Both the position numbers and the translations under genes were made by a program. DNA of 64,000 bases from Akkermansiaceae bacterium (GTDB lineage Bacteria > Verrucomicrobiota > Verrucomicrobiia > Verrucomicrobiales > Akkermansiaceae), in contig JAQWZU010000132.1 in assembly GCA_029253285.1 (NCBI GenBank), forward strand, positions 1 through 64,000, written 5' to 3'. The notes below the pieces were generated by a model, which saw nothing but the letters and a program-made list of their open reading frames with translations, made no database searches and was not told the DNA's origin. How positions within the stretch are numbered: position 1 is the first letter of the stretch; each line of letters starts with the position of its first letter. Shown piece after piece: positions 1-64,000 of the stretch.

Positions 1-2
1 TA

Positions 3-90
<88 letters not shown>

Positions 91-156
91 GCGATGGGCG
101 GACGATTCTATGGATTCCCGGATTTGGCAAGACACAAATCAGCCGAAAGGTGACTT

Positions 157-642
157 TTAAAGCCCTCTGGTTTTTCGGAGATGCGCGATGATCCCGGCGG
201 AACCGTCTTCGATGAGATCCGCGACGAATTCGAATCCTTCGTCTCCTCCATAGTATGGGTCGGGAACTTCTGTTTCCTCGTGCTCGGCGCAAAAGTCAGT
301 GAAGCAGCGGACTCGCTTACGCTCATCGCCTGAGCGGGCCTGGGCGATGATATCGCGATAGTTGTCATCGTCCATGGTGAGAATGAGATCGAATCTGTCA
401 AAATCGGCGGGCACAAATTGACGGGCTCCACCAGTGACTTGGTAACCGCGATTGCGCATTGCTTTGGTCATGCGGGCATCGGGGCTCTTCCCAATGTGAT
501 AGCCAGCAGTTCCGGCGGAGTCGCAAGCAATGCGGTCAGATAGACCGGATTCCTCCAGCTGGTGGCGAAAGATATTTTCCCCGGCCGGCGAGCGACAAAT
601 ATTTCCAAGGCAGACGAAGAGAACGTGACAGAGTTGTTCCAT
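157..642 (-). CDS. low-molecular-weight protein tyrosine phosphatase
   Basis: A 161-residue cytoplasmic phosphatase of the LMW-PTP family, which removes phosphate from tyrosine through a phospho-cysteine intermediate. The P-loop C-x5-R is visible as CLGNICR at residues 11-17, and the general-acid aspartate lies in the DPYYGG segment near residue 128. I chose the ATG at 642 because it gives the family's usual length. A TTGTCA-N18-TAGCAT promoter-like pair ends five bases before this ATG, which also supports it. An upstream in-frame start at 687 would add 15 residues not typical of the family. The gene diverges from the ABC exporter genes at 705. In other bacteria such enzymes often control exopolysaccharide kinases, but no such kinase is visible here. 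Confidence 0.93.
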
Positions 643-670
643 GAGCGATGCTAGGGTTGAGATCGTTACG

Positions 671-699
671 TTGACAAGGCGAAGCAATTTAGGAAATCT
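671..699 (+). promoter_or_regulatory. divergent promoter pair sharing one -35 element
   Basis: TTGACA (671-676) is followed after 17 bases by AAATCT (694-699), five bases before the ATG at 705. On the opposite strand the same bases read TTGTCA (677-672), followed after 18 bases by TAGCAT (653-648), five bases before the ATG at 642. Both predicted starts would fall on the start codons. This is pattern matching; the plus-strand -10 is weak. Confidence 0.45.
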
Positions 700-704
700 C
701 GTTC

Positions 705-1646
705 ATGAGCGAATACGTGGTAGATCTTTCCGGGATTCGAAAAACCTATAAGGGCGGAGTTGAGGCGCTGAAGGGTGTCAATTTGCAAGTCCCCAAAGGA
801 TGTATCTATGGATTGCTCGGGCCAAACGGTGCCGGGAAGAGCACTATGGTGAAGATTCTTACCACTTTAATTCGTTCGTCGGGGGGAACCGGGACGATGT
901 TGGGTCGGCCGATTGGTGATCGTCAGGTGCTCCGTCGGGTTGGCCTCTTACCGGAGCATGCGCAGTTTCCTGACTACCTCACCGGACGGCAGGTGATCGA
1001 ATTTTCCGCCGGCCTTCAGGACGTTCCCCAGCGCGAAACTAGGGAGCGGACAGACCGTTTGCTGGAACTTGTCCATATGAGTGCGGATCAGGGCCGAAAG
1101 ATTAAAACATACTCAAAAGGAATGAAGCAGCGCATTGGGATTGCCCAGGCCCTCGTGAATAATCCTGAGATTGTCTTTCTCGACGAACCTACTGATGGAG
1201 TGGATCCGGCGGGCCGGAAGGATTTCCGGGAGATTGTTAAAAAATTGCGCAAGGAAGGATGCACCGTGTTTATCAACACCCATATCCTATCTGAATTGGA
1301 GCCCATTGTGGATCGGGTCGCGATTATGTCGGGGGGAGAAATCCGGGGAGAGGGTGTGTTGGAAGATCTTCGTTCAAAAAAATCTGGATACTTGATTGGC
1401 TTTGAAGGTTCGCTTTCGTCTGCCACCCGCCAGCAATTTGAATCAGCTGGATTTTCTTGCGAAGCAGGTTCGGTATCAATTCCTTCCACCAAAGCCGAGG
1501 CGGCCCAGCCGGTGCTCGATCAGTTACGTGAAGAAAATCTTACCGTCACTCAAATGCATGTTGAGACCCAATCGCTGGAGGATCTCTTCATCGGAGTGGT
1601 CGATGGTACAGCCGATTCAAATTGTCCAACTCCTCCAAAAAATTAA
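705..1646 (+). CDS. ABC transporter ATP-binding protein
   Basis: A 313-residue ATPase of the CcmA/GldA/DrrA type that powers an ABC-2 exporter at the inner membrane. It shows Walker A GPNGAGKST at residues 39-47, an ABC signature variant (YSKGMKQRIG) near residue 135, and Walker B with FLDEPTDGVD near residue 155, followed by the switch histidine in NTHILSE. The C-terminal roughly 90 residues after the nucleotide-binding domain are typical of this subfamily. The partner permease starts three bases after the stop codon, so the two form one transcription unit. The substrate cannot be told from sequence. Confidence 0.93.
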   Translation: MSEYVVDLSGIRKTYKGGVEALKGVNLQVPKGCIYGLLGPNGAGKSTMVKILTTLIRSSGGTGTMLGRPIGDRQVLRRVGLLPEHAQFPDYLTGRQVIEFSAGLQDVPQRETRERTDRLLELVHMSADQGRKIKTYSKGMKQRIGIAQALVNNPEIVFLDEPTDGVDPAGRKDFREIVKKLRKEGCTVFINTHILSELEPIVDRVAIMSGGEIRGEGVLEDLRSKKSGYLIGFEGSLSSATRQQFESAGFSCEAGSVSIPSTKAEAAQPVLDQLREENLTVTQMHVETQSLEDLFIGVVDGTADSNCPTPPKN

Positions 1647-1648
1647 AG

Positions 1649-2701
1649 ATGAAACCATTTTGCACCATACTCCTTGAGTCCTTCCGGGGTTTGAAATCAC
1701 AATTGATCTTTTGGATCACCTTGGGTCTTTCCTTCTTTGTTGCATTGATTTTCTTGTCGATTGGGTTCGATGACAAAGGTCCAACTTTTTTCTTTGGGAT
1801 GACCGGATACGCGAATGAATCCCTTGGAGCAAATGGCCTCGCACGCTCCTATTTCTACAAGGAGATTTTCAGTTTTTGGATCGCGGGAGTCTGGTTGACC
1901 TGGATTGCGACAATCTTAGCTCTGGTTTCTTGCGCGCCAATTCTTCCCAACACCATGACGGAGGGCGGTGCTGGAATGGTGATGACAAAGGGCGTGTCGC
2001 GCCTCGAGATTTTCGCAGCCAAGCTTGTTGGCAGCCTCTTCTTTGTTTTAATTCAAGTTGGTCTATTTGTCCTCATCGTTTTTGTGGCCTTCAAGTGGCG
2101 CTTGGGGGAATGGCATCCCCAATTATTTTGGTATATCCCTGCGGTTCTACTTATATTTACGAGCCTTTATTCTTTTCTGGTCCTTATCGCTGTGAAAACC
2201 AGGTCGGTGCTAACGGCACTCCTTTTAACATTCTTGATCTGGGGTGTTTCCGGATTGCTCGGGCGAGTTGAAGAAGGAATGAGGGGGATGATTGTGATCA
2301 CTGAAAATGGATATTTTAATGATTTTCATGCCGAGGAGAAGATTGCCGAAACAGATTCGGAAGAATCTCTCGAAGGCGAAGACGCTCCCATTGAGATCAA
2401 GGAGAAATTAAATTCCAAACCAGATGAAGACCTAGTGAAGTGGCACGGAATCGTAAAAACGATCCATAGTTTCCTTCCCAAAAATGGCCCGGTGATGGAC
2501 GAAGCGAAAAGGAAGTTTCTCTTGGCGGATTTGGAAAAGCTCTCGCTCGATCCTAAGAACAAAGAGGATCCAGAAATTCAGATGCAGAGAGACAGCGTCG
2601 ATCACGGCAACTCCTCATTTTACACCATTTGGAGCTCCGTCCTTTTTGCTGCTGTCATGTTTTCCCTCGCTGCTGTTTCCTTTTGCCGCCGGGACTACTG
2701 A
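1649..2701 (+). CDS. ABC-2 type transporter permease
   Basis: A 350-residue inner-membrane protein and the presumed channel partner of the ATPase immediately upstream. I count about six hydrophobic segments: one near residues 17-37, four between roughly 75 and 205, and one at the extreme C-terminus. An unusual charged block of about 100 residues, rich in Glu, Asp and Lys, lies before the last segment and may be an extracytoplasmic domain. The ATG at 1649 directly follows the ATPase stop. The last 87 bases overlap the 3' end of the convergent FGE-like gene. Confidence 0.88.
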   Translation: MKPFCTILLESFRGLKSQLIFWITLGLSFFVALIFLSIGFDDKGPTFFFGMTGYANESLGANGLARSYFYKEIFSFWIAGVWLTWIATILALVSCAPILPNTMTEGGAGMVMTKGVSRLEIFAAKLVGSLFFVLIQVGLFVLIVFVAFKWRLGEWHPQLFWYIPAVLLIFTSLYSFLVLIAVKTRSVLTALLLTFLIWGVSGLLGRVEEGMRGMIVITENGYFNDFHAEEKIAETDSEESLEGEDAPIEIKEKLNSKPDEDLVKWHGIVKTIHSFLPKNGPVMDEAKRKFLLADLEKLSLDPKNKEDPEIQMQRDSVDHGNSSFYTIWSSVLFAAVMFSLAAVSFCRRDY

Positions 2702-3742
2702 TTTGGCGCAACGGAAGCCGGTGTGATTGGCGGGTGCGAGCGATTCGGAGTAGTGACGTGCGCCGGGTCGGTAGCGCAGGCAGTAGGTGTCGTGGCAGAG
2801 GAAGGACCCACCTCGGGTCACGTGAAGAAGCGAGAGGGGATGCTGGTCTTTTAACTCGGTGGGGACATCCCAGTTCCCTCGGTTCATGAACCAACCGATC
2901 ATGGGTTGACTGACGCCGCTTTTCGGTCCTTTCGGGTTGGCGGTAGGATTTTTGATGAAGTCTTTGTAGGTATCGGGTCGGTAGTAATCGGAGCAATGCT
3001 CCCAGACATTTCCGGCCATATCATAGAGACCAAAAGAATTTGGAGGGTATGATTTGATTGGCGCCGCTCCGGCGAAACCGTCTTTCGCCGTGTCGTAGTG
3101 GGGAAACTCTCCGGTGAACATGTTGGCGAGAAAAGTTTTTCCGTCGGGGAGTTTCTCATTTCCCCAAACATAAAGTTGTCCCTCTTTGCCACCCCGAGCG
3201 GCAAGTTCCCATTCGGACTCGGTCGGAAGTCTCTTGCCGGCCCACTTGGCGTAGGCATTGGCATCCTCCCAGGTGACACATACGACGGGATAGTTTTCTC
3301 TCCCTTTGAGATCTGAATCGCGGCCGAGAGGATGTTTCCAGGAGCCTCCTTCGACAAATTTCCACCACTGCCATTCCGCTCCCTGGGCCTGTAATTTTAC
3401 TGCGCTTGGTGGTCCGGAAAAAATCAAGGCGCCGGGGCGCAGGGCTTCGGGGGGAGCCATGGGGAAATCTTTTTTGCTCCAACCGCGTTCGGCTTGGGTG
3501 ATGTATCCAGTGGCTTCGACGAACTTTTGGAATTGGGCATTCGTGACCTCGTGGGTCTCGATGTAGAAATCCGACACGGTAACTTTGTGCGCAGGCTGCT
3601 CTTCGGTAATTGGAGGGAATCCGGGGGCCCCTTTGGCAGTGCCCCGAAGATAGGTGGTTCCCTTGATGAGCACCATTCCCTCTGGGGCTTTTTCGGCGAA
3701 AAGGAGTCCGGGCAGGGCGGTTAAAAGAATGAGTCGTTTCAT
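2615..3742 (-). CDS. secreted formylglycine-generating-enzyme (FGE/SUMF1) family protein
   Basis: A 375-residue protein with a signal peptide (hydrophobic residues 4-16, cleavage likely after LLFA) and a full FGE-sulfatase domain. The family converts an active-site cysteine of sulfatases to formylglycine. The C-terminal signature GGSFLCHDTYCLRYR keeps both cysteines that align with the two catalytic cysteines of human SUMF1 (C336 and C341), and the domain ends with GFRCAKS. Many family members lack these cysteines and are not true FGEs, so this copy could be active. No sulfatase gene lies in the window. The last 28 or so residues are a Lys/Ser-rich tail encoded antisense to the permease gene. 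Confidence 0.92.
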   Translation of the reverse strand: MKRLILLTALPGLLFAEKAPEGMVLIKGTTYLRGTAKGAPGFPPITEEQPAHKVTVSDFYIETHEVTNAQFQKFVEATGYITQAERGWSKKDFPMAPPEALRPGALIFSGPPSAVKLQAQGAEWQWWKFVEGGSWKHPLGRDSDLKGRENYPVVCVTWEDANAYAKWAGKRLPTESEWELAARGGKEGQLYVWGNEKLPDGKTFLANMFTGEFPHYDTAKDGFAGAAPIKSYPPNSFGLYDMAGNVWEHCSDYYRPDTYKDFIKNPTANPKGPKSGVSQPMIGWFMNRGNWDVPTELKDQHPLSLLHVTRGGSFLCHDTYCLRYRPGARHYSESLAPANHTGFRCAKSVVPAAKGNSSEGKHDSSKKDGAPNGVK

Positions 3743-3749
3743 GAATCGC

Positions 3750-3777
3750 TTGGTTTCTGGAAGAAGACACCTTAACT
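3750..3777 (+). promoter_or_regulatory. candidate hisA promoter
   Basis: TTGGTT (3750-3755), 16 bases, then TTAACT (3772-3777), six bases before the ATG at 3784. It is weak as single boxes but shares the exact spacing seen in front of several other genes here. Confidence 0.3.
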
Positions 3778-3783
3778 ACGTCC

Positions 3784-4557
3784 ATGGCCATGACGAAGTT
3801 TCGCCCATGTATCGATCTCCACGAGGGAATGGTCAAACAAATCGTGGGCGGCACTCTGAGCGACGAGGGCGCTGAAGAGAATTTCGTCTCAGAGAATTCA
3901 CCTTCGTGGTATGCCGAAAAATTCCGCGAGAGTGATCTCAATGGAGGCCACGTCATTCAACTGGGACCGGGAAATCTCGATGCAGCACGGGAAGCACTGG
4001 CGGCCTGGCCGGGAGGCTTGCAACTGGGTGGCGGGGTGTCTTTGGAGAATGCGGGAGAGTGGATCGAGGCTGGGGCGAGTCAGATCATTGTTACCTCGTG
4101 GCTTTTTGACCAGGATGGCAATTTCCTCCGGGACCGTCTCAAAGCCCTCGCTGAGGAGATCGGCAGGGAGAAAATAGTCGTCGATTTGAGCTGCCGCCAA
4201 GTCGCCGATGGCTGGAAGGTTGCGATGAATCGTTGGCAGACCATTACCGAAATGGTGATTGATTTGGATATCATCGATCACCTCTCCCAATACTGCGCAG
4301 AGTTTCTCATTCACGCCGCCGATGTCGAAGGACAATGTTCCGGAGTGGATGTCCCTCTGGTGGAGCTTCTCGGGCAGTGGACCGGTTGCCCCATCACCTA
4401 TGCGGGGGGAGTTCGCGGTCTCGAGGATTTGAAGCTGATCAATGAAGCGAGCGCAGGGCACCTCGATGCCACTGTTGGGAGTGCACTCGATCTCTTTGGT
4501 GGTTCCGGGGTGACTTACGACGAGCTTCTTGCCTGGAATAGGCAATCTTCCGGTTAG
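3784..4557 (+). CDS. hisA: ProFAR isomerase, eukaryotic-type HisA
   Basis: A 257-residue TIM-barrel enzyme for the fourth step of histidine synthesis, the Amadori rearrangement of the phosphoribosylformimino-AICAR ribonucleotide. The N-terminus FRPCIDLHEGMVKQIVGGTL matches the pattern of fungal and plant HIS6 (CIDLH..xVKQIVGGTL) and not the usual bacterial HisA start. The first catalytic aspartate is in CIDLH, a second phosphate-binding element is IIVTSWLF, and TYAGGVR lies near the C-terminus. No other his genes are adjacent. A second ATG six bases downstream could also serve as the start. Confidence 0.9.
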   Translation: MAMTKFRPCIDLHEGMVKQIVGGTLSDEGAEENFVSENSPSWYAEKFRESDLNGGHVIQLGPGNLDAAREALAAWPGGLQLGGGVSLENAGEWIEAGASQIIVTSWLFDQDGNFLRDRLKALAEEIGREKIVVDLSCRQVADGWKVAMNRWQTITEMVIDLDIIDHLSQYCAEFLIHAADVEGQCSGVDVPLVELLGQWTGCPITYAGGVRGLEDLKLINEASAGHLDATVGSALDLFGGSGVTYDELLAWNRQSSG

Positions 4558-4610
4558 CGTGACTTTCAGTTGGCGGGATGGAATCTAGGAGGTTAACCTA
4601 ACCACTCGGT

Positions 4611-6011
4611 ATGAAACTAAAGTTTTGTGGAGCAGCAGGAACGACGACAGGGTCGCAGCATCTTTTGGAGGTCAATGGTCAGCGGATCCTTTTGGATTGT
4701 GGTCTTTATCAAGGACGGCGAAAGGATGCCCACGAGGTGAATTGTTGTTTTCCTCACTTTGACCCGAAAACCATCGATCAGGCGGTGCTTTCCCACGCGC
4801 ATATCGATCACAGTGGCAACCTGCCTAATCTCTCCAGCAAAGGGTTCGAAGGGAATATCTACGCCACCTTCGCCACCCGGGACCTCTGCTCGGTGATGTT
4901 GGCTGATTCGGCGAGGATTCAAAAGTCCGATGCCGAGTGGTTAAATAAGCACCGTCTGAAAGACGGGCTGCCACCGATCGAGCCGCTGTATACGCCGGTT
5001 GATGCTGAGCTTTGCCTCAGGCAATTTGTGAATGTGGGCTACAATCGAAAGCTCATGATCGCAAAAGGTGTCGAGCTCACCTTCATCGATGCCGGGCACA
5101 TTCTCGGAAGCGCGCAGGTGATCCTTGATATTGAAGATGAAGACGATGGTCAAAAAAAGCGTCTTCTGTTTTCTGGAGATGTAGGCAGGGGAGGTAACGA
5201 TCTTTTGCGTGATCCAGTGGCTGCCGAAGGGGTCGATTATCTGATTATGGAAAGCACCTACGGAGGTCGGGAACATGAATTGGGAACCGGAGCTGATGAC
5301 CGGGTGGCTGAGGTCTTGCAAGATGCCCTGAAAAAAGGCGGGAAGGTGATTATTCCGGCTTTCGCGGTCGAGCGAACCCAGCAGCTTCTTTATGTTCTTC
5401 ATCAATTGTTTGAGAACGGAACCATTCCTGAAGTGCCTGTCTTTGTTGATAGTCCGTTGGCCGTCAATGCTACTGAAATTTTCCGTTTGCACCCCGAGTG
5501 CTTCAACGAGGAAGTTTATGATACTTTGTTTGAACGGAGTAATCCTTTTGGATTCGAGGGCTTGACCTTGATTCGCTCGGTCAGCAAGTCAAAGGAGCTC
5601 AATGCCGATAGTGGCCAGGCTATTATTATTTCTGCTTCCGGAATGTGTGAGGCCGGAAGGATTCTTCATCACCTCAAGAACGGAATCGAAGACCCCAAAA
5701 ACACCATTCTCTTTGTAGGGTACTGCGCGCAGAACACCCTTGGTTATCGGATCCGCTCGGGAGACGAGACCGTGAAAATCTTCGGTAAGGAGTATACGCT
5801 CCGCGCCAAGGTCGAGATCATGGATTCCTTCTCCGGTCACGCTGATCATTCCGAGCTCATGGAATACTTCGACGCAATCAAAGGTCCCAAGAAAAAGGTT
5901 TGGCTGGTCCACGGTGAAGAGGACCGCTCTCTGGCTCTCTGCGAAGCCCTCCAGGCCGTTCATGATGGTGAGGTGAGTGTTGCCACGCTTGATGCGGAGG
6001 TGGAATTTTAG
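4611..6011 (+). CDS. metallo-beta-lactamase/beta-CASP family RNase-like protein
   Basis: A 466-residue cytoplasmic metallo-hydrolase resembling the CPSF73/Ysh1-type RNA-processing family. The two-zinc motif HAHIDHSG is at residues 62-69. Further motifs are a histidine in DAGHILGSA, an aspartate in FSGDVGRGG, a beta-CASP domain with SASGMCEAGR, and a C-terminal RNA-specificity region with SFSGHADHSEL. Family members are endo- or exoribonucleases; the substrate here is unknown. The gene stands alone, with 50-80 base gaps on both sides. Confidence 0.9.
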   Translation: MKLKFCGAAGTTTGSQHLLEVNGQRILLDCGLYQGRRKDAHEVNCCFPHFDPKTIDQAVLSHAHIDHSGNLPNLSSKGFEGNIYATFATRDLCSVMLADSARIQKSDAEWLNKHRLKDGLPPIEPLYTPVDAELCLRQFVNVGYNRKLMIAKGVELTFIDAGHILGSAQVILDIEDEDDGQKKRLLFSGDVGRGGNDLLRDPVAAEGVDYLIMESTYGGREHELGTGADDRVAEVLQDALKKGGKVIIPAFAVERTQQLLYVLHQLFENGTIPEVPVFVDSPLAVNATEIFRLHPECFNEEVYDTLFERSNPFGFEGLTLIRSVSKSKELNADSGQAIIISASGMCEAGRILHHLKNGIEDPKNTILFVGYCAQNTLGYRIRSGDETVKIFGKEYTLRAKVEIMDSFSGHADHSELMEYFDAIKGPKKKVWLVHGEEDRSLALCEALQAVHDGEVSVATLDAEVEF

Positions 6012-6091
6012 TGGTGGAACTGCACACATGTTCCTGGAAATGCCATCGTGTTTGTAGGGCGTTGAATTTTTTTCAAGGAACACATTGAACA

Positions 6092-6706
6092 ATGATTGGA
6101 CTAGAAGAAGGGGATATTAGTTGGGAGTTGGTTCTTGCATCAGGTTCACCCAGACGGCGGGATTTGTTGCGGGAGGCAGGATTGAGTTTCCAAATTAATT
6201 CACCGGATGTGGAGGAGCTGAAGCCGGGAGCTGAGCCGCCGCGTCAACTTTGTTTGAGTAATGCGGAGCTGAAAGCGAATGCTGTTGCCCGACAGGATCC
6301 GTTTTCTACGATCATTGCTGCTGACACCATCGTCACGCTGGGAGGGAGGGTTTTTGGTAAGCCGGTGGACCTGGAAGAGGCGGCGGGTAATCTACGAATG
6401 CTTCGAGGGCGGGTCCATGAGGTCATGACCGGAGTGGTGATTTATCACGACGCCGTGATGTCAAAATTCGTGGACACCTCTTATGTGAAATTTCGAAATT
6501 TCTCCGATGAGGTCATCGAGGAATACCTCTCGAAAGTCCCGGTGCTCGATAAGGCGGGTGGCTATGCCATCCAAGATCACGGCGATCTTTTGGTAGAGAA
6601 AATTGAGGGGGATTACGACAATATCGTCGGCCTGCCGGTTTCCTTGGTTCTCGACCAATTGGCTAAGATTGGTTTCCCTACTCCTACATCACCGAAAGTG
6701 AAATGA
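6092..6706 (+). CDS. maf: Maf family nucleoside triphosphate pyrophosphatase
   Basis: A 204-residue housecleaning pyrophosphatase that hydrolyses non-canonical or excess nucleoside triphosphates (dTTP/UTP/m7GTP class). It shows the N-terminal ASGSPRRRDLL motif at about residues 15-25, the catalytic aspartate in IAADTIV, and DKAGGYAIQ near residue 150. The stop overlaps the start of the following kinase gene by four bases (ATGA), so the two are translationally coupled. The first ten residues (MIGLEEGDIS) precede the conserved domain and may be a short extension. Confidence 0.93.
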   Translation: MIGLEEGDISWELVLASGSPRRRDLLREAGLSFQINSPDVEELKPGAEPPRQLCLSNAELKANAVARQDPFSTIIAADTIVTLGGRVFGKPVDLEEAAGNLRMLRGRVHEVMTGVVIYHDAVMSKFVDTSYVKFRNFSDEVIEEYLSKVPVLDKAGGYAIQDHGDLLVEKIEGDYDNIVGLPVSLVLDQLAKIGFPTPTSPKVK

Positions 6707-7653
6707 CTGACGACGATCTTCCACCCCGTTATCCACTCATCTTGAATCCCAAGGCCAAGAGTGAGAAAGGGCGTCGTGCGCTGAAGTTCATCATGGCGAA
6801 TGCCACCCGCTTCACCATATATGCGACTCGAAGTCGCGAAGAGGCCATTGAATTATCCCGGAAGTTTGCAGATGAGGGCGAAGAGCTGGTGATCGCGGCT
6901 GGGGGAGATGGCTCCTTGAATGCGGTGATTGAAGGTCTGGCAGGCTCGAAAACTGCGTTGGGAGTTTTTCCAACCGGGACGATGAATGTTTTTGCGAGAG
7001 AGATGGGAGTCCCGATTGCCAGGCTCGATCAGGCGATGGATATTATCGATAAGGGGCATCGCGAATCGGTGGATCTTTTCACGATGAATGGCGCGCCTTT
7101 CGTGCAAATGGCAGGCGTTGGTTTTGATGCCCAGGTCATAGAACAAACGACCTGGGAGAGTAAGAAAAGATTGGGGCCTTTGGCATACATGTTGACGACG
7201 GCCAAACTACTTAAGAGCAAACCACCCCGGGTGAATGTGGTGTGTGATGATGGTAGAGCGTTTCAGGGAGTGGCGATGTTTGTCGGGAACGGCGCTCTCT
7301 ACGGTGGACAGTTCCCGCTCTTCCGTCGCGCTAATAATTCGGATCAACTTCTCGATGTCGTGATTTTCAAAGAGTCGGGATATCAGTTTGTAAGAGACAC
7401 CTTGCGAGGCCTGGCTAAAGGAGGGATCGATCCGCAATCGCCCGGCGATAGTGTGGAATATATTCAAGCGGCCGGCTTAAAGGTGAGTTGTGAGGAAAGT
7501 GTTCCGGTTGAGGTGGATGGGGAGTTTTGGGGGAGGTCCAAAGAGATCGAATTTGCTTCGCTCGGGAGCAAGCTGGAGGTTCTCGCTCCGCAGGAGGTGA
7601 AGGAAAGTCGTTGGTATGCCCTCTTGCGAACTCTAAATCCATGGACACACTAA
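6703..7653 (+). CDS. diacylglycerol kinase-family lipid kinase
   Basis: A 316-residue soluble lipid kinase of the DagK/YegS type, expected to phosphorylate diacylglycerol or a related lipid at the membrane. The N-terminus carries NPKAKSEKG, the nucleotide-binding AAGGDGSLNAVIEG lies near residues 66-79, and PTGTMNVFAR follows. The beta-sandwich C-terminal half (VPVEVDGE region) is typical. It overlaps maf by four bases. The bacterial role is usually lipid recycling; the exact substrate is not readable from sequence. Confidence 0.92.
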   Translation: MTDDDLPPRYPLILNPKAKSEKGRRALKFIMANATRFTIYATRSREEAIELSRKFADEGEELVIAAGGDGSLNAVIEGLAGSKTALGVFPTGTMNVFAREMGVPIARLDQAMDIIDKGHRESVDLFTMNGAPFVQMAGVGFDAQVIEQTTWESKKRLGPLAYMLTTAKLLKSKPPRVNVVCDDGRAFQGVAMFVGNGALYGGQFPLFRRANNSDQLLDVVIFKESGYQFVRDTLRGLAKGGIDPQSPGDSVEYIQAAGLKVSCEESVPVEVDGEFWGRSKEIEFASLGSKLEVLAPQEVKESRWYALLRTLNPWTH

Positions 7654-7684
7654 GATTGGCGCCATTGAAGGCGTTTCTTTTGTT

Positions 7685-8314
7685 GTGAACTACAAACCCT
7701 ATCTCATCATCACGCCGGAGTTGATTCGTCGGGCGAATCGTCGGTGTGTAGGAAGGATGTTGCTTTTCGCAGTAGGATCATTGTCGGTATTTTTGGTGTT
7801 GTTTTTGTTCGGGTGGATTCTCATTGGCCTCTTCACACCAAACCGTCCGCTAACCACGAATATTGTTTTGAGGGCGCTCGCGATCGCGCTCACTTTTTTC
7901 TATCTGGGAATCCGGTATCTTCGTCGTCACGGACCACGAAATTGGGAGCGTATTGCGCAGAAGTCGGAGGTCCGGAGTGGTATGCGGATCGCCAGTCGGG
8001 GCGACTTTTACTATGTGCAAATGGGCGAGGCTGTTCTGGGCATAATGCTGGCTGGTCCCGATTGGATGGGCCGAATTCGAGAAGAGTTTGGTAATTTGGT
8101 TCCGGCTACACTTGAAAAGGCGAAATCATTAGAGGTTCTCCGACAAAACTTGGCCGCCCGTGAAGGTTGGGTTCCTCTGAAACATTTTGAGAGTCATCAG
8201 GACGAGATCGAGGAACTGGTTGCGTTGGAAATGATTTCGATTCGTGAAATTATGACCGAGTGGCACTTACACGTGACCCTGCAAGGCACGGTGAATCGTA
8301 ACGAATCTACTTAG
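7685..8314 (+). CDS. hypothetical membrane protein
   Basis: A 209-residue protein I do not recognise. It starts with GTG, has two hydrophobic segments (about residues 27-49 and 60-77), then a basic stretch and a soluble C-terminal domain of about 120 residues with no known motif. It follows the lipid kinase by 31 bases and may belong to the same operon. Its last eight bases overlap the 3' end of the convergent recombinase gene. No signal peptide is evident; the C-terminal domain is probably cytoplasmic. Confidence 0.75.
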   Translation: MNYKPYLIITPELIRRANRRCVGRMLLFAVGSLSVFLVLFLFGWILIGLFTPNRPLTTNIVLRALAIALTFFYLGIRYLRRHGPRNWERIAQKSEVRSGMRIASRGDFYYVQMGEAVLGIMLAGPDWMGRIREEFGNLVPATLEKAKSLEVLRQNLAAREGWVPLKHFESHQDEIEELVALEMISIREIMTEWHLHVTLQGTVNRNEST

Positions 8315-9209
8315 CCCGAGGGTGGGCCGCATCGTAGGCTTTACGGAGGCGTTCCTTAGTAACGTGGGTGTAAATTTGCGTCGTGGAAAGTGAAGCGTGC
8401 CCGAGGAGGGCCTGAACCGATCTGAGGTCGGCTCCGTGGTCGAGAAGGTGGGTTGCGAAGGAGTGACGGAATTTGTGGGGAGTCACCTTGAAGGCAATGG
8501 AGGAGTGTTGGAGATATTTATTTAGCGCGTTCCCAATGGAGCGGGTCGATAGGCGCTTTTGAAGTTTGGAAAGGAACAGAGGTCCTTGTTGGATTTTGGC
8601 GGCGCTTTGGTATTTCTGCATCGCGGTGAGTGCGTAGGAACCAATGGGGACGATGCGTTCTTTGGAGCCTTTCCCCATGACCTTGACGCATTCGTTCGTG
8701 GTATCGATTTGCTCAACATCGAGAGCGGCCAATTCGGCAAGGCGGAGTCCGGTGGAATAAAAGAGTTCGAGGATCGCCGCATCACGGAGCGGCATCCATT
8801 CGGGGGCCTGTTTTTCGAGGGGAAGTTTCAGGGGAAGAGCGAGAAGTTCTTCGATTTGGGCCAGGGTGAGAACCACCGGCAGTGGTTTATCTGCTTTGGG
8901 GAGCTCTACTTCAGCGACCGGGCTTTTTGGGTAGCCACGCCGGTGCACAAGGTATTTGTAAAAGGAGCGGAAGGCCGCAAAGCGGAGGCGGATGGTGCTT
9001 CGTTTTAACTCGGCTTTGAGTAGCTCAAAAAGATAAGCCCGGAAGTGATCAGCAGTGAGCTCACGCCAAGTAGTGAAGCGATCACCGAGCCATTCTCGAA
9101 AGAGGCGGATCGCAAGAGTGTAGTTTTCAAGTGTACGCGGAGAGGAATTCTTCTCCGTGCTCATGAATTCGATGAAGCTGTCGACTTCGCTGTCCGTCAG
9201 GCTGCTCAA
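8307..9209 (-). CDS. XerC/XerD-type tyrosine recombinase
   Basis: A 300-residue site-specific recombinase, likely one of the pair that resolves chromosome dimers at dif. The N-terminal SAM-like DNA-binding domain (residues 5-90) is followed by the catalytic domain. The first catalytic arginine is in STGLRLAEL, HKFRHSFATHLL supplies the His and second Arg, LGHASLSTTQIYTHV supplies the second His and the nucleophilic Tyr. Size and sequence fit the core Xer family and no mobile-element genes flank it. The start is TTG at 9209: the ATG 14 codons later would cut the first helix of the domain. XerC and XerD cannot be told apart here. Confidence 0.9.
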   Translation of the reverse strand: MSSLTDSEVDSFIEFMSTEKNSSPRTLENYTLAIRLFREWLGDRFTTWRELTADHFRAYLFELLKAELKRSTIRLRFAAFRSFYKYLVHRRGYPKSPVAEVELPKADKPLPVVLTLAQIEELLALPLKLPLEKQAPEWMPLRDAAILELFYSTGLRLAELAALDVEQIDTTNECVKVMGKGSKERIVPIGSYALTAMQKYQSAAKIQQGPLFLSKLQKRLSTRSIGNALNKYLQHSSIAFKVTPHKFRHSFATHLLDHGADLRSVQALLGHASLSTTQIYTHVTKERLRKAYDAAHPRAK

Positions 9210-9248
9210 GATCGGAGACTCTACCGGATTCCTGACTATTAGGGAATG

Positions 9249-11126
9249 TTAATTCTTTCCCTTCATTTCGTGAGAAGGATCGAAGAAGATTTTCACTTCG
9301 GCTTTCTTCGTCCCGAGCAAGTCCTGCGCGCGGATCAGAGCATCGCGAGTTGAGATGTTGGGATTGCTGGGCGCGTAGAAAAAGAGATTGGTTTCACCTT
9401 CTTCACGACGGCAGCCTTTTTGAAGGGTGCGCAGGACCCCTGAGCTTTTGAGCACTTTATAGACGTCCCGGGTGGCACCGGAGATGATGAGGTGACGGTC
9501 TTGCGAACGCACGAAGCGGATGAGATCTCGTAAGGCCATTACGCTGGTGGCGTCGAGGTGGTGGGCGTTTTTCAGCCGAAGGATGATGACCTTGAGATTC
9601 GGGTCGAGCATGAGCCTCTTCACTTGAGTTTGGAAGAGTTCGGAGGCGCCGAAGAAGAGCGCTCCCTCAACATGCACGATGGAAATTCCGGGCGTTTCTT
9701 GTCCGGTTTGATGACCTTTTTCGCGAAGCTCTCCTTGCTCGGAGATTTCGTATTCCACAAGGTGGGGGCGTGAAACTTTGCGCAGGAAGAGAAAGATCGA
9801 AAGCGAGACCCCGATGAAAATGGCCATGTAGAGCGGGGCGAGAAGAGCGGTGAAAAAGGTCACTAGCAGAACTCCGCCGTCCTCCGGGGTGGAACGAAGA
9901 CAAATGCGGATATTCCGGGATTTGATCAGAGATGCCGCGACCGCCACGACGAGTCCTGCCAGGGCAGCTTTTGGAATGAAGGAGACTGGATTAGGGGTGA
10001 TTAAGGCGAAAACGAAAATGGCAATTAGGCAAAATATTCCTGAGATAATGGAGGCGATTCCGCTTTTCGCGCCTGATTCAAAGTTGAGAGCAGAGCGGGT
10101 AAGTGATCCCGAAGCGGGCATGGCCGCAGTGAAGGCGCAGGCGATGTTTGCGAACCCTACCGACATCATGTCCTGATTGATCTCTGCTTTCTGACCGGTT
10201 CGGGAAGCGATGGATTTGGCCATCACGGTATTTTCCAGTGAGGCAAGAAATGCGATGGCCACCGCGACACCCAGGAGTGAGGGGAGGTCTCCCCAGAATC
10301 CGGCATCGGTGTAGTCAGGGAAGCGCAAATGAAGATCGGAAGTGGAAAAGGAGCCGAAGGTCGGCACTGCCGCAGCCCAACTGCCGCTAGAATGAGCCAT
10401 GATGGCTGAGACCAGAGAAGCGATGGCCAAAGAAATCGCGAAATTCGGTAAAGCCTTGAGGTATCGCAAGAGAACGAGATAGAGGATGAGCGTGCCAAAT
10501 CCCAACACGGCGGGCTGCCAGTAATAATGTGCGTTCGCTCGAATGAGCTCGGTGAACATCCCAAAAAAGTTGCTCGCTGGTTCGACTACTTCGGCAACGC
10601 CAAAAAGATGCTTGGCTTGATTGAAAATGATCAAGATCGCTGCGCCGGTGATGTAGCCGACAAGAACACTTTGGCTAATGTACTGCACCAGGTCGGCGGC
10701 CTTGAGGAGGGCTCCAATGATACAGATTACTCCGACCATTGCGACAAGGAGAGGCATGAGTCCGATTTTTTCCGCCTGGGTATATGAGCTGGCGGCAAAG
10801 AAGCTGAAAACCATCAGGGATGTGGCATTGGTCGGTCCCAGGATGGTGTGTCTCGACCCGGCAAAGAGAGGGGCGACAATGGCGGCAATCGCGGAACAAA
10901 TAATTCCGTATAGGATAGGAAGTTCGGCAATCGCGGCGTAGGCCATTCCTTGCGGAACAGCCAAAAGCGCGACATTTGAAGAGGCTCGCAAATCAACCTT
11001 GAACCATGTTTTCCGGTATTCGCGGAGGCTGTGACGAAAGGGGATGAGTTGGAGTGGGTTCTCGGCAACCCATTGTTGAAACCCTCGGTAAGCGGAACGA
11101 ACTTTCCGCCGGACTTGCCACTCCAT
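9249..11126 (-). CDS. SulP family anion transporter with STAS domain
   Basis: A 625-residue inner-membrane transporter of the SLC26/SulP family, which move sulfate, bicarbonate or other anions. The N-terminal half holds 10 or more hydrophobic segments, with the family motif VPQGMAYAAIAELPILYGI near residues 57-75. A cytoplasmic STAS domain follows (about residues 465-590, with HLDATSVMALRDL). Substrate choice is not deducible; many marine bacterial members carry bicarbonate. It is followed by the recombinase gene with a 40-base gap. Confidence 0.94.
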   Translation of the reverse strand: MEWQVRRKVRSAYRGFQQWVAENPLQLIPFRHSLREYRKTWFKVDLRASSNVALLAVPQGMAYAAIAELPILYGIICSAIAAIVAPLFAGSRHTILGPTNATSLMVFSFFAASSYTQAEKIGLMPLLVAMVGVICIIGALLKAADLVQYISQSVLVGYITGAAILIIFNQAKHLFGVAEVVEPASNFFGMFTELIRANAHYYWQPAVLGFGTLILYLVLLRYLKALPNFAISLAIASLVSAIMAHSSGSWAAAVPTFGSFSTSDLHLRFPDYTDAGFWGDLPSLLGVAVAIAFLASLENTVMAKSIASRTGQKAEINQDMMSVGFANIACAFTAAMPASGSLTRSALNFESGAKSGIASIISGIFCLIAIFVFALITPNPVSFIPKAALAGLVVAVAASLIKSRNIRICLRSTPEDGGVLLVTFFTALLAPLYMAIFIGVSLSIFLFLRKVSRPHLVEYEISEQGELREKGHQTGQETPGISIVHVEGALFFGASELFQTQVKRLMLDPNLKVIILRLKNAHHLDATSVMALRDLIRFVRSQDRHLIISGATRDVYKVLKSSGVLRTLQKGCRREEGETNLFFYAPSNPNISTRDALIRAQDLLGTKKAEVKIFFDPSHEMKGKN

Positions 11127-11169
11127 GGATTAGATAATGCTCCTACAACCCGCTATCGGCAAGACTAGA

Positions 11170-12288
11170 TTAGGCACTTCGGGTTGCTCTCTGAAACAAG
11201 ATGATTCCGAGGCCAAGACAAATGATATTTGGGAGCCAGAGCGAAGCCAGAGAGGCTTCGAAATTCGCAGACTGCATTTCTTTGGCGAGAATGGTGAAGA
11301 GGAAATAACAAAACGCCACGAGGAGACTCAGGCCAATTCCCGCAGAGGATTCCTTTCGGCGCGAAGTCAGCGCCAGGGGGATTCCAACAAGACAAAGGGC
11401 GAGCGGGGCTAAGGAGAATGAATACCGGCGAATGGCTTCAAAGGAATACTTGTTCAGTGCTTCTTGATTTAATTCCTCGGGCGGATCGTTGAGCAACTCT
11501 GCGATTTGACCATTATCGAGATGTTTCGGTTTGGGGCGTCTTTTTTCATCCTCCTCGAGAGGGAGGGCCCAAGGTTCGATTTTGTCGGCCCAAGCAGATT
11601 GAAGATTTGCGTCACGATTATATTTTTCGAGGTAGGCTCCGGTGAGTCGAAGATCGATGCGATCCGAGCCGGGAATGATTTCGGCGGGGGGGACAACATG
11701 ATCGGCATAGACGTAGGCCAAGGGAAGGGAGCCGGGGTTTTCATCGTCAATTTGATAAAAATGGAATCCCCGCAGGCTATTGTTCTTATCACGCTCCTCG
11801 ATGTAGATCCGCTGTCCTTTCAGTCGGGACTGCACTACGCTGGGATCGAGAAGGCGGTTGGGATCGCTTTTTAGTTCATTATAGAGCATTTGCTTCAGGT
11901 TGCCTTTTGAGCGAGGGGAGACCGTGGCATTGAGCCACAGGCAGAGTATCGAGAGAGCCAGTCCAATTAGGATCACCGGAGCGGCGATGCGGACGAGGCT
12001 CATTCCGCTGCTTCGTAAGGCATTGATTTCCTGATCTCCCGATAGTCTTCCGAAGACGAGAAGGACGGCTGCCAGGAATCCCCAGGGGATGGTGAAGACG
12101 AGTGAGACCGGGAGAAGCTGTATCGAGAAGATCCAAAGAAAGGAAATCCCGGCACCTCGTTCGACGAGGATCTCGTGAATTTGCTTAAAGATATTTCCAA
12201 AGACGAGCACGCCGCTCAGAAGGACCACCGCAAAAATGGTCGTCGCCAGAACCTGGCGGATCAAATAGCGGTCAAATTTGCGAATCAT
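11170..12288 (-). CDS. LptF/LptG (YjgP/YjgQ) family permease
   Basis: A 372-residue inner-membrane protein of the LptFG family, the permease pair that extracts lipopolysaccharide from the inner membrane for transport to the outer membrane. It has three N-terminal transmembrane segments (about residues 12-120), a periplasmic jellyroll domain of about 150 residues, and three C-terminal segments. The N-terminal FDRYLIRQVL is family-typical. No second copy or LptB is adjacent. Its presence indicates a diderm envelope. Confidence 0.9.
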   Translation of the reverse strand: MIRKFDRYLIRQVLATTIFAVVLLSGVLVFGNIFKQIHEILVERGAGISFLWIFSIQLLPVSLVFTIPWGFLAAVLLVFGRLSGDQEINALRSSGMSLVRIAAPVILIGLALSILCLWLNATVSPRSKGNLKQMLYNELKSDPNRLLDPSVVQSRLKGQRIYIEERDKNNSLRGFHFYQIDDENPGSLPLAYVYADHVVPPAEIIPGSDRIDLRLTGAYLEKYNRDANLQSAWADKIEPWALPLEEDEKRRPKPKHLDNGQIAELLNDPPEELNQEALNKYSFEAIRRYSFSLAPLALCLVGIPLALTSRRKESSAGIGLSLLVAFCYFLFTILAKEMQSANFEASLASLWLPNIICLGLGIILFQRATRSA

Positions 12289-12411
12289 CGTCTGGCAGGG
12301 AAGCTATACTTCATGAGGCTCGAGGTCGAGCGGGAAGGAGATCAGTAGCTCATTTGAAATTCTACCACTCATTCATTTGACCAATCCAAACTTCTCGGCC
12401 AACCTTGCCGC

Positions 12412-12504
12412 GGAGAGTGCTGCGTGCCTGGTGGTCGCCGCGGTTTTCAAAACCGTTGAAGCTCAATTCGGGCTTGGTGGGTTCAATTCCTTCCCTCTCC
12501 GCCA
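12412..12504 (+). tRNA. tRNA-Sec-like class II tRNA, anticodon UCA, irregular acceptor/T branch
   Basis: A 93-base cloverleaf can be drawn, ending in encoded GCCA and followed by seven Ts. The anticodon stem GCGGT/ACCGT closes a loop TTTCAAA, giving anticodon UCA, which reads UGA. The D-arm (GCGTGCC, TGGT tetraloop, GGTCGC) forms the extended 6-bp stem with one bulge that is typical of bacterial selenocysteine tRNAs. A 6-bp variable arm (AAGCTC/GGGCTT) follows, then a TTCAATT T-loop. Only 12 bases separate the T-loop from the discriminator instead of the 13 of ordinary bacterial tRNA-Sec. There are mismatches at 12418/12494 and 12478/12492. It could be a functional variant, an opal suppressor-like tRNA, or a decaying copy. 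No selA, selB or selD lies in the window. Confidence 0.62.
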
Positions 12505-12544
12505 CCTTTTTTTGCGAAGATTTCCTCTGGCTGCTCGTATCGCA

Positions 12545-13177
12545 ATGATGAGATTTATTGCCTTTCTTTTTCTCGCTTTGGTGAGCTGCGATCAGTCTGA
12601 GCCTCTTGAAACGGGCGCGGATCAGGCCGTTTGGGAAAAACCAGACACCGAAAAGTGGGCGCCAATTCAATTTGGCGGCGAAGGGGCGGCGGAGTGGAAT
12701 GATGGGGTGCTTCATTTTGATCCAGGCGTCGAGATGACGGGGGCACGCTACGATGGCCGGGTGCCGACCGTTCCCTACGAAGTGCGGCTTGAGGCCCGAA
12801 AGATTGAGGGGAGTGATTTTTTCTGCGGACTGACTTTTCCAGTCGATTCCCACGATGCTTGCGCGACTTTGATCGTCGGGGGCTGGGGAGGTGGAACCCT
12901 GGGAATCTCATCGATCGACGGGATGGATGCCTCGGAAAATGAAACGACGAGTTACCATAATTTCAAAGATAACCAGTGGTATGCCATCAGAGTTCGGGTC
13001 GAGAGTGACCGGATCTCGACCTGGATTGACGGGGAAGAATTGATCAATGTGGGGATTAAGGGACGGGAAATTGGCCTCAGAACCGGCTCCATTGAGCTGT
13101 GCGCTCCATTTGGGCTGGCAGCCTTTCAGACGGAGGCTGAATTCAAGGGGCTGGAATGGCGTTCTCTTGCTGATTAG
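12545..13177 (+). CDS. secreted lipoprotein, DUF1080/laminin-G-like fold
   Basis: A 210-residue predicted lipoprotein. The hydrophobic signal ends in the lipobox LVSC at residues 12-15, so Cys15 would be lipidated and the protein anchored on the periplasmic side of a membrane. The remainder resembles the DUF1080/concanavalin-like beta-sandwich of secreted PVC-group proteins: WYAIRVRVESDRISTWIDGE is a typical strand pattern. An open frame extends upstream to 12377, but that part is the tRNA gene, so the ATG at 12545 (or 12548) is the real start. Function unknown; a carbohydrate-related role is only a family-level guess. Confidence 0.78.
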   Translation: MMRFIAFLFLALVSCDQSEPLETGADQAVWEKPDTEKWAPIQFGGEGAAEWNDGVLHFDPGVEMTGARYDGRVPTVPYEVRLEARKIEGSDFFCGLTFPVDSHDACATLIVGGWGGGTLGISSIDGMDASENETTSYHNFKDNQWYAIRVRVESDRISTWIDGEELINVGIKGREIGLRTGSIELCAPFGLAAFQTEAEFKGLEWRSLAD

Positions 13178-13238
13178 GACTTGTCATTTTTAATTAAGCA
13201 GGGTAAGGCATCGCCCAACAACTTCTGACGTCAGTAAG

Positions 13239-13265
13239 GAGTGGGTTCTCCAACCCGCTCTTTTT
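13239..13265 (+). terminator. intrinsic terminator upstream of nusA
   Basis: GAGTGGGTT (13239-13247), loop CTCC, AACCCGCTC (13252-13260), then five Ts. The 9-bp stem has one G-U pair. It ends 25 bases before the nusA ATG, leaving no obvious room for a separate full promoter, so it may act as a leader attenuator rather than only ending the lipoprotein transcript. Confidence 0.75.
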
Positions 13266-13290
13266 GGTCTCAGGTACAATCGAATTTGCA

Positions 13291-14640
13291 ATGACTACCG
13301 ATATCGTCGCCCTCATCGAGTTCTACGAAAAAGAAAAAGCCATCGAGCGCGAACGCGTTGTCGAGGCCCTGGAATATGCCTTTTGCTCGGCCTATCGTAA
13401 GATGGTTCCCGGTGCTGACGCTATTGAGACCCTGAAAGCCGAAATCAACGAGCGGAAGGGAGATACCCGGATTTTGGCCCGTCTTCAGATCGTGGCGAAC
13501 GACGATTATGTCGATAAGTTCAACGAAGTCCCTCTCGCGGTCGCCCAGAAAAAGGATGCGACAGCCGAAGTTGGTGGATATCTTGACTTTGATGTGACAC
13601 CAAAAAACTTTGGACGCATCGCGGTGCAGACTGCCAAACAGACCATGATGCAACGTCTGCGTCAGGCTGAGAAAGAGAAGATTTACGATGAATTCAAAGA
13701 CCGTGCGGGCGATATCGTGAGTGGGTCCGTCCGTCGTTTCGAAAAGAGCGATGTCATGGTGGATCTAGGCAAGTTTGAAGCTCGCATGCCCAGCCGCGAG
13801 CGCGTCTCCACTGAAGAATACAATGTGAGCGACCGAATCCGTTGCTACGTTGTATCCGTGGAAAACGAGGGTCGAGGGCCGGAGATTATTCTTTCCCGGA
13901 GTCACCCTAACTTTGTGCGACGCCTTTTTGAATCGGAAGTGGCTGAAATCTCCGACCGCACTGTGGAGCTACGCTCAGTCGCCCGGGAAGCTGGCTACCG
14001 CACCAAGGTCGCCGTCTTCACCCATGACGACAAGGTCGACCCGGTGGGTGCTTGTGTTGGTCTTCGCGGAGCACGCGTCAAAAATATCGTGCGTGAGCTT
14101 AATAACGAAAAGGTCGATATCATTCGATGGAATGATGACATCAGTGAGTTTGTTACCGAGGCACTCAAGCCCGCACAGGTTCGTAGTATTTCCCTCAACG
14201 AGGAAGATAAGGTTGTGAACGTCACCGTTGATGAAGAGGACTTGTCCAAGGCGATCGGTCGTCGTGGTCAAAATGCCCGCCTCACCTCCAAGCTGGTTGG
14301 TTGGGACGTGCAGGTCCGTAAGGACGAGAGTCAGCACGAGCAGTTTGAGGCTCGCGTGGGTGATGCCGCGTCGCATCTCGCCGAAGCCTTCGATCTTTCT
14401 CCGGAGTTGGCTGATCGCCTCTTCCGCGCAGGTGGAGTCACCGTCGACATGGTGGCGCAAATGCCAGCCGAATATATTGCTTCACAGCTCGAAACCGATC
14501 TATCAGTCGCTGAGAAAATCCTCGTAACCGCACAAGGCGGTGGAGAAGCACCTGCGGCTCCGGAAGAAGCGCCTGCGGCTGAAGAAGCGCCTGCGGCTGA
14601 AGAGACTTCGCCGGAGGAAGCAACAGATTCCGAAGCATAG
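13291..14640 (+). CDS. nusA: transcription termination/antitermination factor NusA
   Basis: A 449-residue RNA polymerase-associated factor that promotes pausing, intrinsic termination and antitermination. Order seen: N-terminal RNAP-binding domain (residues 1-120), S1 domain (about 130-200, with GDIVSGSVRRF), and two KH domains (about 220-345, with VGLRGARVKNIV and IGRRGQNARLTSKL). A single helical repeat follows, then an acidic Ala/Pro/Glu tail containing EEAPAAEEAPAAEE repeats. The ATG at 13291 gives the standard N-terminus. It heads nusA-infB-rbfA; rimP, usually just upstream, is absent from this position. Confidence 0.97.
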   Translation: MTTDIVALIEFYEKEKAIERERVVEALEYAFCSAYRKMVPGADAIETLKAEINERKGDTRILARLQIVANDDYVDKFNEVPLAVAQKKDATAEVGGYLDFDVTPKNFGRIAVQTAKQTMMQRLRQAEKEKIYDEFKDRAGDIVSGSVRRFEKSDVMVDLGKFEARMPSRERVSTEEYNVSDRIRCYVVSVENEGRGPEIILSRSHPNFVRRLFESEVAEISDRTVELRSVAREAGYRTKVAVFTHDDKVDPVGACVGLRGARVKNIVRELNNEKVDIIRWNDDISEFVTEALKPAQVRSISLNEEDKVVNVTVDEEDLSKAIGRRGQNARLTSKLVGWDVQVRKDESQHEQFEARVGDAASHLAEAFDLSPELADRLFRAGGVTVDMVAQMPAEYIASQLETDLSVAEKILVTAQGGGEAPAAPEEAPAAEEAPAAEETSPEEATDSEA

Positions 14641-14703
14641 ACTCACCCCGTCTTTCCCGAATTCAACTTTTCCCTGACCCCCAAGTAAGACCCGCATTTC
14701 AGA

Positions 14704-16809
14704 ATGGCTGACGATAAAAAGAATAAAGACTCCGAAGAGGAAGTATTGGACCTCTTGAGTGAGAAAAAAAAGCCCTCACGTCGTGAGCGGCAACGTCAGG
14801 AGGCGTCCAAGGTCCAGTCCTTGGACGACAAGAAGGCAGCGGCCCTAGATCTCGGGATTGAAGACGATAAGCCAAAAAAGAAATCCGTTCGGAAAACGGA
14901 GAACTCGGGCAAGGAGATCCTTCCTGCTATTTCCAATAAATTGGACGTGCCTGATGCGGAGTTTATCAAATCCGAGCCATTTGCGATTCCTGAGATTGAG
15001 AAGGAAGAGGAGAATACCGGATCTGTGGACGGGAATGTCATTAGTATCAAGCCTCCGATCATCGTCAGTGACCTTGCCGAAAAGATGGGGATGAAGGGAT
15101 TCGAAATCATGGCCGACTTGATCAAGTTGGAAGTATTTGTTGCTCCCAACCAAGCGATTGAGCCGGAAATCGCGGAAAAAGTCTGTGAAGTGCACGGTTT
15201 CGTCTTTGAGCGCGAAAAGCGTGAAAAAGGAGGGGGGGTTCACAAGGAAGAGGAGGTTATTTCCGAGCCGGAACCGGAGGAAGAGGAGCCGGAGGAGCAG
15301 CTTGTTTTCCGGGCTCCCATCATCACCTTCATGGGGCATGTTGATCACGGAAAAACATCGCTTCTCGATTACATTCGGAAGAGTCGGGTCGCGGCCCGTG
15401 AAGCGGGTGGAATTACCCAGCACGTTGCAGCCTACCGGGTTGATCATGGCGGCAAGCCAATCACCTTTATGGACACGCCGGGCCACTCAATTTTCACCGA
15501 AATGCGCGCCCGGGGAGCCGATGTTACCGACATTGTCGTGATCGTGATCGCGGCGGATGACGGCATCATGCCGCAAACTGTCGAGGCGATCAATCACGCC
15601 AAGGCAGCAAAGAAAACAATCATTATTGCGATTAACAAATGTGACCTTCCTGCAGCTGACCCCATGCGTGTGCACACCCAGTTGATGGAGCACGAGCTGG
15701 TTTCGGCCGCCATGGGTGGTGACATCGAATCTGTCGAGGTCTCCGCTGCCACCGGCGCGGGAATTGAAGACCTTCTTGATCTGATGGCCCTGCAAGCCGA
15801 AGTCCTTGAATTGAAGTCCAACCCATCCGCAAATGCGCGGGCTTCGGTGATCGAAGCCAGCCTGAAGCCAGGGCGGGGGGCTACGGCCACTGTGATTGTG
15901 GAGAGTGGGACCCTGAAGGTTGGTGGTCCGTTTATTTGCGGTCCTTTTGCGGGTAAAGTGAAACTACTCATCGACGAACACGGGGAACAACTCAAGGAAG
16001 CCGGGCCATCTGTGCCAGTCGAGGTTCTGGGATTTGCCGAACTCCCAAACGTGGGGGACTCATTGGTTCAGATGGAAAACGAACGTGCCGCCAAGAAGCT
16101 CAGTGAAGAGCGTCAGGGTGAACTTCGTCAACAACGTCTCGTTCAACCCAAGAAAAGCCGTCTCGAAGACATGCTTTCCTTTGTGGAGGGCGGGCAGAAA
16201 GCGCAACTCAAACTCATCCTCCGGACCGATGTTCAAGGGTCAGCCGAAGCGATTAAAAAGGCTATTGAGGAAATAGAATCCGACAAGGTGTCTGCGAATT
16301 TCCTCGCGGCCGGTGCCGGCGCGATTACCGAATCCGATGTCCTTCTCGCCAGCTCGTCCGATGCCATCGTTCTTGGATTTAATGTAAAGGTTGAAGGAAA
16401 AGCTGTAAAATCAGCCAAGCGGGAAGGTATTCAAATTAAGTTGTTTTCCATCGTTTACGAATTGATCGACCAGGTTCGCGATGCGATGCAGGGAATGCTT
16501 GATCCGGTGATTCGCGAGACCGTCATTGGACGAGCCTCCGTGAAGCAAGTCTTCAAAGTCAACAAAGGCCGCGCCGCCGGTTGTGTGATTAAGAGCGGAA
16601 AGGTTTCCCGGACTTCGCATGCCCGCGTCCTTCGTGGGAAACAGCCGGTCTTTGATGGTAAGATGTCGACCTTGCGTCGCCACACAGAAGAGGTGGACGA
16701 AGTGAAAGAGGGAATCGAATGCGGTATCCGACTTGGAAGCTTCGACGACTATGAGGAGGGGGACGTTATCGAGTGTTACACTCTCGATAAGATTGAGCAG
16801 ACTCTTTGA
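14704..16809 (+). CDS. infB: translation initiation factor IF-2
   Basis: A 701-residue GTPase that places initiator tRNA on the 30S subunit. A Lys/Glu-rich variable N-terminus (residues 1-125) and the IF2N segment precede the G domain (about 205-370), which has [17 protein letters not shown] and NKCD. Domains II to IV follow, including the IF-2 C-terminal fMet-tRNA-binding region. The N-terminal extension is short compared with E. coli (890 residues). It lies 63 bases after nusA with no Shine-Dalgarno sequence at the junction. Confidence 0.98.
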
Positions 16810-16856
16810 ACGACCGCGGGTTCCATTTGGATTGCCTGCCAACCATCTATTAAATC

Positions 16857-17216
16857 ATGCCCAAGAGACTTGATCGCGTCAATGAACTGCTTAGGCGGGA
16901 GATCAGCGCGGTGATTCAGCGTGATTTCGAGTGGAATGGCGCTCTCGTGACTGTCAGCGAGGTCGATGTCACCCAAGATCTTAAAGAAGCCAAGGTTTTT
17001 GTAAGCATTCTTGGAGGATCTTCTCCCGGGGTGATGGAGACTCTCTCTAGAAAGCGAGGATTCATTCAAAGCAAGGTCTCCAAGCGGGTCGTTTTACGAA
17101 ATACTCCGGTTCTTTCTTTTCGCGTCGACGCCTCGGCTTCACGGGGAGTTGATATGGTGAATCTCCTGGATGAGGTGGCAAAATTGCCAACCGCACCTCC
17201 GGAAGAGGAGGAGTAG
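16857..17216 (+). CDS. rbfA: ribosome-binding factor A
   Basis: A 119-residue KH-like factor that assists late maturation of the 30S subunit and processing of 16S rRNA. Family features are the N-terminal RLDRVNELLRREISAVIQRD, the central VSEVDVTQDLKEAKVFVSI and a final strand pair with TPVLSFRVD. It is the last gene of nusA-infB-rbfA, 47 bases after infB. Length is normal for the family. Confidence 0.95.
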   Translation: MPKRLDRVNELLRREISAVIQRDFEWNGALVTVSEVDVTQDLKEAKVFVSILGGSSPGVMETLSRKRGFIQSKVSKRVVLRNTPVLSFRVDASASRGVDMVNLLDEVAKLPTAPPEEEE

Positions 17217-17299
17217 GGTCTAAACGCGTCCAAAATGCCCAGAAATAGGGGCTTTGGGAAAAAACATCTAGGAAAGCTGAATTTTTTGGAGATGGGTGT

Positions 17300-17329
17300 T
17301 TGACACAGGGAGCTCGGTTTTAGTTAAAT
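17300..17329 (+). promoter_or_regulatory. candidate sigma-70 promoter
   Basis: A perfect TTGACA (17300-17305) is followed after 18 bases by TTAAAT (17324-17329). The predicted start near 17336 gives a 5' leader of about 48 bases for the Pro/Ala-rich membrane protein gene. It lies in the 167-base gap after rbfA, in which I see nothing else convincing. Confidence 0.5.
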
Positions 17330-17383
17330 CGCCGAAAGAAGTGGTAATCACTCCTTAAGCATCACAAACACAACGATTCCATT

Positions 17384-17959
17384 ATGAGCGACGAAAATCA
17401 GCCGCCTAAGGCACCAGCACCAATGAAGAAGACTTCGGCGGTTTCTTTGAAGAAAGAGACTGTCCGTGTGACCCTCAAGCCCGACCCGGCCGGGGCTCCT
17501 ACTCCTCCTCCGGCGCCTGCACCACCTGCGCCAACTATTCCTTTGAAAACAGCAGGAGCACCTGCCGCGCCATCGGCGCCCGCGCCTGCTCCGACAATTG
17601 CTCTCAAAACCGCGCCTGCTCCGACTACTCCAGGTGGCCCCTCAACCGTCCCTCTTGCCTCGCCAACGGCGACAGGACCTATCGGGGGAGCCGGTGGAAC
17701 ACAGCCTCTTCCACAGGCGACTGTGCAACTTCAGAGTACCCAGCAGCTTGGCGCACCCACTGCTCCGACAATGGCTGGAATTGGAACGATCGCTGCTGCT
17801 GCCGATGATGAAGAGGAGAACGACAACATTCCTACCATCCTCTCTATCATTTCCTTTGTCCTCAGCATCGCTGTTCTCGCCGTGGGAATCATGACTTGGA
17901 CGTTAGCCAACGGGGAAAAGACCGGAGTCGCCAAGACCTTTGGCAGCCTCTTTGAGTAA
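17384..17959 (+). CDS. Pro/Ala-rich protein with C-terminal membrane anchor
   Basis: A 191-residue protein of unknown function. The first 130 residues are Pro/Ala/Thr-rich low-complexity sequence with repeated units of the form PAPTI-x-LKTA (TIPLKTAG, TIALKTAP), preceded by a KKETVRVTLK motif. An acidic patch (DDEEEND) then leads into one transmembrane helix (about residues 151-172) and a short tail. From memory, similar KKETVR-ITL/VTL motif proteins occur in Verrucomicrobiota, but I could not check this. The topology suggests a long flexible cytoplasmic arm tethered to the inner membrane. A 24-codon membrane peptide gene follows after 19 bases. Confidence 0.75.
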   Translation: MSDENQPPKAPAPMKKTSAVSLKKETVRVTLKPDPAGAPTPPPAPAPPAPTIPLKTAGAPAAPSAPAPAPTIALKTAPAPTTPGGPSTVPLASPTATGPIGGAGGTQPLPQATVQLQSTQQLGAPTAPTMAGIGTIAAAADDEEENDNIPTILSIISFVLSIAVLAVGIMTWTLANGEKTGVAKTFGSLFE

Positions 17960-17978
17960 ACTTTAACGAATTAGTATT

Positions 17979-18053
17979 ATGGCATTTCCTATTATTCTTT
18001 TGATTCTCGGCGCGGCTGTTGCGGCACTTCAGTATCTCTCAACCACGCTGTAA
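17979..18053 (+). CDS. 24-residue single-pass membrane micropeptide
   Basis: A short frame, MAFPIILLILGAAVAALQYL plus STTL, consisting almost entirely of one hydrophobic helix. It starts 19 bases after the Pro/Ala-rich membrane protein gene and ends 43 bases before the intrinsic terminator at 18097, so it would be the last gene of that transcript. No Shine-Dalgarno sequence is visible. It could be a small partner of the protein upstream; this is inference from position and hydrophobicity only. Confidence 0.5.
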   Translation: MAFPIILLILGAAVAALQYLSTTL

Positions 18054-18068
18054 GAGTTTTCACAAATC

Positions 18069-18090
18069 ATCCCATTTGAAGAAATGGGAT
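18069..18090 (+). other. RNA hairpin upstream of the terminator
   Basis: A perfect 9-bp inverted repeat, ATCCCATTT (18069-18077) and AAATGGGAT (18082-18090), with a GAAG tetraloop. It lies seven bases upstream of the terminator stem and could protect the 3' end of the transcript. Confidence 0.6.
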
Positions 18091-18096
18091 ACCTGC

Positions 18097-18125
18097 AAAG
18101 GGTGGCTCTTGACGCCACCCTTTTT
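18097..18125 (+). terminator. intrinsic terminator before trxA
   Basis: A 10-bp stem AAAGGGTGGC (18097-18106) and GCCACCCTTT (18114-18123) with loop TCTTGAC, ending in a run of five Ts. The loop and right arm also hold the predicted -35 box of trxA. Confidence 0.85.
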
Positions 18126-18136
18126 GCGTACATATT
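18109..18136 (+). promoter_or_regulatory. candidate trxA promoter, leaderless geometry
   Basis: TTGACG (18109-18114), 16 bases, CATATT (18131-18136), then six bases to the ATG at 18143. The predicted transcription start coincides with the start codon. Confidence 0.45.
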
Positions 18137-18142
18137 CAGCGC

Positions 18143-18463
18143 ATGGCTCTAACAATTACCGAAGATAACTTCGAGGCGGAGGTTCTCAACTCAGATCAGC
18201 CCGTCCTGGTGGACTTTTGGGCGGAATGGTGCGGTCCCTGCAAAATGATTTCTCCAATGGTCGACGCGGTTGCTACCGAGGTCGAAGGGACGGCCAAGGT
18301 CGGGAAATGTAATCTTGACGACGGTCAGGCTCTGGCCGCGAAGTACGGAATCCGCTCTATCCCAACTCTTCTGTTCTTCAAGGATGGGGAAGTAAAAGAT
18401 CAAATCGTGGGAGCCTCTGTTACCCAGTCCCAGATCTCCGAGAAGCTGCAGGCACTTGCTTAA
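18143..18463 (+). CDS. trxA: thioredoxin
   Basis: A 106-residue thioredoxin, the general cytoplasmic dithiol reductant that recycles ribonucleotide reductase and other enzymes. The active site WCGPC occupies residues 29-33, the buried aspartate is in VDFWAEWC, and the cis-proline is in RSIPTLLFF. Length and sequence are standard. The gene is isolated between two terminators and so is probably monocistronic. Confidence 0.97.
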
Positions 18464-18478
18464 GCGAGCCCATCAGCT

Positions 18479-18522
18479 CAAAAAGAAACGGGAGGTCCAG
18501 AAGGATTCTCCCGTTTTCTTTT
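18479..18522. terminator. bidirectional terminator
   Basis: An A-rich left arm with AAAGAAACGGGAG (18482-18494) pairs with CTCCCGTTTTCTTT (18508-18521), with one bulge. The T-run on either strand suits both trxA (plus) and the small lipoprotein gene (minus) that converge here. Confidence 0.75.
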
Positions 18523-18539
18523 GGTGAGATGGTGGGAAA

Positions 18540-18686
18540 TTAGAACTTCTTGCCGTAGGCGGCGTTTTCAAATCCTTGACCCAAACGTTGGAAGTCGCGA
18601 CCCATGCCAACGAATGTATTGCAGGAAGAGAGAAAGAGGGAGGCGACAGCGGCGAGACCAATTATCAAGGGAAGTCGAAATTTCAT
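18540..18686 (-). CDS. small entericidin-like lipoprotein
   Basis: A 48-residue lipoprotein precursor encoded from ATG at 18686 to TAA at 18540. Residues 1-21 form a signal peptide ending in the lipobox LSSC (Cys22). The mature peptide CNTFVGMGRDFQRLGQGFE followed by NAA resembles the entericidin EcnA/EcnB pattern (CNT..G.G.D....G), small envelope lipoproteins linked in enterobacteria to stationary-phase lysis control. It converges on trxA across a shared terminator. Similarity is by eye; the family assignment is probable rather than certain. Confidence 0.7.
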   Translation of the reverse strand: MKFRLPLIIGLAAVASLFLSSCNTFVGMGRDFQRLGQGFENAAYGKKF

Positions 18687-18776
18687 TTTCCTAAAGTAAA
18701 TCTGGCTTTCCCAGCTGACAAGTCATTATTTTTGGGCACATTTCAGACTCCCACCATCTAAGTAGCCAATCATTCC

Positions 18777-20960
18777 GTGAATTTCGAACTTTCCAGCGAA
18801 TACTCTCCCAAGGGGGACCAGGAGCAGGCGATCAACAAATTGGTCAAATCCATTGAAATCGGAAACAGGCATCAAACGCTTCTTGGAGTCACCGGGTCGG
18901 GAAAAACCTTCACGATGGCGAATGTCATCGAGCGGGTGCAAAGACCCACGCTGATCATGAGTCACAACAAGACTCTCGCGGCCCAACTCTATTCGGAATT
19001 CAAAGCGTTTTTCCCAAATAACGCGGTTGAGTATTTTGTTTCCTATTTCGACTACTATCAGCCTGAAGCCTACATCCCGCGTTCTGATACCTACATTGAA
19101 AAAGACTCATCGATCAATGAGGAGATCGAGCGGCTCCGGCTCAGCACGATGGGCTCATTGATAACGCGGGACGATACCATCGTGGTGGCGAGTGTGAGTT
19201 GTATTTATGGATTAGGAAATCCCGAAGACTACAAGGACATGATGTTCGGTATCCGCCACGGAGATGAGATCGGGCGTGATGAGTTCCTCGGTTCGCTGGT
19301 AAGTCTACTTTTTGAACGGAACGATATTTCCTTTCTCCGGGGGAATTTTCGAGTCAGAGGAGATGTCGTGGAAGTTCGGCCGGCCTTTCTCGAGGAAACT
19401 GCAATTAGAGTGGAGTTTTTTGGTGACGAAATTGATCGCATTACATCCATCGACACTCGGAGCGGGCATGTGATCGATGAAATGGTTTCCTATGTGTTTT
19501 ATCCCGCCAAGCAGTTCGTCAGTTCAAAAGACAAGTTGCGTGACGCCATGATCGCCATCAGGCAGGAACTCGACGATCGGATCGCGTGGTTTGAGAAAAA
19601 CGGGAAACTTATCGAAGCCCAACGCATCCGTATGCGTACGGAATACGATCTCGAGATGATGGCGGAGATGGGATTTTGCCAAGGGATTGAAAATTACTCC
19701 AGACACATCACGGGACGCAAAAAAGACGATCGGCCATATACCTTACTAGACTTCTTTCCAGATGACTACCTGCTCATGGTTGATGAAAGTCATGTTTCTT
19801 TGCCGCAGGTTCGCGGTATGTTTGAAGGGGACAAAAGCCGGAAGGCGGTCTTGGTTGATCATGGCTTCAGACTCCCCAGTGCAATGGACAACCGGCCGCT
19901 GCGTTTCGATGAATACATGAAGATGACCAAGCAGAGGCTCTACGTCAGCGCAACTCCGGGGCCATTTGAAATCGTCAATTCGCGTCCCGATAATAAGAGG
20001 TTTATTCCGATCAAGGGGAGGAAGGATCCTGATTTCGATCCCAGCTTTGCCCGACGCCTAAGTGTCGAACCAAGCAGTTCGCTGGAGCCGGTTGAAGATT
20101 TTGATGTCAGCCTTGGAAGCCAGCAGTTGATTGTGGAGCAGGTGATTCGCCCGACCGGACTTCTCGACCCGGTTCTTACTCTCAGGCCTCTCAAAAATCA
20201 GATCGATGAAACTATCGAACTTTGCCGACAGCGTGTTGAAAAGAGTGAGCGCGTTCTTGTAACGACATTGACTAAAAAGACTGCCGAGGATCTGACGGAG
20301 TATCTTCAAGGCGTGGAGCTCAAAGTTCGCTACATTCATTCCGACGTGGATGCGATTGAAAGGGTTGAAATTCTGCGAGCTCTTCGCGCTGCTGAATTCG
20401 ACATTCTCGTTGGAATCAACCTTCTTCGTGAAGGTCTCGACCTGCCGGAGGTTTCGCTGGTCTGCATTCTTGATGCTGATAAAGAGGGATTTCTTCGAAA
20501 TGATACCAGCTTGATTCAAACAGCCGGAAGAGCGGCCAGGCATGTGCATGGGGAGTGTGTCTTATTTTGCGATCAGGTAACCGATTCCATTCAAACCCTT
20601 CTCGACGTGACCGAGAAGCGGCGATCCCTTCAAATGGCACACAATGAGAAGCACGGTATTACACCTCAAAGTGTGAAGAGGGCGGTGCAGAAAAGCCTGC
20701 ATGAGCGTGAAATGGGAAGTAAGGAGGCTCAAAAGCTGAATACCTCCATGGTCGCTGATGATGAGATGATCTATAATGCTGTCGAGGTGATTCGGGAGAT
20801 GGAGGAGGAGATGCAAAAAGCGTCATCTCGTCTCGAGTTTGAAAAGGCCGCTCATCTTCGTGACCAAATCAAGGAGCTCAAAAAGAGGGCGGGTATCGAG
20901 GAGCCCGACCCAAAACGGAAATCTCCGGTCGATTACCAAATTCCAGAAAAGAAGAAGTAA
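18777..20960 (+). CDS. uvrB: excinuclease ABC subunit B, with insertion
   Basis: A 727-residue damage-verifying helicase of nucleotide excision repair. It shows Walker A GVTGSGKT at residues 37-44, the beta-hairpin region FDYYQPEAYIP, DESHVSLPQ as Walker B, the C-terminal helicase motifs (GINLLREGLDLPE, QTAGRAARH), and a C-terminal UVR domain that contacts UvrC. UvrB proteins are usually about 660-680 residues. The excess is an insertion of about 48 residues (roughly 400-451) between SATPGPFEI and VEQVIRPTG. The start is GTG at 18777; MNFELSSEYSPKGDQ is the normal N-terminus. Confidence 0.97.
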   Translation: MNFELSSEYSPKGDQEQAINKLVKSIEIGNRHQTLLGVTGSGKTFTMANVIERVQRPTLIMSHNKTLAAQLYSEFKAFFPNNAVEYFVSYFDYYQPEAYIPRSDTYIEKDSSINEEIERLRLSTMGSLITRDDTIVVASVSCIYGLGNPEDYKDMMFGIRHGDEIGRDEFLGSLVSLLFERNDISFLRGNFRVRGDVVEVRPAFLEETAIRVEFFGDEIDRITSIDTRSGHVIDEMVSYVFYPAKQFVSSKDKLRDAMIAIRQELDDRIAWFEKNGKLIEAQRIRMRTEYDLEMMAEMGFCQGIENYSRHITGRKKDDRPYTLLDFFPDDYLLMVDESHVSLPQVRGMFEGDKSRKAVLVDHGFRLPSAMDNRPLRFDEYMKMTKQRLYVSATPGPFEIVNSRPDNKRFIPIKGRKDPDFDPSFARRLSVEPSSSLEPVEDFDVSLGSQQLIVEQVIRPTGLLDPVLTLRPLKNQIDETIELCRQRVEKSERVLVTTLTKKTAEDLTEYLQGVELKVRYIHSDVDAIERVEILRALRAAEFDILVGINLLREGLDLPEVSLVCILDADKEGFLRNDTSLIQTAGRAARHVHGECVLFCDQVTDSIQTLLDVTEKRRSLQMAHNEKHGITPQSVKRAVQKSLHEREMGSKEAQKLNTSMVADDEMIYNAVEVIREMEEEMQKASSRLEFEKAAHLRDQIKELKKRAGIEEPDPKRKSPVDYQIPEKKK

Positions 20961-21013
20961 CTCGAATTGTGGTATTTACGGGAGGCCTCTTTTGGGGCTA
21001 GTTGTCGTATGTA

Positions 21014-22633
21014 GTGAGCAATAATCCTCCAAGTATTTTCAACGACGTCCTGGGCCCGGTCATGCGGGGACCCAGTAGTTCTCATAGTGCCGCAGCCAAT
21101 CGCATCGGAAGGCTTGCTCGGGATCTCGCTGGGGAACCGGTTAGGAAATTGGTGGCGCGCTATGACCCCAATGGATCGTTGGTGACGACACACAAAGACC
21201 AGGGAACCGACATGGGGCTCTATAGTGGAATTTTGGGGTGGAGTCCTGATGATGACCGGATGACCCGAGTCGATAAGGCTCTCGTGTCAGAAGGAATCGA
21301 AGTGGAGGTTCTTTATGAAAACTACGATGCTCCGCATCCCAATTTTTATCGATTGGAAATCACGGGTGAGAGCGGTGATGTTTATGCTCTGGATGCCATT
21401 TCTACAGGTGGTGGTATGATCGAATTAAAGGCGATCGATGGAGTGGCAACAGGTGGGATTGGAGACCTTAATTCACTTCTTTTCTGGTTTGATGAAGAAC
21501 CAGAAATTGAAACTCATATCTTAGAAAACTCGGAGAAGAGCGAGTGGCTCCCTCGAATTGAAGGTGGCGGAATATTTAGGATCGATACACGGGAAGACTA
21601 CTCGAACGAGAATGTGGCTAAGTTGGCAGAGTTTCTAAAGGCTGGAAAATTTAGAGCGTTGAAGGCGGTTTTACCCGTGCTTTCAAGGAAGGATTTAGCG
21701 GTACCATTTTCGAGATGTGGCGAGCTATTGAGTCATCCTCAACTCAAGGGGAAATTGCTCTGGGAAGCTGCTGCTGCCTATGAGGCAGAGCGTGGAGGGA
21801 TTTCATCCACCGAAGTCATTCAACAAATGAAGCAATTAGCCGAAGTGATGGCGGCAGCGGTCACAAGCGGGCTTTCCGGAACAAGTTATCAGGACCGTAT
21901 CCTGCCATCGCAGAGTCCGGGCATGGTTCAGGCGGAGGAGGCCGGGAAATTAATTCCAGCAGACATCAATAATCGCATCATTCGTTACGTCTCGGCGATC
22001 ATGGAGGTAAAGTCATCGATGGGAGTGATTGTTGCGGCTCCAACCGCCGGATCTTGCGGTGCGATGCCTGGTGCGGTTCTGGCAGTGGCTGACGCGCTCT
22101 CGGTCAGCGAAGATGAACGGGCGAGAGCACTTTTGGTCGCTGGTCTGATTGGGGTATTTATCACCAAGGATGCCACTTTCGCTGCAGAAGAAGGCGGCTG
22201 TATGGCTGAGTGTGGCTCCGGTTCGGCAATGGCTGCTGCTGCCATTGTTCATTTGGCGGGAGGAAGCACCGATGAGCAAATCACGGCAGCATCGATGGCA
22301 TTACAGAATAGTTTCGGAATGGTTTGTGACCCGATCGCTAACCGGGTCGAAGCGCCTTGCCTGGGTAAAAATGTCATGGCAGCCACCAATGCTTTATCAT
22401 GTGCCAACATGGCCTTGGCTGGATACGATCACCTGATCCCTTTCGACGAAGTTGTCGTTGCGATGAATCAAGTGGCGAAACAAATTCCCCGCGAATTACG
22501 CTGCACAAATCTCGGGGGGCTTTCCATTACCCCGACTGCTGAAAAGATTGCCGAACGACTCAGCGGCTGTGGATCCGGATGCGGATGCGCGCCCACGACC
22601 GAAGATCAATCATCGGCTAAAGTCCCCGTGTAG
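21014..22633 (+). CDS. L-serine ammonia-lyase, iron-sulfur type, single chain
   Basis: A 539-residue enzyme converting L-serine to pyruvate and ammonia through a [4Fe-4S] cluster. The N-terminal beta domain contains GPSSSHSA near residue 20, and the C-terminal alpha domain contains PTAGSCGAMPG and GCMAECGSG, which hold cluster cysteines. The C-terminus is unusually Cys/Gly-rich (GCGSGCGC before the last residues). I chose GTG at 21014; a TTG at 21002 would add four residues. The 3' end overlaps that of the convergent fdhD gene by 28 bases. Confidence 0.92.
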   Translation: MSNNPPSIFNDVLGPVMRGPSSSHSAAANRIGRLARDLAGEPVRKLVARYDPNGSLVTTHKDQGTDMGLYSGILGWSPDDDRMTRVDKALVSEGIEVEVLYENYDAPHPNFYRLEITGESGDVYALDAISTGGGMIELKAIDGVATGGIGDLNSLLFWFDEEPEIETHILENSEKSEWLPRIEGGGIFRIDTREDYSNENVAKLAEFLKAGKFRALKAVLPVLSRKDLAVPFSRCGELLSHPQLKGKLLWEAAAAYEAERGGISSTEVIQQMKQLAEVMAAAVTSGLSGTSYQDRILPSQSPGMVQAEEAGKLIPADINNRIIRYVSAIMEVKSSMGVIVAAPTAGSCGAMPGAVLAVADALSVSEDERARALLVAGLIGVFITKDATFAAEEGGCMAECGSGSAMAAAAIVHLAGGSTDEQITAASMALQNSFGMVCDPIANRVEAPCLGKNVMAATNALSCANMALAGYDHLIPFDEVVVAMNQVAKQIPRELRCTNLGGLSITPTAEKIAERLSGCGSGCGCAPTTEDQSSAKVPV

Positions 22634-23394
22634 AGATTTAGCGTGGGAGGTCGCAGAAAGCCTACCAGTGTCTGGTTTGAGTTCTTTGCGAAATCGACAG
22701 CAAGAGACGATGGTGCGGAAATTCCGGCAACAAAAGAGATTCCTGCCGCGAGCGATTTTTGCATCAGTTCAAATGAGATGCGACCCGATAGAAGGAGAAA
22801 GCAATCTTTCAATTCTATCGAGTCACGTAAGCTTTCTCCGATGACTTTATCGAGAGCATTGTGGCGCCCGATATCTTCGCGCAGCATCAGTAACTCCCCA
22901 TCTTTAGAGAAAATCCCCGAGGCGTGAAGCCCTCCGGTTGCCTCGAAAGTGGCTTGGACCGAGCGCATCTTTTTCGAAGCCGCCAAAAGGACTTCGCGAT
23001 TGAGCTCCAGCGTATATTCGATCGCGGGATGATTTTGAAGAATCGCATCGATCGTCGCTTTTCCGCACAAGCCACAGGAGGAAGCTGAAAATAAATGACG
23101 TGTTAACCTCTCCCAATCGCATTCATGATCATCATCGAGAAAAACCAGGGCGTGATTTTCTCTGGCTTCGAGGTCGATTCGTTTTACCTCATTTATGTCC
23201 GAAATGATTCCTTCGGTCATCAGGAAACCCAATACCAGAACTTCATCTTCTCCCGGAGTTCTCATTAAGACGGCGAGAGGTCTTCCGTCCACGATGACCT
23301 GGAGCGGTTCTTCCACCGCAAGATGATCCTGCACCAAGGAATCACCAGCTGGACTTAGTTTGTGAACTGAGGATTCTTTTGATCGGGGATTCAT
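22606..23394 (-). CDS. fdhD: formate dehydrogenase accessory sulfurtransferase
   Basis: A 262-residue protein that transfers sulfur from IscS to the molybdenum cofactor of formate dehydrogenase. The family's redox CxxC lies in SSCGLCGK near residue 100, and the central GGLHASG and REDIGRHNALDKVIG motifs are present. No formate dehydrogenase or cofactor-synthesis gene is adjacent. The gene implies that the genome encodes a molybdenum or tungsten formate dehydrogenase elsewhere. The stop codon lies inside the end of the serine dehydratase gene. Confidence 0.94.
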   Translation of the reverse strand: MNPRSKESSVHKLSPAGDSLVQDHLAVEEPLQVIVDGRPLAVLMRTPGEDEVLVLGFLMTEGIISDINEVKRIDLEARENHALVFLDDDHECDWERLTRHLFSASSCGLCGKATIDAILQNHPAIEYTLELNREVLLAASKKMRSVQATFEATGGLHASGIFSKDGELLMLREDIGRHNALDKVIGESLRDSIELKDCFLLLSGRISFELMQKSLAAGISFVAGISAPSSLAVDFAKNSNQTLVGFLRPPTLNLYTGTLADD

Positions 23395-23415
23395 GACTGA
23401 TGACGGAGAATGGTT

Positions 23416-23709
23416 CTAGTGTCGAACAACTTCAAGCCGGTAAAACGCCCGATCACCATGTGTGGAAGCGGCAATGAACCGGTAAGGCGTCTCAGTGGAG
23501 TCTGGAGTGATGATTGCCGACGGGAAATTGAAACGCTGGAGGTCATTATGTCCCGGGGAGATTTGATTTCCTGACACGATGGTGTTTTCGACGGCTTGCC
23601 GGATATTGAATCCGGAACCTTCTAGTTCGTGCCCATTCTCGACAAGTTGTTGGGCCCAACAGCCGGTTGTCGAAGAGAGGAGAAAAAACCCTGTCCAAAG
23701 CAGAGTCAT
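23416..23709 (-). CDS. small secreted hypothetical protein
   Basis: A 97-residue protein with a clear signal peptide (hydrophobic residues 2-14, cleavage near CWA-QQ). The mature part of about 76 residues has no motif I recognise; it ends in AFYRLEVVRH, recalling the FYR-type endings common in secreted PVC-group proteins (from memory, not checked). The gene lies 21 bases upstream of fdhD on the same strand. I chose the ATG at 23709 because it starts the signal peptide; an upstream in-frame start at 23724 adds five residues. Confidence 0.65.
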   Translation of the reverse strand: MTLLWTGFFLLSSTTGCWAQQLVENGHELEGSGFNIRQAVENTIVSGNQISPGHNDLQRFNFPSAIITPDSTETPYRFIAASTHGDRAFYRLEVVRH

Positions 23710-23791
23710 GGAAACTTCCAGCAAACACGGAATTCAGAGGAAGTCCTCAGATCCCCAATTAGCATCCTTTCTTCATTTTCCATTTTGAATT

Positions 23792-23820
23792 TTGCCATCC
23801 GGCCCGGCTTTCGCTATGTC
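23792..23820 (+). promoter_or_regulatory. candidate purD promoter, leaderless geometry
   Basis: TTGCCA (23792-23797), 17 bases, TATGTC (23815-23820), then six bases to the GTG start at 23827. The -35 matches five of six consensus bases; the -10 matches three. Confidence 0.35.
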
Positions 23821-23826
23821 GAGCCC

Positions 23827-25080
23827 GTGAGAATTTGTGTTGTTGGAAAAGGTGGACGTGAGCATGCATTGATTAGAGCTCTTCGCGGATCCGAGAGTCA
23901 GCCTGAGGTCTTTTGTTTTCCTGGAAGTGAGGCCATTCACGAGATCGAAGGGGCCGGTAAAGTTGAGGCGCACGATCTTGAGTCGTTGATCAGCTGGATG
24001 ACGGCTAATTCCATCGATCTTTGTGTCGCCGGGGAGGAAAGCTATCTCGTCACTGAAGCCGGATTAGCCAATCGCTGTAAGGATGTGGGGATTCCTTGCT
24101 GGGGGCCACCATTTGCAGCAGCCCAGATGGAGGCCTCCAAGGAATTCGCGAAGGAGTTCATGCAACGTCACAATATTCCAACCGGAGATGCCGCCGGTTG
24201 TGCCGATATCGACGAAGCTCAAGCTGCCATTGCCGGAAAATATCCCACCGTTCTCAAATTCGACGGGTTGGCCGCCGGAAAAGGGGTCGCCGTATGCCCA
24301 GACAAAGAAACAGCTGACGAATTTTTGAATGAGGTGATGGTGGAACGTCGCTTTGGTCCAGGACGTCTTCTCGTCGAAGAATGCCTCGTTGGCCCGGAAA
24401 TTTCCATCTTCGCCGCAGTGAGCGGATCAGATTACCTCATTCTGACTCCGGCCCGTGATTACAAGAGAATCGGGGAAGGGGACGAAGGCCCAAATACCGG
24501 AGGGATGGGAGCTGTCGCCAGCAGAAGGCTTGCTGATTCGGAACTCATGAAGCGAATCGATGATGAAATCGTTGCTCCGACCGTCGCCGGACTGGAGAAG
24601 GATGAACTCAACTACGTTGGCTTCCTCTACTTCGGACTGATGCTGACCGAGAACGGCCCCAAGATCATCGAATACAATTGCCGCTTTGGAGATCCCGAGT
24701 GCCAGGCGGTAATGCCGCTCATTTCTGGTGATCTCGCTAAATTCTGCCTTGAGGGAGCGAAGGGCAATCTGCAACCCGAACTTCTAAGCTTCGATGAAGG
24801 CTGGTCGGTCTGTTGTATCCTCGCTTCGGCGGGCTACCCTGAATCCTCCCGTTCCGGCGATCTTATCTCTGGTCTTGAAAATGTCGAAGATGCTCGCATT
24901 TATCATGCGGGCACCAAGAAGCAGGGCGGTGGATGGGCCACCAATGGAGGACGTGTTTTGGCAATCGTAGCGGGAGGGGATTCCCGCGAAGATGCCGTGG
25001 AAAAAGCCCACGCGGAGGCCGCCAAGGTGCATTTTGAAGGAAGTCAGCGTCGGTCCGATATTGGACGCTTGCATTTCTAG
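23827..25080 (+). CDS. purD: phosphoribosylamine-glycine ligase
   Basis: A 417-residue ATP-grasp enzyme for the second step of purine synthesis (GAR synthetase). It begins at GTG with VRICVVGKGGREHAL, the family N-terminus. The ATP-grasp fold contains KFDGLAAGKGVAV near residue 140, the metal-binding region EYNCRFGDPECQ near residue 286, and GPNTGGMGA near residue 225. An open frame extends 66 codons upstream but has no family similarity. It is followed 32 bases later by pyrR, so purine and pyrimidine genes seem to share a transcript. Confidence 0.95.
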   Translation: MRICVVGKGGREHALIRALRGSESQPEVFCFPGSEAIHEIEGAGKVEAHDLESLISWMTANSIDLCVAGEESYLVTEAGLANRCKDVGIPCWGPPFAAAQMEASKEFAKEFMQRHNIPTGDAAGCADIDEAQAAIAGKYPTVLKFDGLAAGKGVAVCPDKETADEFLNEVMVERRFGPGRLLVEECLVGPEISIFAAVSGSDYLILTPARDYKRIGEGDEGPNTGGMGAVASRRLADSELMKRIDDEIVAPTVAGLEKDELNYVGFLYFGLMLTENGPKIIEYNCRFGDPECQAVMPLISGDLAKFCLEGAKGNLQPELLSFDEGWSVCCILASAGYPESSRSGDLISGLENVEDARIYHAGTKKQGGGWATNGGRVLAIVAGGDSREDAVEKAHAEAAKVHFEGSQRRSDIGRLHF

Positions 25081-25112
25081 TCGAAACAAAGGTATCGTCC
25101 CGCGCGAAGCGA

Positions 25113-25637
25113 ATGAGTCTAGCTCTCGATCCCCAAGCCATCTCGACGGCCGTGTCCCGTCTGGCGGATTCAATTTTTGAAGCTTCAGCCGACGGCAATA
25201 TTGATCTCGTTGGAATTCGCAGTCGCGGAGACGAAGTTGCCGAGCGTGTTTTTTGTCTCCTGAAGGAAAAAGGCGCCAATGTCCGGCTTGGAGTGCTCGA
25301 TATTTCGCTCTATCGAGACGATTTCGAACATCTCCACGAAAACCCGAAGCTGCAAAGTAGTGAGATCGATTTCCCCGTCGATAACTCACACATCATCCTT
25401 GTCGATGACGTCCTTTTCACTGGCCGAACTATTCGAGCAGCCCTTGATGCGCTCTTCGATTATGGACGTCCGGGCTCGGTTCAGTTGGCTGTGTTGATTG
25501 ACCGGGGGCATCGCGAGCTTCCAGTGGCGCCAAATTACGTCGGCAAGATTTTGGAAACTAATCGACTGGACCATGTGTTGGTCCGACTCAAAAACACTGA
25601 TGGCGAAGACGCCCTCGAAATCACCTCTAAAAAGTAA
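25113..25637 (+). CDS. pyrR: PyrR bifunctional regulator/uracil phosphoribosyltransferase
   Basis: A 174-residue type I phosphoribosyltransferase. PyrR binds UMP and, in Firmicutes, an RNA anti-antiterminator upstream of pyr genes; it also makes UMP from uracil and PRPP. The PRPP loop VDDVLFTGRTIRAAL is at about residues 92-106, and DISLYRDDF plus GIRSRG are family features. It sits directly before pyrB and pyrC, as in many genomes. I found no PyrR-binding leader hairpin in the 32 bases before the gene; if one exists it must be upstream of purD. Confidence 0.95.
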   Translation: MSLALDPQAISTAVSRLADSIFEASADGNIDLVGIRSRGDEVAERVFCLLKEKGANVRLGVLDISLYRDDFEHLHENPKLQSSEIDFPVDNSHIILVDDVLFTGRTIRAALDALFDYGRPGSVQLAVLIDRGHRELPVAPNYVGKILETNRLDHVLVRLKNTDGEDALEITSKK

Positions 25638-25649
25638 GATCCTCAAACC

Positions 25650-26561
25650 ATGGCACGCAAAGATTTCCTGGATATCGTCTCTCTCGACCGCGAGGAAATC
25701 ATTCACCTTCTGGATCAAGCGAAGCCTTTCAAGGATCTCTTTACCCGTTCGGTGAAAAAAGTGCCGGCGCTCAACGGAAAGACCGTGCTGATGCTTTTCT
25801 ATGAGCCGAGCACGCGGACCTTGTCCTCATTCGAAGTTGCAGCCAAACGGCTCTCGGCCGACGTGACGATATTTGACGTCCCCCATTCCTCGGTGACGAA
25901 AGGGGAATCTGTTCGCGACACCATCGATACATTGCAAGCCATGCGAGCCGATTACATCGTCGTTCGTCACCGACTTTCCGGCCAACCGGCAGCCATTGCA
26001 CGGCAAACCGGCGCTTCCGTCATCAATGCTGGCGACGGCGCCCATGCCCATCCAACTCAGGCACTTCTCGATGCGTTCACCCTGCGGGAAGTCCATCCCG
26101 AACTGCCCGGAAAGAAAGTCCTGATCATGGGTGATATTCTCCATAGCCGGGTTGCTCGCTCAACCAGCACGATTCTGGATAAACTCGGTGTCGAAGTTGC
26201 TTACTGCGGACCGGGGAGTTTGGTTCCACACACTCGTTTCAAGCGCTTCACCAATTTCGATGAGGCGATGAGGTGGGGACCCGATGCTGTGTATCTTCTT
26301 CGCGTTCAGAAGGAGCGTCAGGAGGCGCCGTTTTACCCGAGCGACCGCGAATACCACTCGGTCTTTGGTGTCACCCAGGAGCGACTCAAGCGAATCAGCG
26401 AAGAAGGAATCTACGTCATGCATCCCGGACCGATTAATCGAGGTGTCGAACTTTGCGACGATGTCCTCGATTATGAACGTTGTCTCATCCCCCAACAGGT
26501 TGAGAACGGAATCGCCGCTCGCATGTCAGTGCTTTACGGACTCAAACCACAAACATCATGA
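25650..26561 (+). CDS. pyrB: aspartate carbamoyltransferase catalytic subunit
   Basis: A 303-residue enzyme that joins carbamoyl phosphate and aspartate, the committed step of pyrimidine synthesis. The carbamoyl-phosphate motif EPSTRTLSSFE is near residue 52, HPTQALLDAFTL near 131, and MHPGPINRG near 258. It starts 12 bases after pyrR and overlaps pyrC by four bases (ATGA). No regulatory subunit (pyrI) is present, as expected for the non-enteric class. Confidence 0.97.
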   Translation: MARKDFLDIVSLDREEIIHLLDQAKPFKDLFTRSVKKVPALNGKTVLMLFYEPSTRTLSSFEVAAKRLSADVTIFDVPHSSVTKGESVRDTIDTLQAMRADYIVVRHRLSGQPAAIARQTGASVINAGDGAHAHPTQALLDAFTLREVHPELPGKKVLIMGDILHSRVARSTSTILDKLGVEVAYCGPGSLVPHTRFKRFTNFDEAMRWGPDAVYLLRVQKERQEAPFYPSDREYHSVFGVTQERLKRISEEGIYVMHPGPINRGVELCDDVLDYERCLIPQQVENGIAARMSVLYGLKPQTS

Positions 26562-27826
26562 ATCTATTCTTAAAAGGGGGAGACGTCGCTACCGAAGATA
26601 ATGCTCCAACCCGCGCCGATGTTTGGATCGTCGATGGGACCATCAAAGCTGTTTCCGTGATGGATGCACCCGAAGGTGCGCGCGTCATTGATTGTGCCGG
26701 GGCCGTGATCATGCCGGGCATGTTCGACGCCCACGTTCATTTCCGGGAGCCTGGACAGGAACAAAAAGAGACCATCCTTGATGGATCCGAAGCTGCGATC
26801 AACGGTGGTATTACCGGAGTTGTCATGATGCCAAACACCGCACCGTCAATCGACTCGGCCGCCGTCGTGAATCGAGTGATGGAAATTGGCAGGAAATGTC
26901 GCATTCCCATTCTCACTTCAGGTTGCATCACAGTCGGTCGTGAAGGAAAAGAGATGGCTCCCATCGCCGGAATGAAGGACGCTGGAGTTCTCATGCTCAC
27001 CGACGATGGTGATGCTGTGCCTGACGCGGCATTGCTCAAGCGCGCAATGGAATATGGCAAGGAGTTCGATATGTTTTTCGCAAGTCACTGCGAAGATCCG
27101 CAGCTTGCGGGACTCCGCGCGCTCAATGAAGGACCTGTGAGTTATCGACTTGGGATTCAGGGAACGCCTGCCCTTGCCGAGGAGATTTGCATGGACCGCG
27201 ATATTCGCATCGCACACGCCACCGGAGCGCATTTGCACATTCAACATGTCAGTTCAAAGATTGGCATGGAGACGATTCGGTGGTGGAAAGAAAAGGGAGC
27301 TCACGTGACCGCCGAAGTCGCTCCGCATCATTTGATGTTCCGCGCTGAGGATATTGGCGACTACGACACACACTATAAAATGAATCCGCCTCTCCGAACC
27401 GCCGAGGATAACGTGGCGCTTCTCGAGGGGTTGAAAGAAGGAGTCTTCGACCTCATTGCTACGGACCACGCACCCCATACTGAGTTTGAAAAATCACAAG
27501 CGTTTGTTGATGCGCCGAATGGACTCGTCGGTCTCGATCATGCCCTAATCTCTCTTTACGACCGATTTGTCGCCAATGGCGATTTTGGCTGGGAGCTCCT
27601 GGTAAAACGATACTCCGCCGAACCTCGTCGCATGATGCGTCTCGATGTCGCAGAAGTTGCCGAAGGCAAACCAGCAGATCTTATTGTCTTCGATCCCAAC
27701 AAGGCCACGACGGTCTCGAAGGAGTTTATGAAGTCCAAAAGCTCCAACACGCCCTTCCTCGACAAAACCGTCAAAGGTTCCGTGGAAATGGTTGTTCTTG
27801 GAGACGAGATTCTCCTAGAGCGCTAA
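26558..27826 (+). CDS. pyrC: dihydroorotase
   Basis: A 422-residue class I dihydroorotase that cyclises carbamoyl aspartate. Metal ligands are visible in DAHVHFREPG (near residue 58) and in further histidines, and the catalytic aspartate lies in ATDHAPH near residue 305. MNPPLR is the substrate-binding strand. It overlaps pyrB by four bases and its last 12 bases overlap the 3' end of the convergent coaC. It is the end of the purD-pyrR-pyrB-pyrC run. Confidence 0.96.
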   Translation: MNLFLKGGDVATEDNAPTRADVWIVDGTIKAVSVMDAPEGARVIDCAGAVIMPGMFDAHVHFREPGQEQKETILDGSEAAINGGITGVVMMPNTAPSIDSAAVVNRVMEIGRKCRIPILTSGCITVGREGKEMAPIAGMKDAGVLMLTDDGDAVPDAALLKRAMEYGKEFDMFFASHCEDPQLAGLRALNEGPVSYRLGIQGTPALAEEICMDRDIRIAHATGAHLHIQHVSSKIGMETIRWWKEKGAHVTAEVAPHHLMFRAEDIGDYDTHYKMNPPLRTAEDNVALLEGLKEGVFDLIATDHAPHTEFEKSQAFVDAPNGLVGLDHALISLYDRFVANGDFGWELLVKRYSAEPRRMMRLDVAEVAEGKPADLIVFDPNKATTVSKEFMKSKSSNTPFLDKTVKGSVEMVVLGDEILLER

Positions 27827-28351
27827 TTTAGCAACCGCTTGTAAAATTGTCTCAGTTTCAGCGAGACGACCGGTTCCTTTGTAGCCACAGGCGAGGTCGC
27901 CCTCGGCGGGATCGATAAATTGCACCCCATCCCCTTTGAGGGTTTCGAGATTACGCACGGAAGCGGGATGATCCCACATTTTTCCATTCATGGCCGGAGC
28001 GATGAGAGTAGGGGTGGTGCGAGGTAAGGCGAGATAGATTGCGGAGAGAGGATCAGGTGCGATGCCGTTGGCGAATTGCCCCATCGTGTCGGCACAGGCC
28101 GGAGCAACCAAAAAGAGTTCGGCATTATCGGCCAATTCAATGTGACCCGGTTTCCAGGAATTTTTTTCGTCCTCCAGTGAAACCAAGACAGGATTCCTTG
28201 AGAGAACCTGCAGAGTGAGCGGCGTGATGAATTCGGTCGCCGCCTTGGTCATGACACAATGAACCTGATGGCCTTCCTTGGTTAGTTGGCTGGCAAGGTC
28301 GGCGGCTTTGTAGGCTGCGATTGATCCGGTGATGCCGAGAACGATATTCAT
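27815..28351 (-). CDS. coaC: phosphopantothenoylcysteine decarboxylase, stand-alone
   Basis: A 178-residue flavoprotein of coenzyme A synthesis. Most bacteria have a fused CoaBC (about 400 residues); only the CoaC half is present here. The N-terminal GITGSIAAYKA, the catalytic histidine in GHIELAD, PAMNGKMW, and the substrate-clamp ACGYKGTGR are all visible. The CoaB synthetase must be elsewhere, or a separate gene. It follows gmk with a four-base overlap, in the same order as gmk-rpoZ-coaBC operons but without rpoZ. Confidence 0.88.
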   Translation of the reverse strand: MNIVLGITGSIAAYKAADLASQLTKEGHQVHCVMTKAATEFITPLTLQVLSRNPVLVSLEDEKNSWKPGHIELADNAELFLVAPACADTMGQFANGIAPDPLSAIYLALPRTTPTLIAPAMNGKMWDHPASVRNLETLKGDGVQFIDPAEGDLACGYKGTGRLAETETILQAVAKLAL

Positions 28352-28944
28352 TTGAGTCGGGCCACGCGTAAACGCTCGGCTAGGATTAGGGATTTAAAAT
28401 TGAGGTAATCTTCCTCGCGGGTTGCGGAGAGGAGTCGATAGGAGTATTTCGGCCAATGCTCCATTTCTTCGAGGGCGTTCTTCATCCGAAGAGCAATAAC
28501 ATCTTCGGCGTCGGTGCCGCGTCCGGTCAGGCGCGCACGCAATTCGGTTTCGCTGGGAGGCATCACAAAAAGATCGATGAGAGCCGCCTCAATCGCCGAG
28601 TCACAACAGCTCCGGACCTGATCCGCACCCTGAACATCGATATCCATGACCACGTCGCGTCCTTTTGAGACGAAGTCAAGAACCTCGGATTTCAAAGTGC
28701 CGTAGTGATTCCCGTGAACTTCGGCATGTTCGAGAAATTCCCCGGCTTTAATTCGGGCCTGGAAGTCGTCTCGATCCAAAAAATGATAGTCCCGCCCGTC
28801 CACTTCGCCTTCACGCGGAGGCCGGGTGGTGCAGGAAATCGAATAGTGCGCTTCATCTTCATCCGAGAGTCGACGACAAAGAGTGGTTTTCCCAGATCCT
28901 GAGGGACCGGAAACCAGTAGGAGAATACCTGTGCGGGAAGTCAC
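28348..28944 (-). CDS. gmk: guanylate kinase
   Basis: A 198-residue kinase that phosphorylates GMP to GDP. The P-loop GPSGSGKTT is at residues 13-21, the GMP-binding segment STTRPPR-like SCTTRPPREGE near residue 38, and HAEVHGNHYGT near residue 73. The start is GTG at 28944. A TTGACA box lies at the right distance for a transcript beginning at that GTG. It is co-transcribed with coaC (four-base overlap). Confidence 0.95.
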   Translation of the reverse strand: MTSRTGILLLVSGPSGSGKTTLCRRLSDEDEAHYSISCTTRPPREGEVDGRDYHFLDRDDFQARIKAGEFLEHAEVHGNHYGTLKSEVLDFVSKGRDVVMDIDVQGADQVRSCCDSAIEAALIDLFVMPPSETELRARLTGRGTDAEDVIALRMKNALEEMEHWPKYSYRLLSATREEDYLNFKSLILAERLRVARLK

Positions 28945-28950
28945 GCCCCA

Positions 28951-28978
28951 AACCTAGGGGCCAGATGGCGAGTGTCAA
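28951..28978 (-). promoter_or_regulatory. candidate gmk promoter, leaderless geometry
   Basis: On the minus strand, TTGACA (28978-28973), 16 bases, TAGGTT (28956-28951), then six bases to the GTG start. The -35 is perfect; the -10 matches three bases. Confidence 0.45.
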
Positions 28979-28995
28979 TATTCCCGCTTTTGTAG

Positions 28996-29023
28996 ATGAC
29001 CCGAAAGGCTGAGTGACTAGAGT
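28996..29023 (+). promoter_or_regulatory. candidate mutL promoter, leaderless geometry
   Basis: ATGACC (28996-29001), 16 bases, TAGAGT (29018-29023), then six bases to the ATG at 29030. Each box matches four of six consensus bases. Confidence 0.35.
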
Positions 29024-29029
29024 CTTCAC

Positions 29030-30766
29030 ATGCCCGTTGTGGAAGTGATGTCCGAGACCCTGGCCAGCCAAGTGGCTGCCGGTGAGGTCATCGAACGTCC
29101 TGCCAGCGTGATTAAGGAATTAGTGGAGAACAGCATCGATGCAGGAGCTCGTAAGATCGAAGTGGAAATCCAACGCGGCGGAATTGCTCTCATGCGGGTG
29201 CGGGACGATGGCTGCGGAATGAGCCCCGATGATGCCGCTCGATCTCTTGAGAGACATGCCACCAGCAAACTTCGGAGTTCTGATGACCTCAATGGCATTC
29301 TGACCTTGGGATTTCGTGGAGAAGCTTTGCCTAGTATTGCCAGCGTTTCACGTTTCACCATGACGAGTCGCGAAGCAGATGCGGTGGAAGGCACAGAAGT
29401 TCGTGTCGATGGCGGAAATGCTCATGACCCGCGCGCGATCGGGTGTCCGGTTGGGACGAGTATCGAAGTTCGCGATCTATTTTTTAACGTCCCGGCTCGT
29501 AAGAAGTTCCTGAAAGCGGAATCAACCGAAGCCGCCCATATCGAGCATCAGCTGAGACTCCATGCTTTGTGTACTCCGGAAATTGGTTGGGTTCTGCGCA
29601 AAGACAACCGCGTGAGTTTTGACTTACCTGCAACTGCCGATCGACGGGTTCGAATCGAAGCGATGACAGGTGCGGAGTCCGGGCGATCTCTGATCGAAGT
29701 GCCGCGCTACGAAGAACGAGGACTGGTGATCGAAGGCGCTGTTCTTCCCTCTGACTTCGCTCGACGTGGACGAAAGCACCAATATGTCTTTCTCAACGGA
29801 CGCCCGGTGGAGGACTCGGTGATTTCCCGTGCCTTGCGCGAAGCTTTTAAGGGTTCGCTCAGTGAAGGTCTTCAACCAGCGGCCTGGCTCTGGCTTACGA
29901 TGGACCCAACGCTCGTTGATGTGAATGTCCATCCAGCTAAGCGCGAAGTCCGGTTTCGCGATACCTCACAAGTTCGGATTGCCATTATTGACGCCGTGGA
30001 GCGAGCGTTGTGCCCTGGGGAAGTGATCAAGGAGGTCGTAATTCCGCCACCGCGAGTGTCGACACCATCCGAACCGGTAATCGCGCCGGTTAAAGAAAGC
30101 CAGGAATCGTCTGGCCAGCAAGCGGTAAAGTCCAAGCCCGTTTGGCACCACGAATCGCAGCCTGAATTGGATGTTCAGGAAGAAAAAGTTTTCAAAGGGC
30201 CGCAGTTTCGAGTCATCGGAGCTCTGTCCAGTCTCTACGCCCTGCTCGACGGGGATGAGGGGTTGGTTCTACTTTCTCCGTCGAGCGGACGCGAACGAAT
30301 CATCTACGAAAAGCTTCTCGCCAAAGAAGAAGGTATTGCATCCCAAGGTTTACTTGTTCCGGTGCTGCTTGAACTCGACGCCCGGGATGTGGATGTTTTG
30401 ATGCGTCATCAGGAACATTTTGAAGATGCTGGTTTTTCTCTGGAGAGTTTTGGTGGGAATACGGTTCAGATATCCGGGATTCCCTCTTTCTTAAAAGTTG
30501 GTGAAGCGAGAGCCTTTCTCACTGATCTTGTGGATTCCATCATAGACCGTGAAGGAACAGGCCGAGTCAAACGAATGGCCTACGAAGGATTCGCCGCAAA
30601 AGTCGCTGAGGCCGGAGTGAAGCAAACGAGTTGGCAGTTGAGCGAAATCGACGGGCTTTTGGCTGATCTCTTTCAGTGCGATCTTCCATACTGTGATCCG
30701 TCCGGTCGACCAACATTGGTGCAGATTTCCCACCAGGAACTCGAACGAAAATTTGGTAAAAGCTGA
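29030..30766 (+). CDS. mutL: DNA mismatch repair protein MutL, endonuclease motif absent
   Basis: A 578-residue mismatch-repair matchmaker. The N-terminal GHKL ATPase is complete: ELVENSIDAGA (near residue 28), DDGCGM, and TLGFRGEALPSI. The C-terminal dimerisation domain starts near residue 390. Where most non-enteric MutL proteins have the metal-binding DQHA-x2-E-x4-E motif, this one reads SPSSGRERIIYE, and CPHGRP reads CDPSGRP. The protein therefore looks endonuclease-negative, like enteric MutL. No mutS or mutH lies nearby. Confidence 0.94.
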   Translation: MPVVEVMSETLASQVAAGEVIERPASVIKELVENSIDAGARKIEVEIQRGGIALMRVRDDGCGMSPDDAARSLERHATSKLRSSDDLNGILTLGFRGEALPSIASVSRFTMTSREADAVEGTEVRVDGGNAHDPRAIGCPVGTSIEVRDLFFNVPARKKFLKAESTEAAHIEHQLRLHALCTPEIGWVLRKDNRVSFDLPATADRRVRIEAMTGAESGRSLIEVPRYEERGLVIEGAVLPSDFARRGRKHQYVFLNGRPVEDSVISRALREAFKGSLSEGLQPAAWLWLTMDPTLVDVNVHPAKREVRFRDTSQVRIAIIDAVERALCPGEVIKEVVIPPPRVSTPSEPVIAPVKESQESSGQQAVKSKPVWHHESQPELDVQEEKVFKGPQFRVIGALSSLYALLDGDEGLVLLSPSSGRERIIYEKLLAKEEGIASQGLLVPVLLELDARDVDVLMRHQEHFEDAGFSLESFGGNTVQISGIPSFLKVGEARAFLTDLVDSIIDREGTGRVKRMAYEGFAAKVAEAGVKQTSWQLSEIDGLLADLFQCDLPYCDPSGRPTLVQISHQELERKFGKS

Positions 30767-30870
30767 TGCCGGTTTGTGTCGTCATTCGCAAACAGCAAGA
30801 AGCTCTTCAACTCAAGGAACTCGGAGTTACCGACCAACGTTGTTGCGATTATTTTTTGGAGCAGGCTTGA
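30766..30870 (+). CDS. possible 34-residue coupled peptide
   Basis: A short frame beginning MPVCVVIRKQQEALQLKELG. Its ATG overlaps the mutL stop (TGATG), and its own stop overlaps a TTG that opens the next frame (TTGA). This stop-start chaining is the main support. It could equally be the 5' part of one longer gene broken by a frameshift near 30868. Function unknown. Confidence 0.3.
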   Translation: MPVCVVIRKQQEALQLKELGVTDQRCCDYFLEQA

Positions 30871-31193
30871 ATTTCGCTCTCGCAGGCATTCGCAGGAAAC
30901 ACAAAACAGGAGAGTGGGGGAGACGTGGCTTGATCGCCCTGCTCTTGATTCGTCTCGGACTCGCTGGCCCCCTTGCCTCCAGGTTTCTTTCGAGCCTCCC
31001 AAAAAGCTCTGAACTCGAAGAGGAAATCTCCGCGAGTCTGCCGGATAATCTGCGCCTCGTTTTTGTGAACCGCGCCAGTGGTAGTAGCCTTGAAATCAAG
31101 GTCGAAAGCGATGCTGCAGGCGGAAAAGAAACTCTTCCGCAGCTGAAGGGAATCATCAGAAAGCGGGAGAATCAAAAACGCGCGTCCGATTAA
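30867..31193 (+). CDS. hypothetical basic protein
   Basis: A 108-residue frame from a TTG at 30867, which overlaps the stop of the preceding short frame. It has a basic N-terminus, one moderately hydrophobic stretch (about residues 21-42), and a charged C-terminal part with SSLEIKVESDA. I do not recognise it; a faint resemblance to the small DUF721-type DNA/RNA-binding proteins is not strong enough to name it. It ends 13 bases from the convergent DUF3500 gene. Confidence 0.4.
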   Translation: MNFALAGIRRKHKTGEWGRRGLIALLLIRLGLAGPLASRFLSSLPKSSELEEEISASLPDNLRLVFVNRASGSSLEIKVESDAAGGKETLPQLKGIIRKRENQKRASD

Positions 31194-31205
31194 GAACGCA
31201 TCTCG

Positions 31206-32234
31206 TCATCGAGTAGGCGATTCTTCTTTGTGATGTTCAGCGTAATGCTTGCGGAGAAAATCGCGTCCGAAGTCATTTTTGAGATCACGCCAAACCAAAT
31301 GCGCGTGGTTTGCATCGTTCTGGGTGTTGGCGTATTCAATCAGGAAATCCGGTCCCTGAATTCGGAAATAATGCGCCTCGCCGCGCTTCAATGAACCACC
31401 CCAGGCGAAATGCATTTTTTTACGCTGCACGGTGTAGATCTTACGAAGCGCATTATTGGTGAGCTCCTGGCGCTTTAGGCTCGCGACCGTTTCGATGATT
31501 CCATAGAGGCGCTTCATTTGCTCGCCGTCAAATTTTGAGGTAATCACTCCGGCTTCTTCCTGAGCCTTGGCCACGCTATCTTGCGCAGTAAGAATTTCTT
31601 TCGGAGGCTTTGCTGAAAAAACCGGCGAGAGTTGCGCTTCGATCAAGGACTTGGCGAAAGAACGAGCGAGATCTTCAACCTCTCCGAGAGGACGCATTCC
31701 CTTCATGGGACCTTTTTTAAGCTCGGCAGGATTTGTTCCAAAGAATGCCGGCATTCCGAGAACCTTGTCACCGGCCAGAGTGAAGTTCAGCGACAAGTGG
31801 TGTCCTTCAAAACGCCAGCCCCAGGGTTTTTCCCCAGTAGGATCTCCGAAAATAGAGATGAAGTATTTCTCGGCATTTCGTTTTTCGGGATCTTCGCCGC
31901 GGTCAGCGAGAACTTGCTCAAGAGTCATGATTTGGGTCGCGGTCAGAAGTCCTTTTTGGGTTAAGCCGGTTCCCAACAGTCCGAATGCGAGATGCTGTTG
32001 ATGCGGACGCAGCGTGCCAAAGCGAATGCCTTTGCGGTCGTTCATCGGGATGAAATGCCAGTTTTGGCGCTCTCCGTTTTTGAATTCGAAAGTCGCTTGT
32101 TTCTTTTGAGCGGCATTCAAAGTGGAGAGAAATCCCGTTGCGGCATTCTCCATATCTTCGGCGGCATCGTTCAGATGACCTTCGTGTGCGAAGCTGCTCG
32201 CGACGGTTAGTGCTAATATCAGTGGTAATTTCAT
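31206..32234 (-). CDS. secreted DUF3500 family protein
   Basis: A 342-residue exported protein. The signal peptide (residues 1-16, cleavage near SSFA-HE) is followed by the DUF3500 domain: NWHFIPMNDRKGIRFGTL, LRPHQQHLAFGLL and WGWRFEGHHLSLNFT are typical. The domain is rich in conserved histidines, which suggests metal binding, but the biochemical function of the family is unknown to me. It starts four bases after mgtE ends, so the two are likely co-transcribed. Confidence 0.85.
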   Translation of the reverse strand: MKLPLILALTVASSFAHEGHLNDAAEDMENAATGFLSTLNAAQKKQATFEFKNGERQNWHFIPMNDRKGIRFGTLRPHQQHLAFGLLGTGLTQKGLLTATQIMTLEQVLADRGEDPEKRNAEKYFISIFGDPTGEKPWGWRFEGHHLSLNFTLAGDKVLGMPAFFGTNPAELKKGPMKGMRPLGEVEDLARSFAKSLIEAQLSPVFSAKPPKEILTAQDSVAKAQEEAGVITSKFDGEQMKRLYGIIETVASLKRQELTNNALRKIYTVQRKKMHFAWGGSLKRGEAHYFRIQGPDFLIEYANTQNDANHAHLVWRDLKNDFGRDFLRKHYAEHHKEESPTR

Positions 32235-32238
32235 GGAA

Positions 32239-33657
32239 TTAGAGACTTAGAATACTGCGCGCGACGGTGAAATAAATCACCATTCCTGAAACATCTACCA
32301 CAGTAGTAATAGCGGGTGCTGCAATGACGGCGGGATCGAGTTTAATAGCGCGCGCGCCAATCGGCAGCATCGCGCCAATCACCGTCGAGGTTGCGACTTG
32401 TGCGCCCAGAGCGATCGCCACAGTAAGTCCAAATTTCGCGAAGCTAATATTGCCAGGCAGACTAAAGCCAAAGGCCGGCGGTCCGAAAACGGCCACAATT
32501 CCGATAAACACCGCCAAAAGCCCACCCAAGAGAATTCCTAAACGCAATTCTTTCCAGATGACGCGTCCAGTGTCTTCGCGGTCGAGTTCACCGAGGGCCA
32601 TGGCGCGAATCACCATCGTTGAGGCCTGACCACCTGTATTTCCGCCAGCCGCCACGACCATAGGCAGGAACAGGGACAAAAGATAGACGTCGATGAGGGT
32701 CTGCTCGAAACGCATCATGACAAATCCCGAAAGAATGGCCAAAAGCGCCAGGATTAAGAGCCAGCCGGCACGACGGCGAAAATGCGTGTAAAGCGCTGTA
32801 TTTAAATAACTCTCTTCGGATTGTTCTCCGGAAATTCCGGCAGCTTTCTCCATATCCTCGGTGGATTCTTCCTCGATAATCTCAATCGCATCATCGGCGG
32901 TGATCACTCCGAGAAGTCGGTTCGATTCGTCAACAACAGGCAGTAAAACGAGGTCGTAACGAGAAAGCATATTAGCCGCTTCTTCCTGGTCGGCTGATGC
33001 GAGAATGCTTTGGTCGTCTTCGGTTAGGACATCACGAATCAGCGTATCCCAGGGATTGAAGGCTAAATCGCGGAGGCGAATTTTGCCGATAAGTCGTTCA
33101 TTTTCATCGACCACAAAAATCCGGGCCATGGTCTCGGTGGATTCAAGATCGGGCCTTAAATGATCGATAGCATCCTTAACCGACATGGTTTCGCGGATTC
33201 TTGCGACCTGAGTCGTCATACGCCCACCAGCGGTGTCTTCGCCGTAGCGCAAAAGTGTGCGGGTGTTGTCTTGTTGCTCCTCGTCCAGCAATTCGATGAA
33301 ATCCTTTCGCTTGGATTCGCTGACGTCCTGGAGAATGTCGACTAGGTCATCGTCAGGGATCGCTTCGAGCATTTCCCGTTGTTCGTCGGGCTGAAACTGA
33401 TCGAGCGTTTCCTCAACAAGAGTATCAGGGATTTGTGCGAGAACCTCGGTGAAAGCCTCGCTGCCGAGTGTATCGACCAGGAAGCGCCGGGTGCCTGCGT
33501 CCTGGTCCTCGTAAAGCTCAGCCAAGTCGGCTGGATGAAGGCCTTCACAAAGAGAACGCGTCAAATCGCTGTTACGATCGGCGATTGCCGATTCAGCGTT
33601 TTCCAGGATTTCTGACAATTCCTCTGACACGGCGGGAGACTGAGTGAAGAGTCCCAA
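32239..33657 (-). CDS. mgtE: magnesium transporter MgtE
   Basis: A 472-residue magnesium channel. The acidic superhelical N domain (residues 1-140) and two CBS domains (about 150-270) form the cytoplasmic magnesium sensor. Five transmembrane helices follow, with LPMVVAAGGNTGGQA as the pore-family signature near residue 335. In Thermus MgtE the CBS region closes the channel when magnesium is plentiful; the acidic residues needed for that are abundant here. It lies upstream of the DUF3500 gene. Confidence 0.95.
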   Translation of the reverse strand: MGLFTQSPAVSEELSEILENAESAIADRNSDLTRSLCEGLHPADLAELYEDQDAGTRRFLVDTLGSEAFTEVLAQIPDTLVEETLDQFQPDEQREMLEAIPDDDLVDILQDVSESKRKDFIELLDEEQQDNTRTLLRYGEDTAGGRMTTQVARIRETMSVKDAIDHLRPDLESTETMARIFVVDENERLIGKIRLRDLAFNPWDTLIRDVLTEDDQSILASADQEEAANMLSRYDLVLLPVVDESNRLLGVITADDAIEIIEEESTEDMEKAAGISGEQSEESYLNTALYTHFRRRAGWLLILALLAILSGFVMMRFEQTLIDVYLLSLFLPMVVAAGGNTGGQASTMVIRAMALGELDREDTGRVIWKELRLGILLGGLLAVFIGIVAVFGPPAFGFSLPGNISFAKFGLTVAIALGAQVATSTVIGAMLPIGARAIKLDPAVIAAPAITTVVDVSGMVIYFTVARSILSL

Positions 33658-33787
33658 TCGGAAAAGCGCGAACTTACTGGAGATTTAGGTAAATCCCCAC
33701 AACACCGTGGATCCGCCCCATTATAACTTCACACAATATATGTAATGCGGAGTGACTCAGTGGGCGGGTGGTAGCCCGCTCGGTTAC

Positions 33788-34171
33788 TTAAGCTCCCAGA
33801 ATCACCGCATTCGCAGCTGCGTATTGTTTGGCGTGCGTCAGGCTGACCAAAATTTGCTCAACTCCGCGCTGCTTCGCATATCCTCTCGCGTCTCCACGCA
33901 ATTGAACTTCAGGCTCCCCTGACTCTTTTCTGAGGATCTCCATGTCCAGCCAGCCGATCTCTTTTCCGATTCCGGTCCCAAATGCTTTTGCGATCGCTTC
34001 CTTTGCGGCAAATCTGGCGGCTAGATGCAATTCAGGCATCTTTTGTTTCTGGCAGTATTCCCGCTCTGATTTTGTGAATACACGACTCAGGAACCTTTCC
34101 GAAAACTCCTCGAGCGACGACTTTACCCGATCGACTTCTACTACATCAATGCCGATCCCGATCACCTTCAT
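33788..34171 (-). CDS. acpS: holo-[acyl-carrier-protein] synthase
   Basis: A 127-residue enzyme that attaches 4'-phosphopantetheine to acyl carrier protein. The metal-binding aspartate is in GIGIDVVEVDR (residue 8) and the glutamate in RFAAKEAIAKAFGTG near residue 60. The ATG at 34171 gives the normal N-terminus; a frame further upstream runs into pdxJ. It starts one base after the pdxJ stop. The 130 bases downstream hold only a short GCGGG/CCCGC hairpin without a T-run. Confidence 0.94.
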   Translation of the reverse strand: MKVIGIGIDVVEVDRVKSSLEEFSERFLSRVFTKSEREYCQKQKMPELHLAARFAAKEAIAKAFGTGIGKEIGWLDMEILRKESGEPEVQLRGDARGYAKQRGVEQILVSLTHAKQYAAANAVILGA

Positions 34172-34172
34172 C

Positions 34173-34928
34173 TTATTCGTTGGGTCCCGAATACTGGTCC
34201 ATGGCGTTACGCATCTCCTGCACCGCTTCACGAAATCCAATGAAAATCGCCTTGGACACCAGGGTGTGGCCGATGTTGAGTTCTTTTAAGTAATTTACGG
34301 TAAAAACCTCGCTAAGGTTATTTAGATGAATACCGTGCCCTGCGTTTACCTGTAATCCAAGTGAGTTCCCCAGTTCTGCTCCGCTTTGCAGTCGCTCAAG
34401 TTCGGCCAGGTGCTCCTCACCGGTGGTCAGGGCAAAAGCTCCGGTGTGTAATTCGATCATTTCGGCTCCCAATTGAGCGCACGCACGGATTTGATCCGGC
34501 TCGGGATCGATAAACAGACTCACCTTGATTCCGGCTGCCTGAACGATTGAAATCGTTTCCCTCAGCGACTCAAGATGCCCCGTGACATTGAGCCCGCCCT
34601 CAGTCGTGATTTCCTCGCGGCTCTCTGGAACAATACACACGAAGTCCGGGTTGAGCTCGCAGGCAAAATTACGCATTTCCCTCGTGTTCGCCATTTCGAG
34701 ATTCAGCGGAAGGTCGATTTCACGTCGGATTTCCCACGCGTCGGCGTCCTGCATGTGTCGGCGGTCCTCCCGGACGTGGATCGTAATGGAATCCGCCCCG
34801 CCCGCTTTTGCTTCCCACGCAGCCTGTAAAACCGACGGCTCCACGATGATCGCATCGGGATTCAAGGCATATCGGGCCTGCCGCAGCGTGGCTACGTGGT
34901 CAATATTGACGCCGAGGAGCAAGGACAT
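34173..34928 (-). CDS. pdxJ: pyridoxine 5'-phosphate synthase
   Basis: A 251-residue TIM-barrel enzyme that condenses 1-deoxyxylulose 5-phosphate with 3-amino-2-oxopropyl phosphate in the DXP-dependent vitamin B6 pathway. Features: LGVNIDHVATLRQAR (residues 5-19), DSITIHVREDRRHMQD near 45, ELHTGAFA near 155, and VNAGHGIHLNN near 195. It is between purH and acpS; pdxJ-acpS is a common arrangement. Confidence 0.96.
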   Translation of the reverse strand: MSLLLGVNIDHVATLRQARYALNPDAIIVEPSVLQAAWEAKAGGADSITIHVREDRRHMQDADAWEIRREIDLPLNLEMANTREMRNFACELNPDFVCIVPESREEITTEGGLNVTGHLESLRETISIVQAAGIKVSLFIDPEPDQIRACAQLGAEMIELHTGAFALTTGEEHLAELERLQSGAELGNSLGLQVNAGHGIHLNNLSEVFTVNYLKELNIGHTLVSKAIFIGFREAVQEMRNAMDQYSGPNE

Positions 34929-34936
34929 GGCTGAAT

Positions 34937-36478
34937 TTAGTGCTTAAAGTGACGGTGGCCCGTGAAGACCATCGCGATTCCAGCTGCGTCGGCTGCGGCG
35001 ATCACTTCTTCATCACGGATAGAGCCCCCGGGCTGAACACAAGCTGTCGCTCCTGCTTTGATCGCGGCATCAAGGCCGTCGGCAAATGGGAACATAGCGT
35101 CTGACGCGATGACGCTCCCTTTCAGCGAGAGCCCCGCCTCCTCTGCTTTCCAAACGGCGATCCGCGAGGAATCAATCCGACTCATTTGTCCGGCTCCGAT
35201 TCCCAAGGTGCGATCAGTTGAGCCAAAGACAATCGCGTTGGATTTCACATGCTTCACCACACGCCAGGCAAAGCGCATCGCCATCATTTCGGCTTCGGAC
35301 GGCGGACGTTTGGTGACCACTTTGGATTCAAGATCCTCCAGACCCATCACGGCGTGGTCTTTATCCATTACCATGAGGCCGCCCGGTGACGAGCGTATGA
35401 TCGGTGCCTTGCGATGATTCTCGTAGCCCTCTTCCAGCTTCATGAGGCGCAGGTTTTTCTTCTTCTGCAAAATAGCCCGGGCGTCGGGCTCGTAATCAGG
35501 CGCGATGATGACGTCGGTAAAGATTTCTGAAATGACCCGTGCGAGGTCTTCTGTGATGGGACGATTGCAAACAATCACGCCACCGAATGGAGCCTGCCGG
35601 TCGGTTTCAAATGCCTTCTGCCAGGCTACGCGGAGGTCCTTATCTTGTCCCACTCCGCAAGGATTGGTGTGCTTGAGAATCCCTACAGTTGGACGCCGGT
35701 AGTCAAGGATGAGATCAGCGGCCGCTTCGATATCAAGGATGTTGGTATAGCTTAATTCCTTGCCCTGAAGCTGTGTGAAGCATTCTGAAAAATCCCCGTA
35801 AAGGCGGGCTGCCTGGTGCGGATTGTCTCCGTAGCGCAATTCACGGTCGAGCGGATGACTGATGGAAACATTACAAGCTGTCCCTTGATCACATTTGCCA
35901 AGGAAGTTGGAAATCGCGCTATCGTAATCGGCGGTGCGTCGGAAAACTTTAATTGCCAGCTCTTCGCGAAGACGAAGCGTGGTGTCCCCTTCATGCTCGC
36001 CCAATTCCGTGAGCACGCGTGAGTAATCCTCGGGGTCAGTTACCACGGTAACCGCGGAATAATTCTTGGAGGCACTGCGCAGCATCGACGGCCCACCGAT
36101 GTCGATATTCTCGATCGCCTCTTCCAGAGTGACGTCTTCTTTGGCGACTGTTTGTTCGAAGGGATACAAATTCACCACGACGAGATCGATGGTGGGAATG
36201 TCATGTTTGCGGGCCTGGGAAATGTGATCGTCACTGTCACGACGTTGCAAGAGTCCTCCGTGAACCTTCGGATGAAGTGTTTTTAGGCGGCCTTCAAAAA
36301 GCTCGGGCGCTCCAGTATATTCCGCAACATCGGTGACGGGGATTCCAGCCTCGCGGATTGCGGCGGCCGTGCCTCCGGTCGAGAGAAGTTCAACCCCATG
36401 CTCTTCATGCAGGGACTTTGCAAAATCAACTAATCCGGATTTATCGGAGACAGAAAGGAGCGCGCGTGAGATCGCCAT
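34937..36478 (-). CDS. purH: bifunctional AICAR transformylase/IMP cyclohydrolase
   Basis: A 513-residue enzyme for the last two steps of IMP synthesis. The N-terminal MGS-like IMP cyclohydrolase domain (residues 1-195) contains LSTGGTA and KTLHPKVHGGLL. The C-terminal transformylase domain contains GILKHTNPCGVG near residue 265 and ends in FTGHRHFKH. It heads purH-pdxJ-acpS. A TTAAAT close to the ATG may be a promoter element, but no clear -35 fits. Confidence 0.97.
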   Translation of the reverse strand: MAISRALLSVSDKSGLVDFAKSLHEEHGVELLSTGGTAAAIREAGIPVTDVAEYTGAPELFEGRLKTLHPKVHGGLLQRRDSDDHISQARKHDIPTIDLVVVNLYPFEQTVAKEDVTLEEAIENIDIGGPSMLRSASKNYSAVTVVTDPEDYSRVLTELGEHEGDTTLRLREELAIKVFRRTADYDSAISNFLGKCDQGTACNVSISHPLDRELRYGDNPHQAARLYGDFSECFTQLQGKELSYTNILDIEAAADLILDYRRPTVGILKHTNPCGVGQDKDLRVAWQKAFETDRQAPFGGVIVCNRPITEDLARVISEIFTDVIIAPDYEPDARAILQKKKNLRLMKLEEGYENHRKAPIIRSSPGGLMVMDKDHAVMGLEDLESKVVTKRPPSEAEMMAMRFAWRVVKHVKSNAIVFGSTDRTLGIGAGQMSRIDSSRIAVWKAEEAGLSLKGSVIASDAMFPFADGLDAAIKAGATACVQPGGSIRDEEVIAAADAAGIAMVFTGHRHFKH

Positions 36479-36578
36479 AATTTAAGTGTGGTTTGAGACC
36501 GACTTGGCCCGCCTGAATGGCTATTCCAGCCCCCCATGTGGAGCAAGCGTTAATTGGGATGAGGAATGTGAATAACTT

Positions 36579-36713
36579 TCACTTCTGAGTGATTTTTCTT
36601 CGTAGCCACTCCATAATCCAATCAACCTGTCTCCTATGGGTAGGATCGGGTTCGATCTGTTCGATTCTTTCGAATTGTTCACTGATTAATTTCCATTCTT
36701 GTTTGGAGAGCAA
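36579..36713 (-). pseudogene. short orphan reading frame, possible gene remnant
   Basis: In the 428-base gap between purH and tgt, the minus strand holds an open stretch of 51 codons ending at 36579. It lacks an ATG; a TTG at 36713 gives 44 residues. Its composition is protein-like, with KQEWKLISEQFERIEQIEP and VDWIMEWLRRK forming plausible amphipathic helices. This suggests either a small protein with a TTG start or the tail of a decayed gene. The rest of the gap shows only a GGTGATCACC palindrome (36754-36763). Confidence 0.3.
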
Positions 36714-36906
36714 AGATGCCCCGCCAAATAGGTGTTACCGCCCCTCCTAGTTGGTGATCACCTCTCCCCTGCGCGATTGGTTGTGATTTTGTCCAGGTTT
36801 TTCAATCTCCTGCAGGTTTCAGGCGAAGAACCACTGCTCTTCGCGATTTGAGAGGAAAAGCCATGTTCAATTCAGCTCAGCTGGGCTACCAAGGCCGCCA
36901 GCACTG

Positions 36907-38046
36907 ATGTTTGAACTTCTTTCTACAGATCCCGACTGCAAGGCCCGCCGGGGGCGGCTCACCACGCCGCACGGCGTTATCGAAACCCCTATCTTTATGC
37001 CTGTCGGCACACAGGGTTCGGTCAAGACGCTTCATCCGGAGGATCTTCATGCAATGGATGCTCAGATCATTCTCGGAAACACCTATCACCTCTGGTTGCG
37101 ACCCGGAACTGAGGTGGTCGCAAAACTCGGCGGACTTCATGGCTTTACGACTTGGGACGGTCCCATGCTCACAGATTCGGGCGGCTTTCAGGTCTGGTCC
37201 CTCTCCAAGATCCGTAAGATTACCGAAGCCGGCGTGGAATTTCGCAGTCACCTTGATGGCTCCAAGATGATGTTGAGTCCCGAGAAGAGTATGGAGATTC
37301 AAGCAGCTTTTGGTTCTGACATTGCGATGCTTTTCGACGAATGCCCGCCCTACCCGTGTGAGCGGAAGTATGCTGAGGAATCGACCGATCTCACCACCCG
37401 CTGGGCCAAGCGCTGCAAGGCTTGGATAGAGGAACACAAACCTACCAGCGGCGAGGGACGGCAGCTTCATTTCGGAATCGTGCAAGGCAGCGTCTATCCT
37501 GATCTTCGGGAAAAGTCCGCGAGAGCCCTTGTTGATCTCGATTTCGACGGATACGCCATCGGTGGAGTCTCCGTGGGCGAGCCCGAAGAGGAAATGTTCG
37601 CTGCGATTCAGAATGCCGAGCCATTTCTGCCTCAGGACAAACCGCGATACGCCATGGGACTCGGCACCCCGACCCAGCTCCTCGAAATGATCGGACAGGG
37701 CGTCGATATGTTCGATTGCGTTCATCCGACCCGCTGCGCCCGCCACGGACAGGCCTTTACGCCCGATGGCCCGATTCACATTAAGAACAAAGAGTTCGAA
37801 TTCGACGTCTCCCCGCTCAGCGAGGACGCCCACCCTCACGTGGCCCGTTTTTCCAAAGCCTTCCTTCGCCACAGCTTTCGCGCGGGAGAGATTATCGCTC
37901 AACGGGTTCTTTCTTTTCATAACCTTCATTTCTACCTCAAATTAATGGAGAATACCCGCTCTGCCATTGAGAAGGGGCGCTTTCGGGAGTTCCAAAACGA
38001 CTTTGTCTCCCGCTACACCGCGAAGAAATCGAAGCCAAATCCTTGA
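36907..38046 (+). CDS. tgt: queuine tRNA-ribosyltransferase, zinc cysteines replaced
   Basis: A 379-residue TIM-barrel enzyme that exchanges guanine-34 for preQ1 in GUN-anticodon tRNAs. The general acid/base aspartate is in LTDSGGFQVWSL, the GGVSVGEP loop is near residue 219, and the nucleophilic aspartate is in DMFDCVHPTR near residue 272. The zinc-binding CxCxxC segment (ECDCYTC in typical enzymes) reads EDAHPHV here, so all three cysteines are missing, while the later histidine in FHNLHFYL remains. It is followed by yajC and secDF, the widespread tgt-yajC-secD-secF order. Confidence 0.93.
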   Translation: MFELLSTDPDCKARRGRLTTPHGVIETPIFMPVGTQGSVKTLHPEDLHAMDAQIILGNTYHLWLRPGTEVVAKLGGLHGFTTWDGPMLTDSGGFQVWSLSKIRKITEAGVEFRSHLDGSKMMLSPEKSMEIQAAFGSDIAMLFDECPPYPCERKYAEESTDLTTRWAKRCKAWIEEHKPTSGEGRQLHFGIVQGSVYPDLREKSARALVDLDFDGYAIGGVSVGEPEEEMFAAIQNAEPFLPQDKPRYAMGLGTPTQLLEMIGQGVDMFDCVHPTRCARHGQAFTPDGPIHIKNKEFEFDVSPLSEDAHPHVARFSKAFLRHSFRAGEIIAQRVLSFHNLHFYLKLMENTRSAIEKGRFREFQNDFVSRYTAKKSKPNP

Positions 38047-38151
38047 AAACTCGCGGTTTAGAATTGCTTTTCATAAGTAATCCTGATTTCTACCTCCCCT
38101 TCACTGCTGGTCGCACGAAGGCCCTGAATTGAACGACTTTCTCAAAATTAT

Positions 38152-38505
38152 ATGAACACCTACTACCTCCTCGCTGCCGACGGGCAATCCGGATTCGAAG
38201 CATTCATTCCGATGATCCTGATCCTGATCATCTTTTACTTCATCTTGATTCGCCCACAAACCAAGGCCCGTAAAGAGCTGGAGGCGCGCATCGCTTCAAT
38301 CAAAAAAGGCGACAAAGTCATTACCACCGGAGGTCTTCACGGACTGGTGCATCACGTTTCCGACAAGACCGTCACTCTCAAAGTGACTTCCGAGGGAGCG
38401 CTGATGAAATTCGAAAAACCATCGATCCAAGTGGTTAACAAGGCCGGCAAGGATTCCAAGAACGTCGAGGAGACTCCCGTTGAGGAAGAAAAACCCCAAG
38501 ACTAA
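38152..38505 (+). CDS. yajC: preprotein translocase subunit YajC
   Basis: A 117-residue membrane protein of the SecDF-YajC complex. One transmembrane helix (about residues 17-36, with PMILILIIFYFILIRPQ) is followed by KARKELEARIASIKKGDKV and a small cytoplasmic domain with TTGGLHG. It lies between tgt and secDF, 100 bases before the latter, with a hairpin in the gap. Confidence 0.95.
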   Translation: MNTYYLLAADGQSGFEAFIPMILILIIFYFILIRPQTKARKELEARIASIKKGDKVITTGGLHGLVHHVSDKTVTLKVTSEGALMKFEKPSIQVVNKAGKDSKNVEETPVEEEKPQD

Positions 38506-38549
38506 TCTCCGTTTCTTTTCTATTTGTTCTGCCCGCTCGAGGGCACTCA

Positions 38550-38570
38550 GCCGACATTCGTTAGGTCGGC
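38550..38570 (+). other. hairpin between yajC and secDF
   Basis: GCCGAC (38550-38555) pairs with GTCGGC (38565-38570) around a nine-base loop. There is no T-run, so it is unlikely to end transcription fully; it may be a processing or stability element. Confidence 0.35.
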
Positions 38571-38605
38571 CCTAAAAAACTTCCCAATCTCTTTCTGCAA
38601 TTCCC

Positions 38606-41026
38606 ATGGACCTATCCCACAGCCCACTCATTGTCGTTCTAGCAGGTATCGCCATCGTTGGCCTTATCTTCTGGTATGTCGCCACCGAAATTGATCGTCG
38701 AAAGCGTAACGTTGGAACTGGTGCCATCGCCCTGGTGATCCTCCTCTGTGTCGCCGCGATCTACCCGCCCGAAGACAAGCTCAAAGGTGGAATCGATCTT
38801 GTTGGCGGATCTTCCTTCATCGTGGAGATTCAGCCGTCGACCAACGAGGAAGGAAAAGAACTTCCCGTGAGCGAAGAGGCGGTGCAACAGGTGATTTCGA
38901 CTCTCTCAGATCGCCTCAACGGGAGTGGACTTGCCGATAATCTCATGCAGCCACTCGGTGAGAATCGGATCATCATCGAAATGCCCGGTATCGAACCCGG
39001 TGACAGTGACCGGGTGCGCGACATCATCGAACGGACGGCTAAGCTTGAGCTGAAAGAAGTGCACCCTCAAAGTAGTTCTCTGGCACCTCAGATTAAAGCC
39101 GGAGAGGCATCTCCTCCGGGCTTCAAGCTCTATACCTTCCCCATCCTCGATGACGATAACAAGAAAGTTGGTGAGCGGCCCATGTTGCTCTCCCGCCGTA
39201 ATATCGTTGGCGGTGACAAGGTTCAGACCGCCAGTGCGGTCCCGGGACAATACGGTGTCTTGAGTGTCTTGCTGACTTCGGACGGCGGAAAGCGAGTCCG
39301 CAACGTCACTGAAAAAATGACCAAAGGAGTGGACCGGATGGCCATCGTTCTCGACGGGGAAGGATTGATTGCTCCGACGGTTCAAGCAAACCTCAGCCGC
39401 AATTTTGTGATCTCAGGGCTGGATGGACAAGAGGAGGTTCGCCAGATCGTATTCGCGCTCAACAACCCGCTTCGTAACAGCTTGAAGATTCTCTCCGAGC
39501 GCACGGTGACACCACGCTACGGAGCAGACGTCGTCCGTCAGGGTATCACAGCAGCCATTGCCGGTCTTATTCTGACTCTTATCTTTGTCCTAATCTACTA
39601 TCGCTTCGCTGGAATTGTCGCACTGGCTGGACTCTGTGTGAATATCCTCATTCTTTTCGGAGCCATGGCGATGTTTGGAGCGACTTTCACTCTCCCCGGA
39701 ATTGCGGGGATCATCTTAACAATTGGTGTCGCGGTTGATGCCAATGTTCTCATTTACGAACGATTGCGGGAGGAGATGTCCGGCGGCAAATCGCTGGGGA
39801 ACGCGCTCAAGGCGGCCTACGAAAAAGCCTTTACCGCGATTTTCGACGCCAACATCACCACCCTGCTAACCGCTCTTATCCTGCTTTGGCGTGCGTCTGA
39901 CCAGATGAAAGGCTTCGCCATCACGCTGACGATTGGAATTCTTTCCTCAATGTTTGCCGCCTTGTTGGTGACCCGCGTCTTCTTCTTCTGGGGGAGCGAT
40001 ACGGGTGCGATGAAGAAGCTTTCTTTCCTCAACCTCATTCCTGAGAAGACGATCAATTTCATGGATAAGCGGAAAGTAGCCTTCCTGCTCTCGGCTCTTC
40101 TCGTGATTGGTTCGCTCATCACGGTTGGAACCAAGCGTGATTCATCTCTGGGAGTTGATTTCCTCGGAGGAAGTATCATCACGATTCAGCTTGAAAAAGA
40201 CCAAGAGGTCACGGCTGAAGAAGTTCGGGAATCCTACACTGATCTCACTCTTACCAAGAATGCCATTACCCAGTTGGAGACCGTTCCGAATGGTGATGGT
40301 GGTGTCATTACGGTGAAGTGTGATAGCAAGGATCTAAAGATGATCGAAGATGAACTTCGCAAGGATATCGCCCTCTTCGGCGAGAAAGACGGAGATAGCT
40401 TTAAAATCGAGATCACCGACGAAACTATCGATGCTGCCCTCGGTGGCGAATTCTTGAAGAACTCAATCTACGCGCTCTTGTTTGGCTTGGTGGCGGTTCT
40501 GTTCTATATCAGTCTCCGTTTCGAATTCTCCTTTGCGATCGGCGCCTTTGCCGCTCTCTTCCACGACATCATCATTTGTATCGGAGTTGTGGTGATCTGG
40601 GGCACGGAGCTTTCTCTCATTCACGTAGGTGCCTTCCTGACCATCGCCGGTTATTCCATTAACGACACCATCGTGGTCTTCGACCGGATTCGAGAAACTC
40701 TCCGCTCGAAGCGAGGCGACATTAAGGATGTCATGAACATCGCCATCAACGCGACGCTCTCACGGACCATCCTGACCTCGGTCACGACCTTTGTCGCCGT
40801 CCTTGTCCTCTTCATTTTCGGTGGAGCTGCTTTGAAGGACTTTTCCTTCGCGATTATGGTCGGCGTGATTGTAGGAACCTATTCCTCGATCTTCATCGCT
40901 GCTCCCGTTGTTTACCTCTGGAGTAAAGCCCGCGGCAGCAACTTGCGTCAGGAGCTTCTCGATGCCAACCTGGAGGCTGCAGTCTCTCCTGCGAAGAAGG
41001 CCTCGGTTGGGCAGTTGGAAGACTAG
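38606..41026 (+). CDS. secDF: fused protein translocase subunit SecDF
   Basis: An 806-residue membrane protein that uses the proton gradient to help pull proteins through SecYEG. The SecD part (residues 1-460) has a first transmembrane helix, the periplasmic P1 domain with GGIDLVGGSSF, and five further helices with GVAVDANVLIYERLREE. The SecF part (about 485-790) begins with GVDFLGGSIITI and has its own six helices with SINDTIVVFDRIRE. Fusion of SecD and SecF is common in Firmicutes, Bacteroidota and the PVC group. A strong terminator follows at 41051. Confidence 0.97.
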   Translation: MDLSHSPLIVVLAGIAIVGLIFWYVATEIDRRKRNVGTGAIALVILLCVAAIYPPEDKLKGGIDLVGGSSFIVEIQPSTNEEGKELPVSEEAVQQVISTLSDRLNGSGLADNLMQPLGENRIIIEMPGIEPGDSDRVRDIIERTAKLELKEVHPQSSSLAPQIKAGEASPPGFKLYTFPILDDDNKKVGERPMLLSRRNIVGGDKVQTASAVPGQYGVLSVLLTSDGGKRVRNVTEKMTKGVDRMAIVLDGEGLIAPTVQANLSRNFVISGLDGQEEVRQIVFALNNPLRNSLKILSERTVTPRYGADVVRQGITAAIAGLILTLIFVLIYYRFAGIVALAGLCVNILILFGAMAMFGATFTLPGIAGIILTIGVAVDANVLIYERLREEMSGGKSLGNALKAAYEKAFTAIFDANITTLLTALILLWRASDQMKGFAITLTIGILSSMFAALLVTRVFFFWGSDTGAMKKLSFLNLIPEKTINFMDKRKVAFLLSALLVIGSLITVGTKRDSSLGVDFLGGSIITIQLEKDQEVTAEEVRESYTDLTLTKNAITQLETVPNGDGGVITVKCDSKDLKMIEDELRKDIALFGEKDGDSFKIEITDETIDAALGGEFLKNSIYALLFGLVAVLFYISLRFEFSFAIGAFAALFHDIIICIGVVVIWGTELSLIHVGAFLTIAGYSINDTIVVFDRIRETLRSKRGDIKDVMNIAINATLSRTILTSVTTFVAVLVLFIFGGAALKDFSFAIMVGVIVGTYSSIFIAAPVVYLWSKARGSNLRQELLDANLEAAVSPAKKASVGQLED

Positions 41027-41050
41027 GTTGCTCTAAGACAGAAATCATAA

Positions 41051-41088
41051 AAAAGCACCGCAGTAGAATCTGCGGTGCTTTTCTTTTT
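41051..41088. terminator. strong bidirectional terminator
   Basis: AAAAGCACCGCA (41051-41062), loop GTAGAATC, TGCGGTGCTTTT (41071-41082), then more Ts. The A-rich flank serves the opposite strand, so it can end both secDF (plus) and the glutaredoxin operon (minus). Confidence 0.92.
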
Positions 41089-41110
41089 GAAGTGAATTCG
41101 ATTAAAGGAA

Positions 41111-41491
41111 TCAGTCGAGGAAAACGATCTTGCCCGGTTGGCCTTTTGCCTCGGCATCAGCCTGGGCCTGCCGCTCGTGTTGCTCGGGTGAGCAAGATGA
41201 ATCGATAGGCGCATCGGGCTCGGTTTCACTGGCCACCACGAGGCCCTTTTCGAGAAGGAAGGCCTCAACTTCTTCGCCGCTGACATCAGGGAGCATCTCA
41301 CCATTTACTTCCACGCAGGGTGAAAGTGGCTGGCCGGTCTTTTGCTCCATTTCCCAACGGAAGGCCGGGTTCTTGATGATGTCCTTCTCGTCGAAAGAAA
41401 TCTCATACTTGCGCATGATGGCGCGCACGCCCTCGCTCCAGCCACAAAAGGTTTTCAGGTAAGCGGTAATCTGAGGTTTTTCGTTACTCAT
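41111..41491 (-). CDS. glutaredoxin-like protein
   Basis: A 126-residue thiol-redox protein. The active site reads TFCGWSEGV near residues 14-22: one cysteine, as in monothiol glutaredoxins (usual CGFS), so a role in iron-sulfur transfer or glutathionylation is possible. SPCVEVNG supplies the cis-Pro-like region. A charged C-terminal tail of about 45 residues with SSCSPEQHE is not part of the glutaredoxin fold. The ATG at 41491 fits the domain start. It follows the 5-oxoprolinase gene by 47 bases, a glutathione-linked neighbour. Confidence 0.82.
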   Translation of the reverse strand: MSNEKPQITAYLKTFCGWSEGVRAIMRKYEISFDEKDIIKNPAFRWEMEQKTGQPLSPCVEVNGEMLPDVSGEEVEAFLLEKGLVVASETEPDAPIDSSCSPEQHERQAQADAEAKGQPGKIVFLD

Positions 41492-41538
41492 AAGCGGACT
41501 ATAGCCGGCTCTGGGCCGCTGGCAAGACGGAGAACGGC

Positions 41539-44500
41539 TCAAGACCATCCGCCCCCGCCAGGGGTCTCAATCCGAATGCGGTCGCCGGGCTCCACTTCAA
41601 CGGAGCAAACTCCGGGTAGCTCATCCCACTTGTTGTTTCGGAAGATCATTTGTCTTCCTGATTGCCCATTGGGATTCGGTTTTTTTGTTCGCCGCTGGGT
41701 TAGCAATGAAACGGTCATTTTCTCGAGAAACTCGATCTCCCTGATCAAACCATCGCCACCCCGCCAGGTTCCCCCGCCTCCGGAATTTTCCCTGATTCCA
41801 AAGTTTCGAACGCGAACTGGATATCGCTCCTCTAGAATTTCGACATCGGTGATGGCGGTATTGCTCATGTGGACGTGACAGGCGCTTCGCCCATCCCACC
41901 CGGGCCCCGCTCCCGCACCACCTCCCATCGTTTCGTAGAAACCAAACCGTTCGTTGCCAAAAAGGAAATTGTTCATCGTCCCCTGTCCATTCGACTGAAT
42001 TCCAAGTGCGGATAGCAACACATCAACGATGCGCTGGCTGGTTTCGACATTTCCTCCGACCACGGCGGGGCAGCTTTCAGGATCGCTGGTGAGTGGTGGG
42101 TTCAAAATCCCCTCCTCCGTGATGATGTCCACTGACTCCAACAAGCCTTCGTTGAGTGGTAGATCATCCCCGACCCAAAGTCTGAGCGCATACAAGACCG
42201 CGCTGCGCACGATGGCCGGGGTTGCGTTGAGATTACCTGGATGGGTCGACGCGGAGCCGCGAAAATCAACAGTTAGTTTTTCGCCGCTGGAAATTGCGAC
42301 TTTGATGACTGATCCGTCATCGAGCTGGTCCTCGGCTGAACACTTTTCCAACCCAGCCAGACTTTGGCGAAGGATCGCAGCCGAGCGTTCATAGAGCGCA
42401 TTCATGTAACCAGGGATATTCCCTAAAAGAGCCAATTTTTGCATTGCATTGACCCCGAATTGGTTTGCGCTGACCTGAGCTGCTAGGTCAGCTTCGTTGT
42501 CGGGTGGCATTCTGGATTCAGCAAAAAAACCTTCGCCAATTTCAGAATAAAGGGTTGGAGGAATCACAATTCCTTCTTCCTCCAGACAGCGTGCATCAGG
42601 CGGCATGGAGCCGGGAGTTTTTCCGCCGATCTCAGCATGATGAGCGCGGTTGGCGACGAAGCCGATGAGCGTTTCCTGAACGAAGATCGGGCTAATCACC
42701 GTGACATCGGGCAGGTGTGATCCGCCAAAACCGGGATGATTCACCACAATGGTTTCACGCGCGGTCCATTGATGCGTTTTCGACACCTCCCGGACACACA
42801 AACCCAGCGCCCCCAAGTGTACCGGAATGTGCGGAGCATTGACCACCAGAAAGCCCCGGGCATCCAGCAAGGCGCAGGAGTAATCCAGTCGCTCCTTAAT
42901 ATTTGTGGAGAGTGCGGTTCGCTTCAGAAGAATCCCCATCTCTTCGACAACGCTTTCAAATCGACGGCGGTAGAGTTCTTCTTCGACGACTAAGATGCTT
43001 TGGGGCTGAGTTTCCTGAGTCGCTTCCTGCTGGAGAAAAATTGATCCCCGGGAACCCTGACACCTTCTCCACCCGGCTTCGATCACCATCGTTGAGAAGG
43101 CATCTTGTTCCAAGCAGACTTCCTCAAAGAGGTGCCCTTCATCAAACTGTTCCCGGGGAATCTCCGGGCTTTCCCCGGTCAATTCGACCCGGGCGGTGAC
43201 CCACTCAATTTTTCGTCCCGGAGGACGGGCATCTCCATTGAGGAGGCGATAGCGGGTTTCAAATAGCGTGACCAATTCGGCAAAAGAACATTCGGGCTCA
43301 GTGTCTATCTCAAGGCAGGAATCCTGGCCCTGTAAACGAAGTTCGTGCAAGCATCGCGCGATGGTCCCACCCTTCCCCAGCTCTTCGATCATCGACGGGA
43401 AGGTTTTTAGGAAATCATCGAGCGGCTTGAGAATTTGTTTGGTCCGCAATTCGCGATTTCCGGCCTGATGCAATCCCCAGGCGCTCAAGAGTCCGGCATC
43501 AGAGGGAATCAAAATACGGCGAATACCAAGTTCCTCGGCGAGAGCACAGGCATGTTGGGGGCCAGCTCCCCCGAATGCGATCAAGGCATGATCACGACAA
43601 TCGTAGCCATCGCGGGTTGAGACCTGGCGAAGAGCTTCAGCCATGTGTTCGATGGCAATCTGTCGCAAGCCCTTCAGAAGCACCTCCTGATCGATATGGT
43701 CTCCGATTTCCGAACTGAGTTCATCCAGTCGAGCTTGGGCGGCTTGTCGGTCAATGGGGATCCCGGCCTTCGATTCATCCATGAGATCCAGCAGGAGGTT
43801 AACATCGGTTACGGTCAAGGGGCCGCCACGTCCAAAGCAGGCTGGTCCAGGATCTGATCCAGCGCTCTCCGGCCCCACTTCAAGCCCATCGTTGCGCCAC
43901 TGGCATATCGATCCTCCACCCGCCGCGACGGTCTCGATGCTTACAGCAGGCGCAAGCACCCTAACTGGGCCGATTTCCTGCTCGTAGCGATAACCCGCTT
44001 CTCCTGCTATCCTCGCGACATCGGTGGAAGTTCCGCCCATGTCAAAGGTGAGAACTTGATCGAGCCCTGCAGATCGGGCCAAGGCCAATGCTCCCGCGAC
44101 TCCTCCGGCCGGGCCACTTAGGAGGCTGTCGATAGGGCGAAATTCATCCGCCTGCTTCAGTTGGCCGGCACTCGTCATTAATGAAAGCTGAGTCTCTGGG
44201 AGCGTCTTGCAGAGCTCTCTGATGAAGGCACCCATCACGGGAGTGAGGTAGGCATTGGCAACTGCCGTTTCGGTGCGAGGCCAGAAGCGAATGACCGGAG
44301 CGAGCTCGTGAGAGGCACTCACCTCAATTTCCCGGAGACGTAACTCTTCGGCTACCATCTTTTCATGAGTGGGAGCGGTATCGGCATTAATGAGAGCGAG
44401 GGCTACATTGGAGGCGCCTAATGATTCGAGCGAATTTAGTTCGAGCCCTTCCAATTCACGACTTTCCCGATCAAGCCGTCCCGGAATCCCGATCACCTCT

Positions 44501-45036
44501 TTGATTACCGCAATTCTGGGAGCTGGCGCCAATTCGAAAAGGTCCGGCCTTCGTTGATCTCTGATTTCCAGTAGTGATTCAAATCCCTGATTCGTGATCA
44601 AGGTCACCGGTTCCCCTTTGCCTTCGATCAAGGCATTAGTACCCCGAGTAGTGGCGACCCGCAGGTCCATCTCGGGAAATGTTTTACCAACAGCTGTTCC
44701 AGTCAGAATTCTCGCAGCGACCAATGGTGCATCTTCTCCGCTGACGAGCTCGAGCGTTTCTCCAATGGAGGCACTTCGATCGAGCTTCAATCTCCCTTCG
44801 AGAGGATTGCTGTCGAGAACGAGGCCGCGAGACTTCAAGGTGAACCCTTCGAGCCCTGCGGAGTGCCCGGAAAGCGGACATTCACAATCAACCCAATCCC
44901 CATCGAGACCAGCGACCCGAGTTCGAATAATCCCAGAGGAAAGAACCTTGCAGCGAATTTCATCGCCCTCCGGCGACCGTGCCCATCCATCGGTGAAGGT
45001 GCCACCAACATCAATGCGGACGAGCCACTTCCCCAT
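41539..45036 (-). CDS. 5-oxoprolinase/hydantoinase, HyuA-HyuB fusion
   Basis: A 1165-residue ATP-dependent enzyme that opens 5-oxoproline (or a hydantoin) to glutamate. The N-terminal HyuA half starts with RIDVGGTFTD (residues 7-16) and contains ATTRGTNALIEGKG and FDMGGTSTDVA near residue 330. The HyuB half begins near residue 690 and contains HPGFGGSHLPD and GSMPPDARC, ending in GDRIRIETPGGGGWS. One-chain architecture resembles eukaryotic OPLAH. The spacing between the first motif and ATTRGTNAL is longer than usual, with an extra beta-rich segment around residues 50-130. A hypothetical gene precedes it by 13 bases. Confidence 0.92.
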   Translation of the reverse strand: MGKWLVRIDVGGTFTDGWARSPEGDEIRCKVLSSGIIRTRVAGLDGDWVDCECPLSGHSAGLEGFTLKSRGLVLDSNPLEGRLKLDRSASIGETLELVSGEDAPLVAARILTGTAVGKTFPEMDLRVATTRGTNALIEGKGEPVTLITNQGFESLLEIRDQRRPDLFELAPAPRIAVIKEVIGIPGRLDRESRELEGLELNSLESLGASNVALALINADTAPTHEKMVAEELRLREIEVSASHELAPVIRFWPRTETAVANAYLTPVMGAFIRELCKTLPETQLSLMTSAGQLKQADEFRPIDSLLSGPAGGVAGALALARSAGLDQVLTFDMGGTSTDVARIAGEAGYRYEQEIGPVRVLAPAVSIETVAAGGGSICQWRNDGLEVGPESAGSDPGPACFGRGGPLTVTDVNLLLDLMDESKAGIPIDRQAAQARLDELSSEIGDHIDQEVLLKGLRQIAIEHMAEALRQVSTRDGYDCRDHALIAFGGAGPQHACALAEELGIRRILIPSDAGLLSAWGLHQAGNRELRTKQILKPLDDFLKTFPSMIEELGKGGTIARCLHELRLQGQDSCLEIDTEPECSFAELVTLFETRYRLLNGDARPPGRKIEWVTARVELTGESPEIPREQFDEGHLFEEVCLEQDAFSTMVIEAGWRRCQGSRGSIFLQQEATQETQPQSILVVEEELYRRRFESVVEEMGILLKRTALSTNIKERLDYSCALLDARGFLVVNAPHIPVHLGALGLCVREVSKTHQWTARETIVVNHPGFGGSHLPDVTVISPIFVQETLIGFVANRAHHAEIGGKTPGSMPPDARCLEEEGIVIPPTLYSEIGEGFFAESRMPPDNEADLAAQVSANQFGVNAMQKLALLGNIPGYMNALYERSAAILRQSLAGLEKCSAEDQLDDGSVIKVAISSGEKLTVDFRGSASTHPGNLNATPAIVRSAVLYALRLWVGDDLPLNEGLLESVDIITEEGILNPPLTSDPESCPAVVGGNVETSQRIVDVLLSALGIQSNGQGTMNNFLFGNERFGFYETMGGGAGAGPGWDGRSACHVHMSNTAITDVEILEERYPVRVRNFGIRENSGGGGTWRGGDGLIREIEFLEKMTVSLLTQRRTKKPNPNGQSGRQMIFRNNKWDELPGVCSVEVEPGDRIRIETPGGGGWS

Positions 45037-45049
45037 CGCTCAAGTTTGC

Positions 45050-45667
45050 TTAAACCAAACGAGCCAATTCGCGAGCCACAATAATGAGGGTTTCTCGAAT
45101 TCCGGCAGCGTATCCTCCATTGGTGAGCACAGCCAGGGTGACGCCTTCTTCCTTGATGAAATCGATATCACTATCCCCAACGCGAAGCGTGAGTGGTTCG
45201 TCCCCTAGGCCAAGGGCGCCGATGCTTTTTTGAAGGACTGCGATGGCCTCGCTTTCAGGCCGGCCTACCAGATTAACGCTCCTGATATTTGGGAGTGCCC
45301 TCGCTCGACGAAGAATCTCATTCCGGTCCATTTCCTCGGATACGCCGAAAATCGCTTTCAACACTAACTGCGGGATTTCGCCTCCGGGGGCAGGGAGAGT
45401 CGACCTCTTGGGAGGCGCGGCGAAGTCATCGATGTCAGGGAGATCTCCCAAAGGGTCCTTGGCGACTTGTTCCGGTGTTTTCAAGCGATGCACCGGAGCA
45501 GCGAAATCCTCGTCAGGCTCCATGAGATTGGAACGAACGCTGGCAGCAGCTGCAGCGGCCTTCGCCCCTGCCTTGGGATTGGAAGCCACGGTGAAAGGGA
45601 ATTGTTTCTTTTTCGGGGGATCGATCTCCCCAAAAGGAGCATCGGAGTTGGATGGGTCGTTGGACAT
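45050..45667 (-). CDS. hypothetical protein, possible roadblock-like C-terminal domain
   Basis: A 205-residue protein I cannot name. The first 100 residues are low-complexity (Pro/Ala/Lys/Asp, with two DDFAAPxKR-like repeats: EDFAAPVHR and DDFAAPPKR). The C-terminal 100 residues look globular, with an alternating helix-strand pattern, and resemble a roadblock/LC7 fold in outline (strand near SVNLVG, helix AIAVLQKSIGAL, final helix AGIRETLIIVARELARL). That fold assignment is a guess. It lies between def and the 5-oxoprolinase gene, all on the minus strand with gaps under 15 bases. Confidence 0.65.
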   Translation of the reverse strand: MSNDPSNSDAPFGEIDPPKKKQFPFTVASNPKAGAKAAAAAASVRSNLMEPDEDFAAPVHRLKTPEQVAKDPLGDLPDIDDFAAPPKRSTLPAPGGEIPQLVLKAIFGVSEEMDRNEILRRARALPNIRSVNLVGRPESEAIAVLQKSIGALGLGDEPLTLRVGDSDIDFIKEEGVTLAVLTNGGYAAGIRETLIIVARELARLV

Positions 45668-45676
45668 GACACGAGG

Positions 45677-46231
45677 TTAGTAGCGGTCTTTGTGAGTCAG
45701 ACGCTTTAGTTTTCTACGGATGGAAACCTTGGAAGCTGTCGAAAGACGGTCGGTGAATAGAATCCCGTTAAGATGGTCGGTTTCATGTTGGATCGCGCGT
45801 GAAAGCAATCCGTCGGTCTCCACTACAATAGTGCGGCCGTCGAGCAACTCGAGGGTGGCTTTCACCTCGATGGGGCGTTTTACCGGCGCGTTGATCCCAT
45901 CGATACTGAGGCAACCCTCTGTTGAAGCTTCCTTATCGGAACCAAATTCAAGCTCCGGATTGATAAAGGTGAGTGGCATGAGGTCTTCGAGAGCGGCATT
46001 CTCCCCGTCAACCCGCAGATAGCTGATGCATTCCGGGTCGTGTGAGACGTCGACAATGGCGAGTTGGAGGTCCCGGTCAATTTGCGGTGCAGCTAAGCCC
46101 ACCCCATGGGCGCTGACCATGGTCTCCACCATGTCATCCGCCAGTTCTTTGATTTCATCCGTCACTTCGGTGACCGGTTGGCATTTTTTACGAAGAATGG
46201 GATTTCCGTATTGCGTGATTTCAAGGATCAT
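45677..46231 (-). CDS. def: peptide deformylase
   Basis: A 184-residue metalloenzyme that removes the formyl group from nascent proteins. All three motifs are present: GVGLAAPQI (near residue 44), EGCLS (near 105, metal cysteine) and QHETDHLNG (near 149, metal histidines and catalytic Glu). The ATG at 46231 gives MILEITQYGNPILR, the normal start; it lies inside the end of exbD (11-base overlap). A TTG 15 bases upstream is the only alternative. Confidence 0.95.
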   Translation of the reverse strand: MILEITQYGNPILRKKCQPVTEVTDEIKELADDMVETMVSAHGVGLAAPQIDRDLQLAIVDVSHDPECISYLRVDGENAALEDLMPLTFINPELEFGSDKEASTEGCLSIDGINAPVKRPIEVKATLELLDGRTIVVETDGLLSRAIQHETDHLNGILFTDRLSTASKVSIRRKLKRLTHKDRY

Positions 46232-46682
46232 TGGAGGTCTCTTCAACTGGTTGAGGTTTTTTTACTCGGTAAATGATTTCGTCGTCGCCGTAGCCTGCTT
46301 GCAATGCCGCGCTGTGAGCTGCAAGGATCTTTCCCCACGGGCAACCTTCATCGGCTCGCAAGGCGAGCTTGAGTCCGGGACGATTATCACGGTTTCCTAC
46401 CAGGTATTCCTTGAGAAAGCCATCGGGAACTCTGAGTCCATCAATTTCGGCCTCACCGGCCGGACTGAGCGAGAGCACTGTTCGCTGGGCGGTAACGGTT
46501 TCCACTTTGAGGGAATTGGCGGTGGGCAGGCTGACCTTGATTTCGGGACGCGGGATCTTGGCTTCCTTCTTTTCAAAATCCCGCATCGTGACGACCAGGA
46601 AGAAGAGCAAGGTGACGAGGATGTCGATCAAGGAAACGATCGGCACCATCGGCGACTTCTTTTTTGGACGGTAGAATTCCAC
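46221..46682 (-). CDS. exbD: biopolymer transport protein ExbD/TolR family
   Basis: A 153-residue single-pass protein of the proton-driven TonB or Tol motor. The N-terminal helix (about residues 12-33) contains the conserved membrane aspartate in VSLIDILVTLLFF. The periplasmic domain ends near residue 140. It is 11 bases downstream of the ExbB gene and overlaps def. With ExbB and the TonB-like gene it makes a complete energy-transduction unit. Confidence 0.92.
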   Translation of the reverse strand: MEFYRPKKKSPMVPIVSLIDILVTLLFFLVVTMRDFEKKEAKIPRPEIKVSLPTANSLKVETVTAQRTVLSLSPAGEAEIDGLRVPDGFLKEYLVGNRDNRPGLKLALRADEGCPWGKILAAHSAALQAGYGDDEIIYRVKKPQPVEETSNDP

Positions 46683-46693
46683 AGGCCTCTTGT

Positions 46694-47335
46694 TTACTTA
46701 TCGCGGAAAAAGACGTGCTGGTGACAAGCTGAAACCACTTTCCCCAAAAGGACTTCCAGCCTGGCTGCCATCGTTTCGATACGTCGGGTGAAGTAACTCT
46801 GGGCGATCACCGCGGGAACCGCGATGGCGAGACCGACAATCGTGGTGCTCAGAGCGACGGCGATTCCCCGGCTAATAGTGTCCTTATCGTCGAGGTCTCC
46901 GAAGACGGTCATGAGTCCGCTGGTGGTACCGAGGAGTCCCAGCAAGGGAGCGATGGTGATAATGACATCGAGCACCGGCAGCCCCGAATTCATGCGGACA
47001 ATTTCTTCCCGGGCAGATGACTGCACCGCTTCCTGCACTTCGCCCTGAGTGCGTCCGGCATTGCTGATAGCGACGGTGCAAAGCCGGGCCAGGGCATTCT
47101 CGCCACGCTCAAATTCTGTTTGCAGTTCGGCCAAGGTGTCTTTTTCGAGATGTTCTTCGAAATTCTCGACCTCACTTTCAAGATGTGGTGGAAGGATCTG
47201 TTCTCTTTTCAAGGAAAGGAATTTCATGATGATTACGGTGATCGCAACCAATGAGCAGAGCGCAAGGAAGAGCATAAAGATGCCTCCTTCGCTGAAAAAT
47301 TTCCAGGTCGTCGTGAGTGCCTCGGAGAAGTTCAT
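46694..47335 (-). CDS. exbB: MotA/TolQ/ExbB proton channel family protein
   Basis: A 213-residue inner-membrane channel subunit. It has three transmembrane helices (about residues 17-38, 115-138 and 158-182) and the family signature APLLGLLGTTSGLMTVF near residue 125. I chose the ATG at 47335 (MNFSEALTTTW); the frame extends 20 codons upstream without similarity. It is directly followed by exbD and preceded seven bases upstream by the TonB-like gene. Confidence 0.92.
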   Translation of the reverse strand: MNFSEALTTTWKFFSEGGIFMLFLALCSLVAITVIIMKFLSLKREQILPPHLESEVENFEEHLEKDTLAELQTEFERGENALARLCTVAISNAGRTQGEVQEAVQSSAREEIVRMNSGLPVLDVIITIAPLLGLLGTTSGLMTVFGDLDDKDTISRGIAVALSTTIVGLAIAVPAVIAQSYFTRRIETMAARLEVLLGKVVSACHQHVFFRDK

Positions 47336-47342
47336 AGAATGA

Positions 47343-48467
47343 TTAATTGTAGGTAAAGCCCATGGTGAGTTCGAGGTCTTCGCCCCCGAGTTCATTGATC
47401 ACATCCTTGGACATGGGCGGGATCTTCGCGGCGGTTACAGAATTCAAGACAATCCCCCACTGGGTCCCGGAGGCTCCTCTCATTTCCACCTGCCGTTGCC
47501 GGTACACCCGTCCTTTCTTGTTTACCACAAAATACAGGGTGATTTGCCCCGGCGAGATCAAAGATCGATACTTGTAGTTCCCCATCTGCCACTCACGTTC
47601 GATTTCCTTGAAAATATGAGATCCGTAGGCGCCGACAGCGGAGTTCTTAACGTCGAGTGCTCCGATGCCCTTTGCGCTCAAGACACCTTTCACCATCGTC
47701 TTCGACGTTTGGCTGTTGAATCCACCGTCGCGACTGGCAGCCTTTTTCTTCTCCATAACTTTGACCGCTGGCTTCATTTCGGAGTCGGTGTTCGCCGCTT
47801 TCTTATCCTTTTCCATTGCGTCCTCGATGGTCGTGGTCACCCTATCAAGATCAACAAAGTCCTCCGTCTTATCTTCCGAAACGAGCTCTTTCTCCGGTGT
47901 CATTTCCTTGTTTGACGCCTCGCTTGAATCCTCGGTCTTTTGATCCTTTCCTGTATCGATCTCTTCGGTGTTAACGGTCGTTTGATTTTGCGTGGTATCA
48001 CCATCTGAGAAGGTTGAGTTGAAGGTCTGATTGTCCTTCCTTTCCTTCAGTTCCCCGGAGAGGGCGACTGATTTACGGTCCCCGGCGACGGCCTTCTCGT
48101 CACTAGCGGCCCTGGTATCCCTCTCTCCAATAAATTCCGCTTTGATCGGAGCGTCTGACATTTGGTCGTCACGAGTGCGGGCAAATTTTTCGTTAGGTTC
48201 GGGGATGGGAGTATCCGGGTCGGCCTCTTGATCTTCTTCGACGGGAGCGATCTCTGTGGGAGGGTCCTCTTCGAATGTCAGGACCAATTCGGAAAAGTCA
48301 TCTTCGGGTGGAATTTCGTTCTCAGACTCATCGCTCACAATTTCCTTCCCGGACAGCACATCGAAGATGAGAAGGAGAATAAAGACGAAGATCAGTCCAA
48401 CATGGATCCACAGCGCCGCGAAGAGAGCGACGAGGAAATGCCGGAGGGTTTGTGTCTGCTGATTCAA
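47343..48467 (-). CDS. TonB-like energy transducer
   Basis: A 374-residue protein with a cytoplasmic stub, one transmembrane helix (about residues 13-38), a long acidic and Lys/Thr/Ser-rich periplasmic linker (about 45-270), and a C-terminal TonB/TolA-like domain with EIEREWQMGNYKYRSL and GQITLYFVVNKKGRV. TonB usually has a Pro-rich linker; the charged linker here is more like TolA. Context with ExbB and ExbD supports coupling of the proton gradient to outer-membrane transport or envelope upkeep. No outer-membrane receptor is in the window. Confidence 0.82.
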   Translation of the reverse strand: MNQQTQTLRHFLVALFAALWIHVGLIFVFILLLIFDVLSGKEIVSDESENEIPPEDDFSELVLTFEEDPPTEIAPVEEDQEADPDTPIPEPNEKFARTRDDQMSDAPIKAEFIGERDTRAASDEKAVAGDRKSVALSGELKERKDNQTFNSTFSDGDTTQNQTTVNTEEIDTGKDQKTEDSSEASNKEMTPEKELVSEDKTEDFVDLDRVTTTIEDAMEKDKKAANTDSEMKPAVKVMEKKKAASRDGGFNSQTSKTMVKGVLSAKGIGALDVKNSAVGAYGSHIFKEIEREWQMGNYKYRSLISPGQITLYFVVNKKGRVYRQRQVEMRGASGTQWGIVLNSVTAAKIPPMSKDVINELGGEDLELTMGFTYN

Positions 48468-48509
48468 GACGCCCTGAGGATCGCTCCACTTCGACCAATT
48501 GACAACCTC

Positions 48510-49166
48510 TTAGAGCACCCGATCCGTCCAAGCGTCACTTTCGTAGCGCGGATTGAGCCTTCCCTCGATCTCGGGAGTCCAATCGATCACTTCCTGAGCC
48601 AAAAATCCCGCCAGTTTCGTTAGATCAGGGGATTTCACTGCGACACTTCCCTGATGAAGGATCCCGTGGCGGGTTCTCCGTTGGCCGGCCCCAGCGATTT
48701 TTTCACCCTGGCAGAGTAAATCCCATTCCACCGGCTTATCAAAACAAGCCACGGAATTGCTCGCGGAATCACGGAAGACAAGCTCACAGGAATGGCCCCG
48801 ATCCAGCAGGCAGCGAGCCAGAGCGGCATGAATCTGCCGGTAACTCTCGCCCCCCCCTATCGAGGCAAGTTGCCCGGAGCGAGGAATCATCAGGGAATAG
48901 GTAGCATCGTTTCGGTGATCGACCACTCCGCCCCCGGTCCAACGACGAACATATTTTGAAGCAGAGCCAAAAATCATCTTCGCGGCCCGAAGACTTTGGA
49001 AATACCCCATGCTTACCCAATCGCCTGACCATTGGTATTGTCGCAATATAGGCACTTCTCCCAACTGTGTCATGAGCCACTCATCGATCGCCATATTCTC
49101 AGGACCCGGACGAGCCTGCGAATCACGCCAAACGAGAAGTTTTTGAAAAAGCACATCCCTATCCAC
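48510..49166 (-). CDS. lipoate-protein ligase A family protein
   Basis: A 218-residue enzyme of the biotin/lipoate ligase fold that attaches lipoate (or octanoate) to dehydrogenase E2 or GcvH proteins. The motif VRRWTGGGVVDH is near residue 72 (RRxxGGG of the family), and the catalytic-type lysine is in GEKIAGAGQRRTRHGILHQGS near residue 155. It lacks the C-terminal accessory domain of E. coli LplA, so it is an LipL/LipM- or LplA-N-like form. It lies 42 bases before the TonB-like gene on the same strand. Confidence 0.85.
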   Translation of the reverse strand: MDRDVLFQKLLVWRDSQARPGPENMAIDEWLMTQLGEVPILRQYQWSGDWVSMGYFQSLRAAKMIFGSASKYVRRWTGGGVVDHRNDATYSLMIPRSGQLASIGGGESYRQIHAALARCLLDRGHSCELVFRDSASNSVACFDKPVEWDLLCQGEKIAGAGQRRTRHGILHQGSVAVKSPDLTKLAGFLAQEVIDWTPEIEGRLNPRYESDAWTDRVL

Positions 49167-49259
49167 ACTCCCGCTTGCGCGTTGGGCAAGTCAAAGTAGA
49201 ATCCTGTTCAAAATTTTTCTTCAAAGCTCTCTCCCAAACCGGAGGCAGCTTCACTGGTC

Positions 49260-49616
49260 ATGGGTCACGGATCGACCGAAAATCCGGACTCCTCGACACC
49301 TTACTTCGATCATGCCGCAGAGATTCGAAAGCGCGGGCGCTCTGCTGAGGTGCATTGTTGCTTTTGGAGAAAGGGGCCTTCCATGCGCGCGGCCCTTTAT
49401 ATGATCGGTGTCGAGGAGGTCGCACCTGGAGCCCCGCCAGAGGCGTGCACTCTCTTCATCGTCGTTCCTTTCTTCATCGCAGATGGTCTGCATAGTTATC
49501 AGGACATTCCCGTCATGCTTGGCTTTGAAAAAGAACAGCGCCATTTCGCTCGTCTGCCAAGAGGCCTGCAACCACTTCGTTGCCCAAGCCCGGAAAAAAT
49601 CGAAAGAGGAATTTGA
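49260..49616 (+). CDS. CbiX/SirB-like sirohydrochlorin chelatase domain
   Basis: A 118-residue single-domain protein of the CbiX family, which inserts cobalt or iron into sirohydrochlorin. The two metal-binding histidines are visible, in GHGSTENP at the N-terminus and in GLHSYQDIP near residue 77. Family proteins normally have two or three residues before the first strand (xLVxGHGS). An upstream GGAGG (49241-49245) fits a start at the CTG 49254 better than the ATG at 49260, so the true start is uncertain. No cobalamin or siroheme genes adjoin it. Confidence 0.8.
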   Translation: MGHGSTENPDSSTPYFDHAAEIRKRGRSAEVHCCFWRKGPSMRAALYMIGVEEVAPGAPPEACTLFIVVPFFIADGLHSYQDIPVMLGFEKEQRHFARLPRGLQPLRCPSPEKIERGI

Positions 49617-49625
49617 AGCGGAAGC

Positions 49626-50225
49626 TTAAAGCTCCTTAATCTCGATATCCTTATAAGAAGCCTCAAACGGTGGACCGCTATGCGCCTGCAAGGCGATGAA
49701 GCCTTTCAAAGGAATCTTTTCGTCCTTTTCAGTATAATCGCAGGTCAGAGTGCCATTGATCCAGAGGCGAATCCGTGGGCCTTCGCAACGAATCTTATAA
49801 TCGTTCCAACCTTCCTTGGTGGCTTTTAGCCCGTCCTTGCTGGCCCAATCAGCGAGAAACTTGCGACGACGTGATTCATCGTAAAGCCGCCCCCAGATGT
49901 TTTTGCCGATATCCGCTTGGTAGCCAATCATCTCATGGTGATTTTCGATACGTTCGCTACGAATCTGAATTCCGGCATTCGCTCTGGGTCCCTCCACTTT
50001 AGCCTTCAGACGGAGTTCAAAATCCCCGTAGCGTTTCGCTGTCGTCATGAAGGTGTTATGGGCGACTTTTTCTGTCATCGAGCCTGCTACAATCACCCCA
50101 TCACGAACCTTCCAATACTTCTGCTCTCCCTCCTGCACCTGCCATCCCTTCAGGGTTGTTCCATCAAAAAGCTTCTCACCGGCGTAAAGTGAGAGTGACG
50201 TCAGTAGTAGGACAATCCATTTCAT
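49626..50225 (-). CDS. secreted DUF1080 (3-keto-disaccharide hydrolase-like) protein
   Basis: A 199-residue exported protein: signal peptide residues 1-15 (cleavage near LYA-GE), then a DUF1080 domain with LFDGTTLKGWQ near residue 20, FELRLKAKVEG, and NDYKIRCEGPRIRLWINGTL. This domain is greatly expanded in Verrucomicrobiota and Planctomycetota. Some members cleave 3-keto-glycosides; others have no known activity. It is a stand-alone gene converging on the CbiX-like gene. Confidence 0.88.
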   Translation of the reverse strand: MKWIVLLLTSLSLYAGEKLFDGTTLKGWQVQEGEQKYWKVRDGVIVAGSMTEKVAHNTFMTTAKRYGDFELRLKAKVEGPRANAGIQIRSERIENHHEMIGYQADIGKNIWGRLYDESRRRKFLADWASKDGLKATKEGWNDYKIRCEGPRIRLWINGTLTCDYTEKDEKIPLKGFIALQAHSGPPFEASYKDIEIKEL

Positions 50226-50297
50226 TGACGAACTATTCCAACTCTCAAATCATCCGTCCATCATTAAGAGAACGAAGTTAGCCCTCGAGCCCGGGGT

Positions 50298-51470
50298 CTA
50301 TTTAACTTCTACCTCAATGTACTTCACCCGATGTACCCAGACGCTCTGGACCAAGCCCAAGAGAAACATACAGATCACGACAAAGGTTCCAGAGTAGCTG
50401 ACGAGCGGAAGTGGAATTCCGGTGATCGGTGTGAGGAGAATGCACATTCCGATGCTCTCAAAGAGGTGCGCAAAGAAAAGGCCAACCACGCCGCCAACGA
50501 TGATCCGCCCAGCGAGGTCACGACTGTAAAAAGCGATAAAGAGACACTGAATCAAAAGAAGAGCAAAAGCTGTCACAAGAAGAAGCGCCCCTCGAAACCC
50601 CTGCTCCTCTCCAATCACGGCGAAGATGTAATCGTTATGAGCGGTCTTCCAGGGAATATAGCGTTTGTCGTGGAGAGACCCTCTTTCCTCGGTTGCCCCC
50701 CACCCCAGGCCTTTCCAGCCCGCTTTTCCGATGGCCGTCGAAACCCAAAACGGGGCCCAGGTGTCATCGGTTTTTTCGACCTGCCCTCCCTTCAGGGTTT
50801 CCAGATAAATCTCAATTCGCTCGGTTCCCCGTTCGGAAACACTTGGCAGGACGACGAAGTAAGCAATGGGCACTATTCCGATGACAATAGCAGTCAAAAG
50901 AGCTAGATAGCGCCAAGGAATCCCACTCACCAACAAAGCGACCACAGCAACGGGCACCCAAACCAGAGCCGACCCCATATCCCCTAATTTGACCACCATC
51001 AAAAACGGAATCCCGGTAATCAAACCAATTAAGCCCACCCTAAACCAGGGAGCCCCCATAATTCGGTGAATCTTCGGCAGATCTTGCGCCAGAGTGGCAA
51101 TCGCAATAATCCCGGCTGCAATAGCAACCTGTGCGGGCTGGAAGCTGATCGGGCCGAAGGACAGACGGTGCACTGCATCATCAGATCCCATCGCCATTGC
51201 AGTCAGACCCAGTCCGACGACATACATTGGAACACCCAACCATCGGACCCACCGGTAGTCGATTAGGGCAGCTCCGAAGTAAATTACCGTGCCAATGCCC
51301 ATCCAGACTTTGTGCATGCCCGAATAGTAATCTCCGCCATCCCCGCCTCCGGGTACCGGAAGGTGCCGCGCGGCACTATCGATCGCAAAAACCCCAAAAA
51401 TAAGAAGCCCATACATCGTGAGGATGAGGACCCAGTTCATTCCGAGGATTTTACGAAAAAGCGGTGTCAT
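50298..51470 (-). CDS. rodA: rod-shape SEDS glycosyltransferase RodA
   Basis: A 390-residue polytopic membrane protein of the RodA/FtsW/SpoVE family that polymerises glycan strands during side-wall growth. About ten transmembrane segments are visible. Family motifs include KLGDMGSALVWVPV (with the catalytic-type Asp), TAHNDYIFAVIGEEQGF near residue 300, and TGIPLPLVSYSGT near the C-terminus. RodA rather than FtsW is inferred from the N-terminus and the absence of division genes nearby. I chose the ATG at 51470; the upstream frame overlaps tlyA. Confidence 0.92.
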   Translation of the reverse strand: MTPLFRKILGMNWVLILTMYGLLIFGVFAIDSAARHLPVPGGGDGGDYYSGMHKVWMGIGTVIYFGAALIDYRWVRWLGVPMYVVGLGLTAMAMGSDDAVHRLSFGPISFQPAQVAIAAGIIAIATLAQDLPKIHRIMGAPWFRVGLIGLITGIPFLMVVKLGDMGSALVWVPVAVVALLVSGIPWRYLALLTAIVIGIVPIAYFVVLPSVSERGTERIEIYLETLKGGQVEKTDDTWAPFWVSTAIGKAGWKGLGWGATEERGSLHDKRYIPWKTAHNDYIFAVIGEEQGFRGALLLVTAFALLLIQCLFIAFYSRDLAGRIIVGGVVGLFFAHLFESIGMCILLTPITGIPLPLVSYSGTFVVICMFLLGLVQSVWVHRVKYIEVEVK

Positions 51471-51606
51471 GACTGCTTGCTGGCGAAGGCTAGAGATTCC
51501 CTTTGGATGAGTCGAGAATCCCCTTCGACTAATCTTTTTTGGGAGCTTGGGGTTCAGTTCGAGCAAATCCAGAGGGATAGGCTGGAACTGAGGTCCAAGC
51601 TCCAAA

Positions 51607-52338
51607 TTAGCGCATCCAGGCGAGGAACTCGACGTTCCCATCGGTTCCAGTGATGGGAGAGGTGATCAATCCGGCCCATTCACGAGCGAGCTCATTCGTG
51701 ATGAATTCCCTAATCTTATCAACTGATTTTTGATGCAGCTCCGGGTCCCGGACAATCCCTCCCTTTCCGACCTCTTCACGGGACAGCTCGAATTGCGGCT
51801 TCACCAAAGAGATCACCGAACCTCCTTCTTCGAGGATCGAGAATGCCGAGGGGAGAACTTTGGTTAGCGAAATGAAGGACAGATCCATCACAACCAATTT
51901 CACCCGTTCTCCAATATCGTCCACGGTGAGGTTTCTGGCATTGAATTTCTCCCGCGAAACCACCCGTTCATCACTTCGAAGCTTCCATACCAGTTGATTA
52001 GTGCCAACGTCAATAGCGTGCACTTTGGCTGCTCCGTGCTGGAGAAGGCAATCGGTGAACCCACCCGTCGAGGCCCCCAAGTCGGCACAAATCCACCCGG
52101 TAGGATCGATACCGAATTCCTTCAACGCACCCTCGATCTTGAATCCTCCACGGCCAACATACTTGGGACGTTCTTTTACCGCCAACGCAGCATCCGGAGC
52201 AACTTTCTGGCTCGGCTTGTTGACCCGCTCGGTTCCGCAGAGCACTTTGCCCGCCATGATGAGGCGCTTGGCGAGTTCACGCGATTCGCAGAGCCCCCGG
52301 GACACTAGGAGGGCATCGACTCGTTCCTTAGCCGCCAT
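51607..52338 (-). CDS. tlyA: TlyA family rRNA 2'-O-methyltransferase
   Basis: A 243-residue protein with an N-terminal S4 RNA-binding domain (residues 3-65, RVDALLVSRGLCESRELAKR) and a C-terminal FtsJ-like methyltransferase with ADLGASTGGFTDCLL (near residue 85) and VVMDLSFISL. TlyA methylates cytidines in 16S and/or 23S rRNA; the short N-terminus suggests the type acting on 23S only, but this is uncertain. Its ATG overlaps the stop of the LOG-family gene by one base (TAATG). Confidence 0.93.
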   Translation of the reverse strand: MAAKERVDALLVSRGLCESRELAKRLIMAGKVLCGTERVNKPSQKVAPDAALAVKERPKYVGRGGFKIEGALKEFGIDPTGWICADLGASTGGFTDCLLQHGAAKVHAIDVGTNQLVWKLRSDERVVSREKFNARNLTVDDIGERVKLVVMDLSFISLTKVLPSAFSILEEGGSVISLVKPQFELSREEVGKGGIVRDPELHQKSVDKIREFITNELAREWAGLITSPITGTDGNVEFLAWMR

Positions 52339-53453
52339 TACCTTTTGGTTTCAGCTTCGTTGATGGCGTTGAAAAGCTCCCGCAGGCGTCCGAAATTTCG
52401 ACGACGATGCCGAAAGACGATCCGAGGCATCTCCGCCAGGTCGGGTTCGTTCCCTTCCTCCTGAAGAGCCTCACACTGCACGATTTCTCCAGACTTAATG
52501 ATGTCGCAAAAATCTCCGTTGAGTTTTGTAAGCGCCGCATCGGTGAGCGGGAGTTGCAAACGTACCACCAGCTTATCTCCGACATAACGATAGGAATGGT
52601 AGACTTCGTAGAAGTTCACGATTTCGGCAATCGCGACCTCAAGGTCATCAGTGACGATGAAGAGTGAGAAGTCCGACTCGGAAATCATTCCCAGGCGGTA
52701 AAGGTGTTCTTCGACAAATTGCTTCCATGATTTCCAGTAAGTTCCCCCGGGAGCGTCGAGACACACGATGGGATAAACTTGGGTCTTCCCGGTCTGGATC
52801 AAGGTGAGTGCTTCGAAAACCTCATCCATCGTCCCCACCCCTCCTGGCATTCCCACTGCAGCATCCGCCTCCTTCACGAAGGCAAGCTTTCGGGTGAAGA
52901 AGTAGTTGAACTCGATTAGTTTAGGGTCGCCGGCAATGAACTCATTGGCGGAAGCTTCGAAAGGAAGTGTGATATTTAGTCCGAAGCTATCCTCGCGTGT
53001 GGCTCCTTCGTTACCGGCCGCCATGATCCCCGGTCCGGCTCCGGTGATTGTCATGAATCCTTCGTCCCGCATGCGACGCGAGAATTTCACTGCAGTCTGG
53101 TATTCTTTTTCCTCGGGAGCAGTTCGAGCAGAGCCAAATAGAGCGACCTTCCTCCGACCCCGGAACGGCTGAAAAACCTCACTAGCGACACGCATTTCCT
53201 TGAGCGCGCGGTTAGCCATCTTGAAGTCCCCGTGATTCGTCGTCCCCCTGGCCATCCCCACCGCCGTGGTCATCATCTCTGCCAGGAGGCAGGGGTCCGA
53301 GACTCCGCTCACACTCTGGGCCAACTTCATAATGCGATCATCAACGGCTTTCTCTCCAGTCGTCCCCACAAAATCACATTGAATATCGGGCACCATTCCC
53401 GCAGTGAAATCCCGATGCAGTGGAGGTTTGTTTCTCTGTCTTTTCTTCGACAT
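52338..53453 (-). CDS. LOG family protein (nucleotide 5'-monophosphate nucleosidase-like)
   Basis: A 371-residue cytoplasmic protein with a central Rossmann-like LOG domain. It contains GSARTAPEE near residue 110, TGAGPGIMAAGNEGA near 138, and the diagnostic MPGGVGTMDEVFE near 204. LOG proteins release ribose 5-phosphate from nucleotides; plant homologues activate cytokinin. The extra N- and C-terminal arms recall the longer bacterial PpnN type. The ATG at 53453 is supported by a promoter-like pair ending six bases before it. Confidence 0.88.
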   Translation of the reverse strand: MSKKRQRNKPPLHRDFTAGMVPDIQCDFVGTTGEKAVDDRIMKLAQSVSGVSDPCLLAEMMTTAVGMARGTTNHGDFKMANRALKEMRVASEVFQPFRGRRKVALFGSARTAPEEKEYQTAVKFSRRMRDEGFMTITGAGPGIMAAGNEGATREDSFGLNITLPFEASANEFIAGDPKLIEFNYFFTRKLAFVKEADAAVGMPGGVGTMDEVFEALTLIQTGKTQVYPIVCLDAPGGTYWKSWKQFVEEHLYRLGMISESDFSLFIVTDDLEVAIAEIVNFYEVYHSYRYVGDKLVVRLQLPLTDAALTKLNGDFCDIIKSGEIVQCEALQEEGNEPDLAEMPRIVFRHRRRNFGRLRELFNAINEAETKR

Positions 53454-53459
53454 GCAGAT

Positions 53460-53488
53460 AATTTGTCCCCAAACAGGCCCGCTGACAA
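53460..53488 (-). promoter_or_regulatory. candidate promoter of the LOG-family gene, leaderless geometry
   Basis: On the minus strand, TTGTCA (53488-53483), 17 bases, CAAATT (53465-53460), six bases, ATG at 53453. Confidence 0.38.
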
Positions 53489-53498
53489 ACCTCCACTC

Positions 53499-53526
53499 TT
53501 GAAATTCCCATAAAACCGTCAAGACT
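53499..53526 (+). promoter_or_regulatory. candidate DAHP synthase promoter, leaderless geometry
   Basis: TTGAAA (53499-53504), 16 bases, AAGACT (53521-53526), six bases, GTG at 53533. The -35 matches five bases and the -10 three. Confidence 0.35.
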
Positions 53527-53532
53527 TCGCCC

Positions 53533-54588
53533 GTGGCCCAGACCAATACCGACGACCTGCGCATCGCAGGAATCAATCCGCTCATCTCACCGGCGGTCCT
53601 TTCCTACTACCTTCCAACGACCGAAAAAGCGGCAATCGTCGTCGATCAGGCACGCAAGGAAGCGGAAGCAATCCTCTCCGGAGAGGATGACCGGATCCTC
53701 GTGGTGATTGGTCCTTGCTCGATCCATGATCCTTCTGCGGCGCTGGAATATGCCGAGCGTCTGAAATCGTCTATCGACCGCTACAAGGACGACCTACAGA
53801 TTATCATGCGGGTCTATTTTGAAAAACCCCGCACCACAGTAGGATGGAAAGGTCTCATCAATGATCCGCATCTCGATGGTTCCTTCGACATCAATCGCGG
53901 CCTTCGTTTCGCTCGTGAACTCCTCCTTCAACTCGCCGAAATGGGCATTCCCGCCGGAACCGAGTTTCTTGACGCAATCTCACCACAATATGTCGCTGAC
54001 CTGATCGCCTGGGGTGCGATTGGAGCCCGAACCACGGAGTCACAGGTTCACCGTGAACTGGCTTCCGGACTCTCCATGCCAGTTGGTTTCAAAAACGGCA
54101 CCGGCGGTTCCATTCAAATTGCCCTCGATGCCATTGGTGCCGCAGAGCAGCCACACAATTTCCTTTCCGTGACCAAACAAGGCGTTTCCGCCATCGTCAC
54201 CACAGCTGGAAATAAAGCCTGCCACCTTATCCTTCGCGGAGGAAAAAGCGGCCCGAATTACTCGCGTGAAGCGATCGAGGAAGTCACAGCCCAACTCAAG
54301 GCATCCGGGCTTCCCGAGCAGGTCATGGTCGATTGTTCTCACGGTAATTCGAACAAGGACTACCGCAACCAGCCCAAAGTCGTCGCGGATCTCTGTGAAC
54401 AAATGGCCAAGGGGGCCAAAGATATTGCCTCGGTGATGATCGAATCCAATCTTGTCGAAGGAAATCAAAAGATCTCTGACAACATGACCTATGGCCAGTC
54501 GGTTACTGACGCTTGCATCAATTGGCAGACCACCGAGGAAGTCCTCGAATCGCTCTCCGCCGCCGTTCAAGCCCGCCGCAAGGCTTAG
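53533..54588 (+). CDS. 3-deoxy-7-phosphoheptulonate synthase, class I
   Basis: A 351-residue AroF/AroG/AroH-type enzyme that condenses phosphoenolpyruvate and erythrose 4-phosphate, the first step of aromatic amino-acid synthesis. Features: IGPCSIHDP near residue 60 (metal cysteine), EKPRTTVGWKGLINDPHLDG near 98, GARTTESQVHRELASG near 160, and DCSHGNSNKDY near 265. The start is GTG at 53533. The N-terminal region needed for feedback inhibition in the enteric enzymes is present, but the effector is not predictable. The last four bases overlap the convergent HAD gene. Confidence 0.95.
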   Translation: MAQTNTDDLRIAGINPLISPAVLSYYLPTTEKAAIVVDQARKEAEAILSGEDDRILVVIGPCSIHDPSAALEYAERLKSSIDRYKDDLQIIMRVYFEKPRTTVGWKGLINDPHLDGSFDINRGLRFARELLLQLAEMGIPAGTEFLDAISPQYVADLIAWGAIGARTTESQVHRELASGLSMPVGFKNGTGGSIQIALDAIGAAEQPHNFLSVTKQGVSAIVTTAGNKACHLILRGGKSGPNYSREAIEEVTAQLKASGLPEQVMVDCSHGNSNKDYRNQPKVVADLCEQMAKGAKDIASVMIESNLVEGNQKISDNMTYGQSVTDACINWQTTEEVLESLSAAVQARRKA

Positions 54589-55193
54589 TCGAGGTGAAGA
54601 TGCGTCGGCACTACGACCACTTCCATTCCCGCGGCACGAGCCGCGGCGATTCCAGCGCGACCGTCTTCGAAGACGACGCAGTCTTCGGGGGCGACGCCAA
54701 GGCGTGAGGCGGTTTCGAGGAAGATGTCCGGGGACGGCTTCCCATTTTCTACTTCGTCACTGGAAACGACTTCGTCGAACCAATCGGAAATCCCAACTGA
54801 TTGCAGGGTCTTTTCCACAACAACCCGGCTTCCTCCACTGGCAACGGCCATGGGGATTTTGCCACGATTCTCCCGGGCAAACGATGCGACTTCTTCAAGA
54901 AGCTCAACAGTATTAAGAACCTCCAAATAGTGCCTCTTCTTCGAGAGTGCCACGGCGTCGGGGTCAAGATGAAGCCCTTTCTCCCCATTGATGATCTCAA
55001 CAATATCTCGGGTTGGTCGCCCGCCCATAGCGTAAAAAATATCTTCTGGAAATACGCCGGGTTCTCCCTGGTCAGCCAGAGCTTGGGACCAGGCTTTGAA
55101 GTGTGCGGGCATCGAGTCAACCAAGGTTCCATCCAGGTCAAAAATGAGGGCTTTGTATCCGGGAGATGGCAGGTTCAGCTCGATATCACTCAT
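54585..55193 (-). CDS. HAD-superfamily phosphatase, beta-phosphoglucomutase-like
   Basis: A 202-residue hydrolase with the HAD motifs in order: FDLDGTLVDS (residues 18-27, nucleophilic Asp), VASGGSR (near 117), and EDGRAGIAAARAAGM (near 175), with a helical cap between the first two. Sequence is closest to the YqaB/GPH/beta-PGM group that acts on sugar phosphates; the substrate is unknown. It precedes no gene on its strand within the window, and converges on the DAHP synthase gene. Confidence 0.9.
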   Translation of the reverse strand: MSDIELNLPSPGYKALIFDLDGTLVDSMPAHFKAWSQALADQGEPGVFPEDIFYAMGGRPTRDIVEIINGEKGLHLDPDAVALSKKRHYLEVLNTVELLEEVASFARENRGKIPMAVASGGSRVVVEKTLQSVGISDWFDEVVSSDEVENGKPSPDIFLETASRLGVAPEDCVVFEDGRAGIAAARAAGMEVVVVPTHLHLD

Positions 55194-55265
55194 ATGAGGG
55201 CGCGGAGATGAAGCAAAGTCTATCTGGTGACAAGCAGGAAACCAAAGTCAGAGGAAACAATTTCC

Positions 55266-56657
55266 TCACAAGGAGACTGAAGTCGACTCATATGTTCCCG
55301 AAGCGATAGTTTTCGCCTCGGGAGAGTTATTCACAAAGCTCACTTCACCTTTGATAACGACCCCTGATTCAAAGCTCATTGGTCCCTTCACGGAGATCTT
55401 TTTAGCATCAACCAATGACGGAGTGCCAAGCGACGCTAATCCGTCCACTAGTTTGTATTCACCGGAAAGATCAATTACTGGAGGCACTCCGTTTCGAGAA
55501 TTTTCCAAGCGAACCCGCCCATCTTCACTGACTTCATAAGCATCCGAACGCAGGGCGAATAAATCACCAGTCGTCTTTACTGGCGCGAAGCGAGATCGCG
55601 GGACGTTCACGGCAGCGGCGCCTTCGAAGCACTCAATGGCCGAGCCCATGGCTTGCTCCAATTGATAAACTGGAGTGGATTTGGAGTCACGGGGGTCAAC
55701 GGTCTTCTTGTTGACGATCACGGGAAGAGGAAGAACGCCTTCCGAGGCACCCATGACGCTCTTCAAGGTTTCAAGATTGACCCAAATATTATTGGTGTTG
55801 AAATACTGATGCTTGTTGACGTTCTGAAAGTCTTCGAGATCTTCGTCAGGACATTGGGCAACCTCACGCAAGACAAGACGTCCATCCGCTGTTCTCGTCG
55901 CCAAGTGCCCTCCTTTACGATCCGCATCGGTGCGACGGGTCACCTCCATGAGGAAGGGTGTATTGCTTTTTGAAAAATGCGAAAGAAGCGTCGCATCCAA
56001 CACTGCACCTAAATTATCGCTGTTGGAAATAAAGGCGTATTTGACGCCATCGGCGAGAAGTTTGTCCAGCCAACCACTTCCTACCAAACTTGGGTAAACA
56101 TCGGCATGACCTGGCGGGCACCATTCCAAGTCGGTGTTTGCGGAAAAGCTCACGGGCGAAAGGTCATCCTGACGAAGTTTGGGGACCCAATTTTGCATCA
56201 ATTCCAACTGGGCAGGGTCGCCGATCTCGGGAACACTGGCAGCGAGATATTCCCGGGTATCCCGACTACTCGCCTGGCTATTCATGAGAAGAAAGCGAAC
56301 ATTAGATCCCGTCTCTTTTCGAAGGGAGAGAATCTGACGGGACATCAGATCCAGAAAGGCGACTCCGGGACGAACTTCGAGAAGGCTTTTCACCTTCTCC
56401 AATCCCATTCCTGTTCCAAGTCCTCCATTAAGTTTGATGACGACGGTCTGAGCCAATAGCGCAGGATCCATGGAGGTCTGCCTCCTCAGTTCCTTATAGT
56501 CTGTGACTCCTGCAGCCTGAACGATTTCCGTCTCACTGAGCTCCCCTTTCCCACCCTTCTCAACAAGAGACCTAGCTCGCTCAAAGGCTTTGATGGCGGA
56601 TTCCATCACCCCTTTTTCCTGCATCTTGGATCTCATTGCCTCAGAGGTATCGCTCAT
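55266..56657 (-). CDS. UTP-glucose-1-phosphate uridylyltransferase, eukaryotic UGP type
   Basis: A 463-residue UDP-glucose pyrophosphorylase of the UDPGP family found in eukaryotes and some bacteria, unlike the common 300-residue GalU. The nucleotide-binding KLNGGLGTGMGLEKVKSL is near residue 72, and LLMNSQASS, ISNSDNLGA and NTNNIWVNLE follow. A C-terminal left-handed beta-helix region (about 400-463) is consistent with the family. UDP-glucose feeds glycan and LPS synthesis. It diverges from rpoN with a 150-base intergenic region. Confidence 0.93.
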   Translation of the reverse strand: MSDTSEAMRSKMQEKGVMESAIKAFERARSLVEKGGKGELSETEIVQAAGVTDYKELRRQTSMDPALLAQTVVIKLNGGLGTGMGLEKVKSLLEVRPGVAFLDLMSRQILSLRKETGSNVRFLLMNSQASSRDTREYLAASVPEIGDPAQLELMQNWVPKLRQDDLSPVSFSANTDLEWCPPGHADVYPSLVGSGWLDKLLADGVKYAFISNSDNLGAVLDATLLSHFSKSNTPFLMEVTRRTDADRKGGHLATRTADGRLVLREVAQCPDEDLEDFQNVNKHQYFNTNNIWVNLETLKSVMGASEGVLPLPVIVNKKTVDPRDSKSTPVYQLEQAMGSAIECFEGAAAVNVPRSRFAPVKTTGDLFALRSDAYEVSEDGRVRLENSRNGVPPVIDLSGEYKLVDGLASLGTPSLVDAKKISVKGPMSFESGVVIKGEVSFVNNSPEAKTIASGTYESTSVSL

Positions 56658-56718
56658 AAGGGCTTTGGTAGCAATGAAAGTGCCGGAAAAACAACCAATT
56701 CGGGTAATTATTCCACCA

Positions 56719-56733
56719 ATGAATCAAATTCAT
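56719..56733. repeat. inverted repeat upstream of rpoN
   Basis: ATGAAT, CAA, ATTCAT: a perfect 6-bp dyad with a three-base spacer, ending eight bases before the sigma-54 promoter. Its position would suit an operator, but one small dyad could be chance. Confidence 0.3.
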
Positions 56734-56741
56734 GGGTTGAG

Positions 56742-56757
56742 TGGCACGTTTTGTGCT
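56742..56757 (+). promoter_or_regulatory. sigma-54 (-24/-12) promoter of rpoN
   Basis: TGGCACGTTTTGTGCT matches the sigma-54 consensus TGGCACG-N4-TTGCW at all positions but one (G for the first T of TTGC). The invariant GG and GC are exactly ten bases apart. Transcription would begin near 56768, 40 bases before the rpoN start. Confidence 0.72.
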
Positions 56758-56807
56758 TATAGAATGTTTACATTCGTTGGGGGTGGGACTACCAGTTCTC
56801 CACACCG

Positions 56808-58214
56808 ATGGCCGAAGTCTCCCTGCACCAATCGCTTTCCCAGCAGCAGACCTTGGCGCCACAAATGCGTCAAAGTCTGGAGATTCTCCAGGCAAACACC
56901 CTTGAGCTGAGTCAACTTCTCAATCAGGCCATGGTGCTCAACCCTGTCTTGGAAGACGTGACCGAAAACGAGTCTTTCGATGAAATCGTCGAGAGCGAGC
57001 GCGAGAGTGAAGATGACTTCGATGACTGGCATGAAACCTATCAAGACGACCTTCGTGAGCTTTCAATAATGGAGCGCAGGAACAAGGGCGTGGATCATGA
57101 CGCCGCTGAACGTCGTGAGCACTTCTACAATTCCATCGTCGCTCCGCTGACTCTGCAGGAACACTTGATGGAGCAGATTGGCGAAAGCGGAGTGCCTTTG
57201 AAGATCCGCTCAGACGCAGAGATCGTCGTGGGGAATCTTACCGATCACGGATACCTTGATGGCAATCTGGAAGATCTTGCCGGCAAACTTCAAATCCCCT
57301 TCGACCGCCTGGAAGACGGATTAGCCCTAGTGCAATCGCTCGACCCTCCCGGGGTGGGTGCTAGAGACCTCCGCGAGTGCCTGCTTCTCCAACTGGATCA
57401 CCTTGGTTTGGGGAATGGCCTCGAAGCCGAGATCGTCGATGAGCATCTCGATGAGTTAGCTCGAAACCACTTCCCGCAAATTGCAAAAGCTCTTCATCTC
57501 CCGCTTGAGAGAATTGCCGAAGTAGTAGAACACATTCGTGCTCTTGATCCATCACCTGGCTCCCGTTTTATCGCCGGAGGAAATCCCTACATCCAACCGG
57601 ATATCGTCATTTCCGAGCTAGGATTTGGAGAATACCAGGCCTCTCTCACCGGAAGTTATCTTCCCCGTCTTCGTATTAATGACGAATACAAGGACCTCCT
57701 TGCCAACACCGCAGGAGATCGCAAGACCAGAAATTACCTCCGCGATAATATTCGTGATGGACGAGTGATCATCAAGGCCATCGATCAGCGGCAGGAAACA
57801 ATCCTGGCCATCGCTCGTGAAATCATCGATCGCCAGTCTCCCTTCCTCGAGCATGGCTCACGTCATCTCAAGCCGATGACCATGAATGACATTGCCGAAA
57901 AGATTGGCGTTCACCCCACAACAGTCTCACGGGCTGTTGCAGGCAAGTACATCGACACTCCGCACGGACTCATGGAGATGCGCAAGTTTTTCGCCACTGG
58001 CTATCACACCAGTGACGGCAAAGATGTTTCCAACGAGGGCGTTCGGGAGACCTTGCAGTCCTTGGTTTCAAACGAGGACAGTGCGAAGCCGCTTTCAGAT
58101 TCCAAGTTGGAAAAACTCCTCAAGGAACAAGGTATCGACGTGGCGCGGCGAACTGTCGCCAAATACCGGGAGCAGCTCGGGATACTCCCCTCACACTTGC
58201 GCAAGAAATACTAG
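56808..58214 (+). CDS. rpoN: RNA polymerase sigma-54 factor
   Basis: A 468-residue alternative sigma factor whose promoters need an AAA+ activator. Region I is Gln/Leu-rich (residues 1-45, with MRQSLEILQANTLELSQLL), region II is an acidic linker (about 48-75), and region III has the core-binding domain, the helix-turn-helix (NDIAEKIGVHPTTVSRAV near 365) and the RpoN box ARRTVAKYRE near 447. It lies behind its own sigma-54-like promoter and 31 bases before the Mrp/ApbC gene. No enhancer-binding activator gene is in the window. Confidence 0.97.
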   Translation: MAEVSLHQSLSQQQTLAPQMRQSLEILQANTLELSQLLNQAMVLNPVLEDVTENESFDEIVESERESEDDFDDWHETYQDDLRELSIMERRNKGVDHDAAERREHFYNSIVAPLTLQEHLMEQIGESGVPLKIRSDAEIVVGNLTDHGYLDGNLEDLAGKLQIPFDRLEDGLALVQSLDPPGVGARDLRECLLLQLDHLGLGNGLEAEIVDEHLDELARNHFPQIAKALHLPLERIAEVVEHIRALDPSPGSRFIAGGNPYIQPDIVISELGFGEYQASLTGSYLPRLRINDEYKDLLANTAGDRKTRNYLRDNIRDGRVIIKAIDQRQETILAIAREIIDRQSPFLEHGSRHLKPMTMNDIAEKIGVHPTTVSRAVAGKYIDTPHGLMEMRKFFATGYHTSDGKDVSNEGVRETLQSLVSNEDSAKPLSDSKLEKLLKEQGIDVARRTVAKYREQLGILPSHLRKKY

Positions 58215-58245
58215 CCCGACGCAAAAGTCCGGTTAAAGTCTGCTC

Positions 58246-59301
58246 ATGACCAACGACTCGCTTCGCGACGCTCTTTCCCAGGTGAAGTATCCTGGCTTCT
58301 CACGGGACATTATTTCTTTCGGCCTCGTCAAATCCACTGAGGTTGCCGACGGCATCGCCATGGTGGAGCTTCAGGTGCAAACGCGTGACCCAAAAATCCC
58401 GCAAACTATTTTCCAGGACTGCCATCACGCCCTCGACCCCATCTTTGGAGGGTCAGAAAAGGTGAAGATCGAAATCGACGTTCAAGATCCTCCGGGAGCG
58501 CCAGGGGCGGTCGCAGGATCTCCCGAGAGCGCCTCCATTCCGGGAGTGAAGCGCATTATTGCAGTCGGTTCGGGGAAAGGTGGAGTGGGCAAGTCAACGG
58601 TTTCCAGTAACCTCGCCATCGCGCTTTCGAAACAAGGCCTCAAGGTCGGTCTTTGTGACTGCGATCTTTATGGTCCTTCCGTTCCCCTGATGCTCGGCGT
58701 CCCGCACCATCAGCCAAATGCCGACTCTGAAGATCGTATTATTCCCATCGAAGCTCATGGTTTGAAATTAATGTCCATGGGCTTCCTTCTGAGCGACAAT
58801 TCACCCGTAATTGTCCGCGGTCCTCTTGCCAACCGATACACGCAGCAATTCCTGAAACAAGTGGCTTGGGGCGAACTCGACGTCCTCATCCTGGACCTTC
58901 CGCCTGGCACCGGTGATATTCAACTGACCATTGTGCAAACCGTTTCCCTCGATGGGGCTGTCATCGTGACGACGCCGCAAGAAGTCGCCATGATTGATGC
59001 CCGAAAAGCCGTCTCGATGTTCGCCAAGGTCAACGTTCCCATTCTCGGGCTTATTGAAAACATGTCGTATTTTGAATGCAAACAAGGCGAGCGATACCAC
59101 CTCTTCGGAAAGGGTGGCGCGCAAAAAGAATGTGACCGCTTAAAGGTTCCTCTTCTGGGGCAAATACCTCTTGAAGCAGTAATCGGAGAACGCTGCGATG
59201 GCGGTGAACCGGTCGCTCTTCTCAGTCCCTCGGATTCGAAAATCTCAGCAGCTTTCCATACCTCAGCTCAGGCGCTCTTGGATCACGTTTCAGGAAAGTA
59301 A
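58246..59301 (+). CDS. apbC: Mrp/ApbC family iron-sulfur cluster carrier ATPase
   Basis: A 351-residue P-loop ATPase that carries iron-sulfur clusters to target proteins. An N-terminal MIP18/DUF59-like domain (residues 1-85) is followed by the deviant Walker A GSGKGGVGKSTVSSN at about residues 107-121, and by DLPPGTGDIQLT and TPQEVAMIDARKAV. The usual C-terminal CxxC is not evident: the segment reads ENMSYFECKQGERYHLFGKGG, with one cysteine. It lies 31 bases after rpoN and may be co-transcribed with it. Gene symbol by family. Confidence 0.92.
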   Translation: MTNDSLRDALSQVKYPGFSRDIISFGLVKSTEVADGIAMVELQVQTRDPKIPQTIFQDCHHALDPIFGGSEKVKIEIDVQDPPGAPGAVAGSPESASIPGVKRIIAVGSGKGGVGKSTVSSNLAIALSKQGLKVGLCDCDLYGPSVPLMLGVPHHQPNADSEDRIIPIEAHGLKLMSMGFLLSDNSPVIVRGPLANRYTQQFLKQVAWGELDVLILDLPPGTGDIQLTIVQTVSLDGAVIVTTPQEVAMIDARKAVSMFAKVNVPILGLIENMSYFECKQGERYHLFGKGGAQKECDRLKVPLLGQIPLEAVIGERCDGGEPVALLSPSDSKISAAFHTSAQALLDHVSGK

Positions 59302-60237
59302 TTAAACGGGGACCGCCGTCTCCTCAATGATCTCGCGCACGACGGCTTCGCCTGACCGCCCGGAATAAACGGCATCGCTTTCCAGCACCAGGCGATGTCC
59401 GATTACGTCTGGGGCGAGGTCTTGAATCGTTTCGGGCACAAGAAACTCACGCCCTTCAAACAAGGTCATCGCCTGTGCAACGCGAAGAAGATTGAGTGAG
59501 GCCCTTGGACTTGCGGCCAGTTTCACCCCCTGTCGATTCCGGGTGGCAGCGACCAACCTCACAACATACTCTTGAAGTTGCTCGGTCACTCCGACCTGAC
59601 GGGCAGCGGTTCTGACTTTGAGGATCTCTTCCATTGTCGCCACGGGCTTGACTCTTTCCAGGGGATGCTTTTGTTCCTGAGCTTGTAAAATTCCCATTTC
59701 TTCAACGATGGAGACATAGCCCAGAGAGCACTTGAGTGCGAAGCGGTCCATCTGGGCTTCGGGTAATGGATATGTGCCGCGGAGCTCTACGGGATTCTGG
59801 GTTGCGATCACAAAAAACAAATCCCCGAGATCATGCCGATTCCCTTCAATACTCACCTGCCCCTCCGCCATTGCCTCTAAAAGGGCGCTTTGGGTCCGTG
59901 GTGACGCCCGATTAACTTCATCGGCAAGAAGGATATTGCTAAAGATGGGACCGTGGTGAAATTCAAAAGCCGAGCGTTGGGAATCGAGAATACTTACCCC
60001 GAGAATATCAGAGGGAAGCAGATCGGGGGTGAACTGAATTCGCTGAAATTCACCCTCACCAATCGACGCGGCAATCGCTTTTGCTAGAGTCGTTTTTCCA
60101 GTGCCAGGAAAATCCTCTAGCAAGACATGACCTCCTGCCACCATGGTTGAAAGGACACGGCGGACGACCTTTTCCTGTCCCAACATGACGCTCCTAACCG
60201 AGCCTTCTAACCGGGAAACGATTTCCTGAACAGGCAT
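59302..60237 (-). CDS. MoxR family AAA+ ATPase
   Basis: A 311-residue AAA+ chaperone-like ATPase. Walker A GTGKTTLAKA is near residue 45, Walker B with LLADEVNRASPRTQSALLEAM near 105, and FVIATQNPVELRGTYPLPEAQ near 143. MoxR proteins usually assist assembly of metal-binding or von Willebrand-domain partners. The partner gene here (upstream, overlapping by one base via ATGA) is the large secreted repeat protein. I chose the ATG at 60237; a GTG one codon earlier is possible. DUF58 and transglutaminase genes that often follow moxR are not present. Confidence 0.93.
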   Translation of the reverse strand: MPVQEIVSRLEGSVRSVMLGQEKVVRRVLSTMVAGGHVLLEDFPGTGKTTLAKAIAASIGEGEFQRIQFTPDLLPSDILGVSILDSQRSAFEFHHGPIFSNILLADEVNRASPRTQSALLEAMAEGQVSIEGNRHDLGDLFFVIATQNPVELRGTYPLPEAQMDRFALKCSLGYVSIVEEMGILQAQEQKHPLERVKPVATMEEILKVRTAARQVGVTEQLQEYVVRLVAATRNRQGVKLAASPRASLNLLRVAQAMTLFEGREFLVPETIQDLAPDVIGHRLVLESDAVYSGRSGEAVVREIIEETAVPV

Positions 60238-62354
60238 CACTTACCTTGCTGGCCGTTTACGGAGTTATTCCACTTATCCCATTTGGGCCGAGCCGTCTTC
60301 TCATGCCAATCCAGTAATTTTTTCAAGGATTCAAAATCCTCCTTCGGCATTTTTTCTTTGAGCCCCGCCAGTTCGTTATCATTACGTATTTTTTTTCCCT
60401 TATTGGTTGCTAGGTAGAGTTCAGTATCGATGAGAACACGTGGCCCTTGTTTAGTGGGTACAACAAGCATCAGGGGGCAATCCATGGAGATGCCGCGACC
60501 GCCATCGACCATGAGCGATATACCCCTCATCCGCCCTTCGACATGATTCCCCAGGACCCGGTCGGGAACTTCTGCAACCGCCGCTCCCTTGACTAGAAAA
60601 GTGAGGTTTTTTAGGACAGACAACGGACTCTCCGGTATTTTACGAACAGCGCTTCGAGAGAGGATTTCAGGGATGTTTCCTCCGACCACCAGATTCCGCC
60701 ACTCCTTGGTGATTTTCAAAGCGGCTTCTTCCGACGTGGCCTCATTTGCTGAATCGCTTAAAGCGCTCACACGTTTAAAGAGCGATTCCAGAAACTCCTT
60801 CTCAAGCTGTTCTTGATCTCTCGTGATACCAGCCGAAAGCTTGGCGCGATCCTCTTCCAGGTCCTCGGGAAGCAAACCGGAAAGAGGGCGCTTTAAACCC
60901 GGGAGAATCAGCCAACCGCCCTCAGCTTTGGACATCCAAATCGAATGGTACTCGGGCATCCATCCTCCATTTTTTGGAAGAATTTCCAGGACACCCAGGG
61001 CCAGATCACCGGATTGATAGACCTTCTTAGCTCCAACTTTGACGCCTTTTAAGTTGCCTGAAGCCCTCGCCCACCACACCGCGAATTCTCGATACTTTTT
61101 CACCTTCTCCATTTCAGGATCAATTTCGTCCTCATCGATCAGAACATCTTCCGGATCGGCGACCTCTTCATTTTCCTCAACTTCTTTGGCCTCTTCTTTT
61201 TCCTCAGGCTCTTTGTTCTCTTCCGGAGGGTCGCGGAAGAGGTAAGGCAGGGATTTTTCCATGGTCCCATCGAAAAGATCCCTCGCCACCCGTTCCAAAA
61301 TCTCAGCAGGATTTGCAGCCCGTCGCGGGTCGTGCTCTCCTTCATAAACCGAGGCCATACGTTCGGTGTTTACCTCATCCCGGAAATGCACTTCCCGCTG
61401 ATGCGCGCGCCAATGGTCCCATTGATCTTCATCGGCTTTTGCGAAATAGCCAGGGAGACTCACCCGCCAACCTTCCGGATTCTTTCTCACTCTGAAGATG
61501 ACTGGACGGAGCTTTTTGCTATCCCGTCCGGTGGAAAATCCGGCCAGGAATGACACCAGCATTGATTTCTCGGACTCGTCTTCTTCACCATCGAGCAAGA
61601 CCTGCATCACACCGGGGCGATTCAACAGGCGCCAAACGTTTCGTGCGTCCTGGTTTTTCATCCCCTTTCGGGTCATCGAAATCATTTCCTCCCATGGAAT
61701 CTCATCGTGATCGCCTCTTTCAAGCACTCCTTGCCAAACCAAAAGCTCCTCGGTCCGGCCGGCTCTGGCTGCGGCTAGGAAATCTTCCATCACTTTTCTC
61801 GGACTGGCGGATTTCAATAATTCGGGGTCCACCAATTTGGCCATCCGTTCTTTGAATCGCTTGAGGGCCTCCTTTTTTAGGCGGTCTGCCGCGGTGACCC
61901 TTTCCGCAGCCATCCATCGTTCCAGCTCGCTTACACGGGTTCGCAGTGATTTGTTAAACCCCAGACCCATACTGTTGAAGCTGCCTTCGACCGGCCCAAC
62001 GCTCCAGACACCGTCCTCCAAACGAAGGGCAAAGCCCATCATCTCGGCTTCCTCCGGATCATCTGCTGAGCGCGCTCCTACAAGCACTGCTGAAAGCTCC
62101 CCATCGATTTTTTCGAAGCCCTCGAAGAATTCTACTTTTTCGTTCCGGATCCAGTCAGCTCTTTGGTTCCAGGCCTCATTGAGCAAGCTCCGGGTTTTCG
62201 GGCCGACGAACCCTGAGATCCCAACCTCCCCAGGGACTCCGGGTTGCTGTTTCTTAGACTTCAGTTTCTCTAAAACCGAGAGAACAGCCTTGGTTGGCTC
62301 GCCTCCAGAAAGTGGAAGCAAACCCAGAAGAAAAAGGATAGAAATCCAGCGCAT
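60237..62354 (-). CDS. large secreted protein with degenerate repeat modules
   Basis: A 705-residue exported protein I cannot name. The signal peptide is at residues 1-18 (MRWISILFLLGLLPLSGG). Three or four similar modules of about 130-170 residues seem to follow. Each starts with a helix such as KVMEDFLAAARAGRTEELL, EILERVARDLFDGTMEKSL or KITKEWRNLVVGGNIPEIL, and ends in strands with a GW motif (GVWSVGP, EGWRVSLP, GGWLILPG). This is the outline of NTF2-like domains. A strongly acidic linker (EEKEEAKEVEENEE) splits modules two and three. It overlaps moxR at ATGA, so the two proteins are probably made together. Confidence 0.7.
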   Translation of the reverse strand: MRWISILFLLGLLPLSGGEPTKAVLSVLEKLKSKKQQPGVPGEVGISGFVGPKTRSLLNEAWNQRADWIRNEKVEFFEGFEKIDGELSAVLVGARSADDPEEAEMMGFALRLEDGVWSVGPVEGSFNSMGLGFNKSLRTRVSELERWMAAERVTAADRLKKEALKRFKERMAKLVDPELLKSASPRKVMEDFLAAARAGRTEELLVWQGVLERGDHDEIPWEEMISMTRKGMKNQDARNVWRLLNRPGVMQVLLDGEEDESEKSMLVSFLAGFSTGRDSKKLRPVIFRVRKNPEGWRVSLPGYFAKADEDQWDHWRAHQREVHFRDEVNTERMASVYEGEHDPRRAANPAEILERVARDLFDGTMEKSLPYLFRDPPEENKEPEEKEEAKEVEENEEVADPEDVLIDEDEIDPEMEKVKKYREFAVWWARASGNLKGVKVGAKKVYQSGDLALGVLEILPKNGGWMPEYHSIWMSKAEGGWLILPGLKRPLSGLLPEDLEEDRAKLSAGITRDQEQLEKEFLESLFKRVSALSDSANEATSEEAALKITKEWRNLVVGGNIPEILSRSAVRKIPESPLSVLKNLTFLVKGAAVAEVPDRVLGNHVEGRMRGISLMVDGGRGISMDCPLMLVVPTKQGPRVLIDTELYLATNKGKKIRNDNELAGLKEKMPKEDFESLKKLLDWHEKTARPKWDKWNNSVNGQQGK

Positions 62355-62436
62355 CGAAGTGAGTTTCGCACTCACATCACAAAGCGACAAGTCGAGTCTT
62401 CCATATCTCGCATTTATCCGGAGCTAATCCAACTTT

Positions 62437-63330
62437 TCAGGGAAAGAGCTTCCAGCAAATTGCCATGAGGACAATTCCTCCGAAAAGTCCTAAAGTGAGG
62501 CCGTATAGCCCGAACTGGACCTGGAAAGGTTGCATTTCAGGGCCCGTGAAATTGGGTGTCGGCGTAGCCGGGCTACTGACGAAAGAGGGCTTGAGAGGCT
62601 TCTGCCAATAGCGACCGTATTCCCCCTGGCTGATATCGAAGGCGATTTTAGTTTCCCGAACGGTGTCCCAGTATTCTTTTGCCTCGGCCACTGCGGGAAC
62701 CGTCATGTAAATGTTCAGATCCATGCCTGGTGTGGGCTCGAGATTCACCTTGATGTTCAATAAAGCTTGTTTGAGGGCCTGACGCGCATCTGCTTCGGTC
62801 TGATTGTAGGGTTCCGCTTCAAGCTTTAGCCTCTCGAGTCCCGCCGATTTGTTGGACGCATCGAGCGCCTTGATGACATCTGGAACCATCTTGGCGATGG
62901 CAGTAGCTATTTCAGCGGCTTCGTTGGGGTCGGGACGGACAATGGCGACTTCCATCATCTTGTCCTCCTGCTCAAGATTCACATCGAGAGACGATCTCAA
63001 AGCGGTAATCACATCATCCAAGCCTAGGGCCCATTTTTGAGTTAAATCAAGATCGGTGGTGATTTTGGACAGCGCGGCGTGGGACTCGATCTCTTTCATG
63101 ACCTGCGACTCATTGACGTTCGCTATTCCGGTTGGGCTTTCTTTGAGATTGTTCCCCTTGAAAGGGGCTCTGATGTCCGTTTTCACGATTGCGGATGCAG
63201 GATATTCTTTGTCAGCCTTCTCCCACTCTTGCTTGCCATAAAAAGCCCCTCCAAGGGTGCCACCCACGGCTGTCAGGAGTAACAGCCAAGACCACCACCA
63301 AAAGCTCCTGCGTCCACGTCGTCGTTTCAT
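62437..63330 (-). CDS. Wzz/GumC-like chain-length determinant family protein
   Basis: A 297-residue membrane protein with a basic N-terminus, a first transmembrane helix (about residues 13-32), a periplasmic, largely helical domain of about 220 residues, and a second helix at the C-terminus (about 272-292). This two-helix layout, with LNIYMTVPAVAEAKEY and a Pro-rich stretch before the second helix, matches polysaccharide co-polymerases. A tyrosine-kinase domain is absent. The ATG at 63330 starts the basic MKRRRGRR segment. No polysaccharide cluster is visible next to it. Confidence 0.65.
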   Translation of the reverse strand: MKRRRGRRSFWWWSWLLLLTAVGGTLGGAFYGKQEWEKADKEYPASAIVKTDIRAPFKGNNLKESPTGIANVNESQVMKEIESHAALSKITTDLDLTQKWALGLDDVITALRSSLDVNLEQEDKMMEVAIVRPDPNEAAEIATAIAKMVPDVIKALDASNKSAGLERLKLEAEPYNQTEADARQALKQALLNIKVNLEPTPGMDLNIYMTVPAVAEAKEYWDTVRETKIAFDISQGEYGRYWQKPLKPSFVSSPATPTPNFTGPEMQPFQVQFGLYGLTLGLFGGIVLMAICWKLFP

Positions 63331-63381
63331 CCCGGCGAATCTGAACAGATGAAAACCATCCGTCACTTGAAAAAATCAGAC

Positions 63382-64000
63382 TTAAAGGGTCTGGTGGAAA
63401 AGATCCTTGGTCTTCAGACTTTCAACAAAGCCCGCCATTAAGCCCGCCGTGGTCTCGATATCCTGATAATCCACCGTTTCCACCACTGAATGCATGCAGC
63501 GGAGAGGAATAGAAACCAGAGCGCTCGGCACACCTTCCCGGGAGTGGTAAATGCTGTCGGTATCCGTCCCGGTAAAGCGACTGGACGCTTCATGCTGGAG
63601 GGGAATCTTTTTCTTGTCGGCAACCTCGATCAAGCGGTTAACGACCAAGGGGTGACTTGCCGTTCCGTGCGTTACGGTCGGGCCTCCCCCCATCGTTACC
63701 TTGCCATATTGCTCCGCAGACAGGCCCGGGGTATCCGTGGCGTGAGTGACATCAGTGCAAATGCAGACATCAGGCTGAAGTCGATGGGTCGCCATCTTGG
63801 CTCCATAACCGCCGATTTCCTCCTGAACCGAATTGAGACAAACTAAAGTGAATGCGGGTTTGCTTTTGGCACTCGCAAGTTTTTTTAACACTTGGGCAAT
63901 CATGAACCCGCCGATCCGGTTGTCCACCGCGCGGCTCACTACCCTTTTGTTACGAATTTCCATCGGGGTGTCGGCATACACGGCTGGATGCCCCACTCGC
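63382..64000 (-). CDS. M42 family metallopeptidase, N-terminus beyond window
   Basis: The C-terminal about 206 residues of a di-metal aminopeptidase of the M42 family (glutamyl aminopeptidase/tetrahedral TET type). SVQEEIGGYGA holds the catalytic glutamate, DNRIGGFMI a metal aspartate, CTDVTHATDTPG a second metal ligand, and ALVSIPLRCMHS the final histidine. The frame stays open past 64000, so the start and first metal ligand lie outside. A Wzz-like gene follows it after 51 bases. Confidence 0.92.
   Translation of the reverse strand, partial: RVGHPAVYADTPMEIRNKRVVSRAVDNRIGGFMIAQVLKKLASAKSKPAFTLVCLNSVQEEIGGYGAKMATHRLQPDVCICTDVTHATDTPGLSAEQYGKVTMGGGPTVTHGTASHPLVVNRLIEVADKKKIPLQHEASSRFTGTDTDSIYHSREGVPSALVSIPLRCMHSVVETVDYQDIETTAGLMAGFVESLKTKDLFHQTL

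Follow-up and report, generated by a model that had tools for sequence, protein, structure and literature searches.

A conserved twelve-position tRNA-Sec with two fixed non-pairs in Akkermansiaceae

The window analysed here, a stretch of 64,000 nucleotides from an Akkermansiaceae bacterium, carries a selenocysteine tRNA gene (selC) on its forward strand. ARAGORN calls tRNA-SeC (tca) with exact bounds at 12412-12504, and Rfam model RF01852 matches positions 12412-12500 with 54 bits (E 3e-9), above its curated cut-off of 47 bits and as the sole such match in the 4.3-Mb genome. Both results agree with the preliminary description, which had proposed a tRNA-Sec at this place from the UCA anticodon, the long variable arm and the encoded CCA. 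A match to SNORD35 was rejected as chance, being below its own cut-off and located within a coding gene. The features are as follows.

12412..12504, + strand: tRNA-Sec gene (selC) with UCA anticodon and encoded CCA (ARAGORN; RF01852, 54 bits)
12412..12418, + strand: 5' strand of the acceptor stem, positions 1-7, U7 being 12418 (sequence; 4-69 and 5-68 compensated in relatives)
12419..12421, + strand: linker of 3 nt joining the acceptor to the D-stem, made up of G8 and CU (sequence)
12422..12438, + strand: D-arm with 6-bp stem, UGGU loop and bulged U at 12425 (RF01852 alignment)
12439..12458, + strand: long anticodon arm, UCA at 12447-12449, bulged U on the 3' side (sequence; all cells paired)
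12459..12475, + strand: long variable arm with 6-bp stem and 5-nt loop (RNA fold)
12477..12493, + strand: T-arm with G49-C65, U50.U64, G51.U63, G52-C62 and G53-C61 (sequence; relatives)
12494..12500, + strand: 3' strand of the acceptor stem, positions 66-72, C66 being 12494 (sequence)
12501..12504, + strand: discriminator G73 and CCA (sequence; G73 in 35/35 relatives)
22606..23394, - strand: fdhD, accessory sulfurtransferase for formate dehydrogenase (TIGR00129, 188.3 bits, cut-off 140.9)

The tRNA reads GGAGAGU-GCU-GCG[U]GCC-UGGU-GGUCGC-CGCGGU-UUUCAAA-ACCGUUG-variable arm-GUGGG-UUCAAUU-CCUUC-CCUCUCC-G-CCA and shows the hallmarks of bacterial tRNA-Sec, with UCA as anticodon, G73 and a long variable arm. 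Its D-stem of 6 bp with a bulged U and a 4-nt loop, which is covarying, corresponds to the form recognised by SelA; stem and TGGT loop had been described before, whereas the bulge at 12425 had been missed. T-loop and discriminator are separated by 12 nt (C61 to C72) instead of the usual 13, and two positions of this branch are non-paired, U7.C66 (12418/12494) and U50.U64 (12478/12492), both the length and the mismatches being as previously noted. With 12 positions, the molecule falls outside the canonical 8/5 form with its 13-bp acceptor plus T branch, while the 7 residues between T-stem and G73 place it in the 12-bp (7/5) class of Secmarker. As the 5' side of the acceptor counts 8 nt and the 3' side 7, either a bulged U7 or an extra linker nucleotide is possible.

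The genome encodes the partners required for using such a tRNA. Profile searches reveal SelA (490.6 bits), SelB (291.7 bits with TIGR00475, above cut-off, with the SelB-specific wing and beta-barrel domains present), SelD (373.5 bits) and the formate dehydrogenase alpha subunit FdhA (733 bits). SelD and FdhA each contain one in-frame TGA which, when read as selenocysteine, results in SSCGGUASKLG and CSRAUHAPTVAGLA, respectively, and which we take to lie at the known Sec/Cys positions of both families. Downstream of the UGA in both fdhA and selD, a hairpin with a GGUC-type apex is found, presumably resembling the SECIS of E. coli fdhF and hence a candidate SECIS by this resemblance. From FdhD in the window, the preliminary description had expected an encoded formate dehydrogenase and had suggested a search for selA, selB, selD and a UGA-containing fdhA, all of which are present. 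This set of genes points to a working tRNA-Sec gene, which is very probably in use.

The two mismatches, the position missing relative to the 8/5 standard and a fold only modestly better than shuffled sequences (z -1.95) might also be taken as signs of a relic, i.e., a decaying selC. However, the same features recur throughout the family. A 12-nt branch is present in 58 of 59 Akkermansiaceae tRNA-Sec rows, in which some loci are counted twice, the remaining row having an inserted C, and among the 35 distinct sequences from 8 genera that make up the conservation set, position 7.66 is U.C in 33, position 50.64 is U.U in 34 and G73 is invariant. Other parts of the molecule vary in a compensated manner, with acceptor pairs 4-69 and 5-68 showing compensatory changes and the D-arm having 98.8% of its cells paired in the alignment of relatives, including 3 pairs changed on both sides. 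A control set of 54 distinct non-Sec tRNAs, taken from the retrieved loci, shows pairing at 50-64 in 52 and at 7-66 in 53. Decay, for which absence of the sel genes and of UGA-containing genes together with loss of the element in close relatives would have spoken, is thus rejected as most improbable, given the conservation across 8 genera, the intact selA, selB and selD and the two Sec-UGA genes. Judged from the sequences, the short mismatched branch is a shape conserved across Akkermansiaceae. Two individual tRNAs may be mentioned besides. In contrast to the tRNA-Sec, a tRNA-Ser(UGA) at the contig start (window 3-90, - strand) has both 7-66 and 50-64 fully paired. One relative's tRNA-Sec (L061:2920-3013) has an additional C on the 3' side of the acceptor stem (CCUCCUCC) that would disturb the stem, due to either sequencing error or decay.

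For assigning the register of the branch, pairing and covariation were followed in an alignment of 28 distinct tRNA-Sec sequences. Pair 49-65 is G-C in 25, A-U in 2 and C-G in 1 and never unpaired, while the alternative pair 8-65 of an 8/4 register is broken in 4 sequences and reduced to G.U in 2; in the alignment test, 8/4 scored slightly below 7/5. Since 49-65 is compensated and 8-65 breaks or weakens in the same sequences, a 7/5 register, in which the U.U is an integral part of the T-stem, is favoured over 8/4, and 49-65 being kept paired right beside 50.64 being kept unpaired speaks for both states being under selection. The acceptor end of this register is less firm because G8 could pair with C66 over a bulged U7 in 31 of the 35 relatives, such pairing being excluded in the members with A8 or C8. 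A functional tRNA-Sec in which G8 pairs with C65 or C66, with SelB still measuring an 8-nt 5' acceptor strand and the mismatches being structural and without any role against EF-Tu, would also accord with the acceptor bulges 3a-5a published for other 12-bp tRNA-Sec (PMC5330540, in the part dealing with these forms). In view of the A8 and C8 members and the compensation at 49-65, we regard this alternative as unlikely, albeit deserving of serious consideration. Accordingly, the earlier framing of the branch as 8/4 or bulged was right in part, the compensatory change at 49-65 now favouring 7/5.

The tRNA follows selA through the family. In 145 Akkermansiaceae genomes, both are found in 49, the tRNA alone in 1 (the MAG G060), selA alone in 16 and neither in 79, corresponding to a Fisher p of 2e-23 that ignores shared ancestry. 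At genus level the two distributions coincide, with 8 genera out of 16 having both. In the 16 MAGs with selA alone, an Akkermansiaceae-specific tRNA-Sec model matched only other tRNAs, apart from a fragment in G074; a pattern search of the selA-positive genomes without Rfam match likewise located a partial tRNA-Sec at a contig end of G074 and, besides, only unrelated matches. These 16 genomes look like drafts, and since the 3' side of the tRNA gene often lies at a contig end, incomplete assembly is the likely explanation for the absent gene, as it is for the lack of selA in G060. In named records, the same tRNA is found in MAGs of Akkermansiaceae and other Verrucomicrobiales. The association with selA bears on another reading, namely a general UGA (opal) suppressor inserting serine or cysteine in the manner of selC* tRNA-Cys or allo-tRNAs, which also show a 12-position branch and UCA anticodon in the section of PMC7609411 treating them. 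However, selC* has U73 and an unpaired A51a bulge, whereas G73 is present and A51a missing here; the D-arm has the 6 bp required by SelA; and TIGR00475 gives just one match above cut-off, so that a second selB is not present in the genome. With G73, the long variable arm and the 6-bp D-stem being features of tRNA-Sec and SerRS recognition, and with presence tracking selA, the suppressor reading is rejected as highly unlikely. Hence, of the three options originally offered for the locus, the functional variant is retained while decaying selC and UGA suppressor are dismissed.

In 11 of 49 genomes, against 1.4 expected, a contig ends no more than 600 bp from the 3' side of the tRNA-Sec, compared with 2 genomes for the 5' side. 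In one relative, L073 (3' flank at 1121-2905, - strand), a tyrosine integrase gene (PF00589) begins about 64 nt past the tRNA, and the 3' flank holds an AbiEii-type toxin gene in L068 and a transposase in L071; in Akkermansiaceae, selC seems to serve as an integration site. An lptF/lptG gene (window 11170-12288) adjoins the tRNA head to head in the window and in L022, and the tRNA is oriented oppositely relative to the same gene in L058 and L075.

In a sample of the phylum, the same type of tRNA-Sec (starting with GGAGAG, 12 nt, lacking a standard 7.66 pair) is encoded in four further Verrucomicrobiota families (f6, f32, f73 and f76). U50.U64 is kept in f32, f73 and f76, whereas f6 combines the 12-nt branch with a U50-A64 pair, indicating that the U.U is dispensable in some lineages. 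Ten other Verrucomicrobiota families of the sample possess 13-nt (8/5) tRNA-Sec. A different 12-nt type, with fully paired T-stem and shorter D-stem, is present in f64, f29 and f69 (loci L122, L124 and L178).

Altogether, we are highly confident that the locus is a functional, single tRNA-Sec gene with a 7/5 branch. Gene, partner genes, in-frame UGAs and conservation are observed and the register is supported; charging, conversion, decoding and the role of the conserved non-pairs are proposed as follows. SerRS would charge the tRNA with serine via G73 and the long variable arm, SelA, recognising the 6-bp D-arm, would convert it to Sec-tRNA using selenophosphate supplied by SelD, and SelB would bring it to the UGA codons in fdhA and selD. 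The tRNA is without the extra pair, and its branch equals that of tRNA-Ser in length. In a review, the long acceptor stem is named as main SelB determinant (PMC7609411), and in E. coli tRNA-Sec, C7-G66, G49.U65 and C50-G64 are SelB identity elements that reject EF-Tu (PMC9976931). U7.C66 and U50.U64 coincide with two of these three discrimination sites, which suggests, by analogy, that the conserved non-pairs substitute for the missing 13th pair. They might assume the role against EF-Tu and in favour of SelB normally played by the longer branch and, together with the 6-bp D-arm for SelA, could hold the tRNA in the selenocysteine pathway. That a non-standard pair can matter is known from eukaryotic tRNA-Sec, in which a conserved non-Watson-Crick 5a.67b pair is required for function (PMC7609411). 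The broader idea that the branch became shorter by one base pair in several Verrucomicrobiota families, which instead repel EF-Tu and attract SelB through fixed non-pairs at 7.66 and 50.64, is put forward tentatively, as a possibility somewhat more doubtful than probable. If true, this would be a second, differently solved bacterial way of excluding Sec-tRNA from general translation. EF-Tu avoidance by a short tRNA-Sec becomes testable through two point changes.

Compared with the canonical 8/5 form represented by E. coli selC, the Akkermansiaceae tRNA-Sec shares UCA, G73, 6-bp D-stem, 4-nt loop, long variable arm and CCA, but is one position shorter, has a bulged U in the D-stem and shows non-pairs at 7.66 and 50.64. 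With selC* and allo-tRNAs, in the sections of the literature describing them, it has the 12-position branch in common and with some of them the UCA anticodon; selC* tRNA-Cys, however, is of the 8/4 type with U73 and A51a bulge, in contrast to G73 and lack of A51a here, and allo-tRNAs are 8/4 or 9/3 and unlinked to selA and selB, whereas the compensation at 49-65 favours a T-stem of five positions. The closest relatives are the 12-bp (7/5) bacterial tRNA-Sec published in 2017 with Secmarker (PMC5330540), which likewise have 12 positions from T-loop to G73 and, in the part of that paper concerned with them, are assigned to Gamma- and Alphaproteobacteria, Clostridiales, Spirochaetes, Rubrobacter and Dehalogenimonas, so that the preliminary description was correct in placing such variants in several phyla. 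Types A-C have an acceptor bulge and type D an extra linker nucleotide 7a. For some lineages, the paper also gives an anticodon-stem bulge (43a) and a D-stem bulge (13a), two stems that are bulged in the present tRNA as well. The term 'Verrucomicrobia' is absent from the main text of this paper, and its 12-bp section makes no mention of U7.C66 and U50.U64 as conserved non-pairs. As far as that section extends, the Akkermansiaceae tRNA-Sec is therefore a new lineage of an already published form, which gains one whole family and four more Verrucomicrobiota families. While reviews set tRNA-Sec apart from ordinary tRNAs by a 13-bp branch or long acceptor stem, this tRNA-Sec has the branch length of an ordinary tRNA, yet bears fixed non-pairs at two known SelB/EF-Tu sites.
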